From Thermoplasmata archaeon (GTDB taxonomy: Archaea; Thermoplasmatota; Thermoplasmata; Lutacidiplasmatales; UBA184), in assembly GCA_021816955.1 (NCBI GenBank), contig JAKAWP010000011.1, positions 1 through 35,761 on the forward strand: 35,761 nucleotides of DNA, read 5' to 3'. Of this stretch, positions 1 through 35,761 are shown piece by piece. A program made the translations under genes and the position numbers. The notes under the pieces were generated by a model. It had not been told where the DNA came from. It searched no databases and worked only from the letters and a program-made list of their open reading frames with translations. Within the stretch, counting starts at the first letter, position 1, and the number at the start of each line of letters is the position of its first letter.

Positions 1-1062
1 GCGTCCCTCGCCCGGACGCTCGAGCTCGCGGAGGCGCTACGACTCGACCCCGCGGGACCGCCGCGCGTCGTCCACACGACCGGCCCGGCCGGCGCCCTCC
101 TTCGAGCGTGGGCCCGGCGGCTCGGCTTCCCGATCGTCTTCTGCGCGATGCCCGAGGACGACGGAACCGATCGGTCGCCCCCGGTCGAAGCCGCCCAGAT
201 CCCGGTCGATCGGATCGGTCCGTTCCTCCGGGCCGCGGACGCCCCGCCGATCTTCGCCGTGGTCGGCCGACCGATCGGCCAATCCCGGAGCCCGTGGCTA
301 CACCACCGCTGGTTCCGTGAGGAGAGGCGAACGGCCCTCTACGTCGCGCTCGAGCCGTCGTCGGACGAAGAGTTCCTCGCCGCGGTTCCGGCGCTCGCGG
401 CGGGCGGCTTTCGCGGCCTCAACGTGACCCATCCGCTCAAGGGAGCGGCGTTGGCCGCGGCGACGCGCATCGCGCCGAACGCGGAGGCGTGCGGGACGGC
501 GAACACGCTCACCTTCGACGGGGGTGACGTCGAGGCGGACAACACCGACCTCACCGCCGTGGAGCGGAGGCTGAAGGAGTTGCGAGCGGAAGGACGGTGG
601 GACGGCCGCTCCGTGCTCGTCGTCGGCGCCGGAGGCGCCGCGCGGTCGGCGCTCGCGGCCGCCCAACGCCTCGGGGCGGAGGCCCGGGTGCTGGCGCGCC
701 ACCGCGAACGGGCCGTCTCGCTGGCGGCCCGCTTCCAGGCGACCGTCGACCTGGGCGACCGCGGCCGCCTCCGCCCCCCCTCGCTCGTCGTGCACGCTAC
801 CCCGGTCGGTCGGCGAGCCGGAGAGATCCTGGAGGTCGACCTCGCCTCCCGGCTCGGGCCGGGAACCCACCTCCTCGATTTCGTCTATGAACCGACGACC
901 CCGACGCTGCGCGAACTCGCGCAACGGGCCGGCGCCACCTACGAGGACGGCTGGCGCCTGCTCGTCTACCAGGCCGCCGGGTCGTATGCCCGCTGGTGGG
1001 GCGCGCCTCCGCCCGAGAACGACGTCGCCGCACTATTGGAGGGAGAACCGTGCGCGGGGTAG
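1..1062 (+). CDS. aroE: Bifunctional 3-dehydroquinate dehydratase (type I, C-terminal end only) / shikimate dehydrogenase, 5' truncated by window edge
   Basis: Frame 1 is open from base 1. The upstream part (..VVHTTGPAGALLRAWARRLGFPIVFCAMPEDDG..PVEAAQIPVDRIGPFL) resembles the AroD C-terminus (cf. 'SApGQIpv'). It is followed by AroE: VVGRPIGQSRSPWLHH, NVTHPLKGAA, ADNTD, VLVVGAGGAARSAL. Confidence 0.9.
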   Translation, partial: ASLARTLELAEALRLDPAGPPRVVHTTGPAGALLRAWARRLGFPIVFCAMPEDDGTDRSPPVEAAQIPVDRIGPFLRAADAPPIFAVVGRPIGQSRSPWLHHRWFREERRTALYVALEPSSDEEFLAAVPALAAGGFRGLNVTHPLKGAALAAATRIAPNAEACGTANTLTFDGGDVEADNTDLTAVERRLKELRAEGRWDGRSVLVVGAGGAARSALAAAQRLGAEARVLARHRERAVSLAARFQATVDLGDRGRLRPPSLVVHATPVGRRAGEILEVDLASRLGPGTHLLDFVYEPTTPTLRELAQRAGATYEDGWRLLVYQAAGSYARWWGAPPPENDVAALLEGEPCAG

Positions 1063-1922
1063 CTCGAGCGGCCGGCGCGATCTCCGTCGTGAATGCCCTC
1101 CCGACCGGCACGGGGTGCGCCATCGGCATCGAACGGTTCGCGACTGCGACCGCGGAGATCAGCGAGGCGGCCGTTCTTCCGGTAGTGACCTTGAACGGAG
1201 CGCCGGCGAGCCCGTTCATCGAAGCGGTCGCGAAGCGGGCGCTCGAATGCTACGCGCCGGACGAACCGCTCTCCGTCAATCTGGTCGTCCGGTCCGAACT
1301 GCCGGTTTCCCGCGGCCTCAAGAGCTCGAGCGCGGTCTCGACGGCGATCATTGGGGCGATCGCCCGGGCGGTCGATCGCCCCACCGACCCCCGGGAAGTC
1401 GCCCGCCTCTCCGCCCGCGCGGCTCGGGAGAGCGGGGTCAGCGCGACCGGTGCGTACGACGACGCGCTCGCCGGGCTCCGTCCCGGCTTCCTTGTCACCG
1501 ACAACCGCCGCGACGAGCTCGTCCGGGCGGACCCGGTCGACGCCGATTGGGTCGCGCTCCTCTACGTGCCGTCCGACCCGCACCGACCGTCGTCGGAGTG
1601 GAAGGAGGCGTTCCACGCCGTGGCGAGCGAAGCCGAGGCGATCGCCGAGCACGCCCGACGCGGCGATTACCTGGCCGCCATGGAAGCCAACTCGGATCTT
1701 GTCGAGCGGGTTGTGGGCTACCATTACCGGCATCTGCGCGAGACGCTGCGATCGGCGGGGGCCCTCGCGACCGGGGTAAGCGGCATGGGACCGACCCTCG
1801 CCGCGATCGTTCCGCGGGATCGGGTCGACGCGGCGATCGCCGCCCTGCCGGACGATCGCGCCGAGCGGTTCTCCGTGGCGTTCTTGCGCCACGAGCCGCT
1901 CGCGGAGGACCGCCCAGAATGA
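1050..1922 (+). CDS. aroK: Archaeal-type (GHMP family) shikimate kinase
   Basis: GTG start at 1050 (VRGVARAAGAISVVNALPTGTGCAIGI..) with GHMP motif 'SRGLKSSSAVSTAIIGA' and C-terminal 'GVSGMGPTLAAIV'. Sits between aroE and aroA. Confidence 0.9.
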   Translation: MRGVARAAGAISVVNALPTGTGCAIGIERFATATAEISEAAVLPVVTLNGAPASPFIEAVAKRALECYAPDEPLSVNLVVRSELPVSRGLKSSSAVSTAIIGAIARAVDRPTDPREVARLSARAARESGVSATGAYDDALAGLRPGFLVTDNRRDELVRADPVDADWVALLYVPSDPHRPSSEWKEAFHAVASEAEAIAEHARRGDYLAAMEANSDLVERVVGYHYRHLRETLRSAGALATGVSGMGPTLAAIVPRDRVDAAIAALPDDRAERFSVAFLRHEPLAEDRPE

Positions 1923-3208
1923 CCGGCCGCCGCGAGGTTACGGTTCACCCGTCCCGGATCGACGGGGCGTTCACCCCACCCCCTTCCAAGAGCTACACGC
2001 ACCGGGCCCTCATCGCCGCCTACCTCACTCGCCGGCGCTCGATCGTTCGCCGGCCACTCGACAGCGAAGATACCCGGGCGACCCTCGCGGGAATCCGGGC
2101 CCTCGGCCGCCGGGTCCGAGTACAACCCCAGGCGTGGAAGATCGAGCCCGGGCCGAAGCGGCGGAGCGGTCGAATCACGATCGATTGCCGGGAGTCGGGA
2201 ACAACGCTCCGACTTCTATCGGCGGTCGCCGCGGCCGGAGGCGAGGCCGTGCACCTCGTGGGCCGGCCCACCTTGGCGCGGCGGCCGACGGGCCCGCTGT
2301 ACGACGCTCTGGCGGCCCTCGGGGCCGACGTGCGCCGACCGTCGGACGGTCGGAGCGTACCCGTCCGGATCGAAGGGCCGCTACGCCCCGGCGCCGTTCG
2401 GCTCGATGGTTCGTCGAGCTCCCAGTTCGTCTCCGCGATGCTGTTCGTGCTGCCGACGCTCGACGGATCGTCCCGGATGACCCTCGACGGGCCTCTCGTC
2501 TCGCAACCGTACGTGGACGCGACCCGAGCGGTCCTCCACACGCACGGCGTGCGCGTCGATCGACGGGGACGAACGTTCCATATCCCCGGGGGTCAGCGGT
2601 ACGCCGCCCGGTCGTTCACGGTCCCGCCGGACGCCTCCTCGGCCGCGTATCCGTTCGCCGCGGCCGCGCTCTCGGGCGGTGCCGTCCGGGCCCGGGGACT
2701 GACGGCCGAACTGCCGCAGGCCGACCTCGCGATCGTCGACGTCTTGGCGCGGGCGGGAGCATCCACCGACCGGCGACCGACCGGACTGTCGGTACAAGGG
2801 CCGATCGATCGGCCGTTCCGAGTCGACCTGACGAACGCGCCGGACCTCTATCCGTTGTGCGGCGCGGTCGCCGCGTGCCTTCCTGGAACGAGTCGCATCG
2901 ATGGGGCCCGCCACGTCGTCGGCAAAGAGTCGGACCGGTTCCGGACCACGGTCGAGCTCGCCCGCGCCCTCGGCGCTCGCGTGGCGGGCCGGCCGGGCCG
3001 GCTGTACGTCACCGGTCAGCGGCCGCCGACGGCGATCCGCACGGCCGGTCTTCGCGACCATCGGGTGATGATGAGCGCCGCGGTCGCGGCGGTCGTGGCC
3101 GACGGCCCCTCGCGACTCGCCGATGCGCAGTGCGTGCGCAAATCGTGGCCCGGCTTCTGGGCGACGATGCGATCGCTCGGCGGAGCGATCCGGGGGGCCG
3201 GAGCATGA
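1919..3208 (+). CDS. aroA: 3-phosphoshikimate 1-carboxyvinyltransferase (EPSP synthase)
   Basis: MTGRREVTVHPSRIDGAFTPPPSKSYTHRALIAAYL; 'DCRESGTTLRLLSAVAAAGG'; 'LDGSSSSQFVSAMLF'; 'DASSAAYPFAAAAL'; 'KESDRFRTTVELARALG'. 4-bp overlap with aroK. Confidence 0.96.
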   Translation: MTGRREVTVHPSRIDGAFTPPPSKSYTHRALIAAYLTRRRSIVRRPLDSEDTRATLAGIRALGRRVRVQPQAWKIEPGPKRRSGRITIDCRESGTTLRLLSAVAAAGGEAVHLVGRPTLARRPTGPLYDALAALGADVRRPSDGRSVPVRIEGPLRPGAVRLDGSSSSQFVSAMLFVLPTLDGSSRMTLDGPLVSQPYVDATRAVLHTHGVRVDRRGRTFHIPGGQRYAARSFTVPPDASSAAYPFAAAALSGGAVRARGLTAELPQADLAIVDVLARAGASTDRRPTGLSVQGPIDRPFRVDLTNAPDLYPLCGAVAACLPGTSRIDGARHVVGKESDRFRTTVELARALGARVAGRPGRLYVTGQRPPTAIRTAGLRDHRVMMSAAVAAVVADGPSRLADAQCVRKSWPGFWATMRSLGGAIRGAGA

Positions 3209-4293
3209 CGATGAGCTGGGGGGAGCGATTCCGCGTGACGCTGTTCGGAACGAGCCACGGACCCGAGGTCGGGGTCGAGATCGACGGCCTCCCCGCCGGG
3301 CTGACCGTGGACGAATCCGCCGTCCAGAACGACCTCGACCGCCGGCGACCGGTCGGTCGGCGCCTCGCCACGAAGCGACAGGAGGAGGACCGACTCGTGA
3401 TCGACTCCGGCGTCGACGCCGGGAAGACCACCGGGGCAACGCTGCGCGCGCACGTGGCGAACGTCGACGTCGACCGATCGCCGTACGACCGCCGGCGGTT
3501 CACGCCCCGGCCCGGCCACGCCGATTACCCGGCCCGGGTGCGCTACGGGCCTACCGCCGACCTGTCGGGCGGGGGAATCTTCTCCGGCCGGATGACCGTC
3601 GGGCTCGTGATCGCGGGGTCGATCGCCCGCGAGCTGTTGCGCCCGCTGTCGATTGAGGTCGGGGCGTTCACTCGGTCGATCGGCCCCGTCGACGCCGACG
3701 TGCCCGAGTCGCTCCCGCTCGCGGAGATCGCCCGTCGGGCGGCGGGGAACGAGGTCGGAACGCCCGACCCGCTCGCAGCGCGCCGGATGGAGGAGGCGAT
3801 CGAAACGGCCCGGCGGGACGGCGACAGCGTCGGGGGCGTCATCGAGGTTCGAGCGGACGGCGTGCCGGTCGGCCTCGGAGAGCCGTTCTTCAACTCGCTC
3901 GAGAGCCACTTGGCGCATCTTGCCTTCAGCGTGCCGGCGGTCAAGGCGATCGAGTTCGGGGCCGGGTTCCGGGCGGCCCGGATGCGCGGAAGCGAGCACA
4001 ACGATCCGTTCGTCTTCGACGGCGGCCGGGTCCGGACCGAGACGAACCACGCGGGCGGCATCCTGGGGGGATTGGCGACCGGCATGCCGATCGTCTATCG
4101 GGTCGCGGTCAAGCCGACGTCGTCGATCGCCCGCCTCCAAAAGACCGTCGACCTCGAAACGGGCGCCGCCACGATGATCCGGGTCGCGGGCCGGCACGAC
4201 CCGTGCATCGTCCCGCGCGCCGTCGTGGTCCTTGAATCGACGACGCGAATCGCCCTCGCGGATCTCGCGCTCGCCGGGGGGTTCGTCCGATGA
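3205..4293 (+). CDS. aroC: Chorismate synthase
   Basis: MSWGERFRVTLFGTSHGPEVGVEIDGLPAGL; 'RRPVGRRLATKRQEEDRL'; 'RPGHADYPARVRYG'; 'GGGIFSGRMT'; 'NHAGGILGGLATGMPI'; 'GRHDPCIVPRAV'. Confidence 0.97.
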   Translation: MTMSWGERFRVTLFGTSHGPEVGVEIDGLPAGLTVDESAVQNDLDRRRPVGRRLATKRQEEDRLVIDSGVDAGKTTGATLRAHVANVDVDRSPYDRRRFTPRPGHADYPARVRYGPTADLSGGGIFSGRMTVGLVIAGSIARELLRPLSIEVGAFTRSIGPVDADVPESLPLAEIARRAAGNEVGTPDPLAARRMEEAIETARRDGDSVGGVIEVRADGVPVGLGEPFFNSLESHLAHLAFSVPAVKAIEFGAGFRAARMRGSEHNDPFVFDGGRVRTETNHAGGILGGLATGMPIVYRVAVKPTSSIARLQKTVDLETGAATMIRVAGRHDPCIVPRAVVVLESTTRIALADLALAGGFVR

Positions 4294-5372
4294 GCGACCC
4301 GCGACGGCCGGTCGCGATCGTCGGAGCCGGCGGATACATCGGCCAGCACTTCGCCCGCCTCCTCGCCGACCACCCGTGGTTCCGCGTCGAGCAGCTCGTC
4401 GGCGGCGGCCGTTCGGTCGGTCTTCGACTCGACGAGCTCTGGGCGTTGGCCGAGGCTCCGCCTCCCGAACTCGCCGGCCGGCGCCTCGTCGCCGCGACGC
4501 CCGCGGCCCTCGCCCGGGCCGGCATCGAGGGAGTCTTCTCGGCGCTTCCGTCCGGCTCGGCGAAGACATTCGAGGCCGAGCTGGTCCGCCGCGGGGTCGC
4601 CGTCTTCTCGAACGCCGCGGACCACCGGCTCGACCCGCGGGCCCCGCTCTTGATCCCCGAAGTCAATCGTGCTCACCTCGCGCTAGCGGGGCGGCGGCCG
4701 CGGGGACGGGGCCTTCTCGTGACAAACGCGAACTGCTCCACCACGGGGGTCGTCGTCGCCCTCGCCCCGGTCATCGCGCGTCTAAGGCCGCGCGCGGTCC
4801 ACGTCAGCACCTATCAATCGCTGTCGGGCGCGGGCTGGCCCGGCGTTCCGTCCCTCGCCATCACCGACAACGTGCTGCCCCACATTCCAGCGGAGGAAGA
4901 GAAGATCGCGCGCGAGTCAGCGCGACTCCTCGGACGGTACGACGGTGGGCGGATCCGGCCGTTCCGGACGCCGGTCGTCGCGAACTGTGCGCGCGTCGCA
5001 ACGCGGGAAGGCCACTTGGCCGCGGTGACCGTCGAGGCGAGCCGCTCGCCTCCGCTTGACGAGCTCACGGAAGCGTGGTCGGCGTTCGACCCGCTCGCCG
5101 ATCTCGATCTTCCGACCGCCCCCCATCCGCCGATCGTCGTACAGACAGCCCCGGATCGGCCCCAGCCGCTGCGCGATCGCTGGCTCGGCTCCCCGGCGAG
5201 GGCGCGCGGGATGGCGATCGCCATCGGGCGGATCCGGTGGACCCCGCCGTACCTCCGATTCTTCACGCTCTCCCACAACGCCGTCCGGGGGGGAGCGGGA
5301 GGCTCGGTCCTCAACGCCGAGCTGTCGGTCGCCCTCGGAATCCCGTGGCGGCAAGGAGCGCGGAGCCGATGA
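4290..5372 (+). CDS. asd: Aspartate-semialdehyde dehydrogenase
   Basis: VAIVGAGGYIGQHFARLL; 'FSALPSGSAKTFEAELVRRGVAVFSNAADHR'; 'TNANCSTTGVVVALAP' active-site Cys; 'TYQSLSGAGWPG'. Confidence 0.93.
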   Translation: MSDPRRPVAIVGAGGYIGQHFARLLADHPWFRVEQLVGGGRSVGLRLDELWALAEAPPPELAGRRLVAATPAALARAGIEGVFSALPSGSAKTFEAELVRRGVAVFSNAADHRLDPRAPLLIPEVNRAHLALAGRRPRGRGLLVTNANCSTTGVVVALAPVIARLRPRAVHVSTYQSLSGAGWPGVPSLAITDNVLPHIPAEEEKIARESARLLGRYDGGRIRPFRTPVVANCARVATREGHLAAVTVEASRSPPLDELTEAWSAFDPLADLDLPTAPHPPIVVQTAPDRPQPLRDRWLGSPARARGMAIAIGRIRWTPPYLRFFTLSHNAVRGGAGGSVLNAELSVALGIPWRQGARSR

Positions 5373-6679
5373 GCCGCCCACGGCCGATCGTCGTGAAGTT
5401 CGGCGGGGCGACGCTCTCCGACCCGACGGCGGTGATCCGGGAGATCGAACGGCTGAGGGGAACCGGTCGTCCCGTCATCGTCGTCGTTTCCGCGCGCGAA
5501 GGCATCACCGACCTCCTCTTCGGGCTCGCGCGCCGTCCGATGTCGCCCGCGGGTCGCCGGCGGGCGTTCCGACGTCTGGCGCGAGCCCACCCGGGGGGTC
5601 CCGAGATCGCTCGGTTGCGGCGAGGGACCGAACGACTCGCCGAGCAGACCGCGGGCCGGCCGACCGACCCCGCCTCCACCGACCGACTGGTGAGCCAAGG
5701 GGAACGGCTCGCCGCGGCGTGGCTCGCCGAAACGTTGCGGGGCGCGGGGGTCCCGGCCACGGCGGTCGAGGCCGACCGGCTCGGACTCGTCACGGACAAC
5801 GTGTACGGATCGGCCCGGATCCTGCTCGGCCGGTCGCGCCGACGCGTCGCTCGGGGGCTCGCCGATCTTCTCGAACAAGGAACGCTCCCCGTCGTCACCG
5901 GCTACTTCGGCCGGAGCCGCGAAGGCAAAGTGGCGACCCTCGGGCGCGGGGGTTCGGACTACGCGGCGAGCGCGATCGGCGCGATCGTCCGGGCCTCCCG
6001 GGTGGAGCTCGTGAAGCGGGACGTCTCGATCTACTCGGCGGACCCCCGGCTCGTCGACCGGCCGATCCCGCTGCGCCGGCTTTCTTACGAAGAGGCCGAG
6101 GAGCTCTCCCAGTTCGGCGCCCGCGTCCTCCACCCGTACACGATCGAACCGCTGCGCGCGCTCGGCATCCCTCTGCTCGTCCGGTCGCTGAACGGAGCCC
6201 GGGGAACGACCGAAGTCGGCCCGTGGCGGAACGGCGGCCGCCTGCGAGCCGTCGCCATGCTCCGCTCGCTCGACCTCTATCGGCTGAGAGTGCCGGGCGG
6301 CCGCCAGCGACCCGGCGTCATCGCGGAGGTCACGGATCGCCTCCGCGCCCACGACGTCAACGTGGTCCAGCTGTACACTTCCTCCACCTTGCTCTGCCTG
6401 GTCGTCGACCGGGCCGCGTCCCATCGCGCGGAGACGGCCCTGCGACCGCTCCGCCGGGCCGCGGAGGCCACGCTCGACGGGCCGCGGCGGGTCAGCTTGG
6501 CGATCGCGATCGGCGACGGAATAGTCGGCGATCTCGGCCGGATTCCGACGGAAATCTTGGCCCAGGGCGAGGGAGTGAGCGCCACGCCTCGGGCCGTATC
6601 GATCGCCGTTCCCGAAGGGCGGGAGCGGCGCGTCTTGACCGCGTTGCATCATGCGCTCGTACGGGGGGCCCGCCGATGA
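5369..6679 (+). CDS. lysC: Aspartate kinase with C-terminal ACT region
   Basis: IVVKFGGATLSDP; 'VVSAREGITDLL'; 'VTGYFGRSREGKVATLGRGGSDYAASAIG'; 'VKRDVSIYSADPRLV'; 'LSQFGARVLHPYTIEPL'; ACT-like 'GVIAEVTDRLRAHDVNVVQLYTSS'. Confidence 0.93.
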   Translation: MSRPRPIVVKFGGATLSDPTAVIREIERLRGTGRPVIVVVSAREGITDLLFGLARRPMSPAGRRRAFRRLARAHPGGPEIARLRRGTERLAEQTAGRPTDPASTDRLVSQGERLAAAWLAETLRGAGVPATAVEADRLGLVTDNVYGSARILLGRSRRRVARGLADLLEQGTLPVVTGYFGRSREGKVATLGRGGSDYAASAIGAIVRASRVELVKRDVSIYSADPRLVDRPIPLRRLSYEEAEELSQFGARVLHPYTIEPLRALGIPLLVRSLNGARGTTEVGPWRNGGRLRAVAMLRSLDLYRLRVPGGRQRPGVIAEVTDRLRAHDVNVVQLYTSSTLLCLVVDRAASHRAETALRPLRRAAEATLDGPRRVSLAIAIGDGIVGDLGRIPTEILAQGEGVSATPRAVSIAVPEGRERRVLTALHHALVRGARR

Positions 6680-7875
6680 CCGATCCGTGGGTTCGCTTTG
6701 CCGAGCGCGCCGCGCGGGCTCGCTCCGCGGGGTTCTTCGAGCGGCGCACGGACCCGGTGCACGGAGGAGGAGTCGCCTATTCGTTCACCGGCGCGGACGA
6801 GATCCGACCGCTCGGAGCGAACGAGGAGCTCGAGGCGCTCGCCCGCGAGACCGATCGGTTCTTGCGCGGCGGGAACGACCGGGCCGTGATCGGGTACGTC
6901 GGCTTCGACGCGGTCGGGTGGTTCGAGCCGCGGCTCGCACGCCGACCGGGGGGCTCGCCGTTCCCCCTCGGGGAGTTGGCGTTGGCGGAGCGGGTCGAAC
7001 AACATCGGCTGCCGCCGCGGCGGTCGGTCCGGCCGCTCGCCCGACGGCTTCGGAATTCGCCGGTCGAGGCGACGCTCTCCCGGCCGGCGTTCGAGCAGGC
7101 GGTCCGCCGGCTCCGGGAGGCGATCTACGCCGGCGAGGCGTTCCAGATCGTGCTGGCCCAGCGGCGTCGGTGGCCCCGGCCCGCGGACCTCCTCGAGCGC
7201 GCGGGACGGCTCCGCCAAGCCGAGGCGTACGCGTACTTCTACTACCTCAAGCTCGGGGATCGCGAGATCGTCGGCGCCTCGCCCGAGAACGTCGTCGAGC
7301 TCCGGCCGGGGCGGCTGACCGTCGACCCGATCGCCGGGACCGTTCCGCGACGCTGGTCGGCCCGGGTCGGCCGTCGGCCGCTCGCGCTCGATCCGAAGGA
7401 GCTCGCCGAGCACCGGATGCTGGTCGACCTCGCCCGCAACGATCTCGGGCGGGTCGCGCGCCCGGGCTCGGTGCGACTCGCATTCACGGAGCGTCGCCGC
7501 CGCTATGCCCGCGTCGACCACCTCGTGAGCCGGGTCGTCGCCACTCCCCGCCGCGGCGTCGGCCCGTGGGAGGCGCTCGCGGCGACCTTCCCGGCCGGCA
7601 CGGTCTCGGGCGCCCCGAAGATCCGCGCCACCGAGCTGCTCCGGCGCGAGGAGCGGTCGTGGCGCGGCCCGTACGCCGGGGCGGTCGGTCTGATTCGGGG
7701 GCCGGCGACCGCCGATTGGGCGCTCGCGATCCGCACCGGGTTCGCGACGAAGGAGCGGCTCTACACCGCCGCGGGCGCCGGGATCGTCCAAGCGTCCCGA
7801 CCCCGCCAGGAGTACGACGAGACCCTCGCCAAGCTCGAGCTCGTCGAGGCCGCGCTCGTCGGAGGGGCCCCGTGA
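6676..7875 (+). CDS. trpE: Anthranilate synthase component I
   Basis: 'AIYAGEAFQIVLAQRRR', 'GASPENVVELRPGRLTVDPIAGTVPR', 'ELAEHRMLVDLARNDLGRVARPGSV', 'FPAGTVSGAPKIRATELL', 'AGAGIVQASRPRQEYDETLAKL'. Confidence 0.95.
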   Translation: MTDPWVRFAERAARARSAGFFERRTDPVHGGGVAYSFTGADEIRPLGANEELEALARETDRFLRGGNDRAVIGYVGFDAVGWFEPRLARRPGGSPFPLGELALAERVEQHRLPPRRSVRPLARRLRNSPVEATLSRPAFEQAVRRLREAIYAGEAFQIVLAQRRRWPRPADLLERAGRLRQAEAYAYFYYLKLGDREIVGASPENVVELRPGRLTVDPIAGTVPRRWSARVGRRPLALDPKELAEHRMLVDLARNDLGRVARPGSVRLAFTERRRRYARVDHLVSRVVATPRRGVGPWEALAATFPAGTVSGAPKIRATELLRREERSWRGPYAGAVGLIRGPATADWALAIRTGFATKERLYTAAGAGIVQASRPRQEYDETLAKLELVEAALVGGAP

Positions 7876-8453
7876 AGATCCTGCTCATCGATCACGAAGA
7901 TTCGTTCGTCCACAACATCGAGCAGGCGTTGGCCTCCCTCGGAGCCCGGGTCGTCTGCCTGCGCTCGACCGAGCCGTGGAAGGTCGCTCGCACGGTCGAC
8001 CCGGACGGAGTAGTCCTCTCCCCCGGGCCGGGAAGCCCTTCCGACCGACGGGTGACGGGCCTTTCCCGCCGCCTGCTTCGCGCCTGGGACCGGGAACGAC
8101 CGTTCCTCGGGATCTGCCTCGGCCACCAACTGATCGGCTCGGTGTACGGAGCGAGCGTCATCCGGGCGCGTCGACCGGTCCACGGCGAGATTGACTCGAT
8201 CCGGCACGACGGCGGACCGCCGTTCGCCGATGTCGCCTCGCCGTTCGTCGCCGCGCGGTACCACTCCCTCGTGATCGACCCCGCGACGCTGCCTCGGGAC
8301 CTCGAGGCTTCCGCGTTCGGGACGGCGGATCACCTGATGGGGATCCGCCACCGGCAACGCCCGGTGTTCGGGCTCCAGTTCCACCCGGAGTCGTACCTCA
8401 CCCCCGCCGGCCCCCAGATTCTCCAGAACTTCCTCCGAGAGGTGCGGCGATGA
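7872..8453 (+). CDS. trpG: Anthranilate synthase component II (glutamine amidotransferase)
   Basis: GTG start; MKILLIDHEDSFVHNIEQAL; 'VLSPGPGSPSD'; 'FLGICLGHQLIG' catalytic Cys; 'GLQFHPESYLTPAG'. Confidence 0.95.
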   Translation: MKILLIDHEDSFVHNIEQALASLGARVVCLRSTEPWKVARTVDPDGVVLSPGPGSPSDRRVTGLSRRLLRAWDRERPFLGICLGHQLIGSVYGASVIRARRPVHGEIDSIRHDGGPPFADVASPFVAARYHSLVIDPATLPRDLEASAFGTADHLMGIRHRQRPVFGLQFHPESYLTPAGPQILQNFLREVRR

Positions 8454-9481
8454 CGCTCGCGACCTGGGTCGATCGCCTGCTCGATTCGCGCGCGCTCACC
8501 CGGCCCGAGGCCGGGCGGCTCGTCGACTTTCTCGCGGATCCGGAACGGACCGACACGGAGCGCGTTGCCCTGCTCGTAGCGCTGCGGGCCCGGCCGGAGA
8601 CGACCGAGCTCTTGGTCGCGCTCGCGAGCGCGCTCCGAGAACGGGCGATCCCGTTCGTCCGCCCGCCGGGAGAGGCGGCCGTCGACCTCTGCGGCTCCGG
8701 CGGGGCCCCGCGGCCGTCGTTCAACGTCTCCACGGTGAGCGCCTTCGTCGTCCGGGCGGCGGGGCTGCCGGTCGTGAAGCACGGCAATCGAAGCTCCCGG
8801 GGGCCGTGCGGATCGAGCGACCTGCTCGAAGCGATGGGATTCCCGACCACGACCTCGATCGGCTTCGCCCGGGCCACCTACCGCCGCGAGCGGATCGCGT
8901 TCCTCCACGCGCCCCTCTTTCACCCCGCCACCGCCCGCGTGGCGACCGCGCGCCGTCTCCTTGGCCTTCCGACGGTCTTCAACCGACTCGGCCCGCTCGT
9001 GAACCCCGCGCGACCCTCCGTGCAGGTCGTCGGAACTCCCAGTCGGGCGGCCGCCGTCCGCACCGTCGAGGCGCTCGCCCGGCTCGGGTGCCCGGCCGCG
9101 CTGGCGATGACGAGCGACGAAGGATGCGACGAGTTCTCTCCGCGCCGCCCGACCCACGTCGTCGTCCGACGGGGCCGGAGAACCACGGCGTTCGTGGTCT
9201 ACCCCGAGCGGTACCTGCGCCCGAGCGAAACGAGCGGCGATTGGGGGGCGCTTCCGGCCGAGGCCGCGGCGATCGAAGCCCGCCGGATCCTGGACGGGGG
9301 GCCGGGCGCGCGTCGCGGATCGGTGGTGCTCACGAGCGGCGCGGCGCTCTGGCTCGCCGGCCGGGCCCGGACGCTGGCCGACGGCGTCCGCGCCGCGCGG
9401 GATGCGATCGACTCCGGACGAGCGAGGGCTGTTGAGCGCGCCGTCGCGGCGATCGCCGCGCGCCGGCGATGGGAGGCGTGA
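8450..9481 (+). CDS. trpD: Anthranilate phosphoribosyltransferase
   Basis: 'DLCGSGGAPRPSFNVSTVSAFVVRAAGLPVVKHGNRSSRGPCGSSDLLEAMG'; 'LGPLVNPARPSVQVVGT'; 'DEGCDEFS'. Confidence 0.93.
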   Translation: MTLATWVDRLLDSRALTRPEAGRLVDFLADPERTDTERVALLVALRARPETTELLVALASALRERAIPFVRPPGEAAVDLCGSGGAPRPSFNVSTVSAFVVRAAGLPVVKHGNRSSRGPCGSSDLLEAMGFPTTTSIGFARATYRRERIAFLHAPLFHPATARVATARRLLGLPTVFNRLGPLVNPARPSVQVVGTPSRAAAVRTVEALARLGCPAALAMTSDEGCDEFSPRRPTHVVVRRGRRTTAFVVYPERYLRPSETSGDWGALPAEAAAIEARRILDGGPGARRGSVVLTSGAALWLAGRARTLADGVRAARDAIDSGRARAVERAVAAIAARRRWEA

Positions 9482-10290
9482 GACCGGTGCCCGGGTTCCT
9501 TGACGAGGTGCTGGCCGCCGTGCGCGACGATCTGGCGGCGGGACGGTATCGGCTCGCGTCGTCCACGGACGGCCGGACTCCCCCGTCGTTGGCCCGGGCA
9601 ATCGAGCGCGAGCGGGACCGCGGCGCGCTCGTGGCCGAGTTCAAGCGCGTATCGCCGGGAGCGGCTTCGCCCGAGCTTCCCACGCGAGACGTCGGCGACT
9701 TCCTCGCCCGGGTGCCGGCGAACGCGGTCGCGGGATACTCCTGCCTCGCGACGCGCCACCGGTTCCGCGGCTCGGTCGACGACGTCGCCCGCTTGTCCGT
9801 TGAGACATCCGCTCCCGTTCTGTTCAAGGACTTCGTGGTTGATCTCGCTCAGATCGACGCGGCGGCCCGCGCCGGCGCGGCGGCGGTGCTCCTCCTCGCC
9901 CGGCTGGAGGCGGAACGACGCCTCCGCACGCCCCTCTCCGCGCTCGCGCGCGCCGCCCGGGATCGGGGGCTCGAGGTCGTTCTCGAGCTGCACCGGCCCG
10001 AGGAGTTCAAGACCGTCGAGACCGTTCGGCCCGACGTGTGGGGGGTGAACGTGCGCGACCTCGACAACCTGCGGATCGAACGGGAGGTCGTCGGCGCCAC
10101 GTTCCGGCAGCTCGACGACGTCGCCGAGCCGGTTCTCGGTCTGTCCGGAGTTGAGGGCCGCGAGGAGGCGATCGCATTCTACGAGGCCGGGGCCGACGGG
10201 ATCCTCGTCGGTTCGGCCCTCGCGCGATCGACCGACCCAGCCCGATTTTTGGACGGGCTGCGCCGCCCGCCGGGAGGCCAGCGACCGTGA
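9469..10290 (+). CDS. trpC: Indole-3-glycerol phosphate synthase
   Basis: 'LVAEFKRVSPGAASPEL', 'VLFKDFVVDLAQIDAAARAGAAAVLLLARL', 'VVLELHRPEEF', 'WGVNVRDLDNLRIE', 'ADGILVGSALARS'. An alternative in-frame GTG at 9478 would give a 4-bp overlap with trpD. Confidence 0.94.
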   Translation: MGGVRPVPGFLDEVLAAVRDDLAAGRYRLASSTDGRTPPSLARAIERERDRGALVAEFKRVSPGAASPELPTRDVGDFLARVPANAVAGYSCLATRHRFRGSVDDVARLSVETSAPVLFKDFVVDLAQIDAAARAGAAAVLLLARLEAERRLRTPLSALARAARDRGLEVVLELHRPEEFKTVETVRPDVWGVNVRDLDNLRIEREVVGATFRQLDDVAEPVLGLSGVEGREEAIAFYEAGADGILVGSALARSTDPARFLDGLRRPPGGQRP

Positions 10291-10934
10291 AGACCTTCGT
10301 CAAGCTCTGCGGACTTCGCGAGGAGGCGGCGATCCAGCGCGTGCCGGAAGGCGGGGCCGCCGGGTTCGTGGTCGGAGTACCGGCGTCCCCCCGGAACCTC
10401 ACCGTCGAGGAGATCGCGGAGCGCGTCCCGCTCGTTCCGTCGAACGCCGAAGCGTGGGCGGTCACGGTCGCGCCGACCGCCGAGCTCGTCCGCCGGCTGT
10501 TCGACGAGGCGGGCGTCGACCGGATCCAAGTGTACGGCGCCATCCCGGACGGACTCGACTTTTTGGAGCGCCACCACCTCGTCCCGTCGCTCCCGCTCGG
10601 GCGCGCGGGCGAACCCGGATCGGCCCCCGCGGTGCCGCCCGCCGAGGAGTTTCCCCGGCTCCACCTCGACACCGGCCGGGGCGCCTTGCCGGGCGGAAGC
10701 GGAGAGACCGGCAACTGGGCCGTCGCCGCCCAACTCGTGAACGACCACCCCGGTCGCAAGTTCGTCCTCGCGGGGGGACTCACCCCCGAGAACGTGACGG
10801 CGGCGCTGGACGAGGTCCATCCGTGGGGGGTGGACGTCTCGTCGGGGATCGAACGGGCGCCTGGAGTGAAGGACCTCGCGCGGATCGACCAGTTCCTCGC
10901 GGCGGTCGCGGAGTACGAGCGACGCCATGCCTAG
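10287..10934 (+). CDS. trpF: Phosphoribosylanthranilate isomerase
   Basis: [17 protein letters not shown]; '[17 protein letters not shown]'; 'DRIQVYG'; '[14 protein letters not shown]'; '[24 protein letters not shown]'. Confidence 0.93.
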
Positions 10935-12087
10935 GCGCTACGGTCCGTTCGGAGGGGCGTTCGTGCCCGAGACGCTCGTCCCGGCGCTCGAAGAGCTCGA
11001 CGACGCGTGGCGGCGAGCGCGGCGGGACCCGGAGTTTCGCTCCGAGCTCCGGCGGCTGAGCCGGACGTACGCCGGGCGGCCGACCCCCCTCTACTTCGCG
11101 CGGCGGTTGACGCGTCGAGCCGGGGGGGCCGAGATCTGGTTGAAGCGCGAAGACCTCCTGCACGGGGGAGCCCACAAGATCAACAACGCCCTCGGCCAGG
11201 GCCTGCTCGCCCGCCGCATGGGCAAGCGGCGCCTCATCGCGGAGACCGGGGCCGGCCAGCACGGGGTCGCTACGGCGATGGTCGGGGCGGCGTTGGGCTT
11301 CGAAACCGAGGTCTACATGGGCGAGCGCGACATCGAGCGCCAGCGGCCGAACGTCCGCCGCATGGAGCTGCTCGGCACCCACGTCGTTGCGGTGCGAACG
11401 GGGAGCCGCACGCTCAAGGACGCCATCAACGCCGCGCTCCGGGACTGGATCACAAACGTCCGGACGACTCACTACCTGTTGGGTTCGGCGGTCGGTCCGC
11501 ACCCGTACCCGACGCTCGTCCGCGAACTCCAGAGCGTCATCGGGGAGGAGATTCGCCGCCAGTCGCTCCACGCGTTCGGCCGACTTCCGTCGATGGCGGT
11601 CGCCTGCGTCGGCGGCGGGTCGAACGCGATCGGAACGTTCCATCCCCTCCTCTCGACCCCGGTGGAGCTGCTCGGCGTCGAGGCGGCCGGCCCCCGCGGC
11701 CATCCGGTCGGCGCGGCCTCCCTCACCCGGGGCCGTCCGGGGATCTTGCACGGGAGCTATTCCTACGTCCTCGAGGACGGCGAGGGGCAGATCCTCGACA
11801 CCGCGAGCATCTCCGCCGGCCTCGACTACGCCGGTGTCGGTCCCGAGCACGCCTGGCTCAAGACGACCGGTCGGGTCCGGTACGTGGCGGTGCACGACGG
11901 GGAAGCGCTCGCGGCGTTCCGATGGCTGGCGCGGGACGAGGGAATCCTTCCCGCCCTGGAGCCCGCCCATGCCCTCTATGCCGCGATGCGCGAGGCCCGC
12001 CGACGTCGGCCGAACGAGCGGATCGTCGTCACCCTCTCGGGGCGCGGCGACAAGGACTTGGAGCAGGTCGGTGGCGACCGTCGCTGA
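10927..12087 (+). CDS. trpB: Tryptophan synthase beta chain
   Basis: [19 protein letters not shown]; '[20 protein letters not shown]' PLP lysine; '[13 protein letters not shown]'; '[12 protein letters not shown]'; '[18 protein letters not shown]'; 'LSGRGDKDL'. Confidence 0.97.
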
Positions 12088-12916
12088 GGCGTTCCGCGCG
12101 GCGCGCGATGCGCGTCGGCCGATCGTGATGCCGTACTGGCTGATCGATCGCGCCCGGCATCGGGAGCTCCCGGCGGTCGCGACGGCGCTGGTGCGGGCCG
12201 GGGCGACGGCGATCGAACTCGGCCTCCCGTTCAGCGATCCGATCGCCGACGGCCCCGTCCTCGAGGCCGCGGCCGGTCGCGCCCGGGAGCACGGCACCCG
12301 GTTCGCCGACCTGCTCGACGCGGCCCGGACGGTCCGCTCGGTCCTGCCGGTCGCCCTGTTGACCTACGCGAACCCGTTGTGGGTGCGCGGACTAGCGCGG
12401 AGCTTTCGCGAGCTGCGAGCCGCGGGCGTCTCCGCGGTGATCGTCGCCGATCTCTCGCTGGAAGAATCCAGGACGTGGCGGCGGGCGGCGGACCACCAAG
12501 GCCTCGACCTCGTCCTCCTCGCGGCCCCCCAGCGGGGCACGGAGCGCATCCGTCGCATCGCCCGCGCGACCCGGGGGTTCCTCTACCTCGTTTCCCGCTA
12601 CGGGACGACCGGCGCCAGCGCGCGCGGCGCGGAGGTCGACCTGCGCCGTTTGGTCCGGGCCGCCCGAGCCGCGGCGGCGACGATACCGATCGCCGTTGGC
12701 TTCGGAGTGCGAGACGCCGCTTCGAGCCGTCGGGCGATCGCGACCGGAGCCGACGGGGTGATCGTCGGAACGATCCTCGAAGAGATCGCCGAGCGTCATC
12801 CGCACCCCGCGGCGGCGATGGGAGCGACCCTCCGCGAGATCGCCGTCGCTGCCGATCGGGCCCTCGCCGAACGAGACGGCCGGCGAGCCCGCCCGAGTCG
12901 CTTCAGAACGCGTTGA
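12071..12916 (+). CDS. trpA: Tryptophan synthase alpha chain
   Basis: GTG start at 12071; '[20 protein letters not shown]', '[12 protein letters not shown]', '[11 protein letters not shown]', '[13 protein letters not shown]', '[10 protein letters not shown]', '[10 protein letters not shown]'. Confidence 0.95.
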
Positions 12917-13661
12917 CGAGGAAGCCGACGAGAAAGCCGATCACGATGCCCACGTAGACGAGCGCCTGCTTCGCTTGGGAGGCCTCCCGGCTCTCTTCGG
13001 GGCCCAACAACGACCGGAGCATCGGAAGGATGCCGTAGAGGATGGCACCGATCGCGACGGCATCGAAGAAGATCACGAGCGGCGTCGACGAATAGAAGAA
13101 TCCGACGGCGGCCCCGACCACCGTAGGGAGCCCGCCGATCAGATACAGGCCGACGAGCATCGAGACCGGTACGGCCGATTCGCCGAGGAGCGGAGCGGCG
13201 ATCGGGAACCCTTCGGTGAAGTTCTGAAGGAGGAAGCCGACGAAGACGACCGTGAGGAACCCGAGGGTGCCGACCGACCACGCCGCGCCGAAAACGAGCC
13301 CCTCGGTCAGGTTCTGAAAGCCCATCGCGCTCGCCATGATGAGCGCCACCGCGAGGGGGCTCCATCGCCGGTTCCGCCGGCGGCGTTCGACCCCGAAGAG
13401 CAGGCCGTAGGCGCCCCCGACCCCGAGCAAGAACAGGCCGTCGTACAGCGGGTCCGTGAGGTACGGACCGCTCCCGGTATTGAGCGAAGCGACATCGGAG
13501 AAGATGTCCGCGAGGAGGAACACCAACAGGCCGACCGCCCCCGCGCTCAGCAGCTGGACCGTCCGGGCCTTCAGGTCCCGGTGGAGGACAACCGGCAGCG
13601 AGAGAAAGATCGATAGCCCCATGACGGCCGACAGACCGACCAATAGGGGAAAATTCGCCAC
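12903..13661 (-). CDS. ZIP-family divalent metal transporter
   Basis: GTG start; multi-TM protein with 'MGFQNLTEGLVFGAAW' and 'LLQNFTEGFPIAAPL' (ZIP TM4/TM5-like N-x-x-E-G motifs). Confidence 0.85.
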   Translation of the reverse strand: MANFPLLVGLSAVMGLSIFLSLPVVLHRDLKARTVQLLSAGAVGLLVFLLADIFSDVASLNTGSGPYLTDPLYDGLFLLGVGGAYGLLFGVERRRRNRRWSPLAVALIMASAMGFQNLTEGLVFGAAWSVGTLGFLTVVFVGFLLQNFTEGFPIAAPLLGESAVPVSMLVGLYLIGGLPTVVGAAVGFFYSSTPLVIFFDAVAIGAILYGILPMLRSLLGPEESREASQAKQALVYVGIVIGFLVGFLVNAF

Positions 13662-13691
13662 GAACCTCGCCGGGGTCGTCCGACAGGGACC

Positions 13692-13726
13692 CCGTATTAA
13701 AGCATAACGATGTGATGAAATATAGC
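13692..13726. promoter_or_regulatory. Divergent archaeal promoter region between ZIP transporter and HTH/ferritin-like regulator
   Basis: AT-rich island in high-GC sequence: 'ccgtattaaagcataacgatgtgatgaaatatag'. 'tttaata' on the minus strand lies about 35 nt before the ZIP GTG, and 'aaatata' on the plus strand about 30 nt before the regulator ATG. Confidence 0.5.
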
Positions 13727-13730
13727 ACGG

Positions 13731-13747
13731 CGTTCACGGTGTGAACG
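13731..13747. promoter_or_regulatory. Perfect inverted repeat CGTTCAC-GGT-GTGAACG, candidate operator
   Basis: 7-bp perfect arms with 3-bp spacer, between the putative TATA box and the regulator start codon at 13754. Confidence 0.55.
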
Positions 13748-13753
13748 ATTTCG

Positions 13754-14569
13754 ATGGCGGTCGAAGGGGATTCCGTTCGCGCCGGACGGAAAGAAGGCGG
13801 TCCCATCGCGGGGCCGGTCGGGTGGGTCCAGGTGACCCAAGCACTCCTCGCCCGCGAACTGGTCGAAGGGCTCGGGCTCTCGGAGCGCGACGCCGCCCGT
13901 CGGCTCGGTGTCGCGCCGTCGGCCGTCTCGCAGTACCTTTCCGGTAAGCGGCTCCGCCGGCAGCTCTCCTCGATCGAAGCCGGGACGGCGGTCCGGTCGT
14001 GGGCGGCCGGCCTCGCCCGCCGGCTCTCGAGGGAGCCGGACGATCCGTCGGCCGCCTCGGCGCGGGTGCTCGAGGCCGCGGGCGAGCTGGCCCGGCGGAT
14101 CGGATCCGTCCCGCTCGCCCCCGCGGAGGAGCCGCCGCGGCCCTACCGGCTGCGCCGGGCGCTCCGCCGCCGGATCACCGGCGAGCAGCTCGCCGTGGCG
14201 CTGTGCATGCGGCTCGCCCAGAAGTCGCGCGACGAACTGACCCGCTCGTTGTTCCGGCAGATCGCCTCCGACTCGCTGCGCCACGCGGAGATCGTCGCCT
14301 CGATCGAGACGTACCTCGAGCGCGGGATCGACCGGCCCCGCCCCTCGGGCATCACGTCGGCCGACCTCGCGGCGATGATCGCTCGGGAACGGGCGGCCGA
14401 ACGCGCCACCCCGAAGGGCGTCGGCCGGACGCTCGGAGGGCTCATGGGCCTCCTCTGGGCGAGCATGGAGGCGGACGAGCGAAAGCACGATGCGCTCCTC
14501 GAAGCGCTCCGTTCGCCCGAGCTGCTCGGCGAACCGGAGCCGGTGAGCGCCCGCCGTCGACCTCGCTAG
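13754..14569 (+). CDS. Transcriptional regulator: N-terminal archaeal HTH (COG2522-like) and C-terminal ferritin-like helical domain
   Basis: 'VTQALLARELVEGLGLSERDAARRLGVAPSAVSQYLSGKR' is a clear HTH. The C-terminal all-helical region has 'RITGEQLAVALCMRLAQ..ASDSLRHAEIVASIETYLE' and 'MEADERKHDALLEAL' (E-x-x-H). Confidence 0.75.
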   Translation: MAVEGDSVRAGRKEGGPIAGPVGWVQVTQALLARELVEGLGLSERDAARRLGVAPSAVSQYLSGKRLRRQLSSIEAGTAVRSWAAGLARRLSREPDDPSAASARVLEAAGELARRIGSVPLAPAEEPPRPYRLRRALRRRITGEQLAVALCMRLAQKSRDELTRSLFRQIASDSLRHAEIVASIETYLERGIDRPRPSGITSADLAAMIARERAAERATPKGVGRTLGGLMGLLWASMEADERKHDALLEALRSPELLGEPEPVSARRRPR

Positions 14570-15630
14570 GGGCGAACCCGCTCGAGAGCCAGGAACCGGG
14601 GGACGCCGTCGGCCGAAACTCCCGCGAGCAGAAACTCCTTGCGGACGCCCTGGGCGACGCGGACCCCCGCCGCGATCTCTGCCCACGTCGTCACGTGGTC
14701 GAGCGGCACGGCGTGCACGAGGTAACGGGCGTGGGCCTCCTCGGGGTTGCGTGGGTACGCGCGAAAGTGTGCGCCGTACTTGAACCCGGTCTTCACCACG
14801 AGCCGCCGTTCGCGCAGGTGGCGGTAGGCCGCGAGCCGTTCGCGGTAGCGGCGGTCGATCCGAGCGGCGCGGCGCTGAAACACGTCGAACGGCACTCCGC
14901 GGCCCGACCGCGCGTCCTTGAGCTCGAGCTCGCCGGTCTCGACGAGATAGGCGGCCTCGATCAAGCTGAGCTCGAGCCGGCTCCCGACGCGGCTTCCGAA
15001 GGCGAGGCCACGCCCGAGCGACTCCACGGCCGTCGGGTCGAAGATCAGCACGCGGTCCTCGCTCACCCATCCGGTCGTCGGCGTGCTGAGCCGGCTGCGG
15101 CTCAGCGTTCCGCTCGGACTGGTCCGGCGGACCCGGTAGTACGTCAGGTCCGACTCCTCGTCGACCACCCCGAGCAGGAGGCTCTTCTTCGAGCCGATCG
15201 TCCGGTCCGCGACCTCGAACAGCCGGCGCAGGTCGAACGGGGTGCGCTCGCTCACCGCGTCGACCCAGAAGCGGGCCGGCGTCTTGTGAAGGGTGCCGCC
15301 TCGCGGCAGGACCGCGAACGCCGTGACCGGAGCCGGCGCCCGCACGACGTACCCCCGCTGGCGGAGATCGCGGTAGACCAGGTATCGGACGCCGAACCCC
15401 GGCTCCGCCCGGGCGCTGGCGCGGAACAGCGCGGGCCACGGGACCGCCCGGCCGCGCCCGTTGACGACCTCGAGCCGCTGCATCTCGAGGAGGTACACCG
15501 CCTCGTACCGGTCGAGCGTGAGCGTCCCGTCCGCCCCAAGGGTGCCGAAGTACCCGCGTGCGTACGTCGACGTCGCCTCGGCCGGATCATCGAGCCGGAC
15601 GGTCGCGTCCGGCCGGACGACTGCGCTCAC
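14566..15630 (-). CDS. endA: tRNA-splicing endonuclease, two-repeat (alpha2-like) form
   Basis: GTG start at 15630. C-terminal catalytic repeat 'LVVKTGFKYGAHFRAYPRNPEEAHARYLVHAVP..GVRVAQGVRKEFLLA' with Tyr/His/Lys; degenerate N-terminal repeat 'EAVYLLEMQRLEVV..RYLVYRDLRQRGYVVRAP'. Confidence 0.88.
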   Translation of the reverse strand: MSAVVRPDATVRLDDPAEATSTYARGYFGTLGADGTLTLDRYEAVYLLEMQRLEVVNGRGRAVPWPALFRASARAEPGFGVRYLVYRDLRQRGYVVRAPAPVTAFAVLPRGGTLHKTPARFWVDAVSERTPFDLRRLFEVADRTIGSKKSLLLGVVDEESDLTYYRVRRTSPSGTLSRSRLSTPTTGWVSEDRVLIFDPTAVESLGRGLAFGSRVGSRLELSLIEAAYLVETGELELKDARSGRGVPFDVFQRRAARIDRRYRERLAAYRHLRERRLVVKTGFKYGAHFRAYPRNPEEAHARYLVHAVPLDHVTTWAEIAAGVRVAQGVRKEFLLAGVSADGVPRFLALERVRP

Positions 15631-16205
15631 GCCGACGGGCCCGGGCGTTCCGCCCGCGCCCCACGGAGGTCCGAGAGGGTGGCGAGCGCCTCCAGCCGTA
15701 CCCCCGCCGTGGCGAGCCGCTCGCGGGCCCCCATCTCGCGATCGACGACGACGATGGCGCGTTCGACGACCGCGCCGTGCTCCCGGAGGATCTCGACCGA
15801 TCGCAGCGAACTCCCGCCGGTCGAGGCGACATCCTCGATCAGGAGCACCGCGTCGCCGGCCGATAGCTCCCCTTCGAACGCCTGCCGGGTGCCGTGGTCT
15901 CTCGGCTGCTTGCGCAGGACGACAAACGGCCGGCCCAACAGGAGCGCCGTGGCGACGACGAGCGGGACCGCGCCGAGCTCCATGCCCCCGAGCCGAGGCT
16001 CGGCGCCGGCTCGGGCGGCGAGCGCGCGGGCCAGGAGCGAGAGCCGGGCCGGGTCGGTCCACGCCCGCTTCACATCGACGTAGACGTCGGACGTCTGGCC
16101 GCTCGTCAGCGTGAACCGCCCGAACCGGACGGCCCCGGCCCCGAGCAAAAGGTCGACGACTTCGGCCGGGGAAGGGGGAACGATACGCTCGGGGTTCGCC
16201 CTCAC
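15627..16205 (-). CDS. pyrE: Orotate phosphoribosyltransferase
   Basis: 'GAVRFGRFTLTSGQTSDVYVDVKRAWTDP', 'GMELGAVPLVVATALLLGRPFVVLRKQPRDHGTR', PRPP motif 'AVLLIEDVASTGGSSLRSVEILREHGA'. Confidence 0.93.
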   Translation of the reverse strand: MRANPERIVPPSPAEVVDLLLGAGAVRFGRFTLTSGQTSDVYVDVKRAWTDPARLSLLARALAARAGAEPRLGGMELGAVPLVVATALLLGRPFVVLRKQPRDHGTRQAFEGELSAGDAVLLIEDVASTGGSSLRSVEILREHGAVVERAIVVVDREMGARERLATAGVRLEALATLSDLRGARAERPGPSA

Positions 16206-16780
16206 CACGGCACCTTCTTCAGCCGCGCGTGGTAGCCGATCCAATTGAACGCGGCGTGCAGACCGACGGTCAGCACGATGACCCATAAAGCCGCTTCCCA
16301 GCCGACGAAGACCGGCACGAACAGCGACGGGTAGAGCCAGAGCCCGAGCGCGATCGGCACGGCGACGAACGGCAGCTGGTCGAGGAGGATCGCGCGGGCG
16401 CCGCTCGGCCGCCCGAGGCGTCGCTTGACGAACGAGCCGAGGGCGTCGCCCGTCATCGCCCCGAAGGCGATCAAGGCGACCACGGGTACCGCGCTTTCCA
16501 CCGACGGCGCCAGCTGGGGAACGACCGCGAGGTTGCCCGGCGCGGCGAGGATCAGGGCCGCTTCGAGCAGGCCGACCGGTATCGCCGCGAACCCCCCGAA
16601 GAGAAACCCGCTCCACGTCTTGCTCGGGCCGAGGATCCGCCGGCCGTCTCCCGGCCAGCTCCGTCCGAAATCCATCGGAGGTCCCACCCCGCGCGGGATC
16701 GTCGCGAGGGCGCTCGCCACCCACGCGGGCAGCAGCACCCAGATCACCGCCATGACGACGAGCAGGTGGGGGTCGAGCAC
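16202..16780 (-). CDS. carS: CDP-2,3-bis-(O-geranylgeranyl)-sn-glycerol synthase (CDP-archaeol synthase, CarS)
   Basis: 'PMDFGRSWPGDGRRILGPSKTWSGFLFG', 'FGAMTGDALGSFVKRRLGRPSGARAILLDQLPF', 'HAAFNWIGYHARLKKVPW' are CarS (former DUF46) motifs; multi-TM. Confidence 0.92.
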   Translation of the reverse strand: MLDPHLLVVMAVIWVLLPAWVASALATIPRGVGPPMDFGRSWPGDGRRILGPSKTWSGFLFGGFAAIPVGLLEAALILAAPGNLAVVPQLAPSVESAVPVVALIAFGAMTGDALGSFVKRRLGRPSGARAILLDQLPFVAVPIALGLWLYPSLFVPVFVGWEAALWVIVLTVGLHAAFNWIGYHARLKKVPW

Positions 16781-16795
16781 GCGCCTTCCCCGTCC

Positions 16796-18436
16796 TTAGG
16801 CGCTGGCGACCAAGCGCTCGAGCGTGCGCGCGACCGCGGCCAACAGCCGCGGGTCGACGCTCTCTTCCGCATCGTGGATGTTCGCCGACCGATCCATGCT
16901 CCCAAAGACGACGGCCGGCATCGGCTCGCCCGAAGGAGTCCGGAGATCCCGGAGCGCGCTCGCATCGGTCCCGCCGTACTCTCCGACGATCTCGGCGTGG
17001 CCGAAGCTGGCCCGCATCCGTTCCGCGAATCGGACGACGAACGGGTGATCCGGCGCGATCGCGTAACCCGAGCGGGAGCGGGCCGGGGGCGCGGTCACCC
17101 GAGCGGCCGGGGCGTGCGCCCGGGCCCACTGCTCGACCCGATCAAGCACCGGCGCGAGACCGGGCGCGAGCTCCATTTCCGGAGGCAGCCGCAGGTCGAC
17201 CACCCCGGTCGCCGAGGCCGGGTCTGCCGGGCCCAACCGGCCGGCGGCGAGCAGCGACCGGAGCGCGGCGACCGCCGCCGGGACCGGGTTCGCCCCTCGG
17301 TGGGGATAACCGCCGTGCGCCGCCCGCCCGACGACCTGAACGGCGAGCGCTTTCGGGTCGATGTCGAGGCTCGTGCGAATCTCCGACGTCTCGAGCCGAA
17401 ACGGCGGCGCGACGGACTTCGCGAGCTCGTCGGCTAGGCCGGCGAGCTTCGCCGACGGTCCTTCGAACACGAGGGTGACGCGTTCGGGGATCTGGTTTCC
17501 CGCATCCGTCTCGGCGTGCAGTTGGATCCGGCACGCCGATTCGCTCGCGCTCGGCATCGCGAGATCGAACTGCGTGAGCGTCGCGCGGCCGGTGATCACT
17601 GGCTCCGGCGCGCCGTGGTCGGGCCAATCGATCGAGCGGTAGACCGATCGATACTCGCGGGCCACGGCGTGGAGCCCGATCAACGTCTCGGCGAGACCGA
17701 CCGTTTGCTCGAGCGTCGACGGCCCATCGAACGACGCCTCGAGAAAGGCGAGTCCGCTCGAGCCCGCGATCACCTCGGGTCCGCCGTCCGGAATCACGGC
17801 CGCGTCGGCCCGCAGGAACCGATTCGGGTCGTTCGGGGGCAACCGAGCGTCGTGCGCCTTGATCGCTTCGATCCCGCCTTCGCCCCCCGTCTCCTCGTCG
17901 CACGCGGCGATCAGCCGGACGTTCCAGTCGAGCCGGGGCCGCTCGGCGAGCCGGCCGAGGGCGAGCAGGGAGGTGACCACGCCGCTCCCGAGATCGTCGT
18001 TCGCGCCGCGTCCGTAGAGCCGACCGTCCTCGCGCTGGGTGAGCGTGTGCGGCGGCGATCGCCACCGGCTCCGCTGCTCACGGGGAACGGGGACCACGTC
18101 GTAGTGGCTCAAGATGAGCAGGGTGCGCGGGGCGCCGGCGTCCAGGTCGACGATGACGTTCGGCCGGGGGAGGCCGTGCAGCGCCGGGGCGAGCGCGTCG
18201 TCGTGCACGAGCGGGTCGTAGATCCGGGTGGCGAGTCCGAGCCGCTGGGCGATCCGTACGATCTGATCGGCGGCGGTCCGGTAGGCGGGCTTTTCCCACC
18301 GACCGTGGAGCGGGTCCTCGAGGTTCGTGGGGGCGGCGGCGACGAGACCGGTCAGCCATCGTAGGGCGTCCTCGCTTTCGAGCACCGCCGCGGGGTCGAG
18401 AGGAGGCCGCTCGGGGGAGGGGGCGCGCGCGTTCAT
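16796..18436 (-). CDS. M20-family metallopeptidase / ArgE-DapE-like deacylase
   Basis: 'LLILSHYDVVPVP', 'LYGRGANDDLGSGVVTSLLAL', 'AACDEETGGEGGIEAIKAHD', 'AHGGYPHRGANPVPA', 'EYGGTDASALRD'. Confidence 0.85.
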   Translation of the reverse strand: MNARAPSPERPPLDPAAVLESEDALRWLTGLVAAAPTNLEDPLHGRWEKPAYRTAADQIVRIAQRLGLATRIYDPLVHDDALAPALHGLPRPNVIVDLDAGAPRTLLILSHYDVVPVPREQRSRWRSPPHTLTQREDGRLYGRGANDDLGSGVVTSLLALGRLAERPRLDWNVRLIAACDEETGGEGGIEAIKAHDARLPPNDPNRFLRADAAVIPDGGPEVIAGSSGLAFLEASFDGPSTLEQTVGLAETLIGLHAVAREYRSVYRSIDWPDHGAPEPVITGRATLTQFDLAMPSASESACRIQLHAETDAGNQIPERVTLVFEGPSAKLAGLADELAKSVAPPFRLETSEIRTSLDIDPKALAVQVVGRAAHGGYPHRGANPVPAAVAALRSLLAAGRLGPADPASATGVVDLRLPPEMELAPGLAPVLDRVEQWARAHAPAARVTAPPARSRSGYAIAPDHPFVVRFAERMRASFGHAEIVGEYGGTDASALRDLRTPSGEPMPAVVFGSMDRSANIHDAEESVDPRLLAAVARTLERLVASA

Positions 18437-18445
18437 CGACCCGCC

Positions 18446-20269
18446 TCACCGAATGACCAATATGACGGCAGTGGAGAGCGCCACCAGCACGAGAAGGGTG
18501 GTGACCGCCGCGTGCCCGAAGACGACCTGGGTGTCTCCGAGGCTCGTCATCAGGCGCCCGGCGAACCCGGGAGCGAGCACGCGGACGTTCGGGACCTCGG
18601 CTTCGGCGGTGACGACCTCGACGGGGGCAAGCGACCCCACGGCCTGCTCGACGACTTCGCGCGCGTCGCGCGCGATCGCGTCGGCGGGATACCGCTCCGC
18701 GACGGGGTTCACGCCGCCGTCCACCTCGTGGACGACGTGGTTGTCGGTCGTCAGGACCTCCGCGTCGTCGACGACTTTGAGCAGCGAGCGCAGGATCCGC
18801 TCCCTCGCGCCGATCATGAGGTTGTTCCCGTCGATCAGGACGTACGCCGTGGTGGTCCCGGCCGTCCGGACGACGAGCGCCCGAATCCCTTCCGGCCCGA
18901 TGCCGTGCTCGCGGATTCCGTAGCCCGTCCTGGCGGCCGTCCCGATCTCGAGCGGTCCCGGGACGGCCGCGTCCCGCGCGGCGAGGACCGCCGCCTTCGC
19001 GTCCCGAACGAGCGTTTCCGCGGTCGAAGTCGCGTAGCTGATGTCCCCTTCATCGGGGACGTAGGAGTTGTGCGCATCGATGAGCGCGACGTGCTCGACG
19101 CCGGCGGTGAGGAGCTCCCGACGGATCCGATCGGCGACCGCGTAGGAGATATCGTCGGTGGGGTGGGGAGCCTGGGAGACGATTACCCACGCCACCCCGT
19201 CGAGCCACTGCGCTCGGGCGAGCGATCCGGGCCGCGGGGAGACGAGCCGGCTCGAGCCGCGGGTCCCCCCGGGCCGGTCGAGTCGGCGCTGGACATCGTC
19301 GAGCGCGTCGACGACGCGCCGCAGCTGCGCGTCGCTCGGCAGGTCGAGGTCGTGGTCGCACGGAGTGTGGGGGACAAAGACGAAGCCGCCCCGCGGCGCG
19401 AGGTGTTCCCGGAGCTTTCGGGGCAGGTCGCTCGCCCCGAGCGCCGCGAACGGGCCCGGGTGTACCGTGGGGAGCGCAACAGTCGCACGGCAGTCGGCAC
19501 CGGACCGGAACCCGACGAGACGCACTCGCAAGTCGGCGGGCACCGAGAACCGTTCGAAGAACGCCTCCAGCGTCTCCGTCGCGCCGGGGTCCCGACGGCT
19601 GACGTGGTCGAGCATCGGCCGGATCAGCGAGACTCCTGAGACCTTGAACTCCCGCCGCATCGGCCGGTCGGTGGCGCGCAACAGGAGGGCGGCGCAGAGG
19701 AATCCGAGCCCGAGGAAGATCGCCGCGGCCGCCACGTCGGCAAAGGTGGAGGGGAACCACGCGAAGGCGCCGACGAGCCCCGCGACGGGTTGGAGGAGCG
19801 CGGGCGCCATCGACCGGGCGTGGCTCGCTCGGGAGACGCCGTACAGGCTCAGGTGGCGCAGCCACATGAGCGGGCCGGCGAGGAACCACACGACGGGCGC
19901 GATCGATCCGAGATACGTCGGGGCGAGGGCCAACGCGAGACGCCCGACGAGCAGGATCGGGAGGATCAGCGCAAGGCCGGAGCCGGCCAGCAGGACGGAA
20001 CGGCGGAACTCGAACCGCCCTCCGAGTCCCTTCGCGATCGGCGTCGTCAATAAGGCGGCGACGAGCGCGGGTCCGAGGTAGAGATACGCCCAGGCCGCCC
20101 CCAAGGATGACGCGCTGGCGGTCGGGTACACCGTGACCACGGCGGCCACGAACGAGCCCGCGACGAGGAGCCCGAACGCGACCGGCGTGCTAGGCGCGGT
20201 GAAGACGAAATTCGTCCGCCGGGGCGGCGCGCGCGGATCAGCGGCGGAAGAGGAGACGTTAGCGGCCAC
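18446..20269 (-). CDS. DUF2070-family archaeal membrane protein
   Basis: N-terminal TM cluster and large soluble domain ('TVHPGPFAALGASDLPRKLREHL', 'VFVPHTPCDHDLDLPS', 'LIDAHNSYVPDEGDI') with a C-terminal TM. Pattern recalled from archaeal DUF2070. Confidence 0.78.
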   Translation of the reverse strand: MAANVSSSAADPRAPPRRTNFVFTAPSTPVAFGLLVAGSFVAAVVTVYPTASASSLGAAWAYLYLGPALVAALLTTPIAKGLGGRFEFRRSVLLAGSGLALILPILLVGRLALALAPTYLGSIAPVVWFLAGPLMWLRHLSLYGVSRASHARSMAPALLQPVAGLVGAFAWFPSTFADVAAAAIFLGLGFLCAALLLRATDRPMRREFKVSGVSLIRPMLDHVSRRDPGATETLEAFFERFSVPADLRVRLVGFRSGADCRATVALPTVHPGPFAALGASDLPRKLREHLAPRGGFVFVPHTPCDHDLDLPSDAQLRRVVDALDDVQRRLDRPGGTRGSSRLVSPRPGSLARAQWLDGVAWVIVSQAPHPTDDISYAVADRIRRELLTAGVEHVALIDAHNSYVPDEGDISYATSTAETLVRDAKAAVLAARDAAVPGPLEIGTAARTGYGIREHGIGPEGIRALVVRTAGTTTAYVLIDGNNLMIGARERILRSLLKVVDDAEVLTTDNHVVHEVDGGVNPVAERYPADAIARDAREVVEQAVGSLAPVEVVTAEAEVPNVRVLAPGFAGRLMTSLGDTQVVFGHAAVTTLLVLVALSTAVILVIR

Positions 20270-21023
20270 GGGCGCGGACCACCTCGCGAACGATCGACCG
20301 GAAGGCCGGGCCGATCCCTTCTTCCTCGGTGATGGTCCCGGTCACGAGGATCTGGGCGCCCGCGGCCAGGAGCGAACGAGCGTCGTAGGACGTTCGGATG
20401 CCGCCACCCACGATGACGGGCACGGTCACCGCCCGCCGGACGGCGCGGACGAGTGGGGCCGGGACCGGCGCCGGTGCGCCCGAGCCGGCCTCGAGGTAGA
20501 CCCACCGCATCCCGAGCATCTCGGCGGCGAGGGCGTACGCCGCGGCGGTCTTCGGATCGTGGCGCCGCACGAGATCGGCTTCCCCGACCTCCCCGACCCT
20601 CATTCCCGGCGCGATCACGAGGTAGCCCATCGGAATCGCCTCGAGCTTGAGCGCCCGGACGATCGGGGCCGCGCGCACGTGAGCCCGGATCACGAGCTCC
20701 AGGTTCCTCGAATTGAGGAGGCTCATGAACAAGATCGCCGACGCGTCCGGGGTGATCGACCGCGGACCTTCGGGAAAGATCACGACCGGGACCCGGACGG
20801 CCCGACGGATCGACCGCGCCGCCTCGCTCATCCTCGACCGGGAGATGCCGGTCGAGCCGCCGATCAGGATCGCGTCGCTCCCCGCGTCGACGGCCCCGAG
20901 CGCGAGGCGGGCGGCCGCTGCCCCCGGCGACTTATCCGGGTCGATCAGCGTGAAGTGGAGCGGACCGGCCCGGAGCCGCCGGCGCAATTGCCGCTCGACC
21001 GGGCCGACCGCGAACGGCGTCAT
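20259..21023 (-). CDS. Geranylgeranylglyceryl phosphate synthase (GGGPS)
   Basis: 'LHFTLIDPDKSPGAAAARLALGAVDAGSDAILIGGSTG', 'PVVIFPEGPRSITPDASAILFMSLLNSRN', 'YLEAGSGAPAPV', 'VIVGGGIRTSYDARSLLAAGAQILVTGTI'. Confidence 0.95.
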   Translation of the reverse strand: MTPFAVGPVERQLRRRLRAGPLHFTLIDPDKSPGAAAARLALGAVDAGSDAILIGGSTGISRSRMSEAARSIRRAVRVPVVIFPEGPRSITPDASAILFMSLLNSRNLELVIRAHVRAAPIVRALKLEAIPMGYLVIAPGMRVGEVGEADLVRRHDPKTAAAYALAAEMLGMRWVYLEAGSGAPAPVPAPLVRAVRRAVTVPVIVGGGIRTSYDARSLLAAGAQILVTGTITEEEGIGPAFRSIVREVVRARGR

Positions 21024-21868
21024 CGGAACGCGGTGGCCAAAAACGCCACGAGGGCGACGGCCATCGCCACCTTGCTCATCGTTTGTTCCCAGTGGAGCCG
21101 TTCGGGCAGGAATGCGACGCTGACGAGAAATACCGCATCGGCGAGGCCGACCAACCCTCCGTACATAATGCCGGCGGCGGACGACGGGACGACGAGAACG
21201 AAGAACGGCACCGCGCTGAGGACGATCGCCGCCAGGACGGCGGCCCGCGCCGCACGGGTCGCCACGACCGGCCCGTACCGGCGCGGCACCGTCACGCGGT
21301 CGACATCGCCCTCGGCATCCTCCATATCCTTGATGAGCTCCCGGCTGAGCGTGGCGAAGAACGCCATCGCCGCGAACGGGAGCATGACGACGGCGTTCCC
21401 GACGGCGGCCCCTCCGTAGAGGAAGACGAGGCCGGTGAGCAGCGCCACGGAGGCGTTGCCCCACAGCCCCCTCGCCTTGGCCCGGCGCTCGTACCCGACG
21501 ACGAGGGCGACGGCGACCGCCAACAGTAGGGCGATCAGCGGAAATGCGAGCGCGACGGGGACGATGAGGAGCGCCGCGGCGAGAACGAGCGTGGGCCACG
21601 CCGCCCGGGCGGCCGACACCGAGATCGCTCCCGTCACGAGCGGTCGGTCCGGATGGTTCTGTCGGTCGGTTACCCGATCCCCGAGGTCGTTCAGGATGTT
21701 GCCCGCCGCGGTGACGAACGCCGTGGAGACGGCGGCGAGCACGATCGCCCCTCCCGTCCCCCACGGCAGAGAGATTCCTCGGCCGAACGCGGCCAAGCCG
21801 CCCACCACCGTTCCCGCGAGCGACACGAGAACGTTCGGGAGTCGCACGAGGCGCGCCGCCGGGTGCAC
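21020..21868 (-). CDS. UbiA-family prenyltransferase, probable digeranylgeranylglyceryl phosphate synthase
   Basis: GTG start at 21868; 'AAGNILNDLGDRVTDRQNHPDRPLVTGAIS' (NDxxD..DxxNxPxRP), 'SRELIKDMEDAEGDVDRVTVPRRYG', multi-TM; adjacent to GGGPS. Confidence 0.92.
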   Translation of the reverse strand: MHPAARLVRLPNVLVSLAGTVVGGLAAFGRGISLPWGTGGAIVLAAVSTAFVTAAGNILNDLGDRVTDRQNHPDRPLVTGAISVSAARAAWPTLVLAAALLIVPVALAFPLIALLLAVAVALVVGYERRAKARGLWGNASVALLTGLVFLYGGAAVGNAVVMLPFAAMAFFATLSRELIKDMEDAEGDVDRVTVPRRYGPVVATRAARAAVLAAIVLSAVPFFVLVVPSSAAGIMYGGLVGLADAVFLVSVAFLPERLHWEQTMSKVAMAVALVAFLATAFR

Positions 21869-21883
21869 GACAGGGCGGTGGTC

Positions 21884-21900
21884 GGATTATCGCTTAACGG
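21884..21900 (-). promoter_or_regulatory. Putative TATA/BRE promoter of the lipid operon
   Basis: Minus strand reads 'ccgttaagcgataat', about 25 nt upstream of the GTG at 21868; suggests a leaderless mRNA. Confidence 0.4.
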
Positions 21901-21977
21901 TTTGCGTGCGGGCGCGGCCGGGCCGGATCGGAAGCGAAGGGTCGCTTCGGAGCCCGGAGGCCGACTCGATCGGTTCG

Positions 21978-22865
21978 CTATCCGGGTGGAGGCGAGGGCG
22001 GCGGAGGCCGACGGCCGGACGATTCATCCCGAACCCAGGGGATCGGATCCGGATCGCCTCGGAAGATGCGGGAGCGGGCCTGCTGCCGCGGGTCGTGACG
22101 GAGCCGGTAGGTGGCGACGGCCAGGAGCACCAGGCCGGCGGCGATCAGCACGACGCCCAAGCTCGCGGCGAACACGGCCGCTTCCCCCGGCGCGGGAGGA
22201 ACGGGATACAGAGTTACATTCAAGGCGATCGAAACGCCCGCTGTGACGGAGACGTTGTTCCAGTACGGAAGGAATCCAGGGCTGGTGACTTCCACCGAGG
22301 CGATGCCCGGCGCGAAGGCGATGGTCCGGTTACTCGGAAATAGCCCGAGCGAGAACGGGGTTCCGTCGAGGCGGATCGAAGCCGTGATCGGGGAGACGGT
22401 CAGCACCACGGAACCGCCCGGCACGAACGTGACGTTCGCCGCGACCGACTGCGTCGAGAGCCGGACCAGCACGGAAAACGGGGTCGAACCGTATCCGGCG
22501 GCTTGGGGAATCAACCAGTACATCCCCGGTAGCAGCGAGCCGTTCAGGTACGGGGTCGAGACCGGAGGGGTCGAGCGGGTGGACGTATTGGTCGAGACGG
22601 CGATCGTCCAGAGAGTACCCGCGGGCAACCCCGATTCGTGCACCGAGAACGGGATCGAAGGGGAGGACGCCGCCGTGGTCGGCGAGGCCGGCGCTGGGAT
22701 CGACAGCCCGCCGATCGCCTTCGCTCCCGGGCCTACCCCGACTGCGATGACCGCGACGAGGAAGAGGGCAACGGCCGCGGAGCGGATCGACCGCGAGCCC
22801 CGACGCATCGCCGCCCGCCGACCGACGTCTCGGCCCATTCCCGAAGATACCGACCGACCCCGCAT
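21978..22865 (-). CDS. Predicted secreted, membrane-anchored protein with ESGLPAGT-type and PEGA-like domains
   Basis: N-terminal hydrophobic signal; 'IPFSVHESGLPAGTLWTIAVS'; PEGA-like 'GSVVLTVSPITASIRLDGTPFSLGLFPSNRTIAFAPGIASVEVTSPGFLPYWNNVSVTAG'; C-terminal TM 'AAVFAASLGVVLIAAGLVLLAVATYRLR' and Pro-rich tail. Exact start uncertain. Confidence 0.7.
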   Translation of the reverse strand: MRGRSVSSGMGRDVGRRAAMRRGSRSIRSAAVALFLVAVIAVGVGPGAKAIGGLSIPAPASPTTAASSPSIPFSVHESGLPAGTLWTIAVSTNTSTRSTPPVSTPYLNGSLLPGMYWLIPQAAGYGSTPFSVLVRLSTQSVAANVTFVPGGSVVLTVSPITASIRLDGTPFSLGLFPSNRTIAFAPGIASVEVTSPGFLPYWNNVSVTAGVSIALNVTLYPVPPAPGEAAVFAASLGVVLIAAGLVLLAVATYRLRHDPRQQARSRIFRGDPDPIPWVRDESSGRRPPPPSPPPG

Positions 22866-22870
22866 GAGGA

Positions 22871-24253
22871 TTGTGCCCCCAACGGGCCAGGGGCCGCGGA
22901 GGGGGGCACGTTATCAGGATAGTCGCCTCCGACGCCCCGGTGCCGCTTGGGACGGGACCTCGCCGAACGACCCTGCGCCTCGCGAACGGCCTAACGGTCA
23001 TTCTCGCTCCGCTCGCCGCGAGCCCAACGGCGAGCGTCTGGCTCTGGCACTCGGTCGGTTCCCGGGATGAGCGGCCCGGTCTCACCGGTGCCTCCCACTG
23101 CATCGAGCATCTGCTGTTCTTGGGGTCCCCTCACTTCCCCAAGGGGTCGATCGACCGGGCGGTCGTCGGAGTCGGCGGTACGTTGAACGCGTTCACCGAC
23201 ACCGACTTCACCGCCTACTTCGCGACGGTGCCCTCGGCCCACGTCGGTCTCCCGCTCGCCATCGAAGCCGACCGCCTGACCGGGGCGTTCCTTTCCGACC
23301 GGGAGGTCGAGCGGGAGCGGGAGGTGATCCTCTCCGAACGGGAGGGCAACGAGAACTGGCCGGAGTTCAAGGCCGAGGAAGAGCTCTATCAGCTCGCCTT
23401 CCGGCGTCACCCGTACCGGTGGGACGCGCTCGGCTGGCGGACCGACATCGAGACGATGCGGCCGGCCGAGTTGCGGGAGTATTATCGGGCCCAGTACGGC
23501 CCGCGACGGGCGGCCCTCGTCGTCGCGGGTGGATTCGACGCGGCGAAGCTCCGGCGGACCGTGGAAGCCCAGTTCGGATCCCTCGAAGGGCCGGCGACAC
23601 CCCGTCGAACCCCGCCGGCGGAACCGGCCCAGTACGGACCGCGACGTTCCACGTTGACCGGCCCGGGAAGCACCCCGTTCGTCTACTTCGGATGGCCCGC
23701 GCCGGCCGTCGGTAGCCCGCTCGCTCCGACCTTCGTGCTGCTCGATGTCATCCTCGGGGGAGAGAGCCGGTTGTTCGCCGCCGGGGCGGGCTGGCGACGG
23801 CGAGCCGACCATCCGAGCTCCCGACTGTACCGCGCGCTGGTCGATACCGGCCTCGCGGTTCGCGCGACGAGCGACTGGACGCCGAAGATCGATCCCGGCC
23901 TGTTTTGCGTGCGCGTGCAGGCCGCCCCGGGCCGATCGCTCGATCAAATCGAAGAGCGCGTCCGAGCGCTCGCCAACCGGCTCGCGACTCGCGGGCCGAC
24001 AGACGGCGAGCTGCGAGAAGCGCGGGCGAAGATCCGACGCGGAGCCGAACTGGCGTACGAAGGGGCGTCCCGGGTGGGGTTCCGGCTCGGCCTGTTCGCG
24101 ACGCTGGGGGGGCCGTCGCTCGAGCGGCGGCTCTTCGCCGGGTGCCTTCGCACGACCGCCGACGAGATCGCCGCGGCCGCCCGCGAATGGCTCTCGCCGG
24201 ACCGCGTCAATATCGTTCGCTACGAACCGACGTCGCCCGGGAGGCCCCGATGA
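22871..24253 (+). CDS. M16-family metallopeptidase, zinc-binding subunit
   Basis: 'SHCIEHLLFLGSPHFPKGSID' contains HxxEH, with the downstream 'LSEREGNENWPEFKAEEELYQLAFRRHPYR' region. True start is perhaps GTG 22940. Confidence 0.88.
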   Translation: MCPQRARGRGGGHVIRIVASDAPVPLGTGPRRTTLRLANGLTVILAPLAASPTASVWLWHSVGSRDERPGLTGASHCIEHLLFLGSPHFPKGSIDRAVVGVGGTLNAFTDTDFTAYFATVPSAHVGLPLAIEADRLTGAFLSDREVEREREVILSEREGNENWPEFKAEEELYQLAFRRHPYRWDALGWRTDIETMRPAELREYYRAQYGPRRAALVVAGGFDAAKLRRTVEAQFGSLEGPATPRRTPPAEPAQYGPRRSTLTGPGSTPFVYFGWPAPAVGSPLAPTFVLLDVILGGESRLFAAGAGWRRRADHPSSRLYRALVDTGLAVRATSDWTPKIDPGLFCVRVQAAPGRSLDQIEERVRALANRLATRGPTDGELREARAKIRRGAELAYEGASRVGFRLGLFATLGGPSLERRLFAGCLRTTADEIAAAAREWLSPDRVNIVRYEPTSPGRPR

Positions 24254-25557
24254 TCCGACTGGTCGATCCGAGAGAGGTCCGGTACGTGGCGAACGATAGC
24301 GGGGTTCTTCTCGGTCTCCAACGGATGCCGCCCTCGTCCCCGACGTTCAGCGCCACGTACCTCGCCCCGGCCGGCTACGGCTACGACCCTCCCCGATTGC
24401 ACGGACTCGCGCGAGCGGCGTCGCGGCTACTCACCGCCGGCGCTGGCCGCCGGGACCGCCGCCAATTCGCCCGGGTACTCGATGCCGCGGGGGCGACGAT
24501 CTCGAGTCGGATCGACGCGGAGGTCGTCGCGACCACGCTCTGGGGGCCGGTATGGGCCGCCGAATCGCTCGCGGAGCTCTTCGCCGACGCGCTCTTTCGA
24601 CCGCGGTTCGATCCGAAGGAGGTGGAACGGGTCCGTTCCGAACTCCACGTCGAACGGATGCGGGAAGCCACCCAGCCGAGCGCCCGGGCGGAACGGGAGC
24701 TGGCCGAGGCGATCTTTCCGCCGGGCCATCCGTACCGTCGGACCGGGGGCGGATCGGCTCGCTGCCTGGACGCCATCGGGCGGGAGGAGATCGTTCACTT
24801 CCACAGCGAGCACTTTCCCGTGGCCGGCGCCGCGCTCGTCGTCACCCTGCCGGCGGGCCGACGACTCCCGCGCGCGATCGTTCGGCGGTTTTTGCGATCC
24901 CGCCGGCTCGCCGGCCCGCGCCCGCCTCGATGGCCGCGCCGCTCGATGCCCCCGTCGAAGAAGACGGTTCGGCTCGAGGGAGGCTCCCAGGTGGAGATCC
25001 GCCTCGGGGGACCGGCGCTGCCGCGCGCCGACAAACAGTACCCCGCGCTCTTTCTCGCGAACGAGGTGCTCGGGGGTCGGCCGGCGATCGCTCGGCTCTT
25101 CCAACGAGTGCGGGAACGCCGCGGCCTCGCCTACGATGCGTCGAGCGAGCTGTGGGCCGGCCGTTGGGGGGGAAGTTGGACCGTGGCCGCCGGCACCTCG
25201 CCGGATCGATGGCCCACCACGCTCTCGCTGCTCACGGAGGAGTTGGAACGCCTGACCCAACAGGGAATCCCGGAACGCGAACTCACCGCGACCCGAGAGA
25301 GCGTGATCGGGGAGATCCCGACGGCGCTCGAAACGACCGCCGACGCCCACGCGCTCGCGGAGGAGGTCGTTCGGTTCCACCTTCCCGAAACGTTCTGGAT
25401 CGATTGGCCGAAATGCCTCAGGAGCCTCGGGAGCGAAGCCGTCCGCGTCGCCGCCGCCCAAGTCTACGGCGGCTCAGCGTTCGCTCAGGTGGTCGTCGGA
25501 CCGCTCGGGCCCGGCCATGGCCGGGCCGGCCCGCGGCCGCGCCTCGTCCGGTCGTAG
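24250..25557 (+). CDS. M16-family metallopeptidase-like subunit lacking HxxEH, retaining R/Y motif
   Basis: ATGA overlap with the preceding M16 gene. Position equivalent to HxxEH reads 'HGLARAASRLLTAG'; C-terminal 'LFQRVRERRGLAYDASSELWAGRWGGSW'. Confidence 0.85.
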   Translation: MIRLVDPREVRYVANDSGVLLGLQRMPPSSPTFSATYLAPAGYGYDPPRLHGLARAASRLLTAGAGRRDRRQFARVLDAAGATISSRIDAEVVATTLWGPVWAAESLAELFADALFRPRFDPKEVERVRSELHVERMREATQPSARAERELAEAIFPPGHPYRRTGGGSARCLDAIGREEIVHFHSEHFPVAGAALVVTLPAGRRLPRAIVRRFLRSRRLAGPRPPRWPRRSMPPSKKTVRLEGGSQVEIRLGGPALPRADKQYPALFLANEVLGGRPAIARLFQRVRERRGLAYDASSELWAGRWGGSWTVAAGTSPDRWPTTLSLLTEELERLTQQGIPERELTATRESVIGEIPTALETTADAHALAEEVVRFHLPETFWIDWPKCLRSLGSEAVRVAAAQVYGGSAFAQVVVGPLGPGHGRAGPRPRLVRS

Positions 25558-26355
25558 GCGCGGGATCGGGTCCCGCTCGAACTCGATCGGCGGATCCGCC
25601 CGCTTCGCGGGAACGTAGCCTTCGGCCCCCGGGGTGCGCTCGACCGCCGCCCGAAGGCGCCGCGACGCCTCGGGCCAAGGGTCGAGCGCGTATCGGGACA
25701 ACAGGTGGCCGAACGACCAACGGCGACGACGGGCGAGATCCGTCAGCTGCGGCACGTAGTGGCCGCCTCCGACCCCGACGGCCACACGATCGCCCTGCGT
25801 CGGCTGCATCACCAACAGAAGCTGCGACAAGCGCCGGACGACCTCGGAAGACTCCGGGCGACGGAGCACCTCCTCGCCGACCTCCACGAAGAACGCGGGT
25901 ACTCCGAGCGCCGGGCCGTGGTGGGTCGCTTCGAACGTCGCCGCCAGGCCGTCGATCGCCCCGGCGACTTCGCCCAGCCCCAAGAGCGCACCGGTCATCA
26001 GCGGAGGGTTCGTCGGCACGAGGAGCTCCGGTGCGCCTCCGTACTCCGCGGTCGGTCGGGGATTGCCGAGGGGATGAACGGTGAGCGCCGGCCGACCCTC
26101 CGAGCTTCGATGGATCGACGGAAAGACGAGGGTGACCCTCTGAGCCCGGAGCTCGGCGGGAAGCCGCTCGTCCAACCGGTCGTCGTGGATGTGAGGACCG
26201 GGACGACGCACGGCCCACACCCGGTCGCCCACCGCCCGGATCGAAGCTCCGTCGACCCGGTAGTCGGTCGCGCGCCCGCCGGATAACTGTTCGCTCACGG
26301 CCCGCGCCACCGGATCCGAGTCGGCGAGGACGACTATGTACGACGGCGGCTTCAT
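25474..26355 (-). CDS. dtdA: D-aminoacyl-tRNA deacylase, archaeal GEK1/DtdA type
   Basis: 'LVPTNPPLMTGALLGL', 'FEATHHGPALGVPAFFVEVG', 'RVAVGVGGGHYVPQLTDLARR', 'SFGHLLSRYAL'. Confidence 0.9.
   Translation of the reverse strand: MKPPSYIVVLADSDPVARAVSEQLSGGRATDYRVDGASIRAVGDRVWAVRRPGPHIHDDRLDERLPAELRAQRVTLVFPSIHRSSEGRPALTVHPLGNPRPTAEYGGAPELLVPTNPPLMTGALLGLGEVAGAIDGLAATFEATHHGPALGVPAFFVEVGEEVLRRPESSEVVRRLSQLLLVMQPTQGDRVAVGVGGGHYVPQLTDLARRRRWSFGHLLSRYALDPWPEASRRLRAAVERTPGAEGYVPAKRADPPIEFERDPIPRLRPDEARPRAGPAMAGPERSDDHLSER
25508..25527. repeat. Perfect 20-bp palindrome GGCCCGGCCATGGCCGGGCC inside the M16/dtdA convergent overlap
   Basis: Direct base-by-base self-complementarity; could form an 8-bp GC stem with a CATG loop on either transcript. 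Confidence 0.8.
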
Positions 26356-26454
26356 CGGTGCGGGCGATCGACGGTGTCACGGCCCCGGACGATCGCCGAG
26401 CCAGGAGAACCCCCCCATGCTTAAGGGATGGGAGGCCGCTAGAGATTCGAACCG

Positions 26455-29400
26455 GTGAATCCAACGGTCCGGATCCAAGGAGCGATCCCCATGAAGGCCA
26501 TCCGAACGGCCGGCCGAACCCTCGGGACCCGGGACCGATCGCCTTCGGCCCGACTCGGCCTCTCCGTTGCGTTGGCCGTGCTCCTGATCGCCGTCGGCGC
26601 GGCGACAGCTCCACCGGGCGCGTTGGGAAGCATCGCCCCCGAGCGGGGAGCCGCGCCGTCGGCCGCGCGAATAGCCAGCGAACCATCCGGTACGCTCGCG
26701 CCGCCTCCGAACCCCGGCACGATCGGGATGGCGTATCCGCAGCTTCCGGCGACGTTCGACCCGGCCTTCTCGACCGACCCGAGCAGCCTCAGCGTCGAGA
26801 TGAACGTCTACGAAACGCTCGTCAATTTCGCTGGCAACTCCAGCAGCCCGTTCGTGCCGGATCTCGCGACCTGCGTTCCCGGCACGACCGCGTGCGCGGA
26901 GCTCTACGGCTCCTCGTTGATCGTCCCCGGCCCGACCGCCGGTTCGGCCGACTGGACGTTCGTGATCGACCCCGCGGCGAGATTCCACGATCCGGTGACC
27001 GGAGCGAGCTGGCCGGTCTTTCCGACCGACGTCCTCTTGTCGCTCGCCCGGGCCCTGGTCTATGCAGAGGCGACGCCCGCCGCCACGTGGCTCGGCGCGG
27101 CCGTCCTCGGCCCGGGCAACGCGAGCTGGGATCACGGGCTCCACTATCCGTTCAACAACACCGCGAGCTCGATCCTCTCCCATCTCCTCGTGAACGCCAC
27201 CCCGTTCTGCCCGTCGTCGGCGATCGCCGACGGGCACGGCTGCCTGACGATCGAATCCGACGGCGTCAGCGCTCCGGCGAGCGAGCTCTTGGCGATCTTG
27301 GCTGAACCGTCATTGGCGATCGTCTCTTGCGGCTGGTACTACGTGAAGGGGGCCGGGCTTCCCGGCCTACCGGGGTCGCCCGCGGTCGACGGCGATGGCC
27401 CCTGCCTCCTCCCGACCGGAGCGAACGCATCCACCGACCCGTCGTACCAGGCTTTTGTGGAGAGCCTCCCGCCGACGTATTGGGATGGGGCAGAGACCGC
27501 GGGCCTGGCCGACCCGCCCCCGCTCGTCCGGTGGGCGGCCGTCGGTTCGGGCCCGTACGAACTCGACCGCGCCTCGGTCGGCCTCGACCAGGGATACGCG
27601 CGGTTCTCGATCAATCCGGCGTACGCCGAACCGACCGGCTGCGAGTACGTCCCCGGATGCGGGCCTGAACCGAGCCGGGAGGCGCCGACCGTCAACGCGA
27701 CGTTCAGCGCCTCGACCAATCTCTCGGAGTTGATCGGCAACGTCTCCCAAGGATCGATCGACATCGCTTACGTCGGGCAGTACTCCCCTTCTGGCCTCTC
27801 TGCCTTGAATGCGGTGGCGGCGGCCGGCAATCTGTCGGGAGAGCTGGTCCCCACTCTCGAACTGACGGCCACGGTGCTCGCCCCGTGGGTCAGCGCCAAC
27901 TCGAGTTCGGCCCGACTCGACACGCCGGTGCCGTTCAACCTCCCGGCCAACGCCCTCAGCTTCATCGGATTGCGGGAATTCTTGCTCCGGGCGTTCCCGT
28001 ACGCGTCGTACTTGACCGCGCTACCGGAGTGGCAGGGAACCCCCGTGATGCGCGAATCCGGTGGCCCGGTCCCGAGGGGCGTCGCGGGGTACCTTTCCAA
28101 CCACTCGTTCGACACCTCCGACCCGGTCCAAAATTCCACTTCGGTCGGGAGCGCGGCGTGGTGGTGGAACGAGCTGACGACCGTCGGGTCGCCGTACTAC
28201 GACCCCGAACTTGCCTCGTGCACCCGGGCGAACCCCTGCTGGCTACCGCTGTTGGGGGGCGGCGACCCGGGACTGGGACCCGCGATCGGCTCCGCGCTGC
28301 CGGGCGACGCTACGTTCTCGCTCTACAATCGGTCGGTCGCGGCGCTCAGCGGGGGCCGGCTCGTTCTCGCCGCGGCGACGATCGGGCCGGGAGGAATGCT
28401 CTCGACGACTCCCTCGTCGCTCCCGGTCGCTCCGCTCGAGGCCGTGACCCTCGCCCCCGGTCTTCCGAGTCCGGTCCCGTACCTCGAGGAGAGCCTCGCC
28501 CCCCCCGCGAGCGGGGTCATCTCCCGGACGATCGCGGGGGTCTTCGGCACCGACCTAACCTCCGCGTGGGTCGGGAGCGAGTTCGACAACGGGACCGCGT
28601 GCGGACATGCGCTACCGACCGATCAGAACCTCACATACTGGGCGCAAGCGCAGTTCGTTCCCAACGCCTGCCAAGGGGTCGCGCTTCGGGTGATGCTCGC
28701 CTTCCTGCCGACCAACGGCTCGGGGTGGGCGCTCCTGAATCGTTCGGTGGAGCAGGCGATCGGAGAGGTGGCCAACGCCTTGTCGCTCTTCGTTTGGACC
28801 GGCGAGACCGAACAGCTCGTCCTCCGCTCGCCTTGGATCGAGCCGGCTTCGATCGCACCCAACCCCGAGACGACCGGAACGGGCGATGGATACTGGGCCG
28901 CGGTCCGCTACGCGCCCCGCTACCCCATCGACTTCATCGAGTCCGGTCTTCCGGCGGGGACGTCGTGGGCGGCCGCGATCAACGGAACCACCAACCGGAC
29001 CACGTCGCCCTTGGCGGTCCTCCTCGCCACCAACGGAACGTATCGGTTCGACGTGTTCGGCCCGACCGGCTACGTGGCGGAACCGGCGTCGGGAATAGTC
29101 GAAGTCGCGGGAGGAGTCGTCGAGCAAGCGGTCGAGTTCTACCCCGCCTCCGCCACGCGCACCCCAATCACGTTCGTCGAATCGGGACTGCCCGCCGGGA
29201 CGATCTGGTCCGTCACCGTCGGATCGCTCTCCTTGGAGAGCGCGACGACGACCGTCGTCTTCTACTTAACGAACGGAACGTACGATTACCGCATCGCGAA
29301 TGTGTCGGGCTTCGTGCCCGCGACGTTCGCCGGCCAATTGCAGGTGGGGCAGTCCCCGCTGGAACTCTCGGTCCCGTACCTCGTCGCTTACCTGGTGACC

Positions 29401-29784
29401 GCCACCGAGACCGGCCTTCCGATCGGATCGAACTGGACGATCAGCCTGACGTGGGAAAATGCGTCGGGTGTTCCCGAAGATGAGCGTCCGCAATGGACGA
29501 CGATCTCGGCGAGCTCGGACGGCGCGGCGACGATCCGCACGGACGCCCCGAACGGGACGTACGAGGCGAGCTTTCTCGCGCCCGGCTTCTCGGCGACCTC
29601 GCGCATGGTCGACGTGAACGGTTCGCGTCCCGCTCCGCTCACGGTCGCCTTCACGCCGGTGTCTTCGACCGCGGCCTCCGGGCTCACCGAGGCGTTCTGG
29701 GTACCGGTCGCCTCCGTCGCGGCGACGGTCTTGGCCGCCGGCGTGGTCTTGGTCGTCTACCGGCGCCGCCGACGCCGGCCGTAA
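26455..29784 (+). CDS. Large SBP_bac_5-like solute-binding protein with C-terminal ESGLPAGT repeats and C-terminal TM anchor
   Basis: Signal 'LSVALAVLLIAVGAATA'; 'YPQLPATFDPAFSTDPSSLSVEMNVYETLVNF', 'AVGSGPYELDR' (peptide/nickel SBP style); three ESGLP-type repeats; terminal 'VPVASVAATVLAAGVVLVVYRRRRRRP'. Confidence 0.8.
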   Translation: MNPTVRIQGAIPMKAIRTAGRTLGTRDRSPSARLGLSVALAVLLIAVGAATAPPGALGSIAPERGAAPSAARIASEPSGTLAPPPNPGTIGMAYPQLPATFDPAFSTDPSSLSVEMNVYETLVNFAGNSSSPFVPDLATCVPGTTACAELYGSSLIVPGPTAGSADWTFVIDPAARFHDPVTGASWPVFPTDVLLSLARALVYAEATPAATWLGAAVLGPGNASWDHGLHYPFNNTASSILSHLLVNATPFCPSSAIADGHGCLTIESDGVSAPASELLAILAEPSLAIVSCGWYYVKGAGLPGLPGSPAVDGDGPCLLPTGANASTDPSYQAFVESLPPTYWDGAETAGLADPPPLVRWAAVGSGPYELDRASVGLDQGYARFSINPAYAEPTGCEYVPGCGPEPSREAPTVNATFSASTNLSELIGNVSQGSIDIAYVGQYSPSGLSALNAVAAAGNLSGELVPTLELTATVLAPWVSANSSSARLDTPVPFNLPANALSFIGLREFLLRAFPYASYLTALPEWQGTPVMRESGGPVPRGVAGYLSNHSFDTSDPVQNSTSVGSAAWWWNELTTVGSPYYDPELASCTRANPCWLPLLGGGDPGLGPAIGSALPGDATFSLYNRSVAALSGGRLVLAAATIGPGGMLSTTPSSLPVAPLEAVTLAPGLPSPVPYLEESLAPPASGVISRTIAGVFGTDLTSAWVGSEFDNGTACGHALPTDQNLTYWAQAQFVPNACQGVALRVMLAFLPTNGSGWALLNRSVEQAIGEVANALSLFVWTGETEQLVLRSPWIEPASIAPNPETTGTGDGYWAAVRYAPRYPIDFIESGLPAGTSWAAAINGTTNRTTSPLAVLLATNGTYRFDVFGPTGYVAEPASGIVEVAGGVVEQAVEFYPASATRTPITFVESGLPAGTIWSVTVGSLSLESATTTVVFYLTNGTYDYRIANVSGFVPATFAGQLQVGQSPLELSVPYLVAYLVTATETGLPIGSNWTISLTWENASGVPEDERPQWTTISASSDGAATIRTDAPNGTYEASFLAPGFSATSRMVDVNGSRPAPLTVAFTPVSSTAASGLTEAFWVPVASVAATVLAAGVVLVVYRRRRRRP
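28921..29655 (+). repeat. Three tandem ESGLPAGT-type domains within the SBP-like protein
   Basis: 'IDFIESGLPAGTSWAAAING', 'ITFVESGLPAGTIWSVTVGS', 'VTATETGLPIGSNWTISLTWEN', about 75-90 aa apart. Confidence 0.85.
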
Positions 29785-30004
29785 TCGATGGGTGACGCCC
29801 CGCGGCGACGGCGAACCCTGGAGAGGCCGGCCGTCCTCGACCGGGCGGCGCCTTCGCGGGCCGGCTCGCAGCGATTCAGGAACCGAATCCGCTCCGTCTC
29901 CCGTCCGAGGGGACCGGGGAAGGTACGAGGCGCCGGCCCACGTTCGGCGGCGAACGGCAGGATAGAGGGGCTCACGCGGCGATGGGATCGTCGCCCGTTC
30001 CGAA

Positions 30005-30799
30005 CTATGCCCCCACGAGGTCGGACGTGCGGGTCTCATAGGCGACCAACCCTATGAGGAGCGCGCACCAGAGCAGGCCGACCGCGAGGGTCCCGTCCGT
30101 TCCGATCCGAACGCCCTGATACGCGGCGAACAGGATTGGGAAGAGGGAGGGGGGAGGCGCGTACGGAATCGCGTTCGCGCTCATGTTCAGGGCAAGGAGG
30201 AGCGGGTTCGCGATGAGCAGGCTTGACGCTCTACTGAGCGACAGGAGAAGCGCGGCGACGATGAAGACGAGCCAGAAGATCCCCCGGGTCGCCCATCGCG
30301 CGGACGGGGCGGATCGCACGGTGAAGATCACGAGGAAGCAGATCGCGGCCATCGCGAGGCCGGCCAAGAACAGACCGACCCCCAGGTTCACGGTGAGCGA
30401 CGAAGGGTAAACGGCGCCACGCCCTCCGGCGGCATACCCCAGGGTCGCGCCGATCGCCCCCAAGAGACTGCCGACCGCCAGAGCGATCACCACCCCCCCG
30501 AATCGGGCGAAGACGAGGCCGAATCGGGTCACGGGACGGGCGAGAGGGGCTTCCAGTAGACCGGCGAACCGGTCCTCCGCCAAGACGGAGAGCGAACACC
30601 CCCGGGCCATGCCGAGAGCGAAGATCGTCAAGACCCAAGCTGTCGCCACGGCGTTCGCGGTTCCCGGACCCCCGGCGCGCAATATGGCGTCCGAACCCCC
30701 TCCGACGTACCCCACGACGAGACCCGCGAGCAGCAGAAGGATCGAGTTCACAATGAACGAGCCGCTCGACAATGCCCGTCGCACGTCAGCGAAGTTCAC
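30005..30799 (-). CDS. ABC-2 type transporter permease
   Basis: GTG start at 30799 overlapping the ATPase stop (GTGA). Multi-TM; 'LSVLAEDRFAGLLEAPLARPVTRFGLVFARF' typical of ABC-2 permeases. Confidence 0.8.
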   Translation of the reverse strand: MNFADVRRALSSGSFIVNSILLLLAGLVVGYVGGGSDAILRAGGPGTANAVATAWVLTIFALGMARGCSLSVLAEDRFAGLLEAPLARPVTRFGLVFARFGGVVIALAVGSLLGAIGATLGYAAGGRGAVYPSSLTVNLGVGLFLAGLAMAAICFLVIFTVRSAPSARWATRGIFWLVFIVAALLLSLSRASSLLIANPLLLALNMSANAIPYAPPPSLFPILFAAYQGVRIGTDGTLAVGLLWCALLIGLVAYETRTSDLVGA

Positions 30800-31710
30800 G
30801 TCGACATCCCGGCGGATCGGAGCAGCCCGAAGAAGAACTCTTCGAGGTGGGCCTCCTCCACGCGAAACTCCTGCAGCACGTAGCCGGCCCGGGTCATCTC
30901 GGCCGTGACCGCTTCCGGCGGGGCGCGGGGTCGTTCGAGGATGTACCACGGAGCCGACAGTTGGAGATCTCCCATCGCCCCGAGGAGCGCGGCGACGCGA
31001 TCATCGGGGTTCGCGATCCGGAGGAGGTACCGCGGAGGAAGCGAGGCGCTAATCGATTCCTTCGGCCAGACGCCGTAGAGACGTCCTTGGTGGATGAACG
31101 CGAACCGGTCGGCGACGCCCTCTAGCTCGCCCAACAGATGGGACGAGAGAAGGACCGAACGGCCTTGCCGCCGCCATTCGAGGATCAGCTCGCGGGTGAA
31201 CCGGATCCATTCGGGGTCGAGGCCGTTCAGCACCTCGTCGAGCAAGAGGTTCGGCGGATTTCCGAGCATCGCGGCCGCGATGGCGAACCGCTTCTTCATC
31301 CCTTGAGAGAGGGTCGAGAAGCGGTGGGTCGCCTGCTCTTGGAGCCCGACCCAGCGCAGAAGGCCGGCCCACTCCTCGAGCGTTCCCGCAGTTCCCCCGT
31401 AGTACCCTGCCAAGTACTCGAGAATCGACAGGAGCGAATCCCGAGGGGGAAACACCGGTATCTCGGGCACCCATCCGATCCCCCGGGACGCTGCGGCCTT
31501 GTCATGTACGATGTCGTGGCCGTCGACCTCGACCGTGCCCGACGTGGGAATCAACAGGCCGATCGCGGACCGAATCAAGGTCGTCTTGCCGGCCCCGTTG
31601 AGCCCGACTAACCCGACGATCTCTCCCGGCCCCACATCAAACGACACATCGATCAAGGCGGGGCGCTCGCTGTTCCGGTACGCCTTGCTTACGCCCCGGA
31701 ACCTCAGCAT
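30796..31710 (-). CDS. ABC transporter ATP-binding protein (ABC-2 exporter type)
   Basis: 'VGLVGLNGAGKTTLIRSAIGLLIPTSGTVEVDG' Walker A; 'FSTLSQGMKKRFAIAAAMLGNPPNLLLDEVLNGLDP' signature/Walker B; 'SVLLSSHLLGELEGVADRFAFIHQGRL' switch region. Confidence 0.93.
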   Translation of the reverse strand: MLRFRGVSKAYRNSERPALIDVSFDVGPGEIVGLVGLNGAGKTTLIRSAIGLLIPTSGTVEVDGHDIVHDKAAASRGIGWVPEIPVFPPRDSLLSILEYLAGYYGGTAGTLEEWAGLLRWVGLQEQATHRFSTLSQGMKKRFAIAAAMLGNPPNLLLDEVLNGLDPEWIRFTRELILEWRRQGRSVLLSSHLLGELEGVADRFAFIHQGRLYGVWPKESISASLPPRYLLRIANPDDRVAALLGAMGDLQLSAPWYILERPRAPPEAVTAEMTRAGYVLQEFRVEEAHLEEFFFGLLRSAGMST

Positions 31711-31858
31711 GCAAACAGAAGTACCGCAGGGGCTCCCAAGCCAAATACCTACGCTTCGCGGCGACGGGGCCGTTCGGTGTTCCTTCATCGGGCTTCGGAC
31801 CTATTACAAAATCTCATGTCCCCCGGGCCCGGTCCTGGGGAGTCCGGCGGATCGCACG

Positions 31859-32544
31859 TTGCCTTCGCTAACCCTCGTTACCCTTCGAAGGGGCGCCCAG
31901 ATCGGCCGGTTCTACTTAGCGATCGGGGTGATTGTCTCGCTATTCCTGACCGTCGCCCTGCTCCGGACGGGGCACGGAACGACCGAATTCGATGCGGTCT
32001 TTCCGGTAGACGTCCCCCTCTTCGCATCTCTCGGAGCGATAGGCGGACTGATGCGGCTTGTCGGAGACCGATCGAAGGGGGTGCTCGAATACTTCATCGC
32101 CTACGGCGTACGACCTCGGGCCCTGTTCGTCAACAGGCTCCTGGTTACGGCGGTGCTCACCACCGTGGTGCTGCGAAGTTCTCTCGCGGTCGGGTTGGGA
32201 GGATACCTCGCCGCGGGCAACGCGATCTCGGCGGACCTGGAGGACGCCATCTTGGGCTACACGATTCCGATGGCGTACGCGAGCGCCTTGTTCGCCTCGA
32301 TCCGGGGCATCATTTGGTCCGCGCTCTCGACGCGCCGGGCCGAGCTGAACTCGCCGGTCGGCCTTGCCCCCCTACTCGGCGTGGCCCCCCTATCCTAGTC
32401 TTGATCGTCGCCGAGGGAGCCAACCGATCCGCGTACCACGACGTGATGGTGGGAACGGCGCTGGGATTCCTAGCGCTGGTCACCCGGCTCTTGGTCGCCT
32501 CGAGCCGCCTCATCGATCAAGAACGATACCTATCTCCGATGTGA
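31859..32544 (+). pseudogene. Frameshifted ABC-2 permease-like gene
   Basis: Frame with 'GRFYLAIGVIVSLFLTVALLRTG..VGDRSKGVLEYFIAYGVRPRALFVNRLL..' stops at 32398. TM-rich coding continues in another frame ('ILVLIVAEGANRSAYHDVMVGTALGFLALVTRLLVASSRLIDQERYLSPM', to 32544), with a C6 run at the junction. Confidence 0.65.
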
Positions 32545-32557
32545 AGGCGGTCTCATC

Positions 32558-32968
32558 ATGACAGTTATGCCGGCGGTCCTCGACTCATCGTCGCCGCCCG
32601 TGGTGGGCTGCCCCGATCTGAGTTCTGGCTACCGGGGAAGGCGTGCCCTCGAAGGCCTCGCTTTCGAACTCCGCGAGCCCGCCGTCTATGTCGTCCTCGG
32701 CCCAAACGGCGTGGGGACGACCAGGCTCTTCCGCACGCTCGCGGGGAAACTCTGACCACAGGGCGGCTCGGTCTTGATTGAGGAGCTAGCCGTCGAGGAC
32801 CAGCGAACACGGGACCGACTGCACTTTCTCTCCGACTGGGACGGCCTTCCTGACGACTTTCGGGTCCAGGAGACGCTCCGGCTTTACGGCGCGGTAGAAG
32901 GGGCGGACGCGACGGATGTGGAGCGGGTCCTCCGGTTGTTCGAGATCGAACCGCTCCGAGGGAGATGA
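32558..32968 (+). pseudogene. Decayed/truncated ABC ATPase with in-frame stop and mutated Walker A
   Basis: 'YVVLGPNGVGTTRLFRTLAGKL' then TGA (32753-32755), same frame continuing 'PQGGSVLIEELAVEDQRTRDRLHFLSDWDGLPDDFRVQETLRLYG..' to 32968. No signature or Walker B region. Confidence 0.75.
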
Positions 32969-33408
32969 TGTAAGCGGGATTGGGACAGCACCTCTAACGA
33001 GCACGACGCCAGTGTGGGTCTGGATTCGGTCGGCGTGGTTGTTCCGGCGGTCGGGACTGGCGTGGCGGCCATCCTGCGGAGCCGGCGTAACGGCGGCGGT
33101 CCGACGAACACGCCAGCCGAGAACAGATCGGTGCTTCAACTTCCCGACCGACAGCGATTCCCCGGCCTCGTTGCTCGCCCGATAGACCGGCGGCATCCGC
33201 CCCGAAAGCCTCCGAACAGTCGAGCCTGGCGCCACGGCCGCCGGACCCTACGCGGCAGCTGCCCAGCCGCACACGGAGTATCCCGGGGCTATCCAATATA
33301 GGGCGGAAAGACGTAGGGGTTGCTCAAAGACCGGTTGCCGGACGACGAGTGAACTCCCTTCGGCCCACGACATCCGACTTGAATGCGGGAAAGCAGGGTC
33401 CGTCCGTA

Positions 33409-33426
33409 GAAAGGACCGGCCCTTTC
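33409..33426. terminator. Possible hairpin overlapping the 3' end of the cNMP-binding gene
   Basis: 'gaaagg-accggc-cctttc': 6-bp inverted repeat spanning the stop codon of the minus-strand gene. Confidence 0.25.
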
Positions 33427-33859
33427 AATCGGGAAGCGCTTGATCGGTTTCGGCGAGCCTGCGCACCATCTCTTCGATGATGCTCCGCAGGATCTCGGGG
33501 CGCTCCATCGCAAATCCCCAGAATTCCCAGCGCGAGAGCACGAGGCAGCGTGTCGGCTCGGCCGCGATCACATCGGCCGTCCGAGGTGCATCGCGGAAGA
33601 GGGCGGTCTCTCCGAAGAATTGGCCGGGACCCAAGCTAGCGAGCTTCCGTGACCGGCGGCGCACGTCGACCTTTCCCTCGACGATGAGGTAGAGACCGAT
33701 GCCCGCCTCCCCCTGTTTGACGATCGTCGACCCCTCCGGATAGCTCCGCTCCGTCGCCGAGCGAACGAGACCTCGTAGCTGTCGATCCGACAGGCCGGAG
33801 AACAGCGGGATCTTTGCGAACGACCGGGCGAGCCCATCCGTAGACTTCGTGGGTGCCAT
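33425..33859 (-). CDS. Standalone cyclic nucleotide-binding (Crp/cNMP) domain protein
   Basis: 'FAKIPLFSGLSDRQLRGLV', 'YPEGSTIVKQGEAGIGLYLIVEGKVDV', 'LASLGPGQFFGETALFRDAPRTADVIAAEPTRCLVLSRWEF'. No HTH in the 144 aa. Confidence 0.9.
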   Translation of the reverse strand: MAPTKSTDGLARSFAKIPLFSGLSDRQLRGLVRSATERSYPEGSTIVKQGEAGIGLYLIVEGKVDVRRRSRKLASLGPGQFFGETALFRDAPRTADVIAAEPTRCLVLSRWEFWGFAMERPEILRSIIEEMVRRLAETDQALPD

Positions 33860-33882
33860 GAGCCGTATCGAGAGCCGGCACC

Positions 33883-33892
33883 GGTATATAGA
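33883..33892 (-). promoter_or_regulatory. Putative TATA box of the cNMP-binding gene
   Basis: 'ggtatatag' (+), i.e. 'ctatatacc' (-), about 27 nt upstream of the ATG at 33859. Confidence 0.45.
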
Positions 33893-34314
33893 CCCGACTC
33901 TGAAGCGACCTTTGAGCGGCCACCGGGGTGAGATGCGAAGTGGGAGAGGCCCGACGATCGGGGCCGCTGTTCCCAGGGGGACGCGAAACGGCCGAATGGA
34001 TGATCGTCCGGGCGTTCGGAGCGCTCGAGGGCCGTTCCCCTGGATGGATTGCCCGGCGGATCCCTCGCGGTCGTCGCCGCGTGCGGTGGCGTGCCGTTGA
34101 CGCCGGAACAACCGCCTTGTCATTGCGCGAGGACGCGGGGCGGTCAAACTCTGAGCCCGATCCTGCGGCGACCCTCTGAGGCTGACCCCTCCCCAGCGGA
34201 TTTGACATAGAGGGCGGCCTTCGGTTCGAAACTTGTTGGTCGGCCAGTCTCCTGGGAGCCCGGAAACCACGGACCTTCCCCTCTCTGATCTACCGGCTTG
34301 CTCGCTTGGTCGTT

Positions 34315-35761
34315 CTAGCTCGAGGTGGCACCAAGGCCGGGTGCCTTTCGCGTGAGGCGGGGGGGAGGGCTGCGGGGGAGCCTCATCATGCGGAGCAGCT
34401 CCTGGAATCTCGGGCTCGAGCGAAGGCGGTCGAATCGCGGAGATTGATAGGAGATCCAGAACGAGTGTTCGCCCGAGCGAATGTCTTCCTCGAGGAGCCC
34501 TAAGGCCCGGTCGTCGTCGCCCAGGACCGCGTAGAGCTCGGCGCGCTGGACTTGGCCCAAATAACCCTTCAGTTCGCCGGCTTCCCACCGGGCCAAGAAC
34601 GCACGAGCCGCTGCCGGCTCGCCCAAACCCGCTCGCGCCACGCACTCCCAGCACTCCAGGAGAAGCGATCGGCCCAGAGCGTCGGCGGTCGGCGATGACA
34701 GAGAGGCCCGCAACGATTCCAGGTCGGCGAGAGCGCGTCGAGCCTCGTCTAGGAGCCCAACGTCGGTCATTTCAACGGCCAACCAGAGAAGGACAATGGG
34801 GTTGGTCGGGAAACTCGAGGCAATGTCCCGAGCCATCGACACCGCACGAGTGAGTTCCCCCATCTGATGCATCACCGTCACCCGGTTTGCTCGGGGAATC
34901 CACCGGAGGGGATCGAGAGCGATGGCGGTCGCGTGCTCCCGTTCCGCTTCTTCGTAGCGTTGGGTCGCCAGCAAGAGCAGGCCGTACCACTCGTGTACCG
35001 GCACGTGACTGGGATTCCGTTCGATCGCTTGGCGGAACGCTTCTTCGGCGCCCTCCCAGTCTTGGGCGACCTGCATCCGATAGTTCCCCACGGCCGCGTA
35101 CGCCTCGGGAGAGTCCGGGGAATGGAGCAAGGCTTCCGTGGCCAGCTTTCGGGCCCGGTCCGCGACCTCACCGTAGCTTCGAACGAGCCCCATCGTTGTC
35201 AGGAGGTAGTCCGAGTAGGCGGCCTGAGCGAGGCCGAAATCCGGGTCGATCCGGAGGGCTTCCTCGAACGCGGCACATGCCGTTGCGTCGGACTCCGGGT
35301 CCGCCTCGCCAAATCTCCGGGCTGCCGCGATCCCTCGAAGGTACGCTGCGTGAGCCTCGACGCTCGATGTGGGGGTTGAGCGTACCGCCTTCCGCTCGTT
35401 GGGGGCGAGGGTCACCGATAGCGCGGAAGCCGTTGCCTCCGCTACCTCAGCCTGCAACGCAAAGACGCGGTCGAACTTTCGCTCGTAGGTTTCCGCCCAA
35501 CGATGCTCGTCCGCGTGGGCGTCGATGAGTTGCAGGGTGATACGGACGTCGTCGCCCGCCTTGCGTACGCTCCCCTCGAGCACGAAGTCCGCACCGAGCT
35601 CGGAACCGATCACGGCGACCGGCTTCGTCGTGTTCCGGTACTGACCGACCGACGTCCGGGAGATGACCCGGATCCCGCGCACCCGGGAGATCACCGCGAT
35701 CAATTCTTCGGTGAGCCCCTCAGCGAAGAACGCGTCCGCCGGTTCCGGGCTGATGTTCGAG
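34315..35761 (-). CDS. TPR-repeat protein with FlgO/TolB-like N-terminal domain (signalling-type), N-terminus beyond the window
   Basis: Frame remains open to the window end: 'SNISPEPADAFFAEGLTEELIAVISRVRGIRVISRTSVGQYRNTTKPVAVIGSELGADFVLEGSVRKAGDDVRITLQLIDAHADEHRWAETYER', then TPR-like repeats. Confidence 0.82.
   Translation of the reverse strand, partial: SNISPEPADAFFAEGLTEELIAVISRVRGIRVISRTSVGQYRNTTKPVAVIGSELGADFVLEGSVRKAGDDVRITLQLIDAHADEHRWAETYERKFDRVFALQAEVAEATASALSVTLAPNERKAVRSTPTSSVEAHAAYLRGIAAARRFGEADPESDATACAAFEEALRIDPDFGLAQAAYSDYLLTTMGLVRSYGEVADRARKLATEALLHSPDSPEAYAAVGNYRMQVAQDWEGAEEAFRQAIERNPSHVPVHEWYGLLLLATQRYEEAEREHATAIALDPLRWIPRANRVTVMHQMGELTRAVSMARDIASSFPTNPIVLLWLAVEMTDVGLLDEARRALADLESLRASLSSPTADALGRSLLLECWECVARAGLGEPAAARAFLARWEAGELKGYLGQVQRAELYAVLGDDDRALGLLEEDIRSGEHSFWISYQSPRFDRLRSSPRFQELLRMMRLPRSPPPRLTRKAPGLGATSS

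Follow-up and report, generated by a model that had tools for sequence, protein, structure and literature searches.

Is the helical C-terminal region of an archaeal transcription regulator, encoded divergently from a ZIP-family transporter, a ferritin-like sensor that controls metal uptake? This question was raised by a 35,761-nucleotide stretch of DNA (contig JAKAWP010000011.1 of assembly GCA_021816955.1, hereafter the window), for which a sequence-only reading had proposed a candidate new type of metal sensor. The assembly has a size of 1.42 Mb, and among named genomes its closest relatives are Thermoplasmata MAGs, including one labelled Candidatus Lutacidiplasma silvani. The known metal sensors of prokaryotes belong to a small number of families (Fur, DtxR/MntR, ArsR, MerR, NikR, CsoR and CopY). 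The order represented by the window, Lutacidiplasmatales, is an acid-soil archaeal order for which one study describes aerobic and facultative anaerobic lifestyles (PMC9287336).

The ZIP-regulator locus and its distribution

The divergent arrangement described from the sequence was recovered, with a gap of 92 bp between the ZIP and regulator open reading frames (Table 1); the start codon of the regulator is uncertain, relatives having HTH-proximal starts. Pfam and NCBIfam name the regulator solely by its HTH, and a protein-level search of a plasmid collection with the regulator returned no match. Convergent with the regulator (14566–16062) is a tRNA intron endonuclease whose N-terminal and catalytic domains are each matched twice in one chain by Pfam; within part of the genus this gene is still the neighbor of the regulator where ZIP has been lost.

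The transporter itself scored 22.6 bits against Pfam Zip, under the cut-off of 35.1, but its identity was upheld by a profile of its homologues, which matched BbZIP (PDB 5tsa) at 1.1e-5 over 245 positions. The two proteins share the layout of xNxxEG in TM4 and QxxxEG in TM5, and differ in that the TM4 His of BbZIP is Gln, and its TM5 Asp is Asn, in ZIP proteins of the window type.

A scan of named genomes identified 77 regulator loci, comprising 69 from Thermoplasmata and near kin (including one record labelled bacterium and one labelled Euryarchaeota), four from Thermoproteales, two of these in complete Pyrobaculum genomes, and four from Aigarchaeota. Regulator identity within the genus is ~44–57%, and the locus counts given here are not independent because most homologues belong to one family of related MAGs. 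Two copies of the regulator were observed in some relatives (G002, G024 and G218).

ZIP adjoins the regulator, either divergently or in a ZIP-regulator operon, in 52 of the 69 Thermoplasmata loci. Such adjacency recurs in f11 and f25, two further families within the class, in one of which regulator identity is 28%, so that the neighborhood with a metal gene is a conserved one. The order of regulator then ZIP was found solely at L106, by anchor position; two further loci with ZIP downstream were rejected since their apparent order arose from long open frames. Regulators of Thermoproteota and Aigarchaeota are not beside ZIP, and a search for ZIP in the four Aigarchaeota genomes with the regulator found none. 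The transporters beside the regulator are of two types, having either QN..EG twice (44 sequences) or HN..EG twice (9 sequences). These types differ at metal-site residues, with Gln versus His at both the TM4 and TM5 motif positions, and may transport different metals; no regulator residue at the predicted site stands out as tracking them.

Table 1. Features of the window and palindromes at related loci (positions are those of the window unless a locus is named)
Feature	Position	Strand	Basis
ZIP-family transporter, 252 aa, TM4 QNLTEG / TM5 QNFTEG	12903..13661	-	ORF, Pfam, homologue profile
Probable ZIP-promoter TATA box TTTAATAC	13694..13701	-	Aligned with relatives' conserved TTAAA; putative
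Third half-site TCAC	13712..13715	-	30 bp from palindrome start, ZIP direction; comparative
Possible regulator-promoter TATA box AAATATAG	13718..13725	+	Sequence; putative
Candidate operator palindrome TTCAC-GGT-GTGAA	13733..13745	.	Sequence, comparative conservation
Regulator gene, HTH + ferritin-like domain, 271 aa	13754..14569	+	ORF analysis, Pfam, alignment
Helix-turn-helix, residues 34–66	13853..13951	+	Pfam HTH_3, 2.2e-5
Ferritin-like four-helix region, residues 129–252	14138..14509	+	AF2 helices, Pfam, profile match
E144, predicted metal ligand, helix A	14183..14185	+	Invariant in alignment
D173-S174-L175-R176-H177, helix B half-site, SxxH replacing ExxH	14270..14284	+	Invariant; aligned with bacterioferritin E..H
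E212, predicted metal ligand, helix C	14387..14389	+	Invariant in alignment
D241-E242-R-K-H245, helix D ExxH	14474..14488	+	Conservation in alignment
ATAAC-N3-GTTAT palindrome, Calditenuaceae	L133 5652-5662; L135 6517-6527; L137 6470-6480		Phosphonate-type ABC importer promoter

The C-terminal region and its predicted metal site

The motifs that had first suggested a ferritin-like region were all present, these being GEQL (residues 143–146), SDSLRHAEIV (172–181) and MEADERKHDALLE (238–250). Sequence profiles indicate that the region is ferritin-like beyond a mere look-alike. PF02915 (Rubrerythrin) was matched by 46 of 47 homologues at E<=0.1 (best 2.4e-6), the window domain alone scoring 19.2 bits, under the Pfam cut-off of 22.8 bits, and the profile of the regulator family matched bacterioferritin at 4e-5 in an alignment spanning helix A to helix D, in which S174 is aligned with the Glu that begins the ExxH in helix B. 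The regulator has in common with rubrerythrin and bacterioferritin the pattern E, xxxH, E, ExxH on four helices, whereas it differs from them in being fused to an HTH, in its helix-B Glu always being Ser and in having a monomer model without a closed bundle.

The five predicted ligands (E144, H177, E212, E242 and H245) are near the mid-points of the four predicted helices and are invariant wherever covered in the Thermoplasmata, Thermoproteales and Aigarchaeota homologues, in keeping with the Glu and His ligands that the earlier reading called for. Residues D241, E242, K244 and H245 were kept in 77 of 78 aligned regulators, which are all of those reaching helix D, the remaining one being truncated. 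The partial degeneracy previously ascribed to the di-metal site was confirmed in that the helix-B ExxH is replaced by SxxH, but it does not represent decay, as the Ser is fixed (78 of 78 aligned regulators). Invariance of the seeded stretch is partly a selection artefact because the scan used the seed peptides DSLRHAEI and TR[AS][LVI][FL]RQIAS. Residues E144, E212, D241, E242, K244 and H245 are outside both seed peptides and still invariant, and an f11 homologue found independently of the seeds reads DSIRHGDVV, retaining the D, S, R and H.

The AF2 model of the C-terminal domain (pLDDT 94.6) has four helices (129–157, 161–189, 202–218 and 229–252) forming two hairpins, with helix C being short. 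Over 49 columns, Foldseek superposed helices A–B at 0.8 A on 1mft, a four-helix-bundle model belonging to a designed diiron family; the A–B hairpin was superposed on an encapsulated ferritin at 2.3 A. In comparisons of the full-length and domain models to closed ferritin bundles, the rmsd was mostly 9–20 A and only helices A–B superposed well, and Foldseek searches with the AF2 models retrieved ferritins, but no match below E 0.1. The sequence profiles thus speak for the proposed ferritin fold, of which the monomer model shows the four helices and the A–B pair but no closed bundle. Since no closed bundle is seen in the monomer model, the site may form across a dimer, with each chain completing its predicted site with its partner; alternatively, the lack of closure could be a model error.

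A conserved palindrome at ZIP promoters

An addition to the earlier reading of the locus is a candidate operator in the ZIP/regulator gap, a palindrome with perfect 7-bp arms (CGTTCACGGTGTGAACG, 13731–13747). Its core, TTCAC-N3-GTGAA, has one exact match in the genome, which is that in the gap, and shuffles of the window gave an expectation of 0.2 matches at <=1 mismatch. The palindrome was found with <=2 mismatches in all 29 divergent ZIP-regulator loci of the main set. ZIP-regulator operons have it before ZIP, exactly in 12 of 22 and with one mismatch in 5 of 22; before the regulator, 18 of 22 were at 4 mismatches, mostly the background level, given that segments drawn at random from these loci had 3–4 mismatches in most cases.

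Where the regulator is elsewhere in the genome, the palindrome was present at ZIP with <=1 mismatch in 11 of 17 loci (10 of 15 when near-duplicates were removed by hand), and several loci with a regulator but no adjacent ZIP have it before the regulator. Among regulator-less genomes, ZIP promoters of those >=90% complete have no palindrome; it does occur at two distinct ZIP promoters, in genomes 69% and 56% complete, in which the regulator may have been missed. Fisher tests gave p=1.3e-5 for the palindrome versus regulator presence or absence and p=0.0027 for unlinked loci versus near-complete regulator-less genomes, values which are not exact probabilities as the loci are related. Three genomes (G018, G029 and G276; L146–L148) retain ZIP and have neither regulator nor palindrome. 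Exact palindromes outside ZIP and the regulator, inspected in six relatives, had no promoter-like setting and no third half-site, and therefore no oxidative-stress regulon was seen there. Control of ZIP by the regulator via the palindrome is well supported by these independent lines of comparison, because the palindrome is conserved at ZIP and co-occurs with the regulator.

The third half-site, TCAC, begins 29–31 bp from the start of the palindrome (30 in the window) in 47 of the 52 distinct ZIP promoters and almost nowhere else. The order in ZIP promoters is palindrome, third half-site, then a TTAAA-like TATA box, with the operator thus on the upstream side of this box. That is the usual position for activators in archaea, but a protein adjoining the TFB element can also block that element. 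The layout is thus compatible with either activation or repression of ZIP. At the regulator promoter the window palindrome is between the possible TATA box and the regulator ATG, and therefore fits autorepression.

Related palindromes were found outside the main set. In both f11 genomes the ZIP-regulator gap contains a pair of TAAC-N3-GTTA palindromes with a distance of 22 bp between them. At three Calditenuaceae loci the operon adjoining the regulator encodes a phosphonate-type ABC importer and has a perfect ATAAC-N3-GTTAT overlapping its TATA region, this importer being beside the regulator in three of the four Aigarchaeota genomes. These palindromes share the AC-N3-GT core and the 3-bp spacing with the ZIP operator. 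Genome-wide counts of TAAC-N3-GTTA in f11 and Aigarchaeota revealed no clear enrichment, and because of this the extension of the operator to these groups draws on position and is suggestive only.

Comparison with known regulators and sensors

DtxR, MntR and IdeR exert one-component HTH control of metal uptake genes as dimers on palindromes, as is proposed for the regulator. The regulator differs from them in having an HTH_3/Cro-type HTH and a separate ferritin-like helical region as its putative sensor, and its Pfam matches at E<=1 include neither the Fe_dep_repress winged HTH and dimerisation domain of DtxR/MntR nor a FUR domain, in agreement with the suggestion that it is distinct from DtxR, Fur and MntR. 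DtxR-type genes sought in ten relatives gave weak matches, one of them over the cut-off. The HTH resembles the N-terminal HTH of L026–L030, which we take to be archaeal COG2522-like HTH regulators. The alignment to L026–L030 is restricted to the HTH part, and no ferritin-like region was found in the matches seen.

FBXL5 is a hemerythrin-domain iron sensor with a helical-bundle diiron-type site. A similar idea is represented by BRUTUS, in which such a site also serves as an iron sensor (PMC12022348). Both differ from the regulator in being eukaryotic ubiquitin ligases that have hemerythrin rather than ferritin-like domains and do not bind DNA. Our search of open-licence papers found no description of an HTH-ferritin-like regulator or of a regulator with such a sensor domain.

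Proposed mechanism and alternatives

As a whole, we think it probable that the protein acts as a one-component regulator of transcription, with a palindrome-binding HTH and a ferritin-like metal sensor controlling ZIP. A dimer of the HTH would bind TTCAC-N3-GTGAA and control both the adjacent ZIP gene and its own gene. The ferritin-like region would bind a divalent metal through E144, H177, E212, E242 and H245, with Ser 174 standing where a bridging Glu is usually found, and would signal how much metal is available, thereby restricting ZIP production to metal shortage. Comparative sequence evidence shows the domain make-up, the conservation of the predicted ligands, the ZIP linkage, the candidate operator and its co-occurrence with the regulator. 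Thus, the earlier proposal of a ferritin-fold sensor controlling metal uptake is supported by the linkage, operator and ligands, whereas its metal response is what we infer from them: the ligands and the target make metal bound by the ferritin-like region the best candidate for the effector. That metal would be Zn, Fe(II) or Mn(II), its binding would presumably be labile and not catalytic, and the site may close across the dimer. We lean slightly towards metal-dependent repression over activation by the apo-form. Weighing against this mechanism are the monomer models, in which the site is not assembled, the Thermoproteota and Aigarchaeota regulators, which have no ZIP beside them, and the differing metal-site residues of the two ZIP types.

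The regulator could control ZIP through the same operator but have a diiron-like site that makes its four-helix region a sensor of O2, peroxide or redox state, with ZIP belonging to an oxidative response. Rubrerythrins and hemerythrin-type sensors provide an analogue for such sensing, and rubrerythrin and bacterioferritin are the closest sequence relatives of the region. The lifestyles noted above for the order (PMC9287336), aerobic and facultative anaerobic, would also suit this explanation. We nevertheless regard it as unlikely, as Ser invariably replaces the bridging Glu that canonical diiron sites have and the exact palindromes inspected in the six relatives disclosed no oxidative-stress regulon. 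Somewhat less likely again is that the C-terminal region is a structural dimerisation bundle of ferritin-like descent, its invariant residues being structural and the effector being another one or absent. The missing closed site in the AF2 monomer, the loss of one bridging ligand and the variable neighboring genes outside Thermoplasmata are consistent with such a bundle, but the remaining ligand positions are invariant at 29–36% identity across phyla.

It is also conceivable that another regulator binds the palindrome and that the HTH-ferritin-like protein is merely its neighbor, since half-site palindromes of such kind are common for HTH dimers and the operator is known here from sequence alone. 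This we consider very improbable. The palindrome tracks regulator presence even when the two are unlinked, as indicated by the Fisher test, several ZIP-less loci carry it before the regulator and the f11 palindromes in the ZIP-regulator gap have equal 3-bp spacing.

Conclusions

A DNA switch is conserved before ZIP in dozens of species, which strongly suggests that the regulator responds to metal and is of a type not described before. On balance, we favor its being an undescribed family of archaeal metalloregulators, found in Thermoplasmatota, Thermoproteota and Aigarchaeota. In this family a ferritin-like region, with Ser fixed in place of the bridging Glu, would have changed from a ferroxidase-type site to a sensor that binds metal reversibly and is possibly assembled across a DNA-binding dimer, and the operator would be [T/A]T[C/A]AC-N3-GT[G/T]A[A/T]. 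If true, a storage or redox fold would have been reused as a sensor, and the combination of a ferritin-like sensor and HTH would add to the metal-sensor families one whose operator and target are specified. In addition, the locus would offer a testable regulatory system for an uncultured order of acid-soil archaea.
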